Below are positions 1 through 60,086 of a DNA stretch of 60,086 nt, one piece after another; position 1 is the stretch's first letter, and the number at the start of each line of letters is the position of its first letter. The notes under the pieces were generated by a model, which was not told the DNA's origin, did not search any database, and saw nothing but the letters and a program-made list of their open reading frames with translations. Both the position numbers and the translations under genes were made by a program. Origin of the DNA: Candidatus Poseidonia sp. (GTDB lineage: Archaea; Thermoplasmatota; Poseidoniia; Poseidoniales; Poseidoniaceae); assembly GCA_030827475.1 (NCBI GenBank), contig JAUREJ010000009.1, forward strand, positions 1-60,086, given 5' to 3'.

Positions 1-236
1 GGGATGAAATCGATGTGCGCCGTCCAAGGGTTGGCTGCCTTGAAGGCAACGCCCTGTTCGGTGGTCAGGTCGAGGCCGAACACATCGACGGGAACGTCGG
101 CCGACCATTCAGCCAACGCAGCGTACCATGCCGTGCAGTCATCGCACGTCGGCCGTCCCAAAACGAGCACGGCAGGCCGTTCAAACCCGAGCATCTCTCC
201 CGGGTCGGTCAATGGTTGCACCAACACAGAGTTCAC
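1..236 (-). CDS. Thioredoxin-like protein, truncated by window start
   Basis: Reverse complement reads VNSVLVQPLTDPGEMLGFERPAVLVLGRPTCDDCTAWYAALAEWSADVPVDVFGLDLTTEQGVAFKAANPW..., with a CxxC (CDDC) thioredoxin-type motif. GTG at 236 directly follows the TAG of the upstream gene (239-237); an alternative ATG is at 194. Confidence 0.6.
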   Translation of the reverse strand, partial: MNSVLVQPLTDPGEMLGFERPAVLVLGRPTCDDCTAWYAALAEWSADVPVDVFGLDLTTEQGVAFKAANPWTAHIDFI

Positions 237-1031
237 CTAAGCGTAGGATTGGCTGTTGATGACGTCTTGGAGTTCGATGACTTTGGTGCCTCGGCCTTTG
301 GCGTGGTCCGCCGCACGGGTCAAGCGAGAACGCATCCAACCCAAGGTCATCATGCCCTTCATGGCGTTGATGGATTCAATGAAGTGCACGGGGTTGCTGC
401 CCAATTGTGCGTGGTTTCGGATGTCTTCCTCAAGGTCCTCGAGGACCTCAGCGTAGAGGTCCAACAATTCGTCCAAAGCCTCTCGCGTCACCGCCATGCC
501 AGCGATGCTTTTGGCCATCGCAAGCAGCGCCGTAGGTGTCACCAAACCACCGGCTTGACTGGCAACAAATTCTTCCGCCGCACTCAAATCGTCGTCCCCG
601 TCATCGCCGTCATGCTCATCGCTGGGGGAGGTGTTCAGGACCGCACGGTCCAGATGACGGGGTTTAATGGTCGCCACGCGGTCACGTTCGGCCGCTTCGG
701 AGGCATGACGAAGCAGTTGGGCAAGGTGCTGTTCGAGATGATCGATACCAGCTTGGACGGCAGCAGAACCCACGGAATCGACGTGCTCAATGCGGTCGAT
801 CATCAACTCTCGGGTCCGGTTGTAGTTCAAGCGGCTGCGTAGAGGGTCGTCAAGCGTCTTTCGCTCGGGGTCTTGGGAGAGAGTTTGGGATTCCATTTGG
901 GGCACGAGCCGGTCAAGCTCCTCGCACAGCAAGGTCACCAACCGGTCCTTGACCTCCCCCGAGAGTCGCATGGTCGTGTAGTGGGCGGAAACGGCGGCAA
1001 TGTGGCTGGAGGAGTACGGTTTCGCGACCAT
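237..1031 (-). CDS. Putative tandem histone-fold protein (two divergent histone folds)
   Basis: SVGSAAVQAGIDHLEQHLAQLLRHASEAAERDRVATIKPRHLDRA aligns without gaps to the archaeal histone core [45 protein letters not shown]. A C-terminal segment MAVTREALDELLDLYAEVLEDLEEDI...LTRAADHAKGRGTKVIELQDVI looks like a second fold. ATG start. Confidence 0.6.
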   Translation of the reverse strand: MVAKPYSSSHIAAVSAHYTTMRLSGEVKDRLVTLLCEELDRLVPQMESQTLSQDPERKTLDDPLRSRLNYNRTRELMIDRIEHVDSVGSAAVQAGIDHLEQHLAQLLRHASEAAERDRVATIKPRHLDRAVLNTSPSDEHDGDDGDDDLSAAEEFVASQAGGLVTPTALLAMAKSIAGMAVTREALDELLDLYAEVLEDLEEDIRNHAQLGSNPVHFIESINAMKGMMTLGWMRSRLTRAADHAKGRGTKVIELQDVINSQSYA

Positions 1032-1083
1032 GGGCCGGGTTGGTGGTGTGCCGCCCTTGAATGATGTGGTGCGGCGTGATGAC

Positions 1084-1347
1084 TTACTCGGTGAGACCGT
1101 CGTCCCTTCCCATCACCTGGTTGAATTCCCAAGCGTGGAGGCATTCGTGGCCACCGAGGAAGCCACCGGCCTCTCGGGAGGGGCCGATGAATTCTGCACC
1201 GCACATCGAACAGAAGACGTTGACCACGAGTTCGTTGTAGTATGTGCCGTTGGGGGTTTCCCGTTGAGGAATGCGCTTACCGACATCCTCGCGGGTCCAT
1301 CCCGATGTTTTATTGCAGATCTCTTCTCCGTGCGCGTCTTGTGTCAT
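1084..1347 (-). CDS. Small putative zinc-binding protein
   Basis: MTQDAHGEEICNKTSGW...VFCSMCGAEF...GGHECLHAWEF; CxxC and HECLH Cys/His clusters. The start ATG overlaps the stop of the upstream peptidase gene (ATGA, 1347-1344). Confidence 0.55.
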   Translation of the reverse strand: MTQDAHGEEICNKTSGWTREDVGKRIPQRETPNGTYYNELVVNVFCSMCGAEFIGPSREAGGFLGGHECLHAWEFNQVMGRDDGLTE

Positions 1348-2624
1348 GCATCCCACTCCATCAGCCAAGGCAAACCACCGTCGGCGGTGAGCGGGCGCAT
1401 GCCGTCTTCGTCACGAACCCACGTGTCCTCGGTGCCGACGGTCCCCTCGCCGTAGACCACTTTCGGCTCAATCGCCATCGTCCCGCCCACCGGCAGTGGA
1501 CGGTCAAATCCAGCGGCCACGACCGGGGATTCATCGAGTTGGAGGCCGATGGAATGGCCCAAAAAGCGGCTTTGGTCGGGCGCTGCCCCCATCAGATGGT
1601 CGGCGTACCCCAATTCGGTCGCCAGCGCAAGACCGGCTTGCCATGCATCGCTGCAGTTCAAGCCCTGGTCAAGCACGTCAACGACTTCTTCCTTCACCAG
1701 CATCATGTCGTCAAGACGGGTTTGCCAGACCTCGTTCAGGCCGCCAACCGCAAACATGCGGGTGGCATCCACCATGTAGCCGCGGTGAGCGTGAACGAGG
1801 TCAACGAGCACCGGCTCGCCCCGCTTGACACGGGTGAATCCTGAACCCATTCCTCCAAGCGGATGTGGGCCTGTCCCGCCAACGGCGGAATCAAAGAAGG
1901 ACGGAATGCCGCCGGCTCGTCCCGCGACGATCACGCCACGGTCGCATTGCAGCGGATAGCGACGCATCTGCACGCTGCCCCCAAAGCCTTCGCTGCGGCT
2001 CACGGCTTCTGCGGCGGCCACCATGTCCAGTTCACTCACACCCTCACCGCCGATGGCCTGGACCGCCTCAAACATGCGAAACTGCACGGCGGCTCCGGTT
2101 TCCATCTGCTCCAGTTCCCATGCGGATTTGATTTCCCGCTGACGGTGAACCGTAGCGGTAACATCGCCGGCCTCGCCCAAGGAGGCCAAGGCGGAAGCAA
2201 AGCGAGCCGTAAACGAGCCCGGCGCCTCACCAAACTGCAGCCCAGGGGAAGCGGTGACGCCCATCTCGCCGAGCGTTTGGGCCAGTGTAGAAAGCCTTGG
2301 GAAGGCCGTCACTACATGCGGTGAATCGTCGCCGCCCGCTTCCCAAACCGCCCGCTTCAGCGAACGACGAACAAAGGCCACGGGCCCGTCGCCGCCGGCT
2401 TCCTCGCTGCCTCCAGCGCCCTTGGCGGGAACGAACAACGAGCCGTCCTGACGTCCCCCTGCATAATAGTACAGGTCGACGGGGTGTTGGATGAGCGCCC
2501 CTGGCAACCCAGCCTCGGCCAACATGGCACCCAAGCGACGTTGGCGAGCCTCGAGTTCGGCCGCAGGGACCCGCCAGTCCTCCCCATCGGGGCCAACGAT
2601 ATCGGCGGGGGACCAAGTGGTCAT
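1344..2624 (-). CDS. M24 family metallopeptidase (Xaa-Pro aminopeptidase-like)
   Basis: Pita-bread features: VDLVHAHRGYMVDATRMF, FLGHSIGLQLDESPVV, GGTMAIEPKVVYGEGTVGTEDTWV. Confidence 0.85.
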   Translation of the reverse strand: MTTWSPADIVGPDGEDWRVPAAELEARQRRLGAMLAEAGLPGALIQHPVDLYYYAGGRQDGSLFVPAKGAGGSEEAGGDGPVAFVRRSLKRAVWEAGGDDSPHVVTAFPRLSTLAQTLGEMGVTASPGLQFGEAPGSFTARFASALASLGEAGDVTATVHRQREIKSAWELEQMETGAAVQFRMFEAVQAIGGEGVSELDMVAAAEAVSRSEGFGGSVQMRRYPLQCDRGVIVAGRAGGIPSFFDSAVGGTGPHPLGGMGSGFTRVKRGEPVLVDLVHAHRGYMVDATRMFAVGGLNEVWQTRLDDMMLVKEEVVDVLDQGLNCSDAWQAGLALATELGYADHLMGAAPDQSRFLGHSIGLQLDESPVVAAGFDRPLPVGGTMAIEPKVVYGEGTVGTEDTWVRDEDGMRPLTADGGLPWLMEWDA

Positions 2625-2676
2625 GGTCGTGGGTGGCGGGCAACCGTTCAAAACCCGTTCGGCCGGCTTGCCCGCA

Positions 2677-3633
2677 TCATATGCGTATCGTCTCTAGCGA
2701 GACTTCGGCCACGGTCGCCAACCGCTCCTCGGCAATGCTGCAATACGCGGGAGAAAGGTCGACCCCGATGTAGGTGCGCCCGTGCATCTTTGCAGCCACG
2801 CAGGTGGTGCCCGAACCGTTGAACGGGTCGAGGACGACGTCGCCGGCAAAGGTGTACATTTCGATGCATCGCTTGGGCAACTCAACGGGGAACGGTGCAG
2901 GATGGTTCACCCTTGAAGCCCGCTCGGTAGCAAACGACCAGATCGACTTCGTGTGTTGAATAAAATCGTCGCGTGGAATCGTGTCCAAGCGACCCTCAGT
3001 TCGTTGAGCTTTGGTACGGGGCAATTTGTAGTCGCCTTTGGAAAACACGAGCAAGTATTCGTGCACGTCGCGAAGACAGGGGTTGGACGCCGATTGGAAC
3101 GAACCCCACGCACAGGAGGACCCTGCGCTGGCGGATTTGTCCCAGATGATTTCACCTCTCATCAAGAAACCGATTTCACCCATCATGACGTTGATGTGCG
3201 AAGACAGCGGAATGTAGGGTTTCCGTCCAAGATTGGCCACGTTCACGACCATGCGACCGCCCGGCGCAAGCACGCGGTAACATTCGGCAAACACATCGTG
3301 GAGCAGGGCCAAGTATTCGGGCAACGAGAGGTTTTCATCATACTCTTTGGAAGCGTTGTAGGGCGGCGAGGTGACGACGAGGTGAACGCAGTTGTCAGGA
3401 AGCGGCAGGGTTCGCGCATCACCGCAAAGGACGCTGTTCGCATAGGCGGTCGGCAAGGCCTGCTCCGAGCCAACTTCGCGCGAACTCACGAGGTCTTCGT
3501 TAAGCCGACTGGTGTAGTACACGCTGGCGTCGTGGCCTTCACGACGGGACACCCCAAAAGCCGACGTTGCGGTTGAAGCCCGGCGACGAGCACCTTCCAA
3601 AGGTGCAGGCTCTTGGGGCGGTTCATCGGCCAT
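2677..3633 (-). CDS. DNA methyltransferase, beta-class (N4-cytosine or N6-adenine)
   Basis: Motif IV TSPPYN precedes motif I DPFNGSGTT, an order typical of beta-class MTases; GGRMVVNVANLGRKPYIPL. ATG at 3633 preferred. Confidence 0.88.
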   Translation of the reverse strand: MADEPPQEPAPLEGARRRASTATSAFGVSRREGHDASVYYTSRLNEDLVSSREVGSEQALPTAYANSVLCGDARTLPLPDNCVHLVVTSPPYNASKEYDENLSLPEYLALLHDVFAECYRVLAPGGRMVVNVANLGRKPYIPLSSHINVMMGEIGFLMRGEIIWDKSASAGSSCAWGSFQSASNPCLRDVHEYLLVFSKGDYKLPRTKAQRTEGRLDTIPRDDFIQHTKSIWSFATERASRVNHPAPFPVELPKRCIEMYTFAGDVVLDPFNGSGTTCVAAKMHGRTYIGVDLSPAYCSIAEERLATVAEVSLETIRI

Positions 3634-3891
3634 GGAGGCCAAGGGGTTCGCTGGCCTTATCACCTTTCGCGCCCGGACCGGGGGCGAGACGCGCGTCTAC
3701 GCACCCCATGAGAACCGCCAATGCTTGACGTTAGGACTTCGACGACCTGTCCACGGAACAATAAGCGCTTTGACGTGCCATCAAGGCGACGCCATCGCCC
3801 CCGTCGGGCCGATTGACGCTCGACCCTGCTGAGGTCCAGGGGGCGTAAGGCAGAGCGAGGGATGAAAAACCGACAGCCTCTCGGAGAGCCA

Positions 3892-5154
3892 ATGGCAAAG
3901 GTCCTGTCCTTGGACGATGTCAAGGTTGACGGGAAAACCGTCTTGCTCCGCGTTGACATCAACAGCCCCCTCGACCCTGCCACGAAGACCTTCTTGGACG
4001 TCACACGAATACGGGCCATTCTGCCCACGCTCCAAAAGTTGTCCAAAGCGAAGGTCATCCTGCTCGCCCACCAATCCCGGCCGGGTCTCGACGACTTCAC
4101 GAGCACCTTGGGCCACGCCCGTGAACTGGGTCGGCTTCTCGGCCGTCAAGTCAAATGGGTGGAGGACATTCACGGGGAAAAGGCCATGAAAGCCATTGAA
4201 GCGCTTGAAACTGGTCAATTGTTGATGGTGAACAACGTCCGAATGGACGAAGAAGAAGTGACGGTCAAAGGTGATTTGACGGCGATGGCCGACACCCAAC
4301 TGGTTCAACGTCTGGCGAGCGTCGCCGATATGTACGTCAACGATGCGTTCGCCTGTGCCCACCGCTCAACGCCTTCCATCGTCGGCTTCACGAGCCTGCT
4401 GCCCTGCGTGGCAGGCGAGTTGATGAACAACGAATTGAGCAAACTCGATCAGGCCTTGGAATCCCCAAAACGCCCGTGCCTTGCCGTGTTGGGCGGTGTC
4501 AAAGTTGACGACTCCATCGAGGTCGCCGAGAACATGTTGCGTAACGGTATCGCCGATGCGCTGTGGCCCACCGGCGGCGTGGCCAACTTGCTGCTCGACC
4601 TGGCCGGTTATGACATCGGTGAAGGCAACCGGAATTTTCTCAAATCCCAAATCGGCAAAAAGTGGCCCGAAACCGTCCGAAGAGCCCGAGAACTCATCGA
4701 AGACCACGGCAACAAAATTCACCTTCCCGTGGACGTTGCCGCCAACATCGAGGGGAACCGAGTGGACCTTTCCATCGATGATTTTCCACTCGATGCCCCC
4801 TTCCACGACCTTGGTCTGAAGTCCGTTGTCCACCTCTCCACCGCCATCAAACAGGCCGGCACCGTCATCCTCAACGGCCCTGCCGGTGTCTTTGAGAACA
4901 ACGATTTCGCGCTCGGCACTGTCGAGATGTTGAATGCATGCGCGGAATCCTCGGCCTTCACCGTCATGGGCGGCGGCCACACCGCCACGCTGGTCACCAA
5001 GCGGGGGCTGGCGGGCAAGATGGGTCACGTGTCCACCGGCGGTGGTGCTTGTTTGGATTACATCGCCGGGCGACCGCTTCCCGGTGTCGTGAGCCTTGAA
5101 CAAAGCGCCGTAGCGTTCGGCATTGACATCAAGGCCGGACCTCGCAAAGCGTGA
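3892..5154 (+). CDS. pgk: Phosphoglycerate kinase (archaeal type)
   Basis: MAKVLSLDDVKVDGKTVLLRVDINSPLDP; AHQSRPG; YVNDAFACAHRSTPSIVGF; GGVKVDDSIEVAENML; MGGGHTATLV. Confidence 0.95.
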   Translation: MAKVLSLDDVKVDGKTVLLRVDINSPLDPATKTFLDVTRIRAILPTLQKLSKAKVILLAHQSRPGLDDFTSTLGHARELGRLLGRQVKWVEDIHGEKAMKAIEALETGQLLMVNNVRMDEEEVTVKGDLTAMADTQLVQRLASVADMYVNDAFACAHRSTPSIVGFTSLLPCVAGELMNNELSKLDQALESPKRPCLAVLGGVKVDDSIEVAENMLRNGIADALWPTGGVANLLLDLAGYDIGEGNRNFLKSQIGKKWPETVRRARELIEDHGNKIHLPVDVAANIEGNRVDLSIDDFPLDAPFHDLGLKSVVHLSTAIKQAGTVILNGPAGVFENNDFALGTVEMLNACAESSAFTVMGGGHTATLVTKRGLAGKMGHVSTGGGACLDYIAGRPLPGVVSLEQSAVAFGIDIKAGPRKA

Positions 5155-5156
5155 GG

Positions 5157-5229
5157 AGCCACTGGGGAGACTCGAACTCCCGACCTTCTGATTACGAATC
5201 AGATGCTCTACCAACTAAGCCACAGTGGC
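5157..5229 (-). tRNA. tRNA-Thr (anticodon CGU)
   Basis: Reverse complement gccactgtggcttagttggtagagcatctgattcgtaatcagaaggtcgggagttcgagtctccccagtggct. GCCACTG/CAGTGGC acceptor, CTGAT-TTCGTAA-ATCAG anticodon arm, GTTCGAG T-loop; CCA not encoded. Confidence 0.95.
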
Positions 5230-5312
5230 GGCAACCTGCCGCTGTCCCAATCAAAGATAAGGCAGTCGGTGCAAACCTCTGCATTCTTGAAGCATGGAGC
5301 GCAGGACCCAAC

Positions 5313-6572
5313 ATGAGCGAGCCTGCTCCGGTGCGCTACCGAAACACGGTCCTCTACGACCGGGGCGGGCAACGCGTCGCCGGTGATGTGCTGCTTCACG
5401 CCGACGGGTCATGGACGCCATCAAACGGCGATGAGGACGTGTTGGAGGAGATTGACGGTTCCAAGCGCCTCATCACTCGCAGCTTCCAAAACTGGCACAC
5501 GCATTTGGCCATGCAACTCAATGCGCGGGATTTCAGCGACGGGTTTCCGCTTCACCGGTGGTTGAACGAAGCCATCTTTCCCACCGAATCCCGCATCACA
5601 CCCGAATACGTACGGATGGGTTCACGGTGCGCAGCAGCGGAGATGATCCGCACCGGCAGCACCTTCGCTGCAGACATGTACTTCTTTCCACATGTCACGG
5701 GCGAGGTGCTCAATCATGCTGGCTTGCGTGGCTTGGTCGGCGGACCGGTGAGCGACGCCGCGCTTCCAAGCCATCCAGATGCGTCCTCGGCCCTCAGTGA
5801 GCTCGACGGTTTGCTTGCCGCTAACCGGCCCGACGATCCGGTCCAGTACGCCATCGCGACCCATTCGGTGTATTTGTGTGAGGAAGACACCCTTTGCAGA
5901 GCCTCGGAACTGGCAGAGAAACGGAACGGGCGCTTGCACATCCACGTCAGCGAAACTCGGAAGGAAGTCGCCGACTGCCACGCAAAAACCGGGAAGTACC
6001 CCGTTGAATACCTCGACAGCATCGATTTCTTTCAGCCCGGTACCGTCTGCGCCCACGCATCGTGGGTGAAGAAAAACGAAATTCGCTTGCTTAAGCAGCA
6101 CGAGGCTACGGCGGTCCACTGCCCCTCGTCAAACATGAAGCTGGCTTGCGGTGGAACCCTTTCGCTTCCCGCCTACATGGAAGAGGGCGTTGATGTGCGT
6201 CTGGGAACCGACGGTGCGGCCTCCTCGGGCAACGGGCTCAACATGCAGGGCGAGGCACGACTCGCCTCGCTGGTGCAGCGCCACGACCACTGGGACCCCA
6301 CGTTGCTTCCAGCCGTCGAGACCATGGATTTGGCGACGAAAGGGAGTCGAGATTGGGCCGTTTGGGACCTTGAGGATGTTCGGATGCGACCCCGAGGTCG
6401 CTCGGACAACCGCCACCTCGCGAACCTCATTTTTAACGGCGCAACCTGCCTTGACCTCTGGGTCAACGGACAGGCCTTGCGACGAGACGGGACGACCCTG
6501 ACGCTGGACGAGCGGGCGATTTTGGACGAAGTCGACGAAGCGGTCGCCACCTATTACGAAGGTGTGGAGTGA
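5313..6572 (+). CDS. Amidohydrolase of the chlorohydrolase / MTA-SAH deaminase family
   Basis: NWHTHLAMQ metal motif, HVSETRKEVADC, TDGAASSGNGLNM, CHAKTGKYPVEYLDSIDFF. ATG at 5313, because the track ORF start lies upstream of the tRNA. Confidence 0.8.
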   Translation: MSEPAPVRYRNTVLYDRGGQRVAGDVLLHADGSWTPSNGDEDVLEEIDGSKRLITRSFQNWHTHLAMQLNARDFSDGFPLHRWLNEAIFPTESRITPEYVRMGSRCAAAEMIRTGSTFAADMYFFPHVTGEVLNHAGLRGLVGGPVSDAALPSHPDASSALSELDGLLAANRPDDPVQYAIATHSVYLCEEDTLCRASELAEKRNGRLHIHVSETRKEVADCHAKTGKYPVEYLDSIDFFQPGTVCAHASWVKKNEIRLLKQHEATAVHCPSSNMKLACGGTLSLPAYMEEGVDVRLGTDGAASSGNGLNMQGEARLASLVQRHDHWDPTLLPAVETMDLATKGSRDWAVWDLEDVRMRPRGRSDNRHLANLIFNGATCLDLWVNGQALRRDGTTLTLDERAILDEVDEAVATYYEGVE

Positions 6573-6573
6573 T

Positions 6574-7113
6574 TTACTCCACCCGGGTGTATGCAAGGCC
6601 CGCAACGCCGATGAGGGCGAACACGAAATAGAGGGCAAAACCCGCGCTCAAGTCCACGGAATACGCCAAGTCCACTTGCGTTCCATCGGGAAGACCGTCT
6701 CGGTTGAGGGTGCCGATGCCGGCAAAGTACGTGCCCTCCTGAACCTCCCACCTCAACCCGTTCTCTCCGTCGCTTCCCGAAGCCACCAAATCGGTATCAA
6801 AAGGGCCGCAGGTGGTGCTGGGGCCTTGGTTGAACAAACCGGGAGGTTGGGACTCGCAGGTGTTTTTCTCGTCTTCATCAGCGATGACGACATAGATGTC
6901 TTCGCGGTCCCACGTCAAGGTGAGGGTGGCGGAAACGAACACGGCAAGCGATTGCTCGGGAAGCGCTTCATCGGCGAAAAACGTCCGTTCGGGAAGATTC
7001 GGGGTGGTGATGTCGGTGATGGTGCCCTCGAGAGTGATACCAACCGCCCCTGCGAGCATCAGAAGAACTGCAACGACCACAAGACCGTACCCCACCTTCT
7101 CTTGCTTCCTCAT
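6574..7113 (-). CDS. Membrane protein with N- and C-terminal TM helices, hypothetical
   Basis: MRKQEKVGYGLVVVAVLLMLAGAVGITL... and ...FALYFVFALIGVAGLAYTRVE; extracellular middle. Confidence 0.65.
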   Translation of the reverse strand: MRKQEKVGYGLVVVAVLLMLAGAVGITLEGTITDITTPNLPERTFFADEALPEQSLAVFVSATLTLTWDREDIYVVIADEDEKNTCESQPPGLFNQGPSTTCGPFDTDLVASGSDGENGLRWEVQEGTYFAGIGTLNRDGLPDGTQVDLAYSVDLSAGFALYFVFALIGVAGLAYTRVE

Positions 7114-7206
7114 GAGATCACCTCACGATGTGCATGCCTTGCAAGGTTCAAACCGTCGTGCAAGGTCATGTCAAGCCGCTCTCCTCGTGGCGTTGGGCGA
7201 TGATGT

Positions 7207-10200
7207 TCAATCATCGTCCGAATTCCGCTTGACCGCGCGTCGCTTGACGGGGGCCTTCCGAGGGGCTGGACGTCGGCCAACAGCCCGGCGAACGGGTTTC
7301 TTGCGGGGCGCATCGTCATCATCGTCATCGTCATCGTCATCATCATCGTCATCGTCATCGTCATCGTCGTCCTCATCCTCCTCTTCGGGTTCCGGTTCGG
7401 ACTTCTTCTGGCGACGGCGCTCTTTGCGCTGCACGATGTTGATGGCGAAGGGATCGTCATCATCATTGACAGGAGCGGCTTTTGCCTCATCTTCCTTCTT
7501 TTCTTCCTCAGCAAAAGGATCGGACTTGGTCCCGGTGCCGGTGACGGCATCCATATCGAGGTCTTGGCTGGTGCCGATGAACTCCGCCATCCACGATTCG
7601 TCGTCGTCGTCGTCGTCGCCACGCTTTTTCTTCTTGGGTCCGGACATGCCAACCCGGATGATCATGAGGGAGACCACAATCGCCAACAGGTTGACCAAGG
7701 CGATAATCCACACCATCACATAGGGTGGGTCGGTATAGCCCGGTGTGATGGTTTCAGGTTCAACCGGTGGCTTGAGATCTTCAACATAGTTGCAATACGT
7801 GGTGCCGTCCAGGTTGTTTCGGCAGAAATCCACCACGAACTCAACGCGCTTTTGAACCTCGTTTCCTGCACCGTCCGTTGCTCGGACGGTCAAGGCGTGT
7901 TTGCCGGTTTCGAAGTTGCCCGACGAGATTTCCATATCGGCCGAGAGTGCCCGGCTGTTGCCGTCCACGTCGGTGATGCCCGTCAAATCCGACCAAGGTG
8001 TGGACACGGGCGAGCCGGTTTCACCACCAAAATGGTACGTAAATCGGTACTGGAACGTGGTGATGATGACGTCGTCTTCAGCGCCTGCGAGAATGTTGAT
8101 TCGGTTTCCATAGAGGTATTTTGAGCCGTCAGAGGCGGGGGTTGGCGAGAAGATGCTGACCTGCGGAAGTTGAGCATCGATGGAGAGGTGCGTCCAAGTT
8201 TGGATGACCTCGTTGTTGGATTCGTCCTCCATCGTGACCCGTATCACCATGTCCCCGGCGTCGGTGTTCGAGAGGATGCTAAAGTCGTAGGTGTAAAGTG
8301 GACCAACCTCGGGGTTGTTCCGATTGTCGTTGAGAACGGAAAGGGGTTCCTCGTCGTTGGTCAGTACCGCACCGTCGAGGGTGGTGATGTTGATGGTTGG
8401 TGTGGTGCCGAGGTCTTCGTTGACCTGGAGGCGGAAGCTGTACTGACCGGCCACCATGGTGGTGCTTTCGTACGGAGCCCCTTCCCCGTCAACGACGGTT
8501 AACGTGGCGTTGGGCAGCAAGGTGTCCTCTGGAACCTTGAAGGCGTTTCCACCGATGCCACCGAAGATCTCACCGTTGAAATTGCCCCACTCATCGGTGA
8601 TGGAAACGGCGTACCACACCTCACGGTCAACGTTGGGCGGGATGTCGAATTCTCTCGTGATGGTATCCCCGGTCTCGAGGCCGGTGGAAATGTCGTCGAG
8701 AACGAGTTCCCATCCGTCGGAGTCGGTGTCGGAGATGTCGTTCTCGTCTTCACCGAACGGCGCACCGTAATGGCGCCAGATGGCGTACGACTCGTTGGCT
8801 TCATCCTCGTTGAACCATTCAAGGCTCACGAGGTTCATCGAACCGATGGAATACGCATTCTTGATTCGGGGTGGGTTGGGTGCAAGGGTGTCCTCAAAGG
8901 GCACTTGGAAGAAATTTTGGATCAAGCCCGTGAAATGGTAGGTCCCGTTGACGTTGCCGTACAGGGCTTCGGAGGTCACCCAGTAAAACGAGTTCGTCCG
9001 ATACACGCCGTCGGGAACGGGCGCATCAAACGTTCCGATGCTGTCGGAAACGGTGCCCAAGTATTCAAGGGTCTCATTCTCTACGAATTGGCCGGTGTTC
9101 ACTCGGTACGTTGAGTACCAGATGTGATAGACTTCACCCTCGATGCCCAGTTGGTCGTCCCAAGTGACGCGCGTCGTCCGGTCGCCGATGAACTCAGCAT
9201 GAACGTTGGTGGGTTCCGCCACCCAATTGTAGAAGGCATCTTCCTCGATGGCGTTGGTGCAGGAATCGCCGGTTGTTTCGGTGTTGATGACGCCCGTTGA
9301 ATCCACGGTCACGACGCAATAGTAGGAATAACCGAGGAAACCTTGCGGGACTTGGACTTTGAAAGAATTGATGCCTTCAAGAATGCCCGAAACGAGGAGT
9401 TCAACATCGTTGCGAAGGATGGTCGTGAAGGGCTGGTCGGACCGATAAACGCTGTACGTTTCACCCGATTCGGACGCCACGTCCCCCCAGCTGAGGTTGG
9501 TATGTCCCGTGCCCGTCTGAGGTACCGGCACAAACTGGGCCCCCAAGAGAATGGGTTGCGGGGGTGGACGGTTGTCCTCAACCACGGGGTCAGTGAGCGT
9601 GTTTTTCCCCACGAAGCGGAGGTCTTCGTAATCCTCGTACAACCCCGATGTTGCGTTGTATGTATGGTTGGCCAAGAAATAGGTGATTGAGTAGTAACTT
9701 TCCCGTTGGGTGTTGGGCGGAACGGTCACCACGTAGGAGGTGTTGGTTGCATCAACAACGGCGATCGGCGTTGTGGTTCCGGGCAAGTAAATGCCGTTAC
9801 CACGGTTGATTTCATACGGAGTTTGCCAGATGCGAATCTGCAAGGCGTTCGGGCCGGTCGTCGGGTGAACGGGGAGGATATCGTTGTAATTCAACCACGT
9901 CAGGGTGGTTTCACTGGCCGTGGCATCAAACTGAGCCGAGATGATGAACGGGGTCTGAACGGGTTGCGCTATTTCGGTCACTGGGGTCGTTAGGTTCGAT
10001 TCGTCGGGCAACAAATCCGCCATTTCGCTCCCGTTGGCGAGCGTCGTGGTGATGGCGTAGTAGAACAGGCCGTCGGTCCCCGGGGCGACCGGATAGGCTA
10101 CGGCATGCCCTGGATGAGTGGTGCCCGAACAATACCCCGGATTTCCCCCTGCGGCCGTATTACTGCAAACGTCCACCGTGGCGAACGGGGTTAAACTGGC

Positions 10201-10479
10201 GAGATTGGAGGTGTTGATCGGTGCAGTGTGGCGATAAACATTGTACGTTGATGAGAACATGTTGTTCAGGACGGTGATGTCGGTGGAAACTTGATTCTCC
10301 CAAGTGACGGTCGTGGTTTCCGTCGCCGTGACGAAGGTAGCGCTGATGTTGTGCGCCTGATGATTGTCGGCGGGGCTCTGCCCTGAAACAGGCGTAAGGG
10401 GGGCGAGGGCGAGAAGCATCACCGCAGCAAGAAGGACGGCGCGCAAAGTTCCGTTTTGTTCAGCCGTTGGACTACCCAT
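7207..10479 (-). CDS. Large secreted/anchored protein with FN3-like repeats, one C-terminal TM and a highly charged cytosolic tail
   Basis: N-terminal signal (AVLLAAVMLLALAPLTPVSG), repeated beta-sandwich-like segments (VTWENQVS, LTWLNYND, LSWGDVAS, VTWDDQLG, LEWFNEDE), TM MVWIIALVNLLAIVVSLMIIRVGM followed by KKKKR. ATG at 10479; the track start is TTG. Confidence 0.8.
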   Translation of the reverse strand: MGSPTAEQNGTLRAVLLAAVMLLALAPLTPVSGQSPADNHQAHNISATFVTATETTTVTWENQVSTDITVLNNMFSSTYNVYRHTAPINTSNLASLTPFATVDVCSNTAAGGNPGYCSGTTHPGHAVAYPVAPGTDGLFYYAITTTLANGSEMADLLPDESNLTTPVTEIAQPVQTPFIISAQFDATASETTLTWLNYNDILPVHPTTGPNALQIRIWQTPYEINRGNGIYLPGTTTPIAVVDATNTSYVVTVPPNTQRESYYSITYFLANHTYNATSGLYEDYEDLRFVGKNTLTDPVVEDNRPPPQPILLGAQFVPVPQTGTGHTNLSWGDVASESGETYSVYRSDQPFTTILRNDVELLVSGILEGINSFKVQVPQGFLGYSYYCVVTVDSTGVINTETTGDSCTNAIEEDAFYNWVAEPTNVHAEFIGDRTTRVTWDDQLGIEGEVYHIWYSTYRVNTGQFVENETLEYLGTVSDSIGTFDAPVPDGVYRTNSFYWVTSEALYGNVNGTYHFTGLIQNFFQVPFEDTLAPNPPRIKNAYSIGSMNLVSLEWFNEDEANESYAIWRHYGAPFGEDENDISDTDSDGWELVLDDISTGLETGDTITREFDIPPNVDREVWYAVSITDEWGNFNGEIFGGIGGNAFKVPEDTLLPNATLTVVDGEGAPYESTTMVAGQYSFRLQVNEDLGTTPTINITTLDGAVLTNDEEPLSVLNDNRNNPEVGPLYTYDFSILSNTDAGDMVIRVTMEDESNNEVIQTWTHLSIDAQLPQVSIFSPTPASDGSKYLYGNRINILAGAEDDVIITTFQYRFTYHFGGETGSPVSTPWSDLTGITDVDGNSRALSADMEISSGNFETGKHALTVRATDGAGNEVQKRVEFVVDFCRNNLDGTTYCNYVEDLKPPVEPETITPGYTDPPYVMVWIIALVNLLAIVVSLMIIRVGMSGPKKKKRGDDDDDDESWMAEFIGTSQDLDMDAVTGTGTKSDPFAEEEKKEDEAKAAPVNDDDDPFAINIVQRKERRRQKKSEPEPEEEDEDDDDDDDDDDDDDDDDDDDDAPRKKPVRRAVGRRPAPRKAPVKRRAVKRNSDDD
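7312..7382. repeat. Trinucleotide/compound microsatellite (TCATCG/TCA) encoding poly-Asp
   Basis: atcgtcatcatcgtcatcgtcatcgtcatcatcatcgtcatcgtcatcgtcatcgtcgtcctcatcc; in frame on the minus strand as a run of ~20 Asp. Confidence 0.9.
7597..7618. repeat. Second short (TCG)n tract encoding Asp6 in the same CDS
   Basis: ttcgtcgtcgtcgtcgtcgtcgcc; minus strand encodes GDDDDDDES. Confidence 0.85.
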
Positions 10480-10566
10480 CAACGCATATGTAGCCTTCGT
10501 CCGTTATCACTATGTCGCTTGAAAGGCGTCAAAACAGCCCTTCCTCAGCCCGAAACAGAGGCGCCA

Positions 10567-11283
10567 TCACGATGTTGAATCGGCGCCCTCGTTTTGGTTG
10601 GGTTGAGGCAAGGGTTCCCGTTCGTCCAAGGCCTTGATTTCGCCTTTTGCTTGCAGAAACCGAACCAAGAATGTCCAAACCCCGCCCAAGGCCGAAATGA
10701 ACACGATGAGGCTCATCGGATTGACGCTGATGTGGTCGTAAGGTGCGGGGTAGGTTGCGCTCACATCCGCACCAACGATGAGCATGATGCCCATCACGAC
10801 CAACGAGAGCAAGGTCAACACCGTGCGATCGGCGCGCGAAAAGCCGCGGTAATTTCGGGCCCCAGCCACCGCTTGCGCCTGCGTCCCCATGTACGAGCCG
10901 AGCAGGGTCAAGAAAGCGGCGGCAAAACCGAGCGCCAGGTCACCAACGAACACGGAGGCGCTGATGCAAACGACCCAGGTCGCGTCGAGCAAGCGGTCGA
11001 TGGTGTGGTCGAGGTAATCGCCCCAGCGGGTGACCTCGCCCTTGGCCCGAGCCAGTGAACCGTCCAACCCGTCAAACAGCATGGCGAGGGCGATCATCAA
11101 GGCGCCACCCAGCAACCAGCCGCCACCCGAGGTGCTGTCGGGGGCGTACATGGCCAGCACACCTCCGGCCACCCCAAGCGGGAGGGCCATCCACGTCACG
11201 GCTTCGGGCGAAAAACGGTGAAACGTCCGCAACACAGGCTGAAGCGCGGCTTCCCAGCGACGGCGCATCTTCTCTAGGGCCAT
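10567..11283 (-). CDS. CDP-alcohol phosphatidyltransferase family protein (archaeal phospholipid synthase)
   Basis: Signature DGLDGSLARAKGEVTRWGDYLDHTIDRLLD (DGx2ARx8Gx3Dx3D) plus multiple TM helices. Confidence 0.9.
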   Translation of the reverse strand: MALEKMRRRWEAALQPVLRTFHRFSPEAVTWMALPLGVAGGVLAMYAPDSTSGGGWLLGGALMIALAMLFDGLDGSLARAKGEVTRWGDYLDHTIDRLLDATWVVCISASVFVGDLALGFAAAFLTLLGSYMGTQAQAVAGARNYRGFSRADRTVLTLLSLVVMGIMLIVGADVSATYPAPYDHISVNPMSLIVFISALGGVWTFLVRFLQAKGEIKALDEREPLPQPNQNEGADSTS

Positions 11284-11344
11284 GGGCCAACGACCTCCGA
11301 ACGGGTGTTATGGTTTGTGGAGGCCACCGCGCCGAATCGTTGGA

Positions 11345-11884
11345 TTAACCAAGCCAATCGATGGCGCTGGAGACGTGAGCATCCAACGCTTCCGAGGGCA
11401 TGCCCTCCTCCACCCAGGCTTCGATGCGGTGACCAAGCGTTTCGGTTTCGTTCGCACCGGCGTCCAATTCCAACAAGGGGAGGTCGACCTCAAACTCCGA
11501 CAACTCCGCCCAGTGGCCTGCCGTCATTTCCCATTCCACGTTGGCGCGAACCTTGGCCTCACCGTAGCCTCGTTGGGTCAAACGTTGGGAGAGTACCGAG
11601 GGCGAACACCGCAAGACGACGATGGCATCAACATCCAGAAAGTGGCTCAAATGCCCGTCGACCACCCATCGCCCCGACCGAGGAGGTTCCCACGCTTCGT
11701 CCAAACGTTGGATATCGATGGGAGCAGCGCCGTCCTTCGGGTCCACTTCCTCAAGACATCCGTGTGAAGCCGCCAGCTCAGCTACCGAGAGCACCCCCCA
11801 TCCGCGCGCTTGAAGCCATGACGCAACGGTCGATTTCCCCACACCGGGCGTCCCGGTCAAAGCCACCACGCAAGGTTCGTCCAT
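11345..11884 (-). CDS. AK6/Fap7-type adenylate kinase-like NTPase
   Basis: MDEPCVVALTGTPGVGKSTVASWLQARGWGVLSVAELA...VVDGHLSHFLDVDAIVVLRCSPSVLSQRL; Walker A GTPGVGKST. Confidence 0.85.
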   Translation of the reverse strand: MDEPCVVALTGTPGVGKSTVASWLQARGWGVLSVAELAASHGCLEEVDPKDGAAPIDIQRLDEAWEPPRSGRWVVDGHLSHFLDVDAIVVLRCSPSVLSQRLTQRGYGEAKVRANVEWEMTAGHWAELSEFEVDLPLLELDAGANETETLGHRIEAWVEEGMPSEALDAHVSSAIDWLG

Positions 11885-11987
11885 GACCGGCCTTCGGTGC
11901 TGCACGTATCTAAAGGGACACGCCGATGGACGGGCCCGCCTCAACAAAGGCATCATAGCCGGCGGCGTTCTCACCTCACCTGTTCCC

Positions 11988-12737
11988 ATGTTCGGCATGC
12001 AAGACCCGTCCCAAACGCTGCTCCAAATTGAGCGGTACATGGCGGAGGGTCGACTCGAGCTCTCCGAGGTGATGGCCACCCAATTTTGCGACTTGATGCT
12101 TTCAACGAAAAAAAGGGACCCGCAACAACAAATCTTCCTGCTCAAAGGACTCCGATTGATGTGCGATGTCTACTTGCTGCGCAACAAGGCCGAACAGAGC
12201 ATGAAAGCCATCAAACGCATGCATAACGAACGCAAAAACCTCGTCAATGTCCTGCAAAAGCATGCCCCACAGATGCTGGAGGCGATGCAACCCGAGCACG
12301 AAGACCACCTTCGGGCCGGTCGGTTGTACGCCGCAGCAGGCAAAACAAAGGCGGCATCAAAGGCGTTTGCTCGATGTGAAAAACTCGCACCGGGCCACCT
12401 CGCAGCCTCCCTTGCCGCAACCCGTGCAATGCCCTCAAAAGCCCACATCGCCCGCTTCCTCGGGGCGATCGACGCCGCTGGGAGCGTGGTGCTGGCCAAC
12501 GGTGCATTTGTGCTTCAGCCGACGGGGTCGCCTGCGGTACCGTTGGATGAAGTGCTGGACGCTTTGCGGCACGCTGCTTCAGCAAGTCCAGCGCACGCCG
12601 ATGCCTGCACAAAAGCCCAGGCCGACTTGAGCGTGCAACAGGCAGCCATTCTCGCCGGTGAGCAAGCCGCTAACGCACGCTTGCAATCAGCGCTGGACAG
12701 CCTGCAACCAAAGCACGACTACTACCAGTACGGATGA
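11988..12737 (+). CDS. Hypothetical helical (TPR-like) protein
   Basis: MFGMQDPSQTLLQIERYMAEGRLELSEVMATQFCDLML...HLRAGRLYAAAGKTKAASKAFARCEKLAPG; ATG at 11988 preferred over 11883. Confidence 0.6.
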   Translation: MFGMQDPSQTLLQIERYMAEGRLELSEVMATQFCDLMLSTKKRDPQQQIFLLKGLRLMCDVYLLRNKAEQSMKAIKRMHNERKNLVNVLQKHAPQMLEAMQPEHEDHLRAGRLYAAAGKTKAASKAFARCEKLAPGHLAASLAATRAMPSKAHIARFLGAIDAAGSVVLANGAFVLQPTGSPAVPLDEVLDALRHAASASPAHADACTKAQADLSVQQAAILAGEQAANARLQSALDSLQPKHDYYQYG

Positions 12738-12738
12738 G

Positions 12739-12813
12739 TAGCGAGGGATGGATTTGAACCATCGATCTCCGGGTTATGAGCCCGACGGGATATCCAGACT
12801 ACCCCACCTCGCT
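12739..12813 (-). tRNA. Initiator tRNA-Met (anticodon CAU)
   Basis: Reverse complement agcgaggtggggtagtctggatatcccgtcgggctcataacccggagatcgatggttcaaatccatccctcgcta. AGCGAGG/CCTCGCT acceptor, CTCATAA loop, GGG:CCC anticodon-stem pairs typical of initiators, A discriminator. Confidence 0.93.
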
Positions 12814-12909
12814 AAACCAACCGCCACGGTTCACCGTCTTCAAACCACCGTTTGCTTCAGGTTCCCGAAAAAGGGTGCTTTCTTGAGGTGTAAACCCCTC
12901 CCCCTGACC

Positions 12910-13758
12910 ATGCGAACAACCGGCCATCTCACGGCGCTGATGCTCGCACTCCTGTTCTGCATGCCTTTCTCGGGGTGCCTCGCTGGTGAAGTTCAGGACG
13001 ACAGCAATCCCATCACGATGGCCGTGCATTACGATTCGACGTCGGGAACAATCACCGAACGCATCCAAAACAACGCCATTTTAACGCAAACAGGCGTGGA
13101 ATTGAGTTTTGATTTCGCACGCGTAACCTCCAAGGCTGGGGCGATGAAGAGCTTCACGCTCGACCCGGGCGACGATGACGAAGGGGGAAACGTCGTGACC
13201 GTGAACGCCAACGAGCGGGCGGAACTCTCCTACACCTACCTCACGCACGGCTTATTTACGGTCACCCTAAGCGCCACCGATGAAGCGAACAACAACGCCG
13301 AAATCAGCCTCACCGTTCGCATTGACAAAACCATCGACTGGACGCAAAGCAACACCGACGACCCCCCCACCATGACCGTGTCAACCACGCCCGATTGCGA
13401 TTGCCCAATCGCGGAAAAAATCACCGTCGATTCCACGATTTCAAATCCAGAGGATTTGGTGCCCGCTACGCAGGTCACGACCACCTGGCACCTCAATGAT
13501 CCCGACGGGGACCAACAAGCCTTCCACACCGAACAGATTGGCGACGGGCAGGAAGCCACGTGGACGCACAGCCAATACAACCTTGCCAGCGGAGACTGGA
13601 CATTGGAGGTCACCATTGATTCGGGTAACGATTCCATCTCTATCCATCACATCGTCACCGTGCTTTACGAAGCGCTTGAATCCACACCAAATCCGTTGAT
13701 GATTGAAATGCCCGATGAAGCGAGTGATTCACTTTCCGTTTTGCAAAATAAGAAGTGA
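12910..13758 (+). CDS. Secreted lipoprotein with PKD/Ig-like domains, hypothetical
   Basis: Signal with lipobox-like FSGC (MRTTGHLTALMLALLFCMPFSGCLAG) and PKD-like segment YTYLTHGLFTVTLSATDEANNNAEISLTVRI. Confidence 0.7.
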   Translation: MRTTGHLTALMLALLFCMPFSGCLAGEVQDDSNPITMAVHYDSTSGTITERIQNNAILTQTGVELSFDFARVTSKAGAMKSFTLDPGDDDEGGNVVTVNANERAELSYTYLTHGLFTVTLSATDEANNNAEISLTVRIDKTIDWTQSNTDDPPTMTVSTTPDCDCPIAEKITVDSTISNPEDLVPATQVTTTWHLNDPDGDQQAFHTEQIGDGQEATWTHSQYNLASGDWTLEVTIDSGNDSISIHHIVTVLYEALESTPNPLMIEMPDEASDSLSVLQNKK

Positions 13759-13845
13759 AAGTGAAAAAACAGCGAACTGCGAGCAACCACAGGGAGAACT
13801 TGGCCGGCCGTAGAAGCGAAGTCACGTCGCGCCCTCCTTCGTCCG

Positions 13846-13856
13846 TTCATATAGGG
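13846..13856 (+). promoter_or_regulatory. Possible TATA-like element upstream of radA
   Basis: gttcatataggg ~35-45 bp before the start codon; spacing is plausible for an archaeal promoter. No BRE scored. Confidence 0.3.
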
Positions 13857-13889
13857 ACGCCAGCACAGCCGGAGTTGAAGGGATGAAGA

Positions 13890-14924
13890 ATGCCGACGAA
13901 AACAGAGAAGAACGTGAACATCGAAATTGAAAAGAATGAAGCACCGAAGGAAGAGGTGGTCGCTCCAATGACGGAGGAAGAGGAGGTCCAATTGACCATC
14001 GAAGACCTGCCTGGTGTGGGACCGGCAACCGCTGAGAAACTCCGTGAAGCTGGTTTTGAAGAACTCCTCGCCTTGGCCGTGATGTCGCCCGGCGACCTCG
14101 CTGAAGAAGCTGAACTGGGCGAAGCAGTCTCCGCCAAGATCATCGCTTCTGCCAAGAAAATGGCCAACATCGGCGGCTTCGTTTCCGGCGATGCCCTGCT
14201 CGAGCGCCGTCGTGAAGTGCGGAAGCTCTGCTCCAAGGTCCAATCCATTGACGACCTCCTCGGCGGCGGTTTTGAAACCCAAGCCCTGGTTGAGGTGTAC
14301 GGGGAATTTGGGAGCGGTAAGACGCAGATCGGCCACCAGTTGGCCGTGAACTGCACCCTGCCCGTTGACCAAGGAGGCCTTGACGGGGACGTGTTTTACA
14401 TCGATACCGAAGACACCTTCCGCCCGGAGCGCATCACGCAAATGGCGCGGGGCCATGGCCTCGACCCCGAGTACGTCCTCTCTCGTATCCACGTCGCTCG
14501 TGCTTACAACTCCGCTCACCAAATGTTGCTCGCCGACGAGATCAAACGGATGAGCAAGGGCTTGAACGTCAAGATGATCATCGTTGATTCACTCACCAGC
14601 CACTTCCGAGCCGAGTTCATTGGCCGAGGCATGTTGGCTCGCCGCCAGCAGAAGCTCAACAGCCACCTCAAAGATTTGAAGCAGTTGGCGGACATCAACA
14701 ACGCCCTCGTTCTTGTGACCAACCAAGTTCACTCCAAGCCCGATGCGATGTGGGGCGACCCTACCAAGCCCATCGGCGGCCACATTCTCGCCCACGCCAG
14801 CACCTTCCGCCTCTACCTCAGAAAGGCCAAGGGCGGTCGCCGAATTGCTCGCTTGGTCGACTCTCCAAACCTGCCGGACGGCGAGTGCGTCTACCAGGTG
14901 ACTGAAGAAGGCCTTCGTGACTGA
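13890..14924 (+). CDS. radA: DNA repair and recombination protein RadA
   Basis: HhH region [17 protein letters not shown], Walker [60 protein letters not shown]. Confidence 0.97.
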
Positions 14925-15012
14925 TTCGGCGTTTCGGTGTCGGGAGTGAAAACGACCTGAGAACACTTGGCCGGTGCGGCAAGTTGAAAATGTCGTCAAG
15001 TGAACTTCGCTC

Positions 15013-16140
15013 ATGCGCCATCTGATCGAACGTGTGCTCGAACTCACCGATGAAGAGGAACGGATCCCCATTCGCGAACAGGCGCCCGACCAAGGCAGCG
15101 ATGAAGAATTGCGAGCCTTGCTTGAATCGCTCCAACCCCGAATCCGTGTTTACGGTGTGGGCGGTGCGGGATGCAACGCTGTGAACCGTCTCTTTGACGA
15201 ATCACTCTTCGAATCGTCCTACGTGACTGGGTACGCCATCAACACGGATGCTCAGGCGCTCCTTCAATCGCCAATTCAAGAAAAAGTCCTGATTGGCAGA
15301 ACAGCGCGAGGAAGGGGTGCCGGCGGCGATCCGACCAAAGGCGAGGCTGCTGCCCTTGAATCGGAGATGGTGCTGCGACGCATCACCAACGACACCCAAC
15401 TCGCCATCATCACCGCAGGGATGGGGGGCGGTTCGGGAACCGGCGCAGCGGGCCACATCGCACGACTCGCAAAGGCCCAGGGTGCGCTAACCATCGCCGT
15501 GGTGACCTATCCGTTCAACTCCGAGGGTTCGCTGAGAAAACAGAACGCTGAATGGGGTCTTGAACGTTTGAGGGAATACTGCGACACCATTCTCGTCATT
15601 CCAAACGAGCGGCTTTTGGAGATCGAAGGCGTCAAGGATTTGCCCATCGCCAGTGCGTTCCGTGTAGGCGACGAACTTCTCGTGCGTTCCATCACGGGCG
15701 TGACCGAGATGCTCAACAGCGACGGGATGGTGAACCTGGATTTCGAGGACCTCAAGGCCATCATCACGTCTGGAGGTGGCGTGGCCATGATCGGCTTGGG
15801 TTCAGCCAAAGGTCCAGGAAGAGCCGAGGCGGCCGTGATGGAAGCCCTGCATTCACCCTTGCTGGAAATGGACATGAGCGATGCTCGGGGTGCGCTCATC
15901 AACGTTATCGGCGGCCCAAGCCTTACCCTAGGCGAAGCTGAACGCTGCAATCAACTGGTCAGCGAACAAATCTCACCCAACGCCAAAATCATCTGGGGTG
16001 CCGATTCAAAACCTGAACACGGTGATGAACTGCGCGTCATGGTGGTCATCACGGGGGTGAAGAGTCCCCAAATTCACGGCTCCATGGAAAACCGACAGCT
16101 TCGTGCATTGCGAAACCGGCAAATCGAATTCGTGAACTGA
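15013..16140 (+). CDS. ftsZ: Cell division protein FtsZ
   Basis: VYGVGGAGCNAVNRL, tubulin signature AGMGGGSGTGAAGHIARLAK, NADVQAL-equivalent NTDAQALLQSP. Confidence 0.96.
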   Translation: MRHLIERVLELTDEEERIPIREQAPDQGSDEELRALLESLQPRIRVYGVGGAGCNAVNRLFDESLFESSYVTGYAINTDAQALLQSPIQEKVLIGRTARGRGAGGDPTKGEAAALESEMVLRRITNDTQLAIITAGMGGGSGTGAAGHIARLAKAQGALTIAVVTYPFNSEGSLRKQNAEWGLERLREYCDTILVIPNERLLEIEGVKDLPIASAFRVGDELLVRSITGVTEMLNSDGMVNLDFEDLKAIITSGGGVAMIGLGSAKGPGRAEAAVMEALHSPLLEMDMSDARGALINVIGGPSLTLGEAERCNQLVSEQISPNAKIIWGADSKPEHGDELRVMVVITGVKSPQIHGSMENRQLRALRNRQIEFVN

Positions 16141-16752
16141 TCACTTCCGGGCGCTGACCCACAACAAGCCAACAAGCACCGCAAGGCCGACGGCCAGCAA
16201 CACCTTGTCTCCACCATTCAAGCCGTCAATTCCGACATGCGGTTCAAGAGGGCCTTCAAAAGCCACGCCTCCCACCGCAATTTCGAGGCTTGACCAGCCA
16301 TCTTCAGTCGGTGCGTTGTTGCCGTTGACGGCATTGCCGTGAACCGTGAAATCCGTCCGGCTGTCGTTGTTGAGCGGTGAGATCCACACGAGGTCCCACG
16401 AGCGTTGCCCCGCTCCGGCTTCCGTGTGCGTCCAACCTCCCCCGAGTTGTTGACCCAAACTTGCATTCATCTCAATGGTCCCGTTGCTGGCCAAGATTCG
16501 AAAGCCACCTGCGTAAGCGCCACCAACCGGCACGCTTGGGTTCTCAATCGACAGGGTGAGCAGGTAGGACGTGTTGCTTTCGTAAACATCGGGAAGGCCG
16601 TCCAGCCTCACGGTCGTTTGGTCCAACGGAGCATGGCACAAACACCCCTCATTCGCTTCATCCCCAACACCGTTTGGAGAAGAGACCGCCGTGCTCGGGA
16701 AAAGCAGCGCAAAGAGGAGAACGCCGAACAACGCCCAGCGACCGCCTCCCAT
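16141..16752 (-). CDS. Secreted single-TM protein of the Reeler/choice-of-anchor-V type with GCLCH motif
   Basis: Signal peptide, NEGCLCHAPLDQTTVRLDGLP near the N terminus, beta-rich domain, C-terminal TM KVLLAVGLAVLVGLLWVSARK. Confidence 0.6.
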   Translation of the reverse strand: MGGGRWALFGVLLFALLFPSTAVSSPNGVGDEANEGCLCHAPLDQTTVRLDGLPDVYESNTSYLLTLSIENPSVPVGGAYAGGFRILASNGTIEMNASLGQQLGGGWTHTEAGAGQRSWDLVWISPLNNDSRTDFTVHGNAVNGNNAPTEDGWSSLEIAVGGVAFEGPLEPHVGIDGLNGGDKVLLAVGLAVLVGLLWVSARK

Positions 16753-16866
16753 GCATCGGACCTTAGTTCCGGTTTCGTATGAGCCTTGCTTTGCTCGCAT
16801 GGTCGTGATACAAGGGGTCCCACGAGAAACCATCCATTAAGTAGGAAGAGCGAGAGGAATTAATCC

Positions 16867-17412
16867 ATGATGGACGCGTTTGAAGCGCCGGAGGATGACG
16901 ATGAAGACATCGACATCTACGCTGCGCTTGGCTTGAACACCCCCGTTGACAACGGCATCGAAACAGGTGCCACAACAGATGCCTACGATCCCCTGGCGGC
17001 CTTTATGGACGACGACGATGAAGAAGACGAGGTCCCTGTTGCTGACCTCTTCACGGGACGTGCAGACGATGCAAACATCGACGCTGCCCACCAAAACGTG
17101 GAAACCCTTCTCGCCACGCTCGCTCGAGATTTGCTGGATGAAGAACGCTTGGTTTCCTCTCTACCCGGCGGCGAAGCCGACCTGATGAGCCTCAAGGTTG
17201 AGCGGGACCGAGAGGCCTACCACCTCTCGCTCATCGTTGATATGGGCGGTCATCGCATCAAGCCCTTTGCAACCGTCGTCGCCGACAACAACACGTGGAG
17301 ACCGATGAACCCGCCCAAAGGACTTCACGCCAAATGGAAACCCCTCTATGACGCCTTGTGCAAGGCGCTTTCCGACGCCCTCATGGAGCAATCCCGTTCC
17401 ACCTCGGCTTGA
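16867..17412 (+). CDS. Acidic hypothetical protein
   Basis: MMDAFEAPEDDDEDIDIYAALGL...DDDDEEDEVPVADLF followed by a folded-looking C-terminal domain (DLLDEERLVSSLPGGEADLMSLKVERDREAYHLSLIVDMGG). Confidence 0.6.
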   Translation: MMDAFEAPEDDDEDIDIYAALGLNTPVDNGIETGATTDAYDPLAAFMDDDDEEDEVPVADLFTGRADDANIDAAHQNVETLLATLARDLLDEERLVSSLPGGEADLMSLKVERDREAYHLSLIVDMGGHRIKPFATVVADNNTWRPMNPPKGLHAKWKPLYDALCKALSDALMEQSRSTSA

Positions 17413-17428
17413 GAAAACGAGTTCGAGG

Positions 17429-17884
17429 TTAAACCGCACCGTCTTCATGAAGCACAACCCGCCAGTTGATGGTGATGCTGGGGTCGAGAGAATTTGAAAC
17501 GCTACAGTACTTTTCATGGCTCTTTTCAACCACGCGTTCAACCAATTTCTGAGGAACGTTGCCCACCACGTGATAGACCATCGTCATCGATGTAAACCGA
17601 CGTGGGGTGGTCTCGGCACGCTCGGAATCCAGTTCAACCCAGACCTTTGAAAACGGCCGTTCTTTCAAACCGACCACGACATCCACGAGCGAGCAAGCAC
17701 CGACCATTTGGAGGGTCAGTTGCATCGGTGAGGGGCCCGTCTCCCAATCCATCTCAATGCGTTGTCCTGAGGCGTTGATGCCCACCATTCCCGTGCCTGC
17801 TGTCCACTCCACCCGTCCCTGCATACATGGAGGAGGGGCGGTTGATTCTTGAAGGAGATGCCTGTGGGTGATGATGAGAGCCAT
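17429..17884 (-). CDS. OsmC/Ohr family protein
   Basis: [32 protein letters not shown]...[14 protein letters not shown]...[26 protein letters not shown]. Start either 17884 or, more typically for the family, MQGRVEW at ~17824. Confidence 0.82.
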
Positions 17885-19109
17885 GACAGGTACACCGATC
17901 ACCATGGAAAACGGTACGCTAAAGGTCCCCAACAACCCCGTCATTCATTACATCGAGGGCGACGGTATTGGGGTTGACATCACGCCCGTCATGATTCGAG
18001 TCGTCAACGCTGCGGTCGAGAAAGCCTACGGGAGCGAACGGAGCATCGTGTGGTCCGAGGTTCTCGCTGGCGAGAAAGCCTTCAACGCCACCGGCGAATG
18101 GCTACCTCAAGCCACGCTTGACGCTATGCAATCGGGTCTGGTTTCCATCAAAGGTCCGCTCACCACCCCGGTCGGCGGTGGGATTCGCTCGTTGAACGTC
18201 GCCCTCCGACAAAAACTGGACTTGTATGCTTGCGTCCGCCCCGTGCGCTGGTACGACGGCACCCCCTCCCCCGTGAAGGCGCCCGAAGATGTCGACATGA
18301 TCATTTTCCGTGAAAACAGCGAAGACGTCTATGCAGGCATTGAATGGGAGGCCGAAAGCGACGAGGTGAAGCGGGTCATTGATTTCCTCCAAAACGAGAT
18401 GGGCGTCGACAAAATCCGATTCCCCGCTACTTCAGGTATCGGCATCAAGCCGGTCTCAAAAGAAGGAACGGCCCGAATCGTTCGAGCCGCCATCCAATAC
18501 GCCATCGATAACGACAAGCCCAGCGTGACCCTGGTCCACAAAGGCAACATCATGAAGTTCACCGAGGGCGGTTTCCGAGATTGGGGATACAACCTCGCCA
18601 AGGAGGAATTCGGCGCCACGGAACTCGACGGAGGCCCGTGGTGTACGCTCACCAACCCCGTCACGGGCAACCCTATCGTCATCAAGGATGTCATCGCCGA
18701 CGCCATGCTCCAACAGATCATCACTCGGCCAGCGGAATACAGCGTCCTGACCACAATGAACCTGAACGGTGATTACATCTCCGATGCGCTGGCTGCTCAA
18801 GTTGGAGGCATCGGCATTGCACCCGGTGCAAACATCAACTACGACACCGGCATTTCCATCTTTGAAGCCACCCACGGGACCGCTCCAAAATACGCTGGAC
18901 AAGACAAAGTCAACCCCGGCTCCCTGATTCTTTCCGCTGAAATGATGTTGCGCCACATGGGTTGGAAACAAGCCGCCGACCTCATCGTGAAGGGCATGGA
19001 AGGTGCCATTTCCAACAAGACCGTGACCTACGACTTTGAACGCTTGATGGACAACGCAGAACTGCTGTCCTGCAGCGCCTTTGGCGAGGCCATGATTCGC
19101 CACATGTGA
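17883..19109 (+). CDS. icd: NADP-type isocitrate dehydrogenase (bacterial-like)
   Basis: [130 protein letters not shown]. Confidence 0.96.
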
Positions 19110-19121
19110 GGGGATTGGCTC

Positions 19122-19487
19122 ATGGCTCGCTCTTACGATGCCCGTTGGGTGAGCATCAAAGGCGGGGCAGACCGTAAATGGTGGATTCGGGCAAAGGCCA
19201 AAATTGACACCGGCGCAAAGCGATGCTCCATCGATGCCGGTCTGGCCGACGCTCTCGAATTGCCGGTGGTGGGCGAAGTCAATGTTCGCAACGCCATGGG
19301 CAGTCAAACGCGAAAACTGGTGACCGGCAACGTTCGCGTTGGCCGCACCACTTACGAAATTGAGATGACCGTTGCTGACCGAAGCGACATGAAATGCCCG
19401 ATGCTGCTCGGCAAAGCCTTCCTGGATGAACTCGCAAAAGCGCCGTTAAAACCCACCAACAAGCGCGACGTGCCTCAATTTGTTTGA
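19122..19487 (+). CDS. RimK-associated retropepsin-like aspartic protease family (ATP-dependent zinc protease annotation)
   Basis: KAKIDTGAKRCSIDA (DTGA active-site-like) and DRSDMKCPMLLGKAFL. Confidence 0.75.
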   Translation: MARSYDARWVSIKGGADRKWWIRAKAKIDTGAKRCSIDAGLADALELPVVGEVNVRNAMGSQTRKLVTGNVRVGRTTYEIEMTVADRSDMKCPMLLGKAFLDELAKAPLKPTNKRDVPQFV

Positions 19488-22400
19488 CGGCCCAACCACG
19501 GCTTGAGCGTGCGGTTGTTTTTCGTTACACCAAAGCCAAACCGTTCCTCGATAGCCCGATCGAGCAACGTGAAGTCGCCGTCCATCGTCGCAACCAAAAC
19601 CGCTCCGATGTCGGGCAGCGGCATGGAGGAGAGATGCATCGCCAATCGATAGATGTCGAGGTCGGTGGATTCTGGATAAATCGCCTCCCCGTCAAGTTCG
19701 GTGCGAACGGTGACGCTGCGCAAGGCTTTGAGCGCTGTAAGCTCTTCAAAGACCTCGGCATGGTGCCGCAAAAAGTCGTCCAAGGCCTCGGAGGTCTCGG
19801 GCACACCGGCCAACATTTCGGTTGTGGGCGACCAGGTCGTGAACTCCGTGAGGATTTCATCCACCAACGCCTTCATCGTGGCCGAGTCCAGAGTTTGTTC
19901 AAGCGTTGAGGCGTTGATCATCGAACCCCTGAAGCGGCTCAACAAGCGTTGGTCCTTAGCGATGAGGCGCAATTCCCCACGTACATCTTCGGGAATCATC
20001 AGCAAGAGGCGCTTTTCGGAAGCATGGTGACGCAGAAGGTGGTGGAAACGGTTGCCACCCAGAACATCGAGGTTGGTCTCAAAGGCCAAGTCCATGCGCT
20101 GGAACATTTTTTCGACCAGTGCATCCACCAGCACGTTCGTGTCGACGATAACGAGCGGTTTCAGGGAAAGGTTGTGGAGGAAACGACGCTTTGACGTGGG
20201 AATTTCCTCTTTGTACATCGAGAACAAAGACTGTTCCACCATGGCGAGTCGTTTGAGGGCCGAGACGGAAAACTTCGAGGAGTTTTGAGCGCGTTCCAAG
20301 TACATGAGTCCCTCGAACGCCCCTTCTTCAGCAGCGTTTTTGGCAATTTCATAGATTTCATCCATCGAGGGGGACATGCCCATCATGGCTTGGCGGAACT
20401 GTTGCTCAAATTGCGTTCTCGAGCGACGCAGGTCCCGACTGATTTGGGTCGTTGCAGCAGTGACCCGCCCGAGGAAGGGTTCAGGAGGCAACAGGTGGGC
20501 TTGTTCGTAGGGGTAATTGCGAAGCAAATCCAACTCCTCTTCGTTGTACACCGTCTTCGTACGTTCAACCATGTTGCCTTCGACGTCCTCCTCGGTGTAC
20601 TTGATGCGCTGTTGGACGTGCCTCCGAACGAGGCGAGCTGCTTCGCTGGTGTCGGTCCCGGCTCGGTGGCAAACCCGAAGATAGAGTTTGAACCGTTCGG
20701 TGATGGCGGTTTTGAGCGACGGTACCTTGTCGAGCAGTTCGACGGCCTCGGCCCAAGACATGGCGTGGGCGTAGTGGATGAGCGACTTTCGATAGAGCGC
20801 AAGGGGGAGCGCCAATGCTGAGTCGTCATCGTCGGATTCAGAAGCATGGCCTGCAAGTTCACCGCTCTTCTCCCGTTGTTTGGTGAACAACTCGGCGGCT
20901 CTGGAATATTCCCGAGCCGAGTTCAACTCGTCCCCTTTTGAGGCGAACAAGGCCGCTCGGCTCAAGGAAGCCCAGGGGGACAGCGGGTGGTGTTGCTGGT
21001 ACCAAGCGACGAGGTTGGGCAGACCCAAATCGTGCTCCATGACAACGTGGGACAGGGATTGCACCAAACGCAAGGGGAATACGGGGTTGGCGAGCATCGC
21101 ATTGAGTTCCTCGGCTTGGCCTTCCTTGGCCATCCCGATGCCGTAGGCTTGCATGTGGCCGTTGAGCGAAAGCGTGAGGATCATCACCTCAAACAAACGC
21201 CGTTCAATCATTGTTAACTCCAAATCATCGAGCGAATTGCTGAGGTTGTTGAGGTGCGTTTCGCTTACAACGCCGCCTTCAACAATGGCTCGGCTGATGG
21301 GAGAGAAGGCCTTCAAGGCGTTCTTGTTAAGAACTTGAACGACGGCGTCAGGGGACTCGAGCCGAGTCCCTTCCATCAACAGCAGCAGGTGCTCGGCGAC
21401 GGGGGTCATGACCTCGGGGAGTTCTGCCCCGTGAATGGCTTGAAGAGCCAAGGTTCTGCACTCAAAAACACCGGCCCGCAACGATGCATCCACCGTGGCT
21501 GGAGCCAAGTGATAAAGCAACAAAGCGACGTACGGGTGCTCCAAGGAAAGCATCTCGTCTTGAACGAACACGGTAGCGAGGCGGTTGATATCGAGCGTGC
21601 TCAACAAAAGCATCAACGCACTCGATTTTGAGGTTTCCCAAGCTTCTCCGGGCTCATCGCACATGCGTTGAGCGGCGGCCAAACGAAGTGCATGGCTCAA
21701 CGCCTCCGCCCCGATGATGTGCTGAAGAGCCTGTTCGTCGAGTTCGCCGATGAAACGCAACAGCCATCCATTCGCCCGTTCATCGTTCAACGAAACCACG
21801 AGCGGCAAGAGTTCGGTCACATCGGAGGAACCGTCCAGACGCAGGCTTTCAAGCACCTCCACGGCGGCGTCCCGTTGGTCCTCGCGAAGCAGGGCTTTGA
21901 GGCGCCACCATGTCAAGCGATCTTTTCCTTCGTGGAGGTTGGCGGTTTCCAAAAGGCCGAGCCCGTCTTGAAGTTGAGTCGAAGTGCACCCCTCGGCTTC
22001 ATCAGGTGCGTGCTGCCAAGCCAAGGTTCGGCGGGCGAGCGTGAGCGGGTCGTCCTTGTCGAGTTGAAGCAAGGACGCCCAGTCCGATACCTTCCCCTCT
22101 TGTAGGTTTGCAAAGTCTTGAAGGGCGTAGGCCAAGGATTCGTCAGTGGTCTCGCAGCGCTTGAAGACCGCATTGTCAACCGTTTCACCGTTGTGAAGAG
22201 CGAGCAAATAGGGGACGAAGGCCAGCGTGTTCTCCAGTCCAAGCAAGGTGCTGTCAAGTTTCGCGGCACGGGCTCCTGATAGTTGGCTCCCGGCCTTTTG
22301 CAACGCCACCTTGACATCGGGGTCGTCAACACCGGCTGCTGCCAGTTGAAGCACCGTTGCCAGAGCGTTTCGGTCGCGAGGGTCAACCCAAAAGAATTCG

Positions 22401-22921
22401 GAGGACAGGTTGGTTTTCTTGCTTGCAGCCTTGGCCTTGGCTTTCGGAAAAGCCAAAAATTGACCCAACAAAGGCGTTTTTTCACCGATGAGGTGCCAGA
22501 CCGGGTGAACGCCTTTTTCCATGCATGTTGTTCGCAAAGCGGTCTCGTGTGCGTTCCACGCTTCGTCCCAATCGTCACTGTTCAGTTGTTTGTGGATGAG
22601 CAACACGGCGAGGCGGTAGGCTTCGTTGTACGGCGCCTCGTCGATGATGGCTTGCGGTTCGTGCAGCCACGACATGTAGGAAGGTCCTGCGTTCCGGCCG
22701 CTTCGGCGAGTGCGGCCGCGGGGGCGAGCCATGGCCGGACGACGTTGGGTAGATTCGTCCTCGTCATCGGCGGGAGGAGGTTCGGTTTCGTGAGCGGCAA
22801 CGCACAGCACCGCCATCAACGGGCGGTCAACCATTTTCGAAGCGTTTTCACGGTTCATGGTTGCGATGCGTACGTTGCCCGACATGGGCTTTGAAAACGC
22901 TGCCTTGAGGCAGGTCTCCAT
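19475..22921 (-). CDS. Very large helical protein with C-terminal PIN-like nuclease domain
   Basis: C terminus LVIVDTNVLVDALVEKMFQ...LLMIPEDVRGELRLIAK...STDLDIYRLAMHLSSMPLPDIGAVLVATMDGDFTLLDRAIEERFGFGVTKN. N-terminal ~750 aa predominantly helical. Start uncertain (22921 or ~22732). Confidence 0.7.
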   Translation of the reverse strand: METCLKAAFSKPMSGNVRIATMNRENASKMVDRPLMAVLCVAAHETEPPPADDEDESTQRRPAMARPRGRTRRSGRNAGPSYMSWLHEPQAIIDEAPYNEAYRLAVLLIHKQLNSDDWDEAWNAHETALRTTCMEKGVHPVWHLIGEKTPLLGQFLAFPKAKAKAASKKTNLSSEFFWVDPRDRNALATVLQLAAAGVDDPDVKVALQKAGSQLSGARAAKLDSTLLGLENTLAFVPYLLALHNGETVDNAVFKRCETTDESLAYALQDFANLQEGKVSDWASLLQLDKDDPLTLARRTLAWQHAPDEAEGCTSTQLQDGLGLLETANLHEGKDRLTWWRLKALLREDQRDAAVEVLESLRLDGSSDVTELLPLVVSLNDERANGWLLRFIGELDEQALQHIIGAEALSHALRLAAAQRMCDEPGEAWETSKSSALMLLLSTLDINRLATVFVQDEMLSLEHPYVALLLYHLAPATVDASLRAGVFECRTLALQAIHGAELPEVMTPVAEHLLLLMEGTRLESPDAVVQVLNKNALKAFSPISRAIVEGGVVSETHLNNLSNSLDDLELTMIERRLFEVMILTLSLNGHMQAYGIGMAKEGQAEELNAMLANPVFPLRLVQSLSHVVMEHDLGLPNLVAWYQQHHPLSPWASLSRAALFASKGDELNSAREYSRAAELFTKQREKSGELAGHASESDDDDSALALPLALYRKSLIHYAHAMSWAEAVELLDKVPSLKTAITERFKLYLRVCHRAGTDTSEAARLVRRHVQQRIKYTEEDVEGNMVERTKTVYNEEELDLLRNYPYEQAHLLPPEPFLGRVTAATTQISRDLRRSRTQFEQQFRQAMMGMSPSMDEIYEIAKNAAEEGAFEGLMYLERAQNSSKFSVSALKRLAMVEQSLFSMYKEEIPTSKRRFLHNLSLKPLVIVDTNVLVDALVEKMFQRMDLAFETNLDVLGGNRFHHLLRHHASEKRLLLMIPEDVRGELRLIAKDQRLLSRFRGSMINASTLEQTLDSATMKALVDEILTEFTTWSPTTEMLAGVPETSEALDDFLRHHAEVFEELTALKALRSVTVRTELDGEAIYPESTDLDIYRLAMHLSSMPLPDIGAVLVATMDGDFTLLDRAIEERFGFGVTKNNRTLKPWLGRQTN

Positions 22922-23061
22922 GTACGTTTCCTCCAACCCTTCATCCCCTCGGTTCCCCCCACGACGAGAGCCCTTTCAATCCACCGCCAACCGCGAATGG
23001 GAAATCCAACGCCAACACATACCTCCTTGAACCGATGCGGCTTCGGGCACAACGAGTCTCC

Positions 23062-23532
23062 ATGGACACGCTGCCGTTCCTCGTCCTGTTGCTCCACCCG
23101 TTGCTGGCCAGCGGGCTGGTGTTCTGGGTGTGGTGGCAATACGCTTGGCGAAAGAAGTCCTACGAACTCAAGGGCGAGGAGCGCGCCGCCTACTTGGCAA
23201 GGCACGAAACCAACGGCGAACGCCTCCTTTGGGCCACCGGGGCGGTCATCCTCGTGGCCTTCCTCGCACGGGGCTTCGCCGGATGGTACGCCGGTGACGG
23301 TGTCATCGCCTCGCTCGTTCCGCAATCCCTTCACGGTTTCATGGGACCCGTCGGCTTCGGCTTGATGGTGTTCACGACTCGGTTGGGCAAGCAGGCTCGG
23401 TCCCAACGCAACGCAGGAGAATCCTTCGCTGTGGCCAAACTCAAGCACGGACGAGCCGCCGACCTGATCGTCTACCTCGTGTTCATTCACGCCTTCCTCG
23501 GATTCATCTACACCTTTGACGTGTTGATGTGA
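23062..23532 (+). CDS. Four-TM membrane protein (DUF4079 / cytochrome b561-like?)
   Basis: MDTLPFLVLLLHPLLASGLVFWVWWQYAWRKKSY...LHGFMGPVGFGLMVFTTRLG...LIVYLVFIHAFLGFIYTFDVLM; His in several TMs. Confidence 0.55.
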   Translation: MDTLPFLVLLLHPLLASGLVFWVWWQYAWRKKSYELKGEERAAYLARHETNGERLLWATGAVILVAFLARGFAGWYAGDGVIASLVPQSLHGFMGPVGFGLMVFTTRLGKQARSQRNAGESFAVAKLKHGRAADLIVYLVFIHAFLGFIYTFDVLM

Positions 23533-23588
23533 GCCAGCCCTTGGCCAGCCAAATCAAGCGCCATCAGCTTCAGGCCTTTTACCGGCGC

Positions 23589-25043
23589 TCAGAAGATGTT
23601 GTTGAACAACCAGCCGAAGGTGGATTGGTCACCGGGACCGAGATAGAACATCAGCATGAAGATGGCCACACCCCACATGATGGGGCTGACATCGTTGAGT
23701 TTCTCTCGGTCGGTGATTCCGCCCATGAGCTTGATGACGACGAAGGAGATCACACCCCAAGCGATACCGTCAGCAATGGAATAGGTGAACGGCATCATCA
23801 CCATCGTCAGGAACGCTGGCAAGACCATGTCTTGGTCCTCCCAGTCGATTTGCGTGGCTTGCTTCATCATCATGGCGCCGATCATCACCAAAGCACAAGC
23901 GGCGGCGAAGGTCGGGATGGCTTGGAACAAACCGGACAAGAAGAGTCCAGAAAGCATGAGCACACCAACGGTGACGGCGGTCAGGCCGGTCTTGCCGCCT
24001 TCTTCTACACCCGCAGCGGATTCGATGTAGGTGGTGGTGGTGCTGGTGCCGCAGGCAGCGCCAATCACCGTAGCGACGGCGTCGGACATGAAGGCCTCGT
24101 CGGAGTTCTGCAACTCGTCGTCCTCGTTGACGTAACCGGCTTGGCGACCCACTGAGTACAATGTACCGGCGGTGTCGAAGATGTCCACGAACAGGAAGGC
24201 GATCATGACCAACATGAAGTCAGCAAGGTTGTCGCTGATGTCACCAAAGGCGCCGAACGCAGCACCGAGGGATTCCTCAGGCAAACCCACGAAGCCAAAG
24301 ATTTCGGTCGGCCACTCGGCAGTCTTCGAACCCCACCCTGCTCCGCCTGCAGCGAAGTCGTTGTAGGGGTCGTAGGCGCCTACGGCCCATCCGTAGACCG
24401 AAGCCCCAAGGATACCGTAAATGATGGCCCCTTTCACGCCCTTGGCCATCATCACGGCGATGGCGAGCAGCGCCACCATGCTGATGAGTGCGCCGTGGTC
24501 ATACCCAAAACCTTCCGTGGTGGCGAGGTTGACAAGGGTGGCGCCGTCGTCTTGAATCCAACCCATCTCGCGCAGACCAATGATGGCCAGGAACATCCCG
24601 ATACCGGCGCCGGTTGCAATTTTGAGGTCCTTGGGGATAGCATTGATCATCTTGGTCCGCCAACCGATTTGAGGAAGGGAAATGATGAGGAAGATGATAC
24701 CTTCAACGAAGACGGCGGCAAGGGCGATGCGCCAATCGATGCCCATGCCGAGAACGACGGCGAAGGTGAAGTAGGCGTTCAAACCCATTCCCGGAGCAAG
24801 AGCAAAGGGAAGATTCGCCCACAAACCCATCACCACACAGCCAACAAAGGCAGCGATGGCGGTGGCGAAGAGTGCATCGTCAAAGGGAATACCGGACACA
24901 CTCAACATGGCCGGATTGACCAGCAAGATGTACGCCATCGTCAGGAAGGTCGTCAATCCAGCTCGCAATTCTCCATTCAACGTCGCTCCTCGTTCTTCAA
25001 ATTTGAAGAATTTTCCGATATCTTGCTCAAATCCCATGTTCAT
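23589..25043 (-). CDS. NCS2 family purine permease (AzgA/PbuG-like)
   Basis: FKFEERGATLNGELRAGLTTFLTMAYILLVNPAMLS, GLWANLPFALAPGMGLNAYFTF, GTSTTTTYIESAAGVEEGGKTGLTAV. Confidence 0.92.
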   Translation of the reverse strand: MNMGFEQDIGKFFKFEERGATLNGELRAGLTTFLTMAYILLVNPAMLSVSGIPFDDALFATAIAAFVGCVVMGLWANLPFALAPGMGLNAYFTFAVVLGMGIDWRIALAAVFVEGIIFLIISLPQIGWRTKMINAIPKDLKIATGAGIGMFLAIIGLREMGWIQDDGATLVNLATTEGFGYDHGALISMVALLAIAVMMAKGVKGAIIYGILGASVYGWAVGAYDPYNDFAAGGAGWGSKTAEWPTEIFGFVGLPEESLGAAFGAFGDISDNLADFMLVMIAFLFVDIFDTAGTLYSVGRQAGYVNEDDELQNSDEAFMSDAVATVIGAACGTSTTTTYIESAAGVEEGGKTGLTAVTVGVLMLSGLFLSGLFQAIPTFAAACALVMIGAMMMKQATQIDWEDQDMVLPAFLTMVMMPFTYSIADGIAWGVISFVVIKLMGGITDREKLNDVSPIMWGVAIFMLMFYLGPGDQSTFGWLFNNIF

Positions 25044-25080
25044 TTCTCCTTGAGGGTTGAGGCTGCTTAGCCATGGAGGG

Positions 25081-25095
25081 GTTATATACTTCGGG
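25081..25095 (-). promoter_or_regulatory. Archaeal TATA/BRE-like promoter for the purine permease
   Basis: Minus strand reads cccgaagtatataac ~40-50 bp upstream of the start codon at 25043. Confidence 0.5.
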
Positions 25096-25145
25096 TGCAA
25101 AATCAAGGCCTAGAGGCTCAAAACCAATCTTTTCAGCACAAACCG

Positions 25146-25688
25146 TCATTCGTCGTAGGCCACCAGGGCATGGACAGGTGCATCGACAGCACTACGACCG
25201 TTGAGGAAGGGCAAATCGATCACCACACCGCAACCTGCGACCTCGGCTCCGGCTTGCCGGCACAAGGTAACCGAGGCGGCCAACGTACCCCCCGTCGCCA
25301 GCAGATCGTCAAGAATCACCACGCGCTGTCCGGGGTCTAAGGCATCAGCCTGAATCTCAATCGTATCGCTTCCGTACTCCAAATCGTAGGTGAGGGACAC
25401 GGTCTCACCGGGCAACTTCCCGGCTTTTCGAATCATCATCATGGGAAGACCAAGTCGCTGAGCCAGCGGCGTTGCGAAGAGAAAGCCGCGACTCTCAATC
25501 CCTGCGATCACATCGGGTTTCCAAGTGCGCACCACCGATTCGAAGGCTTCCAAGCAATGCGCCATCGCGTGCGGTTCCCTCAACAACGTCGCGATGTCGT
25601 AGAACAAAATCCCCTCAACGGGAAAGTTAGGAATGCTGCGAATGTGTTCTTTGAGATTCATGGACGAAGAGACCGCCATCCGGTTCAT
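25146..25688 (-). CDS. apt: Adenine phosphoribosyltransferase
   Basis: LKEHIRSIPNFPVEGILFYDIATLL, AGIESRGFLFATPLAQRLGLPMMMIRKAGKLPGET, VVILDDLLATGGTLAA. Start may be the downstream MNLKEH at 25661. Confidence 0.94.
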   Translation of the reverse strand: MNRMAVSSSMNLKEHIRSIPNFPVEGILFYDIATLLREPHAMAHCLEAFESVVRTWKPDVIAGIESRGFLFATPLAQRLGLPMMMIRKAGKLPGETVSLTYDLEYGSDTIEIQADALDPGQRVVILDDLLATGGTLAASVTLCRQAGAEVAGCGVVIDLPFLNGRSAVDAPVHALVAYDE

Positions 25689-25775
25689 CAAGATGCCTCA
25701 CTCCAATCCGTAGGCATTCACGGCTTTGGGCAAATGAAACGCTGATTGAAATACACCTTTTTTGCCGAGCAACTC

Positions 25776-28121
25776 ATGGAAGGTGCGACAGACCCCGCCG
25801 TTTTGAAAGACCGCGCTTTCTACAAAATGGGCTTGTTCATCCACGACCACCAAAAGACCGTCATGGTTCTGGGTTTGATTTCCTGTGTCTTGATGGCAGG
25901 TTTGTGGACCATCGGAGCGGATTGGGCCGAAGGGTTCGGCGAAGACGATGTTGAATCCGTGAACGCCGGGCGTTTGATTTCCGAACGCTTTGCGAGCGAC
26001 GGCGATGACAGCGGCCAAAGCTTCCGCTACGTCGTTCATCACCCCTCATTGAACGACAGCAGTGAGACGTGGCAAGCGGCGGTCATTGAAGCGCTTTCTT
26101 CCTTTGCCGAACACCCCGAAGTGACCGTTGAGTATTCATGGGAGGTCAACGATGTTGACCGGGACGATGTCGTAGCGAGCGACGAGGAAGGAAATTATGC
26201 CATCAACACCGTTCGGATGTCGACCGACCGCAAAGAGGCCAAAGCCATCATGGACGAACTCCACGAGACGGTCAGCATCGGTGGCGACTTTGAAGGGTGG
26301 ATGACGGACGGTATTTTCATCGATTGGACCTTTGACGATCGCATCAAAAACGACCTCATCAAGGCCGAACTGATTTCCGGACCCCTCTCCCTGCTCATTC
26401 TCGGCATGGTCTTCGGCTCAATCGTCGCAGCTTTGCTCCCTGTTGGCGTTGGCGTTGGAACGGTGCTCGCAGCCATCGGCATGACCGTGTGGCTTTCGAA
26501 CGTGACCGATGTTACGGTTTACGCAACCAACATCATCTCCCTCATCGGCATCGGTGTTTCCATCGATTACTCTCTCTTCTTGGTGAACCGGTTCAGGGAG
26601 GAGCTTGATCGGGGGCACGACGTCCGAACGGCTACGGCGATGAGTTGCGCCACCGCAGGCAAGGCCGTCTTTTACTCCGGCATCACCGTCGCCATCGGTT
26701 TGATGGGGATGCTGTTTTTCAAGAACACCTCCTTGCCCTCACTCGGGATCGGAGGGACGATGGCCGTGTCCATCGCCATGGTCTACTCCACCGTGGTTTT
26801 GCCCGCCGTAATGGCATGGCTGGGTCCCCGCGTCAACAGCGGCCGCATTCCCTTTGCTCTGGACATGCGGGCGAAAGACGACGGGATTTGGGCCAGCATC
26901 GCCAAGCGCGTGATGGACCGACCTTGGGCGGTTCTCATCCCGACGCTCATTCTCTTGATCGGCGCAGGACTGCCCTTTGCCTATGCTGAGTTTTCCCTCT
27001 CATCGTGGAAGGCTTTGCCGCCCGATGATGAATCTCGGCTCGGCATGGAACTCATCGACGAGCAGTGGCCCGACCAAGCGGCGAACTCGATCTTCCTCGT
27101 CATTGATATGGACGGTGAAGACCCGCTGTCGGAGGCCAACTTGCGCGCCCAGCATGCGTATCTTACCGGCCTGCTCAACGACAACCGTGTCTCTGGGGGC
27201 ATTGGCGTGGGCCTCCCAATGGCGGCCATGACAGCTGACGAAGTCGTTGGATACTGGTCAGCGAGTGCCGAAGCGCTGGGCGAACAAGCGGCGATGCGGG
27301 AGAGCCTGCGAGCCGCCTTCGTCGGCGAAGGTGCAACCCTCATATCGATTCAACTGGTCGGAGCGCAAACCAGCGTTAATTCCCGCGAAACGGTGGAGGA
27401 CATCAGGGATGAACGGGACACGTTCTTGGGCGAGTTAACCGGAGAAAACGACAGGTTGCTCGTCGCCGGTTTCGCTGCTTACAACGCCGACAACTTGGAC
27501 GCCATCGCCGATAACCTCCCCAGAGCCTTAGCCTTCATCCTCATCGCCACGATGATGTTGATTTTTGTTCAGGTCAAATCGGTCGTTATTCCGATCAAAG
27601 CCATCGCCATGAACATCCTCTCGATTTCGGCCTCCTTCGGCATGTTGGTTTGGGTGTTCCAGTGGGGCTACGGCGAATCCCTGCTCAATTTCACGGCCCA
27701 ACCCATCGACTCGGGAAATCCCGTCATCATGTTCTGCATCGTCTTTGGACTCTCGATGGATTACGAAGTGCTGATGCTTTCCCGCATCCATGAGGAATGG
27801 GAACGTACCGGCGACAACACCCTTGCCGTCGCCAACGGCCTGCAAAAAACCGGTGGCCTCATCACCGGTGCAGCCGCCATCATGGTCGTCGTGTTCAGTG
27901 CGTTTGGCCTCTCTTCGGTGATCATTTTGAAACAGATCGGCCTTGGACTCGCCCTTGCGATTCTCGTTGATGCAACCCTGGTCCGCGCCCTGGTGGTGCC
28001 CTCAACGATGCGCCTCATGGGCAAATGGAATTGGTGGGCACCATCGTTTTTGAGCGGAAAGCAAGCCCATACTCAGCCGGGGCTGCAGGCTTCAAACGAG
28101 GGGGCCAACGAGCAGGAATAA
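25776..28121 (+). CDS. RND superfamily (MMPL/hydrophobe exporter-like) membrane transporter
   Basis: Two repeats of TM bundles: ISLIGIGVSIDYSLFLVNRFREELDRG and VIMFCIVFGLSMDYEVLMLSRIHEEWERTG; large extracytoplasmic loops. ATG at 25776, because the track start is TTG. Confidence 0.9.
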   Translation: MEGATDPAVLKDRAFYKMGLFIHDHQKTVMVLGLISCVLMAGLWTIGADWAEGFGEDDVESVNAGRLISERFASDGDDSGQSFRYVVHHPSLNDSSETWQAAVIEALSSFAEHPEVTVEYSWEVNDVDRDDVVASDEEGNYAINTVRMSTDRKEAKAIMDELHETVSIGGDFEGWMTDGIFIDWTFDDRIKNDLIKAELISGPLSLLILGMVFGSIVAALLPVGVGVGTVLAAIGMTVWLSNVTDVTVYATNIISLIGIGVSIDYSLFLVNRFREELDRGHDVRTATAMSCATAGKAVFYSGITVAIGLMGMLFFKNTSLPSLGIGGTMAVSIAMVYSTVVLPAVMAWLGPRVNSGRIPFALDMRAKDDGIWASIAKRVMDRPWAVLIPTLILLIGAGLPFAYAEFSLSSWKALPPDDESRLGMELIDEQWPDQAANSIFLVIDMDGEDPLSEANLRAQHAYLTGLLNDNRVSGGIGVGLPMAAMTADEVVGYWSASAEALGEQAAMRESLRAAFVGEGATLISIQLVGAQTSVNSRETVEDIRDERDTFLGELTGENDRLLVAGFAAYNADNLDAIADNLPRALAFILIATMMLIFVQVKSVVIPIKAIAMNILSISASFGMLVWVFQWGYGESLLNFTAQPIDSGNPVIMFCIVFGLSMDYEVLMLSRIHEEWERTGDNTLAVANGLQKTGGLITGAAAIMVVVFSAFGLSSVIILKQIGLGLALAILVDATLVRALVVPSTMRLMGKWNWWAPSFLSGKQAHTQPGLQASNEGANEQE

Positions 28122-28211
28122 CGGCTCAACCGCTGACAGAACGTTCAAAGCATCACCGGCCGCCTGATCACCATAGGACGAGACCGTACCGTTCGAAAAG
28201 TCGAGAAGGTC

Positions 28212-28403
28212 ATGAAGCGTGTTGAAAAGCACATTGACGCCACACGAGACGCTCTTGAGGACCTGGAAATTGAGTTTGAGGTCCTCAAAGCCTCCGTGAA
28301 ACGCCTTCGGGATGCCACTCCCGAAGAGGTCCCCGTTGAAGAGGTCGAAGAAGAGGCCGACATCGAGAATTCAACCAACACCACCGCCTTGCGGAAGTTT
28401 TGA
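28212..28403 (+). CDS. Small acidic coiled-coil hypothetical protein
   Basis: MKRVEKHIDATRDALEDLEIEFEVLKASVKRLRDATPEEVPVEEVEEEADIEN...; heptad-like pattern, co-directional with the RND gene. Confidence 0.45.
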   Translation: MKRVEKHIDATRDALEDLEIEFEVLKASVKRLRDATPEEVPVEEVEEEADIENSTNTTALRKF

Positions 28404-28407
28404 CCCT

Positions 28408-29397
28408 TCACCGGCGAAGGACAGTCTCACGATTCGCCCACATCGCTATCCAATGTGCAAGGTTGGCATCCAAACCGGGCGGTTGAATTCGGCATCCACA
28501 GGCGTTGGCGTGGCCGCCGCCCGTCGGGTCAAGCGCCGTTGCAAGCCGCGAGAGGTCGTAGCGCCCCTGGCCGTTTGGGAGGAAGGAATTGGCGTAGAAG
28601 CTCGCCGAAAGAGGAGGGTGATGCGGGTCCTCAAGCCGTCCGTCGGCGTACCCGTGAACGATGCAACACGCATCCGCATCGCTGCCGGCCCACGCCGTGA
28701 CGAGATAACCGTTTGACCGCAACGGGGTCTCATCAAAACGGCAAACGGCCAAGCGGTCGACGATGGTGGTGTTCGTGTTGACATGTTCGAGCGCAACGCT
28801 TCGTTCCTCAACCACTGCTCGACGACGCTCCAGAACGATGGGGTCGTTGATCAGCACCTCGTGCGTGGCTCCCGATGTGAGTAAACCAACGAGATGACGC
28901 ATGTATTCCGGGTCCCTTGATGTGCATGTTCGGGCGACTTGGAGCAAAGGGCCGTCTTCAAGGAACGCTTCCTTGGAGATACCCCCCGAATCAAGGGCGT
29001 CAACCACCGGCATCATGTCGGCCAAATGGCCCATCTCGGTGATGTCGACCAACAGGTCGTAGGCCAACCGCGCTGCGGACGGGGTCGCTTCCCAATGTTG
29101 CGTCCCTCCGGATGCAGCAAAGGCCGTCGCCTGCTCGTCGTCGGGACGGTTGGTCGTGTGATGGTCGACGTACCATCCGCACTCGGGGTGAAACGGGAGG
29201 TCAACCAACGCCGTTTCCCGGTCAACGAGTTCGTCCACGATGCCCGAACGCATGGCGGCAGCGTGGGTGAAGTGGACCTCGGCTTCAGGCCGGTAGGCCT
29301 TGAGCACGGCAGCCCCAAACAAGCCGTCCATGTCCGAATCGGCCAAAATGCGGGTGTAAAAGGGAACTTCACCCTCGCTTAACGGCCGCACAGGCAT
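28408..29397 (-). CDS. DHH/DHHA1 family phosphoesterase
   Basis: LADSDMDGLFGAAVL, WYVDHHTTNRP, PTGGGHANACGCRI. Confidence 0.85.
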   Translation of the reverse strand: MPVRPLSEGEVPFYTRILADSDMDGLFGAAVLKAYRPEAEVHFTHAAAMRSGIVDELVDRETALVDLPFHPECGWYVDHHTTNRPDDEQATAFAASGGTQHWEATPSAARLAYDLLVDITEMGHLADMMPVVDALDSGGISKEAFLEDGPLLQVARTCTSRDPEYMRHLVGLLTSGATHEVLINDPIVLERRRAVVEERSVALEHVNTNTTIVDRLAVCRFDETPLRSNGYLVTAWAGSDADACCIVHGYADGRLEDPHHPPLSASFYANSFLPNGQGRYDLSRLATALDPTGGGHANACGCRIQPPGLDANLAHWIAMWANRETVLRR

Positions 29398-29483
29398 GGT
29401 TCTCCTCCACGAACGGCCATCCATGAAGGTTCGGTGAAGGCTCGCCGTTACGACCATGAACGAGAACCGATGGGCTCACCATC

Positions 29484-29894
29484 ATGGAGACCTCGTGCGG
29501 CGTGGTGTTGGTGAACTACGGGACCGTCTTGTTGCTCCAATACCCGCAAGGTCACTGGGACCTTCCGAAAGGGCATGTGGAGGGCGACGATGCGAATCGG
29601 CACGAAACGATGCTGCGCGAACTGGCCGAGGAAACCGGCATACGCGACGTGACCATCATCGATGGATTTGAGGAGCGTACCGAGTACACGTTCCGCCACA
29701 AAGGCAAGCGTCAGACGAAGGAAGTTTACTGGTACTATGCCGAAACCGAAGAACTCAGCGTGACGCTCTCCCACGAACACCGAGGTTACCTCTGGTTGGA
29801 CTGGGAACAAGCGCTGGATACCATCACCCACGACGAGACCCGAGCGGTTGTTGAACAAGCCCATCGCTTTGCGCAACTCCACGGTCGACAATGA
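29484..29894 (+). CDS. NUDIX hydrolase (Ap4A hydrolase-like)
   Basis: GHWDLPKGHVEGDDANRHETMLRELAEETGI Nudix box with a slightly altered/extended first half. Confidence 0.88.
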   Translation: METSCGVVLVNYGTVLLLQYPQGHWDLPKGHVEGDDANRHETMLRELAEETGIRDVTIIDGFEERTEYTFRHKGKRQTKEVYWYYAETEELSVTLSHEHRGYLWLDWEQALDTITHDETRAVVEQAHRFAQLHGRQ

Positions 29895-30590
29895 TCAGAG
29901 CGTGGAAAAGTCATCGTCGTTGGAGCGAATCTGGGCTACACGATGAGCCACACCTCGTTCGGAAGGGCGTTTTCCGAGGGGCACCCAAAGCGTCTCGTCT
30001 TCGTTCAGCATGTGCCCGACCCAGCGACCGAGGACAAAGAGCCAGTCAGAAAGCCGGTTGAGGTAGACGAGCACGACAGAGCGCACCGCCCCATCACCTT
30101 CGTGTTCACCGAGTTGGACAGCGGCCCGCTCCAAACGCCGTGTCACCGTTCGCGCAAGGTGAAGAAAGGCGACCGGGGGTGACCCGGTTGGAAGAATGAA
30201 ACTCGTTAGTTCGGGAAGGTCTTCCAGCCAAGCGTCCATCTCGGCCACCAAGACATCGGTTTGGGCTTCGGAGAGAAGCACCATGTATTCGGGAAGGGTT
30301 GCCGGAGGACAGGCCAACTCTGCTCCAAGGTCAAACAATTCGTTTTGAACCCTTGAAAGGGCTTCACAAGCGACGTTTTGAACACGCTTCGCTCCCGTTC
30401 GATCGCCCCCGTCTTCATGCTCGGGCAATCGCTCCAATTCCATCAAGACCGTTCCAATCCAACTGTTCACTTCGTCGCAAACCCCAACAACGTCAAACCT
30501 TGGGTCACCTTTTGACCGACGAGAGCCGTCAACCAAGGAAGATTCACCTCCATCACCACCGCCGGTGTATACGCGATTGATTCGAACCAT
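29895..30590 (-). CDS. Cob(I)yrinic acid a,c-diamide / cobalamin adenosyltransferase, PduO type
   Basis: VYTGGGDGGESSLVDGSRRSKGDPRFDVVGVCDEVNSWIG, RVQNELFDLGAELA, LARTVTRRLERAAVQL, YLNRLSDWLFVLGR. Confidence 0.92.
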   Translation of the reverse strand: MVRINRVYTGGGDGGESSLVDGSRRSKGDPRFDVVGVCDEVNSWIGTVLMELERLPEHEDGGDRTGAKRVQNVACEALSRVQNELFDLGAELACPPATLPEYMVLLSEAQTDVLVAEMDAWLEDLPELTSFILPTGSPPVAFLHLARTVTRRLERAAVQLGEHEGDGAVRSVVLVYLNRLSDWLFVLGRWVGHMLNEDETLWVPLGKRPSERGVAHRVAQIRSNDDDFSTL

Positions 30591-30614
30591 GCGCTCCCCT
30601 CAAGGCCTGCGAGG

Positions 30615-31058
30615 TCAAGCTTCTATGAGGGGTTTGCGGGAAGGAAAGCCTTCCTCCATTCGGTAATACCACTCGATATCTTCTTCGCCAACCGCCCACG
30701 AAAACAAGGCCATTCGTCGGTCGACCACCCCGTACCATTCCAAACGCCCGGGTTCCATGGAGACGATCCGAGCACCCACCGATTCGAGCCGTGCGACGTT
30801 CGCTTGCCACTGCGCAACGAGTTGACCGAGGTGTTCAGCCACCTCCATCACGTGCGGGTGGGTCATGGGGAACCGGTCAAGCAACATCTCCAATTCATCG
30901 GTGACGTCATGTGCTTCATCGCTCATCGCTTGAAGCACCATCAACACGCTGCTCGCCTCACTCAGCGATGCTCGGGCGGATTCGATGGTCACGACCACGG
31001 CACCGTCAGGAAGCGGATACGGGATGGGTTCGTCGGGCGAAAGTTCGTCGAGTTCCAT
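30615..31058 (-). CDS. DUF2203-like protein
   Basis: C-terminal ...RLESVGARIVSMEPGRLEWYGVVDRRMALFSWAVGEEDIEWYYRMEEGFPSRKPLIEA matches the family pattern as I recall it. GTG at 31121 or ATG at 31058. Confidence 0.6.
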   Translation of the reverse strand: MELDELSPDEPIPYPLPDGAVVVTIESARASLSEASSVLMVLQAMSDEAHDVTDELEMLLDRFPMTHPHVMEVAEHLGQLVAQWQANVARLESVGARIVSMEPGRLEWYGVVDRRMALFSWAVGEEDIEWYYRMEEGFPSRKPLIEA

Positions 31059-31195
31059 GGGGAGTCCCGAATAGGACGGTTGGTCTTTGGGGAAACTCAC
31101 GGAGAACCCTTGACTTGACACCCTTTCAACTCATCGGAAGAGAAACATGAAAAAACCGGCTTTTTGGGCGAAAATCAAACATCCGACCAGACCAA

Positions 31196-31477
31196 TCACA
31201 CAGAGAGTGCGGATGGAGCAGAGGATTGCGTGCGCAGGCGGCGAAGTTTGAGCCACCCCACCGCCACCAAGCCAACCCACATCCCGAGTTCGAGCACGAC
31301 GACAAGGTAGTACACCGGGCCAAGCGATTTCAGCATCGAAACCGCATCGTAAGGCAAACCATGGACGGCCATGTAGGCGGACTGAGACAGCAGGCTTGAT
31401 GAGAACCAGACGAGGACGGCGAACCAAAGGATGTTACCGAGGGGCCAATCTTTAGCGGGCATTCGTGTGTTTTCCAC
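31196..31477 (-). CDS. Small two-TM membrane protein, hypothetical
   Basis: NILWFAVLVWFSSSLLSQSAYMAVHG and YYLVVVLELGMWVGLVAVGWLKLRRL. GTG start at 31477 or ATG at 31462. Confidence 0.5.
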   Translation of the reverse strand: MENTRMPAKDWPLGNILWFAVLVWFSSSLLSQSAYMAVHGLPYDAVSMLKSLGPVYYLVVVLELGMWVGLVAVGWLKLRRLRTQSSAPSALSV

Positions 31478-31549
31478 GTTCCTATATCAGCATGAAAGGA
31501 TATAAGACCTCGTTTTGGTTGTGCATGACTTCCCCGAATTCCGACAGTC

Positions 31550-32311
31550 TCACTCGCTCTCCGACACCGATTCCTCATCAAGAGAGGGGGAAAATGGACG
31601 GTTCATGTCTTCCAGGGCCCGTTCCACGGCGCCGATCCATGCCGGTGCAACTGCCGCCTCGCCCCCCGCATCCTCAAAGGCTTCGAGCCACGTCTGAGCC
31701 ATCCGCTCATCACCAAGGAAGGTGTGAATGCGATGAAGTGCCACATACGCCATCGGGTTAAGGTGTTCCTCGTCGGCATCCCAGCCACGTTCAAAGCAAG
31801 AGATGGCTCCGTGGTCCCCTTCCAGTTGCCCGCGCTGCAACGCCACCATGCCCGCTTGGCTCCAGGCCAAGGGCAAGCGTCCGATGAGCAAACCCCGGAA
31901 CACCAACCACGTCTGACCGCCGCCGAGCAGCACCAACATCGCAAAACCTGCCCATTGTTCGAACATGGTCAATTCGGGCCATGTTTGGACCATCAAGCCC
32001 CCAGCACCAACACAAAACAGGAACCCTGACATGGGGGCGATGAACACGTCGCGTCGCGTTCGAACCATGTGGTGCACACCGGCGAGGACACCGAAAGAAC
32101 CGATGCCGAGCACAACCATCAGCAAGAAGGAAAGCGCCATTGGACGAGGAGCTTGCTCACCGACGGCGAGCAGCGAGGTGAGGGAGAAAAGCACCCAACC
32201 AAATCGCCTGGAAATTTCCGGGAAGGGTTGGTGGCGACTGCCGACCAGCAGAGCAACGGACACCGTCACCATCCCGATGAGAACAAGCCATTTGCCGGTC
32301 GTTTCGTCCAA
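31550..32311 (-). CDS. Polytopic membrane protein with cytosolic C-terminal helical region, hypothetical
   Basis: Several TM segments (WLVLIGMVTVSVALLVG, ALSFLLMVVLGIGSFGVLAG, GFLFCVGAGGLMVQTW, WAGFAMLVLLGGGQTWLVF) then a TPR-like ALQRGQLEGDHGAISCFERGWDADEEHLNPMAYVALHRIHTFLGD. Confidence 0.6.
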   Translation of the reverse strand: MDETTGKWLVLIGMVTVSVALLVGSRHQPFPEISRRFGWVLFSLTSLLAVGEQAPRPMALSFLLMVVLGIGSFGVLAGVHHMVRTRRDVFIAPMSGFLFCVGAGGLMVQTWPELTMFEQWAGFAMLVLLGGGQTWLVFRGLLIGRLPLAWSQAGMVALQRGQLEGDHGAISCFERGWDADEEHLNPMAYVALHRIHTFLGDERMAQTWLEAFEDAGGEAAVAPAWIGAVERALEDMNRPFSPSLDEESVSESE

Positions 32312-32351
32312 AATTTGCCCTCCTCATCCCTCAACGCCCAAAGGTGTCCTT

Positions 32352-32786
32352 TCATCCTTTGTGATATCCCGAGCCCCGTTGAATTTCGCTTGCGCGGTAG
32401 ACCTGCTCCACCAACACGACCGCCGCCAATTCATGCGGGAAGGTCATCGGCGAAAGCGATAACCGCTGAACTGGGTCGAGGATACGCAGGTCAGGCCAGC
32501 CTTCGGCCGGTCCGATGGCGAGGTGAACCGCTTCGCTTCCAAGTTGCCAAGTGTCAAAGCGCTCTGCGAAGGCCAACGAATCACCGATTTCGCCACCCTC
32601 ATCCAGCAACACCAGAGCTCCACCGGCACCGAGCAATCGGTTGACGTAGGCTTCGGGCGTCAGCTTGGACGGGTGATGTTCGATGCGCACACCTCTTGTC
32701 TTCAAACGGTCGCCGTACATGGACACCAACTGTTTGAACGCCGCTTCTTTCGGCACGCCGTGGGTGTGCAGAACGAGACGACCCAT
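32352..32786 (-). CDS. rlmH: RlmH-like SPOUT 23S rRNA methyltransferase
   Basis: [65 protein letters not shown]. Confidence 0.88.
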
Positions 32787-32863
32787 GCCCCACCGAGAAA
32801 CGACGCCGATTTCAAACCTCGGCGAATAAACAACTCCTTGAACCCCAAGGCCGGCAGCACACC

Positions 32864-33202
32864 ATGGGATGGTGGCCCTTTGGGAAGAAACGCCCCTCTT
32901 CCGGCCCCAACAACGATCCGATTCTCAAGGACACACGGACCTGGTTGTCCGAACTGCGGGACGCTTGCGAGTTGAACTTTGACAACCCTGAAGAGGCTCG
33001 TCGTCAAATCCGCCACATGCAGGTGGAATGGAAGGACGCCATGGACCTTGGCGAGATGGCCCCCCCTCTGCGGGAAGGTTTGGAGAGTCGAGCGTTTCGT
33101 CTGTTGACGTGCACCGACAAGGAATGGTTGGTGTGGCTTGACGACTTGGCGTTTTGGAAAGCAGGTTGGAAACCATCACAAGGCGACGAGAACGAGGCTT
33201 GA
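32864..33202 (+). CDS. Hypothetical protein
   Basis: [60 protein letters not shown]...; co-directional with and just upstream of the next gene. Confidence 0.45.
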
Positions 33203-33227
33203 AGAAGGAAGGTCCCCACCAAGCATC

Positions 33228-33920
33228 ATGCCTCAATCGTCGCAATTACACATCCTCTATTCCTGTCCGTTCTGCTGGAAGGTTCGTGGCCTCATCGAGC
33301 ACCTTGACCTCGATGTGGAGTATGTCGGCGTCAACGGCATGAAAATTCGCAAAGAAGTGGCCTTTGCCGGCGATTGGGGAAAAGTCCCCGTGTTCACCGA
33401 TGAAAACGGAGAACACCACGTGGATTCCACCCCGCTTTTGCGCCACATTGACGCCACCTACAACGGTGGAAAACTCGCCGCCATCGGTGATGCGGAAAGG
33501 CAGGATACATGGATGGAATGGGTTGACACCCACCTCTCCAAAGCCACCGTTCCCATCCTCTACGGGTCGCTGGGATCAGCGTTGAAAACGACCACCCGGA
33601 TTTCCAAAATCGAGACCTTTGGATTCTTCTCAAAGCGCCTCTATGCCTGGGCAGGTTTTCCAATCATGTGGGGCATCATCGCCCGAAAACGGGTCAAGCG
33701 CGACGGGCGGCGTCCCAAGCAACTCTGGCACGATTTGCTCGGCGAATTCACCGACGCGCACAACGGCAAACCCTTCTTTGGTGGCGAGCAACCGGATTTG
33801 GTCGACTTTGCAGCCTTTGGCTACATGCGTTCGGTCTCGCCTTTCCCCCAATTTGCTTTGCTAAGCGACCATGCAGCCGGCATGGCGTGGTACCGACGGA
33901 TGGAAGGGACCCTTGCGTGA
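33228..33920 (+). CDS. Glutaredoxin/GST-fold protein resembling prostaglandin E synthase 2
   Basis: LHILYSCPFCWKVRGLIEHLDLDVEYVGVNGMKIRKEV...GKVPVFTDENGEHHVDSTPLLRHID; GST-C-like helical second half with LVDFAAFGYMRSVSPF. Confidence 0.75.
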   Translation: MPQSSQLHILYSCPFCWKVRGLIEHLDLDVEYVGVNGMKIRKEVAFAGDWGKVPVFTDENGEHHVDSTPLLRHIDATYNGGKLAAIGDAERQDTWMEWVDTHLSKATVPILYGSLGSALKTTTRISKIETFGFFSKRLYAWAGFPIMWGIIARKRVKRDGRRPKQLWHDLLGEFTDAHNGKPFFGGEQPDLVDFAAFGYMRSVSPFPQFALLSDHAAGMAWYRRMEGTLA

Positions 33921-33929
33921 GGTGGGACC

Positions 33930-34772
33930 GTGTCGGTCACCCTTAACGGCCTGACCTTCGCTCGAGTTGATCCCGCTACCACCGTTTTGGGAACGACAAA
34001 GGGGGGATGGGTTTACGCCAGCCAACGGCCCTGCTACGAGGCAAAACTTCCGCAATTTTTCGTCATGAACAACCCGCTCACGGAGCGCGACGTGGCCGTC
34101 GCCCTCGGATTGCCCTCGGCGAATGAAAAACCCGATGAGATCATGGAAGCCTTGACCTCGGACGACCTCAACGAACTCGCAAGCCATGTGATGGCCGGAG
34201 AGGATTTTCGAGCGTTTACGGCCCAGCAGGATGGCCTTTGGGAGGTGCGAGCCTTGAGCGAGAGCGAATGGAAAACCGCAACCTCGCAAAACCTGCTCAA
34301 CCTCAGCCCCGGCCTTACCGAACGCTTGTGCGACGCTCCCGCATCCAACAACCGAGGCGCCATGATGGACGGTCGCCCCCGACCCAACGAAGTCTTGGGC
34401 CCGGCTTCCCATCAGGTCGCCGCCATGGCCGTCCATCCAAAAAACACCGAAATCACCGCCCTCACCAGCGTACCACGAGAACGACCGTTGCCCAACGTCG
34501 TGACCCGACTTGCATTAACACCCCTGCGTCAAGGCTCCCCAAAGCGGGTGCCCGAAGCGACCGACCGCTGGTCAAACGTGCGCTCTGAACTGCTGTGGAC
34601 AACCGTACTCGGTATCGTGCCGTCCTTCCTGATTCCGGTCCTCCGAGGGATGAGCGGTTATGCGGTTGACGGATGGGCTAACCTGCTCTTTGGAGGCTTG
34701 TGCGCTGGGTTCCTCACCGGAGCGATTTGGCGACCAAAACGGCCGTTGCTTCGCTACGATGACGTGTCCTGA
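33930..34772 (+). CDS. Degenerate formylglycine-generating-enzyme (SUMF1)-like domain with two C-terminal TM helices
   Basis: YEAKLPQFFVMNNPLTERDVAVALGLP and VRALSESEWKTATSQN resemble FGE elements (P..V.L..F.I...PVT..; RLPTEAEWEYAA). C-terminal LLWTTVLGIVPSFLIPVLRG and NLLFGGLCAGFLTGAIW. GTG start. Confidence 0.5.
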   Translation: MSVTLNGLTFARVDPATTVLGTTKGGWVYASQRPCYEAKLPQFFVMNNPLTERDVAVALGLPSANEKPDEIMEALTSDDLNELASHVMAGEDFRAFTAQQDGLWEVRALSESEWKTATSQNLLNLSPGLTERLCDAPASNNRGAMMDGRPRPNEVLGPASHQVAAMAVHPKNTEITALTSVPRERPLPNVVTRLALTPLRQGSPKRVPEATDRWSNVRSELLWTTVLGIVPSFLIPVLRGMSGYAVDGWANLLFGGLCAGFLTGAIWRPKRPLLRYDDVS

Positions 34773-37078
34773 CCTTGGGTCAGCGTGGCCCAAACCTTGT
34801 CCTTACGAAGCGAATCGGCCGTGCAAATGGTGGCCATATTCACGATGTGGCGAACACCGTCTTGGCGTGCGACGAGTTGCACGGGTTGAGCCATGCCCTC
34901 CAAGATAGGGCCCGTCATCTCCGCATCGCCGAGCTCCTCGAGCAATTTGTAGGCAATGTTTGCCGAGGCGAGGTTGGGTAAAATCAACACGTTGGCGGGA
35001 CCGACGAGTTCCATGAACGGGTATTCTTCCTGAACCGCTGGATTGAGGGCCGTGTCGCCTTGCATCGGTCCGTCGATCATCAAGGTAGGGTCGAGCGTCC
35101 GGGCGATTTGGACCGCCTCTTCGATGCGTTGGCTTCGCTGAGCGCGAGTGGACCCGAAGTTGGAAAACGAAAGCATCGCCACCCGAGGAGCCACACCAAA
35201 TCGGCGTGCAACCTTCGCGGTCTGGACGGCAATTTCAGCCAACGTTCGACTGTCAGGGTAGACGTTCACGGTCGCATCCGCGAGGAAGATGGTGCGGCCC
35301 TTGACGTTCATCATGTAGCAGCCGATGACGCAATGTGCGTCGTCCGCTTTGCCGATGAGTTCCAGCGTAGGTCGAAGCACATCAGCGTAATTCCGACTCA
35401 CGCCTCCGACAAAACCGTCGGCATCCCCTGAATGAACCATTTGCGCCGCAAAATAAGGTCGGCTCTTCAGCAGGCGAGCAGCATCGAGCCAGGTGGTCCC
35501 CTTACGTTGTCGTCGCTTGAAGAAGGCGTTGGCGTAGACGGTTTTTCGCCGCTCGTCGTAGCGGGGGTCGCAGGCTTCGTAGGCGAAGTTCAAACCGAGT
35601 TCCTCAACCATGCGGTTGATGCGGTCAACCGGCCCGAGCAAGATGGGAGAGCAGATGTTTTGATCAACCAATTGAGCCGCTGCCCGAAGCACGGATTCTT
35701 TGTCGCCTTCAGGGAAAACGATGCGCTTGCCTTTGCCTTTGACCTGGTTGATAACTTGACGCATGACGGAGTAGGATTCACCAAGGCGTGCTTCCAACTC
35801 CTCGCGATAGCGAACCAGGCTGAATTCTTCGGACGTTACCCCCGCAACGCCTTCCTCGATCGCGGCTTCTGCGACGGCAGCGGCTTCCCAGATCAAAACA
35901 CGCCGGTCAAAGGGTTTGGGAATGATGTATTCCGGCCCGTATTGCATGACGACGCCGTCATAAGCTGCTGAAATGTAGTCGGGTACCGGTTCTTTGGCCA
36001 AGGCTGCGAGCGCCCGAGTAGCGGCCATTTTCATGTTTTGCGTGATGTCCCTCGCCCGCACGTCAAGAGCGCCACGGAAGATGTAAGGGAAGCCAAGCAC
36101 GTTGTTGACTTGATTCGGATAATCCGACCGCCCTGTGGCGATGATGGCGTCGTTGCGAACCTTCAGCACCTCTTCAGGCGTGATTTCCGGCGTGGGGTTG
36201 GCCAAAGCGAAGATAATGGGATTCTCGGCCATGCTGGCGACCATCTTTCCTGTGACAAGACCACCGCGTGAAAGCCCAAGCATCACGTCAGCACCTTTCA
36301 GTGCATCCGCAAGTTCGCCTGCGGGCCGATCGTGGGCGAACGGCGCTTTGTATTCGTTCAGTTCACCGGCATCCAACCGAGCCTTGGTCACGATGCCTTG
36401 GCTGTCGACCAGGGTGATGTTGGCCATCGAAACCCCAACGGCAACGTAGTGATTTGCACAGGCGATGGCCGATGCTCCAGCCCCGATGACCACGACCTTC
36501 AGGTCACTCAAGGCCTTTCCTTGGAGTTCGGCAGCGTTCAAGAGGGCTGCAGCAGAGATGATGGCGGTGCCGTGTTGGTCGTCGTGCATCACCGGGATAT
36601 CGGTCGCTTCGGCAATCCGTCGCTCGATTTCAAAACATTCAGGCGCCTTGATGTCCTCAAGATTGATGCCTCCAAAGGTTTTCGAGATGTTGACCACGGT
36701 GTTGATGAATTCCTCCGAGTCTTCAGTATCAACTTCGATGTCAAACACATCGATGCCGGCGAAGGTCTTCAGCAAGAGACCCTTGCCCTCCATCACGGGC
36801 TTGCTCGCCAGCGCCCCAATGTTGCCGAGCCCGAGCACAGCGGTCCCGTTTGAAATCACGGCGACAAGGTTGCCTTTGGAGGTGTACCGGTAAGCATCTT
36901 CCGGACGCTTTTCAATCTCAAGGCAGGGGTAAGCCACGCCCGGGGAATACGCAAGGCTCAGTTCGTGGGCCGTCGAATGCGGTTTGGTGGGGACGACCTT
37001 GATCTTCCCCTTTGGCTCCGCTTCGTGGTACTCAAGCGCTTCCTTACGGAGAAGGCGATCCTTTTTGTTGAGCGACAT
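34754..37078 (-). CDS. maeB: NADP-dependent malic enzyme fused to phosphotransacetylase-like domain (MaeB type)
   Basis: AYSPGVAYPCLEI, MHDDQHGTAIISAAALLNA, VVIGAGASAIACANHY; C-terminal PTA-like KRIVFPEGDKESVLRAA...YPDSRTLAEIAVQTAKVARRFGVAPRVAMLSFSNFGS. Confidence 0.95.
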   Translation of the reverse strand: MSLNKKDRLLRKEALEYHEAEPKGKIKVVPTKPHSTAHELSLAYSPGVAYPCLEIEKRPEDAYRYTSKGNLVAVISNGTAVLGLGNIGALASKPVMEGKGLLLKTFAGIDVFDIEVDTEDSEEFINTVVNISKTFGGINLEDIKAPECFEIERRIAEATDIPVMHDDQHGTAIISAAALLNAAELQGKALSDLKVVVIGAGASAIACANHYVAVGVSMANITLVDSQGIVTKARLDAGELNEYKAPFAHDRPAGELADALKGADVMLGLSRGGLVTGKMVASMAENPIIFALANPTPEITPEEVLKVRNDAIIATGRSDYPNQVNNVLGFPYIFRGALDVRARDITQNMKMAATRALAALAKEPVPDYISAAYDGVVMQYGPEYIIPKPFDRRVLIWEAAAVAEAAIEEGVAGVTSEEFSLVRYREELEARLGESYSVMRQVINQVKGKGKRIVFPEGDKESVLRAAAQLVDQNICSPILLGPVDRINRMVEELGLNFAYEACDPRYDERRKTVYANAFFKRRQRKGTTWLDAARLLKSRPYFAAQMVHSGDADGFVGGVSRNYADVLRPTLELIGKADDAHCVIGCYMMNVKGRTIFLADATVNVYPDSRTLAEIAVQTAKVARRFGVAPRVAMLSFSNFGSTRAQRSQRIEEAVQIARTLDPTLMIDGPMQGDTALNPAVQEEYPFMELVGPANVLILPNLASANIAYKLLEELGDAEMTGPILEGMAQPVQLVARQDGVRHIVNMATICTADSLRKDKVWATLTQGQDTSS

Positions 37079-37268
37079 ACGAAGTCCCAGCACAATCGGG
37101 GAGGAAGAGGTGTTTGAGTCTTGTGCGGAAACGAACCGTCCGAGCACCAATCCAAGGACCAACAGCGACGGCGGAACCGAAACGAATCCGTTTTGTTCCA
37201 AAATCACTGAAGCGTTGTTCCAGCAATCAAGGGCCTGTTTCAAATACGGGGAAAGACCCGTTTCGTTC

Positions 37269-40200
37269 ATGAACAAGGCGAATTCGGCTTATCGCCGCTC
37301 GCAACAGCGCCAAAAAGCCGTTTCGATGGTGGCCCTCATGCTCCTCATGTCCATGAGTCCATTGTTGACCTTACCTACGGTTTCGGCCCATGCCGAACCC
37401 AGTGGAGTCTCATGGCCGCTGGAGGGAAGCAACGACACGGGGTGGATTCGCCTCGATGCAACAGGTGCCAACCCGCTTACTGGCCAACAAGCCACGGCCG
37501 ATTGGAACCTTTCCTTTGCTCCAGGTGCCGCCCTCTCCAACGTGACCCTTGAAATCCGAGCAAGTGGTGAAAACGGGTTGACCATCAGCGAGCCGCATCT
37601 CACCGTCAACGGCATGGGAACATCACTCTTTGATTGGCGGGGCCTGGGTACGCTTGGGCAGGCCAACGACTTTGCAAGCGGCTCAATCTACACCGGTCGA
37701 TTGAACCCCAACAGCAACTCAGGTGCTGGATGGGATCTGCCATCGGACGCCGAAATCACCGAGATGATCATCGAGGTTTTGTCGCCTTCCGATCCCCTTG
37801 TTTCCCTCGGGCCCGTCTCGTTTGAAATCAACGACGCGGAGGTAGACGACGCCTCGGGCTTACTCTACTTGGCCACGACGACAAAACTCCTCCTGCTCAA
37901 CGCCAACAACGACCCTGTCATCGTTGACGCTTACGACTTTGAGTCCGAAGGAGGTGTCTTGGACATCGTGATTGACGACACCAACGCTGTGCTCCATTTG
38001 CTGCTTGGCGACGGGACCTTCCGCGCCATGTCGCTTCTTGACAGCACTTCCCTCGCAGCGTTGGGCGACGGCGACGTCGACCGCTTCCTCATGACCAGCG
38101 CCGGTGATGTGTTTGCGGCCAGCGGCACTGGCCTGTACGAGTGGGACGGCGGCGCATGGAAGCAGCGCATGGTATCCACTTCCAGCGACACCCCCACGCG
38201 GGCTTTGGCCATGGTCGAAGTCAACGGCATCGTGTATGCCTCCATCGAAGGCGCGGGCGTGTTGCGCTACAACACCGCTAACGCTCAGGCGCTTTCCACT
38301 TGGTCCACCGCCAATTCCCTCCACTCCGACAATGTGGTTCAAATCGTACCCTCCGGAAACCAATTGCTCCTTGGTTCCACCGACTCTGGCGTGGGGCGCT
38401 TTGATTACGCCGCTGGGTTTTGGCTATCCACCTGGACCTCCGCCAATTGGCTGGCAAGCGACGACATCGCCGGTATCCAGCGAGTTGGGAGCGTTCTGTA
38501 CATCCTCAACGGGGATTCGCTTCACACCTACAACGTCTCCAACGGGGTGTTTTCCACGAACTACGACCTCGCCAACCTCAACCTCGCCGGAACCGGTGCA
38601 TCCCTCCTTCTCTGGGATGGGGCAGGGGTTGGGTCGCCATCTACACCTGCACTTCTGGTCGACGATGCAAGCGGAACCTTGGCCCACCTCAGCCCCGAGC
38701 AAGTCCCGTTCTTCGAGGGCAACATCGTCCTCGCAAGCGGACCCATAACCACGGACATGGTTGACATCGTTGAACTCGACAACATCCTCTACATCTCGGC
38801 GGGTGACGGCTCTGGCATCTTGCGCTACGACATCGAAAATGCCGTTTGGATGACGCCATGGACCGGCTTGAACGACGATGCCGTGGCCTTGGTGGCCGCA
38901 CCTTCGTCCACAGGGGTCACCTCCTTGTTCGCAGCCACGTCTGCCCAACCAACGGTCAAGGAGTTGGGCCAAGCCGGCCAAGTGCTCACCACCTACGATG
39001 GAACCTCGGGATGCTACCCCTCAACCTCGGATATCGTGGGTTTGGCCGTTGATGCGAACAACGTCGTGATGAGTCTTGACAGCGGAGTGTTCGTTCACTT
39101 CCAACGCACGGGTCAACAGGCAGGTGCGTGTACAGCGTACGACACCACAAACGGCTTGCCCTCTTCGTTCCTTGGCGATGTGGCTCTTTACGGCGGAAAC
39201 GCTTATCTGGCCACCGAAGACAAAGGCGTGTTACGCTACAACATCGCCAACGACACCTGGCTCGAGCCTTGGGGGTCGACCGGCATCAACGGCGTCAACG
39301 AAGCCCCCGTGGCCATGGTCGGCGATATCCTGCACCTTGGCCTGCAAGGGTTCGGTGTGGTTCGCAAGGACATGAGCACCGGAGAAATCCTGTCGCCGCT
39401 TTTGGCGTCGAACCAAGGGGGTGTTTTGCCCTCGAACCAAATCTACGCATTGGAGTCCGACGGTTCCAACTTGTACATCGGCACGCAGCAGGGCGCCCGG
39501 AAATGGGACGGCAACCAAGCCACAAATTTCGGCCAAGGAAGCACGTGGCAAACCCGCCCCTTCCAGTTCTTTGATTTCGTCATCGACGGAGGGGATTTGT
39601 ATGCGGGAACCAACATCGGCGTTTGCAAATACACCCTCTCCACCATGGCCGTCAACGATTGTCAAAACGTCTACGACGGCATGCCCAACTGGGCGACCTA
39701 CAGCGTGGGTGTGGATGCATCCTACGTCTATGGGGGCACCAACGACGGCGTTGGACTCATCACCAAATCCAATTTCCAACACGACACGAACTGGGGCGAA
39801 GGAACCCAAACAGGAAACGCCGTGGTGGAGATCATGGGCGACATCGCCTACATCGGCACGGAAGGCTTGGGCGTGCTGCGCTACAACATCACCTCCAACC
39901 ATTGGTTGACGCCGTTCAACGAAGACAACGGTGTTCTCGACGGTGGAAACGACGACGTGACGGGTTTGGTCGCCGATATCCGCCCCAATCTGCTTTGGGT
40001 TGGCGGCGACGACGGTTTCCAATTGATCAACGTCACGACCGGTTCCGAAGCCTACGACATCGAACGCAACAGCAACCTGTACACCGCTTCTGGACCGCCC
40101 CATGAAATGGTGATTCACAACAACATCCTCTACTACCACGCCAGCACAGCCAGCGATGAAGTCAGTCGCCTTGACGTCGCCAACCTCACGGCGCTCAGCA

Positions 40201-43200
40201 ACCTCGACATCGGGGCACAAGTCGGCGAAAACGGAGGCGACATCACCTCAATGGAAATCATCGGCGACGAGTTGTTGGTGAGCGTGGTCTCGGGCCAGTG
40301 GTGGAACGCAGACGGGTCGGGTGGCATCGCTCGCTGGGACACGGTGAACGCCTCGTTCGCTCCAAACGTGCTTCCAACGGGCTCCATCGACCGCGTCACC
40401 GCCTACGAATCGTCCGCTGGCAACACCTGGGTGGCATGGGGCGAATTGAAGCTGGACCTCTACGATGCTAACCGTTCCCTCGTGAACTCGTGGACCTCGT
40501 TCGACCTCCCGATTCGAGGCATCGTTGAATACGACGGTGAAACCTTGTTTGCTACCGAAGACGGTGTGCTTCGCTACAACGAATCCACCAACCAGTGGAA
40601 CTCGAAATGGGAAGCGGGCAACGGCCTGCCGAACAACGCTGGTGAACGATTCTACGAGCTTTGGACCAACGGAAACGACCTCGTGATCGGCGGAGCCCGG
40701 TTCAGCAACTTCGGAGGCTTCCAAGAGGGGATCATCTCCCACCTCAGTTCATCCGGGGCATGGACAACCTATCCGGCAGACTCCCTCACCAACGTCCCTG
40801 ACGGCTACCCAATTTCGATGGAAATGTGCGGGGGTGTACTCAACGTTGCCATGTACAACGGAAACGGTGGCATCGCGCGCATCGACCTGCAGAACGGAAC
40901 CCTCTCCCCCCTCGACAGAACCCAACTTGACGGAACCGGACCTGCATCGGTCACCTGCGACGCCCAAGACACCCTTTACATCGGCTACTACAACGACAAC
41001 CAACCCGTTTCCCGGTACAGCTATGTTACAGCTGCCTTCCTTTCCAGCCTCACCACCTCAAGCCACAACCTGCCCAGCGACCGTGTCTGGTACGACGGCC
41101 TCGCCCATTCCGGCACCCAACTCCTCGTGGGGCACGGTATCGGGTTCACCGGAACCAACGTCATCGGCGGGGGGTACTCCACCTTGGTCGCCAACGGTGC
41201 CACGGCGCTTCAGGCTCAAGTGTATAGCGGTGGGTCCTCCGTGACCTCCTTCCAGTGGCAGAGCGGTTCATCGCAATGGCTCATCGGTCAAGCCGGTGGC
41301 GCCTCTGGGTACAGCCATGTTTCGAGCCTGTCGTCAAACGGCATGCAGAAGATCGTCGACCTCCCCGGATTGGTCAGCGGCCAAGTTTCCGCCATGACCG
41401 CCAACAGCACCCACATCTGGGCCGCAACCGGAGGCGGACAAACGGGCGGCGCTGGAAATTTCGGTGGAAGCGGCACCGGACTGCTCCAAGGCATCTTCCT
41501 TCCCAACGGCAGCGTCGAATGGACCTACGGCTGGACCCTTCCGGGCAACACCGTCGCCAACGACCTCATGCTCAACGGTGGCGATTTGTACATCGCCTCA
41601 AACCCTGACGGCTTGTACAAACTCAACCTCCGGACCAAGGCCATCACAGCAATTTCTGGCTCACTCCACGGAAAGTTCGACACGATGCACCTCTACAACG
41701 GCGAATTCGTGTTCGGTTTAGCAGGTGACGGCGGAAGCCCGCCGGGCGTGCAAATGTTTGATCCGTCCACGGGCCAATTCGGGAACGGTCGCCTCATAGC
41801 AGGTCTCCCTTCCAACATCATCAACGGGTTCACCTCCACGACCGATGTTCTGTACATCGCCACCAACGGCGGCATCGGCCGATGGAATTACAGCACCAAC
41901 GACTGGATGGATTCCATCACAGCGGGCAACGGATTGCCCAACGACATCGTCGAAGACGTGGTTTCGGTCGGTGATGACATCTACATGGCCACACCTTCCG
42001 GAGTGTTCGTTTGGGACGCCTCCACCGGGAACGGCACCACCATGACGACCGCCGACGGTCTGATGGGACAATCCGCTTGGGGCTTGGTCAAACATACGAG
42101 CAGTTCAGGTGCGGTCTCCATCCTCGTCAGCCACGACGGTCGGGGTCCAGAGCGACCCGGCGTGAGCATCATTGACGCAGCCACACAGCAGGTCACCTCC
42201 ACTCACCGGTTCGACCAACTTCCGTCCAACACCGTCACCGCACTCACCAGCGATTGGTGGGGCCTTCACATCGCTACGGAAGGTTGGCCGCTGACCCATT
42301 GGAACGCTTCCAGCGGTGATTTTGAAGACGGTGCAATCTTCACTCAAGTGCAGTATCCCGTTCACAGCATGTTTAGTAACGGTGACCAACTTTTGGCATT
42401 GGGCGGACAAAACGACGGCATGTTGGTCGAAGCGCGAACCGTCGCACACGCTTCTCTGCAAACCTTCCGCCCCGGAAGCGTGACCGGGGGAACGTTGGGT
42501 GCGAACACGATTTGGATCATCACCGAGGACGGCCTCCAAGGTTGGGCCAACAACCGACAATACACACCGGTGGAAGAAGTCAGCATGCGCCGGGCCCTGC
42601 CTTTGACGCTGCGAGCCATGAACAACGGCGGGGGCGTGGACGTGAGCAACATGACCCACCCAGGCATGCCCGTCCAACTCGTTGACTCCACCATGCCTTA
42701 CCAACTGGACGGTTCGCAAGGTACGCCAGGCGTTCACAACCTCCTCTTCCAAAACGTCCCCGTGGTCATGACCTCACCCGTGGAAGGCGCTGCCATCTGG
42801 GCCAGGGCTGTCTCGCTCGAGTACGACGTTACCTTGAACATCAGCGGAGACCCTGCGCTCGCGTTGAACCTGCAGGACGCCGTGGACAACGGACAACTTT
42901 TCAACAACACGCGGCACGTTTCTCTTCGCCTGTATTCGCCCGCCAACGGGTCCTTGGAAGCGCGCATCACCTACGATTATGTTCGCTCGGACACCCCCGT
43001 TACAATGGAGGGATTGGTGGACCGGCCCGACGACGGCGGGGGCATGCTCACGGCCTCTTGGTCGCTGGTTCATGACGAAGACTTTGCTCGCTACCTCATC
43101 TTCGTCAACGAAGGGCCTTGGAGCGCTTCACCGAGCGAATTGATGCTGTTGGGACAAACCCCCGACAAAGCCATCTCCCTCCACAGCCGACTGTCTGCTG

Positions 43201-45581
43201 ATGTTGAGACCGCAAACGGTCAACCGCTTCAAGACGGCGTGGAATACTACGCCACCGTCGTGGTTGAGTACAGCGATGGACGATGGGGTGAAGTGGCCGA
43301 TGCACTCGGTCCAGCGAGTCCCAGCGACGAAATTCCCGGCGCACCCTTGTGGGCATCCGCACAGGCGCTTGGCAATTCAGGCGATGACGGCGATGTGGAG
43401 CTTGAGTGGGCTCGCTGCACGGCGCTTGACCTGGCGAGGACGAACATCTACGTGGCCACCACCCCGATGACGGACGCTTATGGACGAACCCCCTACACTT
43501 CCATGGCACCAAACGAAGGCAACCTCTCGGTTGTCTCGCTCACGCCCGCAGTACCGGTTTGGATTGGCTTCACCTGCGTTGATAAAGCAGGTCAAGAGAA
43601 CCTCGCAAACATCACGGTCGTCGGACCCATCGTCCCAACCGGTGAACTCAACGACAACGAGGCACCTGAACCGGTTGAAGGAACCGCTGCAAGCGACATC
43701 CCGAACGACGAAGGTGGTCGTTTGCGGGTCACATGGAACCAGAGCGGTGCCGAAGACTGCGCCTTTTACACCGTCCTCATCAAGCAGGGTGACCACGTGC
43801 CGGAAAACGGTGAACGTGCCGGTGTTGACGGCTTTTCGCAGGCTGCCGTCGTCAACCCTTGCGATGCAACCGAGGCGGTCATCAGTTCAATGGACGGCGT
43901 CCCACTCATCGATGGGCAAGTCTACACGTTCGGTGTCGTCGCCTACGACGTCTGGATCAACGGCAACACGGACGAAGTGACGCTCGTCACGGCAACACCG
44001 TTCCAAAACATCGTCGGCCAAGGCAGCACGCCGCCGCGAATCATGTCCCTGATGGCTTTTGACCACCCCGATGATGACGGAACCGCCGTCGACGTGGTTT
44101 GGGAACCTTCAACGGTTGAAGACTTTGCATCCTACACCGTATGGGTCTCCAATCGTCCGGTTTCGAACCTTGCATCGGCTTACGCAACCTTCGGCACCGA
44201 CCCGGATGCTTGCGGTTGCTTCTCGTTCAACAAGCAGTGGATTGACGAGCGAACAAACCCCATCGAGCTAACCCTTTCCACCGCCCTCTACGTTCCTGAA
44301 GGAGGCGAGTTGACGGACGGCACCCTCGGTCTCATCCAGCCCGATGTGAAACTGTACGTTGCCGTCACGGTTCACGATCTCAAAGGCAACGTCCATCTGA
44401 CGAACCTGACGCAGGCAACCGTGACGCCCATTGACAACCAAAACGACATCACGGCGCCAGACCGCATCACGGACCTTGACCTGCGAGACCGACCCAACGA
44501 CGACGGTACGGCGCTCCTGCTGGACTTTGAGCCTTCAACCTCCAGCGACGTGGCCTTCTACGAGGTCCATGCAGCAACCTACGATTTCGGAGGCGCTGTC
44601 AACGCCCAACTTCCTTCCGTCGCCACCTTGGGCAGAAATCCCGCCTTCCCCGTCGTCATCGACCTTGTTGCAGGTGACGCCCCCGTCGTGCCCGGACAGA
44701 AAATCTGGGTGGCCGTTGTGGCGGTCGACACCTCGGGCAACGCTCACACCACCCAACTCACCGTGGTTTCAGCAGAATCGACGGATGAGGGGATCACTGA
44801 TGCGGGCATTTACCTGCCGGATATTGAAAGCGTTCAGGCTGAGTGGTTTGACAACACCAGCATCCTTGTCGAATGGCGGCACTCGATCGACGCCAATGTA
44901 CGTGGTTACCATGTTTACATCAGCGACGAGAGGTTTGTTTCGACCGAAGATGCAACGATGGTCGGCCAAACCGTGTCGGACAACACCTTCCTCATCACGA
45001 CCGAAAACTACGCCGAACTTGACGCCGCCTCGACGTGGTTCGTTGGTGTCGTTCCGTACGACGATTCGGTTGCAAAATCAACCGTGGAATCGGTCAAGGT
45101 CGACCCGCTCCAAACCGGTGAACAGGATGGTGAAACCTCAGACGAGACCGGACAACTCTCGCTTGACTCGCTCCTAACGGGTCCAAACATCATCGCAGCA
45201 GGGATGATCATCATCATCCTCTTGCTCCTCATTTTGGTCGTCCGCTCTCGAGGCGCTTCTTCCCAGAAAGCGAAGGGATGGGAACTCCAAGAGGCGACGT
45301 GGGGTATCCAAGACAAGGACTGGAGCGATGTTCCACCTGCACCTCCCTCGATGGCTGCACCGGCTCCACCCCAAGGCGTATCGACGCAGCAGGCCAACGA
45401 CATCTATGCCGCCGCCGATCAAATCCTAGCCACGTCGACCGGACGCGAGGTCTACCAGCAACAACAACCCGTTTTGCGCCCACAGGCTGACCCGTCGTTG
45501 CTCGATGGTTTGCTTGATGAGGCACCTGCGACGTCGAAAATGCCGCAAATTGACACGTCCTTCCTCGACGACCTGTTGTGA
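37269..45581 (+). CDS. Giant surface protein: propeller-type repeats, FN3-like domains, one C-terminal TM and cytosolic tail
   Basis: Signal (MVALMLLMSMSPLLTLPTVSAHA); many repeats of the type GVLRYNxxxxxWxxxW (GVLRYNTANAQALSTW, GILRYDIENAVWMTPW, GVLRYNIANDTWLEPW, GVLRYNITSNHWLTPF, GVLRYNESTNQWNSKW); TM NIIAAGMIIIILLLLILVVRSRG. ATG at 37269. Confidence 0.88.
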   Translation: MNKANSAYRRSQQRQKAVSMVALMLLMSMSPLLTLPTVSAHAEPSGVSWPLEGSNDTGWIRLDATGANPLTGQQATADWNLSFAPGAALSNVTLEIRASGENGLTISEPHLTVNGMGTSLFDWRGLGTLGQANDFASGSIYTGRLNPNSNSGAGWDLPSDAEITEMIIEVLSPSDPLVSLGPVSFEINDAEVDDASGLLYLATTTKLLLLNANNDPVIVDAYDFESEGGVLDIVIDDTNAVLHLLLGDGTFRAMSLLDSTSLAALGDGDVDRFLMTSAGDVFAASGTGLYEWDGGAWKQRMVSTSSDTPTRALAMVEVNGIVYASIEGAGVLRYNTANAQALSTWSTANSLHSDNVVQIVPSGNQLLLGSTDSGVGRFDYAAGFWLSTWTSANWLASDDIAGIQRVGSVLYILNGDSLHTYNVSNGVFSTNYDLANLNLAGTGASLLLWDGAGVGSPSTPALLVDDASGTLAHLSPEQVPFFEGNIVLASGPITTDMVDIVELDNILYISAGDGSGILRYDIENAVWMTPWTGLNDDAVALVAAPSSTGVTSLFAATSAQPTVKELGQAGQVLTTYDGTSGCYPSTSDIVGLAVDANNVVMSLDSGVFVHFQRTGQQAGACTAYDTTNGLPSSFLGDVALYGGNAYLATEDKGVLRYNIANDTWLEPWGSTGINGVNEAPVAMVGDILHLGLQGFGVVRKDMSTGEILSPLLASNQGGVLPSNQIYALESDGSNLYIGTQQGARKWDGNQATNFGQGSTWQTRPFQFFDFVIDGGDLYAGTNIGVCKYTLSTMAVNDCQNVYDGMPNWATYSVGVDASYVYGGTNDGVGLITKSNFQHDTNWGEGTQTGNAVVEIMGDIAYIGTEGLGVLRYNITSNHWLTPFNEDNGVLDGGNDDVTGLVADIRPNLLWVGGDDGFQLINVTTGSEAYDIERNSNLYTASGPPHEMVIHNNILYYHASTASDEVSRLDVANLTALSNLDIGAQVGENGGDITSMEIIGDELLVSVVSGQWWNADGSGGIARWDTVNASFAPNVLPTGSIDRVTAYESSAGNTWVAWGELKLDLYDANRSLVNSWTSFDLPIRGIVEYDGETLFATEDGVLRYNESTNQWNSKWEAGNGLPNNAGERFYELWTNGNDLVIGGARFSNFGGFQEGIISHLSSSGAWTTYPADSLTNVPDGYPISMEMCGGVLNVAMYNGNGGIARIDLQNGTLSPLDRTQLDGTGPASVTCDAQDTLYIGYYNDNQPVSRYSYVTAAFLSSLTTSSHNLPSDRVWYDGLAHSGTQLLVGHGIGFTGTNVIGGGYSTLVANGATALQAQVYSGGSSVTSFQWQSGSSQWLIGQAGGASGYSHVSSLSSNGMQKIVDLPGLVSGQVSAMTANSTHIWAATGGGQTGGAGNFGGSGTGLLQGIFLPNGSVEWTYGWTLPGNTVANDLMLNGGDLYIASNPDGLYKLNLRTKAITAISGSLHGKFDTMHLYNGEFVFGLAGDGGSPPGVQMFDPSTGQFGNGRLIAGLPSNIINGFTSTTDVLYIATNGGIGRWNYSTNDWMDSITAGNGLPNDIVEDVVSVGDDIYMATPSGVFVWDASTGNGTTMTTADGLMGQSAWGLVKHTSSSGAVSILVSHDGRGPERPGVSIIDAATQQVTSTHRFDQLPSNTVTALTSDWWGLHIATEGWPLTHWNASSGDFEDGAIFTQVQYPVHSMFSNGDQLLALGGQNDGMLVEARTVAHASLQTFRPGSVTGGTLGANTIWIITEDGLQGWANNRQYTPVEEVSMRRALPLTLRAMNNGGGVDVSNMTHPGMPVQLVDSTMPYQLDGSQGTPGVHNLLFQNVPVVMTSPVEGAAIWARAVSLEYDVTLNISGDPALALNLQDAVDNGQLFNNTRHVSLRLYSPANGSLEARITYDYVRSDTPVTMEGLVDRPDDGGGMLTASWSLVHDEDFARYLIFVNEGPWSASPSELMLLGQTPDKAISLHSRLSADVETANGQPLQDGVEYYATVVVEYSDGRWGEVADALGPASPSDEIPGAPLWASAQALGNSGDDGDVELEWARCTALDLARTNIYVATTPMTDAYGRTPYTSMAPNEGNLSVVSLTPAVPVWIGFTCVDKAGQENLANITVVGPIVPTGELNDNEAPEPVEGTAASDIPNDEGGRLRVTWNQSGAEDCAFYTVLIKQGDHVPENGERAGVDGFSQAAVVNPCDATEAVISSMDGVPLIDGQVYTFGVVAYDVWINGNTDEVTLVTATPFQNIVGQGSTPPRIMSLMAFDHPDDDGTAVDVVWEPSTVEDFASYTVWVSNRPVSNLASAYATFGTDPDACGCFSFNKQWIDERTNPIELTLSTALYVPEGGELTDGTLGLIQPDVKLYVAVTVHDLKGNVHLTNLTQATVTPIDNQNDITAPDRITDLDLRDRPNDDGTALLLDFEPSTSSDVAFYEVHAATYDFGGAVNAQLPSVATLGRNPAFPVVIDLVAGDAPVVPGQKIWVAVVAVDTSGNAHTTQLTVVSAESTDEGITDAGIYLPDIESVQAEWFDNTSILVEWRHSIDANVRGYHVYISDERFVSTEDATMVGQTVSDNTFLITTENYAELDAASTWFVGVVPYDDSVAKSTVESVKVDPLQTGEQDGETSDETGQLSLDSLLTGPNIIAAGMIIIILLLLILVVRSRGASSQKAKGWELQEATWGIQDKDWSDVPPAPPSMAAPAPPQGVSTQQANDIYAAADQILATSTGREVYQQQQPVLRPQADPSLLDGLLDEAPATSKMPQIDTSFLDDLL

Positions 45582-45590
45582 GGCGACCTC

Positions 45591-46340
45591 ATGGGCGTCC
45601 AAGGTCCCCGCAGCGAGGTGTTCACCACCGTGCGAGCCGATGCGAAGGGCAACGTTGCAGATTGGCCGGCTCACCTGAACCGCCTCCAAGCGCATGCCGT
45701 GCGCCTTCGCATCCCTTTGCCCGAAGTCCCTTCTTTTGAGGTTCAAGGTGACGGGAAGGGAGAGACATTGGTCCGAATCGGTTTTCGCCCTGAAACGGAA
45801 GCGTGGACCATAACACGACGACCTCTTGGCGTCCACAACGAGGACATCGACGCCATCAGTTATCCTGCCCCACGATGGAACGAGCGCACAAACGGATGCA
45901 AACATGGGCAATGGGAGGCGTACAACGATGCCAGAGATGCAGCCGAGCAAGCTGGTTGCGATGTGGCCTTGCTCGTCCACGATCACGCCATCGTTGACGC
46001 TGACCGAGCAACGCCGATGGTGTTGGATGAAGACGGAACGGTGTGGATGGCGCCGGTGGGCGACGGCGGTGTCGAAGGCATTGCAGCCGCCGTGGTCGAG
46101 GCCGCCTTGCCCTCGTTGGGCTTCCCTGTGGTCCGTGGCCGACTCAACGAACGAACGGTAGCCCGATGTGCGGAATTGGTCGTGGTCGGCACCGGCATGG
46201 GAGCCTGCAGAATCAACACCATCGACGGCGAAACTTTGGGAGATTCAAGAGCGCTCTCACGAACGTGTCAAGCCGTGTTGCGGGAACATTTTACCAACGA
46301 GGCCACGTGGTCCACAACGGGGCAGCAACGTGGCGCATGA
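45591..46340 (+). CDS. pabC: Class IV aminotransferase (aminodeoxychorismate lyase-like)
   Basis: SEVFTTVRADAKGNVADWPAHLNRLQAHAVRL, KHGQWEAYNDARDAAEQAGCDVALLV, LNERTVARCAELVVVGTGMGACRI; directly upstream of pabB-pabA. Confidence 0.85.
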   Translation: MGVQGPRSEVFTTVRADAKGNVADWPAHLNRLQAHAVRLRIPLPEVPSFEVQGDGKGETLVRIGFRPETEAWTITRRPLGVHNEDIDAISYPAPRWNERTNGCKHGQWEAYNDARDAAEQAGCDVALLVHDHAIVDADRATPMVLDEDGTVWMAPVGDGGVEGIAAAVVEAALPSLGFPVVRGRLNERTVARCAELVVVGTGMGACRINTIDGETLGDSRALSRTCQAVLREHFTNEATWSTTGQQRGA

Positions 46341-48573
46341 CATCATCGCCATCGCTCAGCGCTTAACCGAGGAAGGGTTGTTGGGGGCTCCTGCCCTTCG
46401 TTACGGTTCACCCGACCGCACAATGCTGGTCTCGGCAGGCCCTCCTTCGCATTTGGCCCGTTGGTCCTTGCTGAGCGGCCCGACAACCCAGCGTGTGACG
46501 GTTCGTCAACCATCTCGTGAAACGATGCCTTCGGCTCCATCCCACTCCCCGCTCGCCGGTGAAATCCGCCTGGTCGAAGCGAAGCCGCTGCTGCAAGCCG
46601 AAGTCGAAGAATGGAAGCACGGATCGTGGTACCACAGCGTCACGCTTCGTGCGACTGATCTGGGAGATTTGATGAAGAAATTGGGGGCTCAAACGCCAAC
46701 AGACCCCTTTCTCAATCCCCACGCCTCCTCGTTCCCTATGGCACCGTTCTGGTGCGGTGGATTGGCGTACGATTTGGTGCAGTGGACCCAGCCGTTGCTC
46801 TTGCAACATCCACCCGCCGAGGGGGCTCTCCTCGCCGTGCTTTGGTGCGTCACCAATGGCGTGGTGGTAGAAAACAGGACGGGAGAGACGACGGTGTTCG
46901 GAAACGACAGGACGTGGTGTGCAAAAGCCGAGGAGGCCATCGCCACGCCGGGGCATGTGGAAACGCCTCCGGAAGCCACGCACTTTCGAGAAGCGGTCAC
47001 GCACACCGACGAAACGCATCAAGCCAACATCGAAGCCGTTCGCGCAGGCATCGTCAACGGCCAGGTGTATCAGGTGAACATCGGGAAACACTGGCAGGGC
47101 GAAATCGACCATCCGTATGCCGTGTTTCAGCGCCTGCTCGTTACCAACCCTGCGCCGTATTCCGCGTACATTGAAGCCGAAGATCTCGGATTTGCCTTAG
47201 CAAGTTCCTCGCCGGAATCCTTGCTTACATGTCAAGAGGGGCGCTTGTCGACTTCACCGATCAAAGGCACGTGCCCCCAAGGGGAAAGCGATGCGGAGCG
47301 AGAAGCATTGCGAAACACCATGTTGCAGGACCAAAAAGAACGGGCGGAACACCGCATGCTCGTGGACTTGATGCGCAACGACCTCACCCGAATTTCTCAA
47401 CCTGGAAGCGTTGTCGTGAGTCGGTTTGATGTGGAAGCGTACGCCAATGTTCAGCATCTGGTCAGTCACATCACCTCCCAATTGAGAGAGGATGTTTGGT
47501 CGGGCGAAGCCTTGCAAGCCGTGTTTCCCGGTGGCTCCATCACGGGTTGCCCTCGCACGATGGTGTGTGCTGTCATCGACGAGCTCGAACAAATGCCGAG
47601 GTCCTATTGGACGGGTTCAGTGGGTTACATCGATGTTCACTCGGGAGCGTGTGCGTGGAACATTTTGATCCGAACACTCGAGGCTCACCGAAAAGGGAAC
47701 CAATGGATGGCTTCGGTTGGAGCAGGTGGGGGCATCACCATCGCCTCTGACCCCATCAAAGAGGTGGAAGAGGCGGCGTGGAAAGGTTCAGCCCTTCGCG
47801 TGGCTGCAGGTTGGATGCGAAACGAACACGCCCGCTTACCCCAAGCATCGCTGAGCATCCATCCAATCCACGCAGAGGCTTCCTCCACCGTGCCCGAGGC
47901 AACAGGAACCATCCAGTCGTTGAAACAAGCGCTACGTCAAGAGCGCTCCACGGGGGTTTTGTTCGTCGACAACCTTGACTCGTTTTCGCTGAACATCGCC
48001 GATGCCTTTGCCCAACTTGGGCACAACGTGACGGTGCTCGAGGGGCGCTCACCCAGCATGGAGTCGTACGTTGACCCGGTCGCCCTCAACGACCTGCTCG
48101 ACCGTCTCCAACCGACCCACATCGTGCTCGGTCCGGGCCCGGGTCGACCAAACGACGGAGCGCTCACCCTCGCCTTGGCGCATCACGCCTTGGCCGGTCA
48201 ACTCAATGTGCCCGTTCTCGGCGTTTGTTTGGGCCATCAGGCCTTGGCTCAAGCCGATGGCTGGAACATCCTTGCTGCACCCGAGGGGCCGGTGCACGGC
48301 GTTCCTGTCCTCGTTGAACACGACGGGTCCGGACTTTTCGGCGGACTCGGGGCAGAGGGGATGGTTTTGACGCGGTACAATTCCCTGGTGGCTGAACGCA
48401 CCGCAAAGGCCGCGTTGTTCACGAACGCCACGGAAAAGGAAACGGGGTATGTCATGGGATTGCACCATCCGTCCCTGCCGATTCACGGGCTGCAAGTTCA
48501 TCCAGAATCAATCGGATCGCCAAGAGGAAAGATGCTGTTGAAGACCTTTCTTGAAATTCAATCGGATGGTTGA
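46330..48573 (+). CDS. pabB-pabA: Aminodeoxychorismate synthase, PabB-PabA fusion
   Basis: PIKGTCPQGESDAERE (the PIKGT form typical of PabB), MLVDLMRNDLTRI, FPGGSITGCPRTMVCAVIDELE; C-terminal class I amidotransferase LFVDNLDSFSLNIADAF...VLGPGPGRPND...VLGVCLGHQAL...LQVHPES. GTG start at 46330 overlaps the pabC stop. Confidence 0.93.
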   Translation: MAHDIIAIAQRLTEEGLLGAPALRYGSPDRTMLVSAGPPSHLARWSLLSGPTTQRVTVRQPSRETMPSAPSHSPLAGEIRLVEAKPLLQAEVEEWKHGSWYHSVTLRATDLGDLMKKLGAQTPTDPFLNPHASSFPMAPFWCGGLAYDLVQWTQPLLLQHPPAEGALLAVLWCVTNGVVVENRTGETTVFGNDRTWCAKAEEAIATPGHVETPPEATHFREAVTHTDETHQANIEAVRAGIVNGQVYQVNIGKHWQGEIDHPYAVFQRLLVTNPAPYSAYIEAEDLGFALASSSPESLLTCQEGRLSTSPIKGTCPQGESDAEREALRNTMLQDQKERAEHRMLVDLMRNDLTRISQPGSVVVSRFDVEAYANVQHLVSHITSQLREDVWSGEALQAVFPGGSITGCPRTMVCAVIDELEQMPRSYWTGSVGYIDVHSGACAWNILIRTLEAHRKGNQWMASVGAGGGITIASDPIKEVEEAAWKGSALRVAAGWMRNEHARLPQASLSIHPIHAEASSTVPEATGTIQSLKQALRQERSTGVLFVDNLDSFSLNIADAFAQLGHNVTVLEGRSPSMESYVDPVALNDLLDRLQPTHIVLGPGPGRPNDGALTLALAHHALAGQLNVPVLGVCLGHQALAQADGWNILAAPEGPVHGVPVLVEHDGSGLFGGLGAEGMVLTRYNSLVAERTAKAALFTNATEKETGYVMGLHHPSLPIHGLQVHPESIGSPRGKMLLKTFLEIQSDG

Positions 48574-48609
48574 AGAATCCCTTGCCGTTGGGCAACATGA
48601 GGGAACGTC

Positions 48610-48996
48610 ATGCCAGCCTGTCGTCACTGCGGAAGCACGTATCCACGGGAGTTCTTCATCCACGGCAACGGACCCAACGCCCAAGTTTGCGTCCAATGCG
48701 GCGTCGACAAAGGATTGGTCACCAAAGAAGAAGTCCCTGTGCTCTTCGAAAAAGGGACTGCAGGTGCCCGATTCTCAGCCGTAGCACGACGTTACAGCAT
48801 GTTCCTCTACTTGCCGTTCCTTTGGGTCTTGTGGGGAGCCACGCTGTCCGATGTTGAGCCCTGGGGCCTCTTCTTCCTCGGATTGCTCTTGCTGCTCACG
48901 CTCGCAGCGCCGGTCCTGTTCATCTACCGAGGTGGCCGGTACTCCGGTGACATGGCTCGCCTTTCTCCGGCTTACGAACGCCCAAAAGGTCACTGA
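48610..48996 (+). CDS. Zinc-ribbon plus two-TM membrane protein
   Basis: CRHCGSTYPREFFIHGNGPNAQVCVQCG then two hydrophobic segments FLYLPFLWVLWGATLSD and LFFLGLLLLLTLAAPVLFIYRGG. Confidence 0.65.
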   Translation: MPACRHCGSTYPREFFIHGNGPNAQVCVQCGVDKGLVTKEEVPVLFEKGTAGARFSAVARRYSMFLYLPFLWVLWGATLSDVEPWGLFFLGLLLLLTLAAPVLFIYRGGRYSGDMARLSPAYERPKGH

Positions 48997-49001
48997 GCGG
49001 T

Positions 49002-50288
49002 TCATGTCTTGGCGTGAATTTTCAGGACATCGCCGTCGGCAAGTTCGTGATCAGCACCCACGACGCGACGGGTTCGTCCGTCAACACCACGGATGAAGCC
49101 TGCACCCAAATCGGTGTGGACGTGGTTGGCAAGCGCCTTGGCGTGCATGCCTTGAGGGACGACAAAGGCGTCTGGCAACACGCGCCCCTCTCCGTCAACC
49201 CAATGGGTTTCATCTTGGACAGGATAAACGACGATACGATTGAGGTGGTCAAACAGCACCGTATCGAGAAGACGAGCAAGCCCGGTGCCCCCCATCGTTT
49301 GCAATTTTGCGTGCATGTGATTCAATGCCTTTTGTTGGGCATCGCTCAGCGATGAAGCGGACGTCACCTCAAACGTATCCGCCCCCAGACGGTAGTGAAT
49401 CAAGCCGGATTCAGTCGCCCTGCGAAGCGCCAATTCCATGTCCGCCATGCACGGCACGATGGTTCGGTTGACAAACCGGTCGAACACGCCTAAAGGCGCA
49501 AGGTCGGCTTTGTTCGCCGCGTAGACGATGGGGAAGAGGTGGAGGCGCAAACTTTGGCCAAGTTGCTGGAGAACGTCAGCCCCCCAATCCCAGGGTTGGC
49601 CCTCAACCGAACGGTGCTCTCGGAAATGCATCATCGCCTGCATCACCAGTGAATGGGTTGCGCCCAACCCGCTCAAGCGTTCATGAATAAACGAGACGAG
49701 GCCTTTCTCGCCCTCGGCCTGTACCCGCCGTACGCCTCGGTTCCATCCATCGTTGAGCAGCCCGCCAATCCAAGCATCCAGCTCGTTTTCAAGGAAGGTG
49801 ATTTCCGCTTCCATGCGATTGGAGGCGTCCTCGAGGGACGCTGCACCGCCGAGGTATTGGCCTTCTTCGTCGGTGGTGCCTGCAGCATCAAGCACCTGAA
49901 TCAGCACGTCGCAATTGGCCAAGTCCGCGAGGAAAGCGTTGCCACGGCCCCGACCTTCGCTCGCACCAGGGACGAGGCCGGCAACGTCAACCAGCGCTAC
50001 GGGGACAGACCGTCGGTGACCGATGCACGTTCCCGTCCGAGGTTCGCAAAGACTTCCTTGACGAGGATCGTCAGGCGTCATGGGCGCCAACCGGCCTTCG
50101 TCTTCCAACTTTTCCCGCAAACTCTTGCACGCACAAGGAAGCCGTGCTTCAACAAAAGCAACACCGACATTGGGGTCAATGGTGCAGAAAGGGTAGTTCG
50201 CAATATCAACCTGCGCAAGCGTGGCCGCACTAAAGAAAGTGGATTTGCCGACATTCGGTTTTCCGACCAGCCCGATGCGCACAAGCAT
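49002..50288 (-). CDS. ychF: YchF/Obg-family GTPase with C-terminal TGS-like domain
   Basis: RIGLVGKPNVGKSTFFSAATLAQVDIANYPFCTIDPNVG, LVDVAGLVPGASEGRGRGNAFL, YAANKADL; C-terminal TGS-like VDGRTRRVVGADHELADGDVLKIHA. Confidence 0.93.
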   Translation of the reverse strand: MLVRIGLVGKPNVGKSTFFSAATLAQVDIANYPFCTIDPNVGVAFVEARLPCACKSLREKLEDEGRLAPMTPDDPRQGSLCEPRTGTCIGHRRSVPVALVDVAGLVPGASEGRGRGNAFLADLANCDVLIQVLDAAGTTDEEGQYLGGAASLEDASNRMEAEITFLENELDAWIGGLLNDGWNRGVRRVQAEGEKGLVSFIHERLSGLGATHSLVMQAMMHFREHRSVEGQPWDWGADVLQQLGQSLRLHLFPIVYAANKADLAPLGVFDRFVNRTIVPCMADMELALRRATESGLIHYRLGADTFEVTSASSLSDAQQKALNHMHAKLQTMGGTGLARLLDTVLFDHLNRIVVYPVQDETHWVDGEGRVLPDAFVVPQGMHAKALANHVHTDLGAGFIRGVDGRTRRVVGADHELADGDVLKIHAKT

Positions 50289-50301
50289 CACCGAGCGTTC
50301 T

Positions 50302-52287
50302 TCACTCCTCTTCTACCGAGGCGGTGATGTTGTGGTCCCGCTTGACTTGAGCGATGGCGATGTCAAGTTCGGGGAGGTTCAATTCGCCGTCTCCGTCGAG
50401 GTCCATGCTCTCAACGAGGTCAGCAGCCTCAATACTGGACAAGGCCGTGATGTTGGAGTCCTCGAGGGCAGCCAAAAATTCCCGGCTGTCAATCTTCCCG
50501 GATTCGTCAAGGTCCATGCTTCGGAAGAGGTCGAACACCGATTGGTCCGTGTCAACGAGGTATTGGACGAAGTCCACCATGGCTTGGGCCGTCGTGGCCG
50601 GGAACTCGGTGATCTCGTCGTTGTGGAGAGCCGCAGCAACGCCGATGACGGTAGAACCGCCTTCGGCTTCCGATGCTTCACCCACGAGAAGTTCGGTATC
50701 AACGCCGACTCCGCGCCCGATCAGCGCTCGAATGGTGGTGGAAGAACCGGCGACCAGCGTGTAGGTGGAGACGTCCGAGGCCACAATTGCGTCCACGGTT
50801 CGACCGGAGGAGGAAATGCCTGTTCGAATGGTGACCAAGGTCGCAAAGATGGTTCCGATGCCAAGCAAGTAGAACAGGGCAGCACCCGTCAAGTAGAAGC
50901 CGCCGTTGTTCGCCACAACATCTTCGATTTCAGAGGATGCAACTGCATTGGCGGTGAACTCGCCCGTCAGATAGATCAGCGTTGATGCAACGCCCCCCAC
51001 CAACACCAACCACGAGGCCAGATGGGCGCTTGAAGGGGTGGCCAGCGGCTTTCCAATCGCCAGCGGGTAGTTGGTGAAGACACCGGCAAGAACGAGCAAG
51101 CCCCCGACCGTGAAGAGCATGCCGAGGTCGACGGCGTGAGCCATAGTGCCCAATTCACCGGTTCCAACGAAGGTGTCCATGGCGGTGAAGTACCCGCCGA
51201 TGGCAAAGAATGGAAGCACCATGAACGCCATGACGCCCGCCATGGCTCCGGGGTGCTTGACCGCCGCACTCAAACCGCTGGCTGCGGTCATGACGAGGTT
51301 GATGGAGACCGCAAAGAGAGGCAGCATACCGAGGGTCAGGAGGATGGCCCCTAGGTTGGTTACGAAATTGCTTCCTGAAGCCTCGGTCATGAAGAACGGA
51401 GGGACGGTCACGAAGAGCAGGAACATGCTGGCTGTCCGCATCGAGCCCGACCAAATGGGTTGCTTGGAGGCCATGGGAATCACGTGATAACCGACGGCGA
51501 ACATGAAGGCCAGCGGAGCCCAGCCCAGCGCAACACGCTCACCGAACCAAACCACCTGGGTCGCATCGGCAAGCTCGCCGAAGAAGATGAAGAACATCGA
51601 GAGGATGTAGGCTGCAAGCCCCATGATGAGGAACCAAGCGCTCGTTTGGAGATCTTGTTCACCGCGCTGTGCAACCGTGATGAGGACGTTGATGAAAACC
51701 GGAAGCAACAACATGCCGACGACCACCGTTTCAAGGCTGAACAAGAACGTGCGGTAGGGATTTTCTGAGGTGTCGAGGTCCAAGAACCCGAAGATGAACG
51801 GGAGGATGTACGTGGCCAGAAGAACCGCAGACAGCAGAACGGCCACCATCGAAGCGTTGGCCTCGCTGGCGAGGCGTCCGTTGCCGTTGCGTGCAGCGGC
51901 GACCATGGCGCTTCCGATCAGTCCGTAGAGCAAAGCGATGCTGAGGAAGTTCACCGTGGCGTCTTTCAGTGACGACCCATCATCGTAGGACCAACCGACG
52001 CTAGCGAGCGAATCCAGTGCGGTGGGGTCGTAATTGTGCCAGCCCCAGAGGAAGCCAAGGACGCTGGAAAAAACCAACCAGAGCATGCCGAAATTCATCC
52101 AGGTGCGGGAACCGCTACCGTCTTTGTCGTCAAAGATGTCAACGAGACCGGGCGGGTTCTTTCGGAGCACAAACAGGCCGATGTGTTGGAGCGCACCGCC
52201 CACCGAGCCAACGCCCTTTGCGAGGGATTGGGAGAGCAAAAACAGGGCACCAATCATGAAGGCGCCAGCAAAGAAAACCGTTTCCAT
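50302..52287 (-). CDS. Polytopic membrane protein resembling heme-copper oxidase subunit I (ligands mostly lost) with C-terminal EF-hand pair
   Basis: FINVLITVAQRGEQDLQTSAWFLIMGLAAYILSMFFIFFGELADATQVVWFGERVALGWAPLAFMFAVGYHVIPMASKQPIWSGSMRTASMFL resembles the cbb3/NorB TM5-7 pattern. EF loops DLDESGKIDSRE and DLDGDGELNLPE. Confidence 0.6.
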   Translation of the reverse strand: METVFFAGAFMIGALFLLSQSLAKGVGSVGGALQHIGLFVLRKNPPGLVDIFDDKDGSGSRTWMNFGMLWLVFSSVLGFLWGWHNYDPTALDSLASVGWSYDDGSSLKDATVNFLSIALLYGLIGSAMVAAARNGNGRLASEANASMVAVLLSAVLLATYILPFIFGFLDLDTSENPYRTFLFSLETVVVGMLLLPVFINVLITVAQRGEQDLQTSAWFLIMGLAAYILSMFFIFFGELADATQVVWFGERVALGWAPLAFMFAVGYHVIPMASKQPIWSGSMRTASMFLLFVTVPPFFMTEASGSNFVTNLGAILLTLGMLPLFAVSINLVMTAASGLSAAVKHPGAMAGVMAFMVLPFFAIGGYFTAMDTFVGTGELGTMAHAVDLGMLFTVGGLLVLAGVFTNYPLAIGKPLATPSSAHLASWLVLVGGVASTLIYLTGEFTANAVASSEIEDVVANNGGFYLTGAALFYLLGIGTIFATLVTIRTGISSSGRTVDAIVASDVSTYTLVAGSSTTIRALIGRGVGVDTELLVGEASEAEGGSTVIGVAAALHNDEITEFPATTAQAMVDFVQYLVDTDQSVFDLFRSMDLDESGKIDSREFLAALEDSNITALSSIEAADLVESMDLDGDGELNLPELDIAIAQVKRDHNITASVEEE

Positions 52288-52301
52288 TCATCACACCTCC
52301 C

Positions 52302-52574
52302 TTATTCGGCAAGCACCTCGCCCACCAAAGTTGCAACGATCGCTCCCACACCGATGAGGAAGCCGATGAGATAGTACCAGATGCCGCTCCCGCCGAGGTT
52401 CTGAACCAGCGGCACGAGTTCGCCGAGCAGGGGCAGATTGTCCCAACCGAAGATGTTTGAGAAAAGAGAATACAAGCCGAGCAAGCCAACAAAAAAGAGC
52501 GTCAAAACAATCCTGCTGGCAGTGGGTTCGCCCGTGCCGACGGTCGTGTCGGGAAGGGCTCGAGCGTTTGTCAT
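52302..52574 (-). CDS. Small membrane protein, putative operon partner of the oxidase-like gene
   Basis: MTNARALPDTTVGTGEPTASRIVLTLFFVGLLGLYSLF...GIWYYLIGFLIGVGAIVATLVGEVLAE; stop 15 bp before the next gene start. Confidence 0.6.
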   Translation of the reverse strand: MTNARALPDTTVGTGEPTASRIVLTLFFVGLLGLYSLFSNIFGWDNLPLLGELVPLVQNLGGSGIWYYLIGFLIGVGAIVATLVGEVLAE

Positions 52575-52681
52575 ACGGTGCACCTCAAAATGACCCCATA
52601 GGGGTCAAACCTCCGACTGGACGGGCGGTGATAAACATTCACCACGCTCAATGACGAAAAAGAACGACCTGCAAGGCGGTC

Positions 52682-53848
52682 TCAGGGTGAGCGAAGGGCG
52701 TCAACAACCCTCCCGCGTCGGGGTTTCGAAATCCCGAGTGGGAGCGGCAGGTGGCGTTCCAACATGACTTCGGTTTCCCATACGCCACGGCACGTACAAT
52801 CCAACCCTTCGAATTCGAGCAGACTTCCCGACACCGCATAACGTTCGATGGCGGCGACGACCTCGGAATCGCAGGTCCCGCAATTGTGCGAACCGCGTAT
52901 TTTCCCTCCAGCCGTTGGGTGCACGATGAGGCGAGATACCTGGTCTTCATCACCGTTCGTGCCGCCCTTCGGGTGGATCACAGCGTGGGCTCGCTGAATC
53001 ATTTCAACCAACGACCAAAGCCACGGAGGGCGGTATTCGTTGTGCCGATGGAGGCGGTCGATGACGGTCCCCCGTTGGATGTTCATCGGATTGACCGAGA
53101 TTTCGTCCGACCGATCTGCAACGGCTGCAATCCACGTGACGCAGTGGTCAAGGGCATCGGCTTCGCTCATGAACGGCGGCTTGAACATCAGGTAGGTTTT
53201 GACGCGGAGATTGAAGCGCTGAAGATTCACCACAGCACGGTCCCATGCGGCGGTGGAGAATCCTTTGTTGACATGGAAGCGAAGCACTTCATCGTCGTAA
53301 GCCTCGAGGCCGATGGCCACGGTAAACGAAGGGTTGATGCTCGTGGCCCAAGCGAGTTTGGCTTCCGTGAGTTGTTCACATCGGCTCTCAACGATGAGTT
53401 CCTTCCCAAGTTCGTGGCAGTCTCTCAAAACGGTTTCTTGGAAATCAACGGGAATTTCCCGGTCCTCGAGCAGGCTTCCTGAAGTGTAGACCTTGACCAT
53501 GGCCTGTTCGCTGAAGTTGTCAAACTTCTTCTTCGCAGCTGCCCATTGGGCGTGGAGGTCCTCGCTGGTCACATCGTCTCGGGTGTCGTTGAAGTATCCG
53601 CAAAAGGTGCACCCCGATGACCACCACCAATGGCATCCCTTGGTGCGAAGAATCACGGTGACGGCAGAACAAGGCGTTCCGTCCTCCTGCACTTCGGGTG
53701 TCGTGTACACCGTTGCAGGCTCAGAAGCATCCCAAGATTGTTGCTTGGCCTTGGCCCAAGGAGTGTTCGCCGGAGCTTTCACCAAGTCGTGAATTCGAAG
53801 GCCGCGGTCGGTGGTGCCGAGTAAGGACTGGGGACGAGGGTCGGCCAT
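52682..53848 (-). CDS. Archaeosine biosynthesis radical SAM protein RaSEA-like
   Basis: VILRTKGCHWWWSSGCTFCGYFNDT, VKVYTSGSLLEDREIP, ELIVESRCEQLTEAKL, AIGLEAYDDEVLRFHVNKGF. ATG at 53848. Confidence 0.88.
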   Translation of the reverse strand: MADPRPQSLLGTTDRGLRIHDLVKAPANTPWAKAKQQSWDASEPATVYTTPEVQEDGTPCSAVTVILRTKGCHWWWSSGCTFCGYFNDTRDDVTSEDLHAQWAAAKKKFDNFSEQAMVKVYTSGSLLEDREIPVDFQETVLRDCHELGKELIVESRCEQLTEAKLAWATSINPSFTVAIGLEAYDDEVLRFHVNKGFSTAAWDRAVVNLQRFNLRVKTYLMFKPPFMSEADALDHCVTWIAAVADRSDEISVNPMNIQRGTVIDRLHRHNEYRPPWLWSLVEMIQRAHAVIHPKGGTNGDEDQVSRLIVHPTAGGKIRGSHNCGTCDSEVVAAIERYAVSGSLLEFEGLDCTCRGVWETEVMLERHLPLPLGISKPRRGRVVDALRSP

Positions 53849-53883
53849 GGGGTCACCGCATGCTTGCGTCGGTGTCGTTGGTT

Positions 53884-54957
53884 TCAAACCACCGCATCCG
53901 GCTTTCCGATGCTCGATTCAAAGAAACCCACCATCCGGTCCCGGTATTCGTCGGGTTGGGTGAGCATCAGCGTGACGTGCGAGAGAATGCCTTCCCGGTC
54001 CCGGTCGTTGTGGGCAACCCCGGAGGAGGCAAACCAGCAGTCAACGGACCCGTCCTCGTTCACGCCCGCTTGAGCGGCTTCGCACATGGATTCCCCGTGG
54101 TGGATGTTGATGCGGACATCTTCCAAGGATTGAGTGATGAACACCGAACGGTCCCCCACATCAGCCATGGCATTGATGGGTTCGTACTGAACGAGATCAT
54201 CCCCGGACGAAACTTTCCCAGCAAAGATGGCTGCATCCTTCAGGAAAGGAGGGAAACCGGCAAACACCAACTCTTCATGGATGATGGTACCCATCGAAGA
54301 GAACGGTGATTCAAGGAAAATGGACTGCAATTTCGGTTCTTGCTCAAAGGCGATGGTGACGGCCCCCGCGCCCATCGAGATGCCTACCCCACCGATGTTT
54401 TCGGGCGCTGTACCCTTCTCATCCTGAATCCACTGCCAAACAGCAAGGAAATCCCGGTACTCTCGCTGACCCGCCGAAACCAAACCGTCCTCGGTCGTGC
54501 TGTCGCCGTGGTCTCGCATGTCGAAGAGGATGACGTTGAACCCTGCTTGGTGGAGCCACGCTGCAGGAATCAACACTTCGTGGTTGGCTTTGCAGGACCG
54601 GATACCGTGGACGAGGATGACCCAAGGGCTGGAAGCGTTGCTCTCCATCACCCAAGCCGCCAACGTGATGGGTTCATCCGGCACGTCGATGGTGACGTTG
54701 TCCCACTGGTCAAACCACAACGGTTGGAGGTTGGAAGCCAGGGTCTCGTTCTTCTGATGTGTCACCGTGGCCACGTCTTCGTGCCACAATTCAACGCTAA
54801 ACTCAGCCGGTGAATTTCGGGCGGCGTGTCCAGAGCAGTCTGGACTGCTCGCAGCCGCCTGCGTGTAAACGAGGTTGCCGACCTGGAAGTAAGCAAACGG
54901 CATGCTCGCTATGAGAAAAATCAACACCGCAGGAACGGTTCGTCGCCATCCACTCAT
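53884..54957 (-). CDS. Alpha/beta hydrolase with N-terminal membrane anchor
   Basis: N-terminal TM TVPAVLIFLIASMPFAYFQVGNLV; VILVHGIRSCKANHEVL, FDMRDHGDS, nucleophile elbow GISMGAGAV. ATG overlaps the psd stop (ATGA). Confidence 0.82.
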   Translation of the reverse strand: MSGWRRTVPAVLIFLIASMPFAYFQVGNLVYTQAAASSPDCSGHAARNSPAEFSVELWHEDVATVTHQKNETLASNLQPLWFDQWDNVTIDVPDEPITLAAWVMESNASSPWVILVHGIRSCKANHEVLIPAAWLHQAGFNVILFDMRDHGDSTTEDGLVSAGQREYRDFLAVWQWIQDEKGTAPENIGGVGISMGAGAVTIAFEQEPKLQSIFLESPFSSMGTIIHEELVFAGFPPFLKDAAIFAGKVSSGDDLVQYEPINAMADVGDRSVFITQSLEDVRINIHHGESMCEAAQAGVNEDGSVDCWFASSGVAHNDRDREGILSHVTLMLTQPDEYRDRMVGFFESSIGKPDAVV

Positions 54958-55814
54958 TCTTCTCCCTCCGAAATTGATTCAAAGACCACGCTGGTTCCAG
55001 CCATCAAATGCATCCCCTTCGGATGGTCCTTTTGGCCGTCCTCTGCGGTGATGATTGAAGAAATGTACGCTTCCGCAGGGACGCGAAGGTCTACTCTTGA
55101 GCCCAGACGGATCATGCCGATGCGCTGTCCACGACGAACCGGGTCGCCGTCAAAGACGTAAGGCACCACCGTGCGAGCAAGCGCTCCGGAAATTTGGTTG
55201 AGTTCAATGCGATGACCGTTTTCGAGGAGGTGCACCGAACGAACGCGTTCGTTGTGCTCGCTCTCTTTCGTGTAGGCTGCTCGGAAAGGCCCCCGACGCA
55301 ACCCTTTGCCCGTACGATGTTCAATTCGCTCCACGGTCCCTGCGCACGGGGCCCGATTGACATGAACGTCAAGCGGTGACATGAAGATCGCAAGCCGCCA
55401 AACATCGGTGGGTTGCTCTTCTCCCGCTTTGACGGCTTCGTACCGCTGTTCGGTTTCAAAACTCAGCGGGTCGTCGAGCGGTTGGGGAAACCAATCGCCG
55501 GTCAGCGGGTCGGTTTCCACGCGTCCTCGAGCGATGTCCGCTTTTGAAGGTCGCCGGCCAACAGCACGCTCCCTTCGCAAAAACATCGCGTGACCGTCGG
55601 CGGGCGAGACCAAGATGCCTTCTTTCCGAGGCACGGGCCGGTCTGGGTCGCGCCAAAAATAGCCAAAGAACACGGCCGCCATTAAACAGCCCATACCGAA
55701 AAGAGGCACGAGACCAGCAACAGGGTCGATCAAAGAGCCGATGACAAGGGCGCTCACGCCCATCATGCTCATCGTCAAAACGGGGGCATGACCGCCCCGG
55801 GCCAATCCGGCCAT
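54954..55814 (-). CDS. Phosphatidylserine/archaetidylserine decarboxylase family protein
   Basis: ILVSPADGHAMF, FMSPLDVHVNRAPCAGTVERIEHRTG, cleavage-site region GMIRLGSRVDLRVP. Confidence 0.9.
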   Translation of the reverse strand: MAGLARGGHAPVLTMSMMGVSALVIGSLIDPVAGLVPLFGMGCLMAAVFFGYFWRDPDRPVPRKEGILVSPADGHAMFLRRERAVGRRPSKADIARGRVETDPLTGDWFPQPLDDPLSFETEQRYEAVKAGEEQPTDVWRLAIFMSPLDVHVNRAPCAGTVERIEHRTGKGLRRGPFRAAYTKESEHNERVRSVHLLENGHRIELNQISGALARTVVPYVFDGDPVRRGQRIGMIRLGSRVDLRVPAEAYISSIITAEDGQKDHPKGMHLMAGTSVVFESISEGEE

Positions 55815-55822
55815 GCATTCAC

Positions 55823-56590
55823 CTACTCAGAGGCCCAAGGATCTGCACCGTCGCCCCAACTCTCCTGCGGGGCGTCTTCTTCAGCAGAGGCTTCAGGTTC
55901 TTCGGCAGGTGCTTCTTCAGCAACGGGAGCTTCCTCGACAGGCTCGCTTGGCTCCTCAATGACCTCAACAGCAGCGGTGGATGCTTCGGCCTCAGCGGCT
56001 TGGGCTTCTTCAGCGGCTTGTTCTTCCGAACGGGCTTGCACCATCTCCTCCATACGCTCGGTGAACACACGGGACATGTGTTGGGATTTGCGTTCGGATT
56101 CAACCGCACGTTCGATCATTTCGTAGCGTTCCTTGATGGCCTTGTTCAAGTCTTCGAAAATCTGCATGTGGGCGACGTACCAGTCGTCCCTGGCCTTCAT
56201 TTCCGTCACGGCGAGGCGCAGGTCGTTGTCAAGTTCCTCAGCGATACCGAAGACCTTGCCCAAGCGCTCTTTTTCACGGGAGTATTTCTCCTCCATCTTC
56301 TCGAGTTCCGGTTCGAGGTGCTCCACGCGCTTGGAGGACTTCGTGGCTCGCATCTCAAGTTCACGGGCTCGAACGTCCTTTTCGGCGATGATGGATTCGA
56401 GCGATTCTTTTTCGATCTCACGATCGATGATTTCCTTTTCCAAGACCTCGATTTCCGCCTTGGCGTCAACGAGTTCTTTTTCCTGAGTTTCGTAGGCAGC
56501 AAACAACTTCTGCAGACGGTCGGTCTCGGTCGCCAACGCTTCTTCAAGTTCCTTGATTCGCACTTCAGGCGTGATGGTTCCTTCCGACAT
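55823..56590 (-). CDS. Coiled-coil protein with acidic/Ala-rich C-terminal tail
   Basis: Long heptad-like region RIKELEEALATETDRLQKLFAAYETQEKELVDAKAEIEVLEKEIIDREIEKESLESIIAEKD... then EEPSEPVEEAPVAEEAPAEEPEASAEEDAPQES. Confidence 0.7.
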   Translation of the reverse strand: MSEGTITPEVRIKELEEALATETDRLQKLFAAYETQEKELVDAKAEIEVLEKEIIDREIEKESLESIIAEKDVRARELEMRATKSSKRVEHLEPELEKMEEKYSREKERLGKVFGIAEELDNDLRLAVTEMKARDDWYVAHMQIFEDLNKAIKERYEMIERAVESERKSQHMSRVFTERMEEMVQARSEEQAAEEAQAAEAEASTAAVEVIEEPSEPVEEAPVAEEAPAEEPEASAEEDAPQESWGDGADPWASE

Positions 56591-56690
56591 GCGTTCACCC
56601 GGAGGTCAAGCCTCCACATTAGGCGAGTCCCCTCCTCCCTATCAAGCCGACGCTCCAAAGAGCACCGATTCGGCGGACATGACGGACGCT

Positions 56691-57653
56691 TCACCGAAGG
56701 GCATCGGTCGCAGCGACCAACTCTCGTGCAATGCTGACCTCGCCCATGGAGTGCCCTGCATCGGGGACGATGATGAGTTGGCTGTGAGGCATGGCTTGGT
56801 GAAGTTCCCATGCGCTGCGGGTCGGGCAGACCACGTCGTAACGTCCCTGGACGATGATCGTAGGGATGTGTTGGATACGGTCGATGCGGTTGAGGATGTG
56901 GGCCTCCTCAACGAAAATGGCGTTGATGAAGTAGTGGCATTCAATCCGGGCAAACGCCACTGCAAAATCCAAATCTTCGGCTTTATCGAGGTACTCTGGG
57001 TCGGGAAACAGTCGACTGGTCGCCATTTCCCAGCGGGTCCACTCCTTCGCTGCTGCTCGGCGAACCTCAACGTCGTCGCTGGTCAAGCGCTTGTAATAGG
57101 CTTGAATCAAATGGCCTCGCTCGTCTTCGGGAATGTGATTGCGGTAGGGCTCAAAGGCGTCGGGGAAGATGTGGCTTGCACCGTCTTGATAGAACCAATG
57201 CAACTCCGAGGTTCGGCACATGAAAATCCCTCGGAGCACCAAACTCAGCACTCTCTCGGGATGGTTTTGTGCATAGATGAGCGACAAGGTTGAGCCCCAA
57301 GATCCACCAAACACATGCCACCGGTCGATTCCAAGGTGTTCCCTCAAGCGCTCCATATCTTGAACGGAGGCTTGAGTGGTGTTGTCCGTGAGTTCCGCAT
57401 ACGGCGTCGATTGACCGCACCCTCGTTGGCTGAACTGGACGATGTTGAAAGCGGTCGGGTCGAAGTATTGCCGGTAGGAAGGTTGAGCCCCGCCCCCCGG
57501 CCCGCCGTGAACCACCAACACGGGGATGCCGTCAGGATTGCCGCTCTGTTCCCAAGCGATGGTGTGGAGGTCCGAAACCGGTAACATGCCCGTTTGAACG
57601 GGCTCGATGGGCGGATAGAGGACATCAGCCAAGGTGGTCGTGGTGTTGAGCAT
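56691..57653 (-). CDS. pip: Proline iminopeptidase
   Basis: YPPIEPVQTGMLPVSDLHTIAWEQSGNPDGIPVLVVHGGPGGGAQP, FSQRGCGQSTPYAELTDNTT, GGSWGSTLSLIYAQNHPERV, VVQGRYDVVCPTRSAWELH. Confidence 0.94.
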   Translation of the reverse strand: MLNTTTTLADVLYPPIEPVQTGMLPVSDLHTIAWEQSGNPDGIPVLVVHGGPGGGAQPSYRQYFDPTAFNIVQFSQRGCGQSTPYAELTDNTTQASVQDMERLREHLGIDRWHVFGGSWGSTLSLIYAQNHPERVLSLVLRGIFMCRTSELHWFYQDGASHIFPDAFEPYRNHIPEDERGHLIQAYYKRLTSDDVEVRRAAAKEWTRWEMATSRLFPDPEYLDKAEDLDFAVAFARIECHYFINAIFVEEAHILNRIDRIQHIPTIIVQGRYDVVCPTRSAWELHQAMPHSQLIIVPDAGHSMGEVSIARELVAATDALR

Positions 57654-57703
57654 GAACCTTCCAGACCGAAGGCGTGCATCTTCCTTTCGCTGTAAACAGG
57701 TTC

Positions 57704-58357
57704 ATGGACGACCGAAGACGGCCCGAGGGCATGGGGCAACGCGACGCGACTGAACTGTTCAGCGAGTGGGCCGATAACGGACGGGACGAGGGCATGGAAC
57801 GCGGCCACACGCCAAGCGTGACCGTCATGCTCGAGCACCTGCTCGAAGGCGTAACAGCCCCGTTCACCGCGATTGATATCGGATGCGGCAACGGGTGGGT
57901 GGTCCGAAAACTCGCAGCACACCCGCTTTGCGAACACGCCTCTGGCGTGGATGGTGCACCCTCGATGATTCAAAAGGCGAGAGAGGTCGACCCGAACGGC
58001 GATTACATCGAAGCGATGTTGCCCGATTGGGGTCCGTCCGAACCGGTGGATTTGGTCCACACCATGGAATGCCTGTATTACCTTCACGAACCCGTTGCCT
58101 TCCTCGGTGAGGTGTACCAACGATGGATGAAACCTGGTGGAAAAATCGTGATCGGGGTCGACCACTACCTCGAAAACCCGTCCAGCCTCGATTGGGGGGT
58201 CTCCCTCCATGTCCACATGACGACCTTGTCCATCGAAGCGTGGATGCAGGGGTTGAGCGATGCTGGGTTCGTTGATGTTCACGCCCAGCAGGTCGGCGCC
58301 AAGGAAGGGTGGAACGGGACGTTGGTGCTCACCGCATCAAAACCCGCAGTCAATTGA
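57704..58357 (+). CDS. Class I SAM-dependent methyltransferase
   Basis: FTAIDIGCGNGWVVRKLA motif I, ASGVDGAPSMIQKAREV, VDLVHTMECLYYLHEPVAFL, WMKPGGKIVIGVDHYLENPSS. GTG 57674 is an alternative start. Confidence 0.85.
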   Translation: MDDRRRPEGMGQRDATELFSEWADNGRDEGMERGHTPSVTVMLEHLLEGVTAPFTAIDIGCGNGWVVRKLAAHPLCEHASGVDGAPSMIQKAREVDPNGDYIEAMLPDWGPSEPVDLVHTMECLYYLHEPVAFLGEVYQRWMKPGGKIVIGVDHYLENPSSLDWGVSLHVHMTTLSIEAWMQGLSDAGFVDVHAQQVGAKEGWNGTLVLTASKPAVN

Positions 58358-60086
58358 AACCCAACGGTTCACCTTCGGGACCGCAACGACGTAAATCGCC
58401 TCGGTAATATGGACACATCGTGCACGCCTTCGCCCCTGCCTCCAAACGAGGAGGTTCGGCCAAATGGGGGTTGAGGTGAACCGCAGTGCGCCACTTGAGG
58501 TGGTCACGGAGAACGGCTTTTGCAAGGTCAAACCTCGTTTGCGTGAGTTGGACCATGCGCCCGTTTGCTCCCACCAACAAAGCCGGAGGCAAAACCCGAC
58601 GACGATCTTCTTCCGGTTTGGCCGCCTCCATCGCTTCCAAGGCCACTGAATACAGCGTCAGTTGGAGTTCATGCTCCGTCAGGAGTTCCTCCTCTGCATC
58701 CGATTCGGGGAAAAGCGAGAGTTCAGTCGGTGGAACGGCTTGGAGAGGGTGGCCGGAGGCAGCGTCTTGGGCGTTGAAATCCTTCAGACATCCTTTGGTT
58801 TTCAGGTCAACCACCTGGAGCGCTCCTTCGCCGTTGCTGTTGGCGAGCGCCAGCACCAAATCGGCCCGGCCGCTGAAATCCATGTTGACGGCTCGCACGT
58901 CCGAAGGGCCGGTGGTGAGCGGAACCAATTCGCGCATCGTCGCATCGTCCATCGCCAGCCGCTCTCGGTGGAAAAAAGGCAATTCGGTTCGGACGGCCTC
59001 GAGGGTCCACCCGTGAAGTTCTTCGCCTCGCGTCCAACGCCCAAGCACGCCTGCGTCGATGAGGCGACCGAGGTCCAACAAACGGTCTCTCCATCGAGCT
59101 GGGTCCGTGCTTTCGTCCTGCTCAAGGCCGTAACCAAATTCGTTCATCACCCGAGCAACCGTTGTTGAAGAGGCCAAGTCGTCTTCGGATGCATGTTTCC
59201 ACGACGGCCCCAGCGCCGGAGCGCCCTCCACGAACTTCAACGGATTCCGCAACCCGATCTCCATCACTCGGTGCATCATCAACCCGAATTCGGTGGGTTT
59301 GGGCCACGTCCCATCGTGATGCTGCCCCTGCTCTGAAGACGGAAGACGGAAGGGTTCCGGTGTCCAGCCGTTCACGTGTTCAAGCCAATACCTCCGCTGA
59401 CACGCTGAGGTTGAATCCAAATGGTGAGCAGCACCCTGCAGGGTTTCAACCACCTGCAAACGGGGCGGAGATGAGGCGAGCCGGTGGGGCCCTGTCGCCA
59501 GATGGGCCGCCAAATCCCGCGCACGCTGTTGAGCCGAACGGGGGGGTATTGGGTCAAAGCACCTCGGATGATGGTACACCCGAAGACCGCGAACACCGTG
59601 GACGCCCAACGGTGCCTCGTCAAGCAACCGGGCGGGGTCGAGCAAGGTCATGGTTTTCAGGGGCGTAAACACGGGCAGGTCTGCGGCATCAACCTCGGCT
59701 TCGCTCAGCCAAGGAGCGGCACCGTCACCCGCACACCATGACGCTCTGCGCAACCCCTCAACAAGCATCTTGCCCATCGTCCGAGGGTCAGGTTGGAAGC
59801 GAACGGCAAGGGCTCCCGTCTCCTCATCAAAAGTGGACTGCTTGCCGGGAGACCCCGTGATGATGAGCCGGTCCCTCACCCGAGTCAAGGCAACGTAGAA
59901 TTTTCGCCGCAGTTCCGCTTTGTCTTGCGCCTTGTTCATTTCCGTCGCAAACGACCACAGGCCGTCCTCAGGCCGCTCCCGGGCTCGCCAGGGCTGAATC
60001 CGACCCGCAACCACCTGGGGGGTGACGAGCACGTTGTCGGACACCGCCATGCTCGCATCGGCCATGCCTGCGCTGAACAAGCCCGA
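58350..60086 (-). CDS. UvrD/AddA-like helicase-nuclease, C-terminal part with PD-(D/E)XK and Fe-S cysteines; truncated by window end
   Basis: Motif VI-like RRKFYVALTRVRDRLIITG; RecB nuclease-type FSGRADLVLAL...LQVVDLKTKG...ELQLTLYSVAL; Cys SACQRRYW and ACTMCPYYRGDLRRCG. The frame stays open to 60086. Confidence 0.85.
   Translation of the reverse strand, partial: SGLFSAGMADASMAVSDNVLVTPQVVAGRIQPWRARERPEDGLWSFATEMNKAQDKAELRRKFYVALTRVRDRLIITGSPGKQSTFDEETGALAVRFQPDPRTMGKMLVEGLRRASWCAGDGAAPWLSEAEVDAADLPVFTPLKTMTLLDPARLLDEAPLGVHGVRGLRVYHHPRCFDPIPPRSAQQRARDLAAHLATGPHRLASSPPRLQVVETLQGAAHHLDSTSACQRRYWLEHVNGWTPEPFRLPSSEQGQHHDGTWPKPTEFGLMMHRVMEIGLRNPLKFVEGAPALGPSWKHASEDDLASSTTVARVMNEFGYGLEQDESTDPARWRDRLLDLGRLIDAGVLGRWTRGEELHGWTLEAVRTELPFFHRERLAMDDATMRELVPLTTGPSDVRAVNMDFSGRADLVLALANSNGEGALQVVDLKTKGCLKDFNAQDAASGHPLQAVPPTELSLFPESDAEEELLTEHELQLTLYSVALEAMEAAKPEEDRRRVLPPALLVGANGRMVQLTQTRFDLAKAVLRDHLKWRTAVHLNPHLAEPPRLEAGAKACTMCPYYRGDLRRCGPEGEPLGFN

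Follow-up and report, generated by a model that had tools for sequence, protein, structure and literature searches.

Nearly all Poseidoniales, an abundant order of marine archaea, carry a membrane protein that is truly related to subunit I of the heme-copper oxidases, CcoN of the cbb3 oxidases being the closest, and that has kept none of the six metal-binding histidines as a conserved residue. The protein, here called the pseudo-oxidase, does not occur in the remainder of the phylum sample, and its kinship with oxidases is demonstrable at the level of the family profile only. In one family, the Poseidoniaceae, it ends in a pair of EF-hands. A search of open-access PMC papers returned no account of a whole abundant marine archaeal order retaining a conserved subunit I that is redox-dead. 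One census of subunit I was built after discarding sequences without the six histidines (PMC3084760), and such a census would therefore omit proteins of this kind.

The representative analysed here lies in a 60,086-nucleotide stretch of Candidatus Poseidonia sp. (the window), from a genome of 1.82 Mb in 100 contigs. The best protein match among named relatives, 96% identical, is in a MAG labelled Poseidonia / Candidatus Poseidoniaceae (Marine Group II archaea). Comparisons below are drawn between the Poseidoniaceae and the other family of the order, its sister, which judging from the literature is the Thalassarchaeaceae. The relevant features of the window are as follows.

50302..52287, minus strand: 661-aa pseudo-oxidase, ATG start (reading frame, profile and PDB matches, AF2 model with Foldseek, family-wide conservation)
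50815..52287, minus strand: membrane domain, aa 1-491 (alignment to CcoN chains 9g6b/3mk7, histidine counts per column)
50689..50742, minus strand: juxtamembrane motif STTIRxLLxxGxGxDT, aa ~516-533, kept in both families
50335..50592, minus strand: EF-hand pair, aa ~566-651, with loops DLDESGKIDSRE and DLDGDGELNLPE (Pfam, match to NuoL of the same genome, topology)
52302..52583, minus strand: 93-aa protein with two TM segments, directly upstream of the pseudo-oxidase and a candidate partner subunit
52682..53887, minus strand: RaSEA, the radical SAM protein of archaeosine biosynthesis (TIGR01210, 273 bits against a cut-off of 212)
49002..50291, minus strand: Obg-family GTPase, YchF-related and YGR210-like, downstream of the pseudo-oxidase

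The relationship to oxidases is invisible when the 661-aa protein is searched alone: it has no match to PF00115, its only notable Pfam matches being to EF-hands, and nothing in NCBIfam above the curated cut-off. Two less-diverged homologs (G033 and G057) do match PF00115, both at the same place, with E-values of 7.1e-9 (35.6 bits; cut-off 34.8) and 5.3e-7, and 3 of the 22 members of the pseudo-oxidase family match it overall. The expectation, raised by a sequence-only reading, that COX1-family models would recognise the protein thus holds for its relatives and not for the window protein by itself. Against the PDB, the profile of the 22-member family retrieves cbb3 CcoN chains at 1e-9 to 3e-5 and otherwise EF-hand proteins at E-values of 0.5 or above; with the tail removed, the profile finds CcoN at 2.8e-12, NorB of cNOR weakly at 0.0033, and no other match. 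Alignment of the family to two CcoN segments by hhalign gave a probability of 97.9. The predicted structure agrees: Foldseek, queried with the AF2 model, ranks CcoN first through seventh (best match E 1.9e-8, TM-score ~0.76 over the target), followed by cNOR (4xyd, 3o0r), ba3 and aa3, in keeping with the cbb3/NorB-like character that had been read from the order of the TM segments and their local motifs. Descent from the A-type COX1 of the same genome is not supported, since hhalign found a single match of 93 columns to the family at a probability of 5.7, while CcoN was matched strongly.

In the AF2 model (pLDDT 77.9, pTM 0.73) the protein comprises a CcoN-like domain of 13 TM helices (aa 1-491), a linker (492-565) and the EF-hand pair. 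The reading frame and all quoted motifs are as originally read; the count of about 14 TM segments is revised to 13, one extra N-terminal helix preceding a predicted 12-TM oxidase core. Lysine and arginine are distributed asymmetrically over alternate loops (mean 14.4 versus 0.8 per sequence), which by the positive-inside count gives an N-out, C-in orientation; together with the odd number of helices, this predicts that the EF-hand tail lies on the cytosolic side, and an extracellular tail, in which Ca2+ would be structural only, is rejected on these grounds. The juxtamembrane motif, of which no further copy was found in the same genome, has low pLDDT by itself.

Compared with CcoN, a C-family heme-copper oxidase subunit (PF00115), the pseudo-oxidase shares the 12-TM fold and local motifs around TM2, TM6, TM8 and TM10, but lacks all six metal ligands. 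The positions corresponding to CcoN H60, H207, H257, H258, H345 and H347 were located by alignment to 9g6b/3mk7, H60 being the residue directly before the aligned segment. None of the six sites has a conserved histidine within several residues in the 49 aligned homologs, a result independent of exact register that bears out the proposed loss of ligands. A relic histidine persists in the CuB-ligand column in 7 of the 49, all from the sister family, and some members have histidines at the adjoining columns 254 and 384, off the ligand positions in the alignment. Nor was any near-invariant histidine, methionine or cysteine found in the family, whose near-invariant residues are mostly G, W, P, F, N and T. 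An ordinary oxidase with displaced ligands is ruled out, a conserved histidine being found nowhere in the family; the six histidines that bind the low-spin heme, the high-spin heme and CuB/FeB in catalytic O2 and NO reductases are not conserved in it. NorB of cNOR differs from it likewise in having its metal ligands, and also in its NorC neighbour. The same genome encodes an intact A-type cox1, a 782-aa frame on contig 11 that keeps the motifs TLHGTTM, GHPEVY, WGHHM and AHFHY and is flanked by frames resembling subunits II and III. Profile, fold and ligand columns together uphold the description of the protein as a cbb3/NorB-like pseudo-oxidase with a fused pair of EF-hands.

A comparable case may exist elsewhere in the archaea: the halobacterial family fam02696 has been described as a distant homolog of subunit I of the heme-copper oxidases (PMC9258230). 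Going by its description, it resembles the pseudo-oxidase in being archaeal, in having no Pfam annotation and in showing distant subunit I homology only, and it is set apart by its occurrence in Halobacteria, often beside genuine oxidase or NOR genes.

Both parts of the protein are under constraint. Relative to six congeners, Nei-Gojobori dN/dS lies between 0.04 and 0.11 in the membrane part and between 0.02 and 0.11 in the EF region, rising to 0.31 at most in the linker; several of the pairs are close to saturation at synonymous sites. All 59 close genomes have a match, which includes the membrane domain, sometimes as a fragment, in 58 and is due only to the EF-hands of NuoL in the remaining one. 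In a sample of 293 genomes from the phylum, the protein was matched in all 82 genomes of the two families (the membrane domain in 81, EF-hands only in one), in none of six genomes from the remaining family of the class, and elsewhere by no full-length match and one short weak one, although absences may stem from incomplete MAGs. A pseudogene is ruled out by the occurrence of the protein in nearly every genome of the order and by the low dN/dS (0.02-0.11) of its TM and EF parts, and the conservation across the order, together with the EF-region values, excludes a chance reading frame.

The EF-hand tail has a narrower distribution than the membrane domain. Its two loops, DLDESGKIDSRE and DLDGDGELNLPE, are canonical, being paired and having acidic or polar ligands at positions 1, 3, 5, 9 and 12, and EF-hand_7 matches the window protein at 2.7e-6 (28.1 bits, just below the 30-bit cut-off) and the best family member at 4.7e-9; the loops were rightly recognised from sequence as textbook examples, and the pair probably binds Ca2+. 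The fusion, however, recurs in relatives only within the Poseidoniaceae, and the whole sister family retains the pseudo-oxidase without EF-hands. The tail thus does not define the protein, and Ca2+ cannot be essential to its core function. A SAP domain, unusual on a membrane protein, forms the C-terminus of four of the 22 family members (L044, L046, L047/L077, L045/L070), whether or not EF-hands are also present.

The neighbourhood of the gene differs from that of a cbb3 oxidase. The ccoO and ccoP genes that would complete a CcoNOP complex are absent from the loci compared, and in their place the 93-aa two-TM gene lies directly upstream on the same strand at 18 of 18 loci; the AF2 model of its product is weak (pTM 0.37). 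Within the window no cco, cox, nuo or atp gene adjoins the pseudo-oxidase. The same-strand block with RaSEA upstream and the GTPase downstream is kept in those loci of both families that cover the stretch, which may indicate that gene order is conserved without a functional link. Elsewhere in the window, a very large reading frame of 2865 aa (36984-45581, plus strand) has no Pfam match at 1e-5.

Modules that contain calcium-binding domains and are specific to the Poseidoniaceae and Thalassarchaeaceae have been reported (PMC9258230). Within its own genome, the EF module of the pseudo-oxidase is matched best by one inserted into NuoL ahead of the GFWSK helix, and EF-hand pairs were found on several other proteins.

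L063:3459-6044, minus strand, contig 7 of the same genome: NuoL with an EF-hand pair in the loop before TM12
L182:971-3385, plus strand, genus g16: AtpI (V_ATPase_I) with an EF-hand pair at aa ~325-407, the c subunit being next
L185:2600-3172, plus strand: second half of a split NuoJ, ending in an EF-hand pair, in a nuoH-nuoI-nuoJ run (one g3 genome, near a contig end)
L172:846-2585, minus strand: UbiA-family prenyltransferase with an N-terminal EF-hand pair and a PAS domain (one genome)

The NuoL module is present at all 28 Poseidonia loci read (L139-L166) and absent from NuoL of eight other Poseidoniaceae genera; in the sister family, all but one of the genomes with a readable gene lack it, the exception having a diverged EF-hand pair at the same site. 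In genus g16 it was found in AtpI at six loci read (L182, L180, L181, L184, L187, L188), with more indicated by ORF length, and it is absent from AtpI of g1, g2, g4, g17, g19 and three genera of the sister family. In a tree of the EF modules, a split with 96/95 support sets those of the pseudo-oxidase, NuoL, AtpI and NuoJ apart from the majority of zinc-ribbon and small EF-hand proteins; the pseudo-oxidase side also includes two long-branched modules, the one linked to UbiA and a single repeat from a zinc-ribbon EF protein. With few columns and long branches, this tree supports no inner order or direction of transfer. NuoL and AtpI have this closely related module in common with the pseudo-oxidase and nothing else, the host proteins being different.

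A role as a Ca2+-regulated sensor, transporter or complex subunit, as first suggested, is plausible, and the evidence leans towards a complex subunit engaged in energy coupling, because related EF modules occur on NuoL, NuoJ and AtpI and because the 93-aa neighbour is obligate. On this reading, the ligands for heme and copper would have disappeared from a subunit I of the cbb3/NOR type before the radiation of the Poseidoniales, and selection would then have retained the ligand-less protein in the membrane without catalytic function. Together with the 93-aa protein, it would most likely be a subunit, structural or regulatory, of the energy-coupling membrane apparatus (complex I, the oxidase or the A-type ATP synthase), and in the Poseidoniaceae its cytosolic EF-hand pair would bind Ca2+ and control or dock the assembly. 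The position of the gene between RaSEA and the GTPase, outside the cox, nuo and atp operons, counts against such a role, and we regard the chances as about even that a redox-dead oxidase scaffold has been repurposed as a non-catalytic component of energy coupling, with Ca2+-dependent regulation or docking in the Poseidoniaceae.

Oxidase folds already contain proton paths, and the protein could instead be a stand-alone transporter or channel for H+, Na+ or Ca2+ built on that fold. Cytosolic Ca2+ would gate it via the EF-hands, and the 93-aa protein would be an accessory subunit. Conserved polar residues within the membrane or close to it (N200, T204, N330, T334, E142) would suit this reading, as would the fact that the EF-bearing NuoL and AtpI are themselves ion-translocating subunits; yet no conserved membrane-embedded chain of acids and bases was identified, in a comparison covering residues other than those of the CcoN proton channels, and the sister family has no EF-hands with which to gate the protein. 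We consider it possible but unlikely. Less probable still is a membrane-anchored cytosolic signalling or scaffold protein, in which the dead oxidase would be an anchor and the C-terminal EF-hands, or the SAP domain in some genera, would do the work. The SAP domains, the gain and loss of EF-hands between families and the conserved, single-copy juxtamembrane motif fit this arrangement, but what is conserved across the order is the membrane domain rather than the tail, and its dN/dS is as low as that of the EF region. That the protein is still a redox enzyme, its heme or metal held by unusual ligands, is very improbable: the seven CuB-column histidines speak for it, as do the recurrent histidines of the sister family (window-protein columns 86, 129, 164 and 482, none an oxidase ligand site), which could form a lineage-specific metal site, but Poseidoniaceae sequences, including the window protein, lack those histidines, and the family has no near-invariant histidine, methionine or cysteine.

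The preferred reading, a non-catalytic subunit of the energy-coupling apparatus, concerns organisms that have complexes I and II and a low-affinity cytochrome c oxidase, lack canonical bc1 genes and possess a putatively Na+-driven ATP synthase (PMC6336850). A broader proposal may be made tentatively, with the balance somewhat against it: that the order-wide redox-dead paralog is a dedicated energy-coupling membrane component, that a mobile EF module has settled on the pseudo-oxidase, NuoL, NuoJ and AtpI in different Poseidoniaceae lineages, and that Ca2+ directly regulates or docks their respiratory complexes. The module may be merely promiscuous in this lineage, since it also occurs on unrelated proteins such as the UbiA prenyltransferase of one genome. 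Its recurrence on complex I, ATP synthase and the pseudo-oxidase offers a testable case of Ca2+ control of respiration in a prokaryote, and the pattern suggests a hitherto unrecognised, calcium-linked part of the energy machinery of Poseidoniales.
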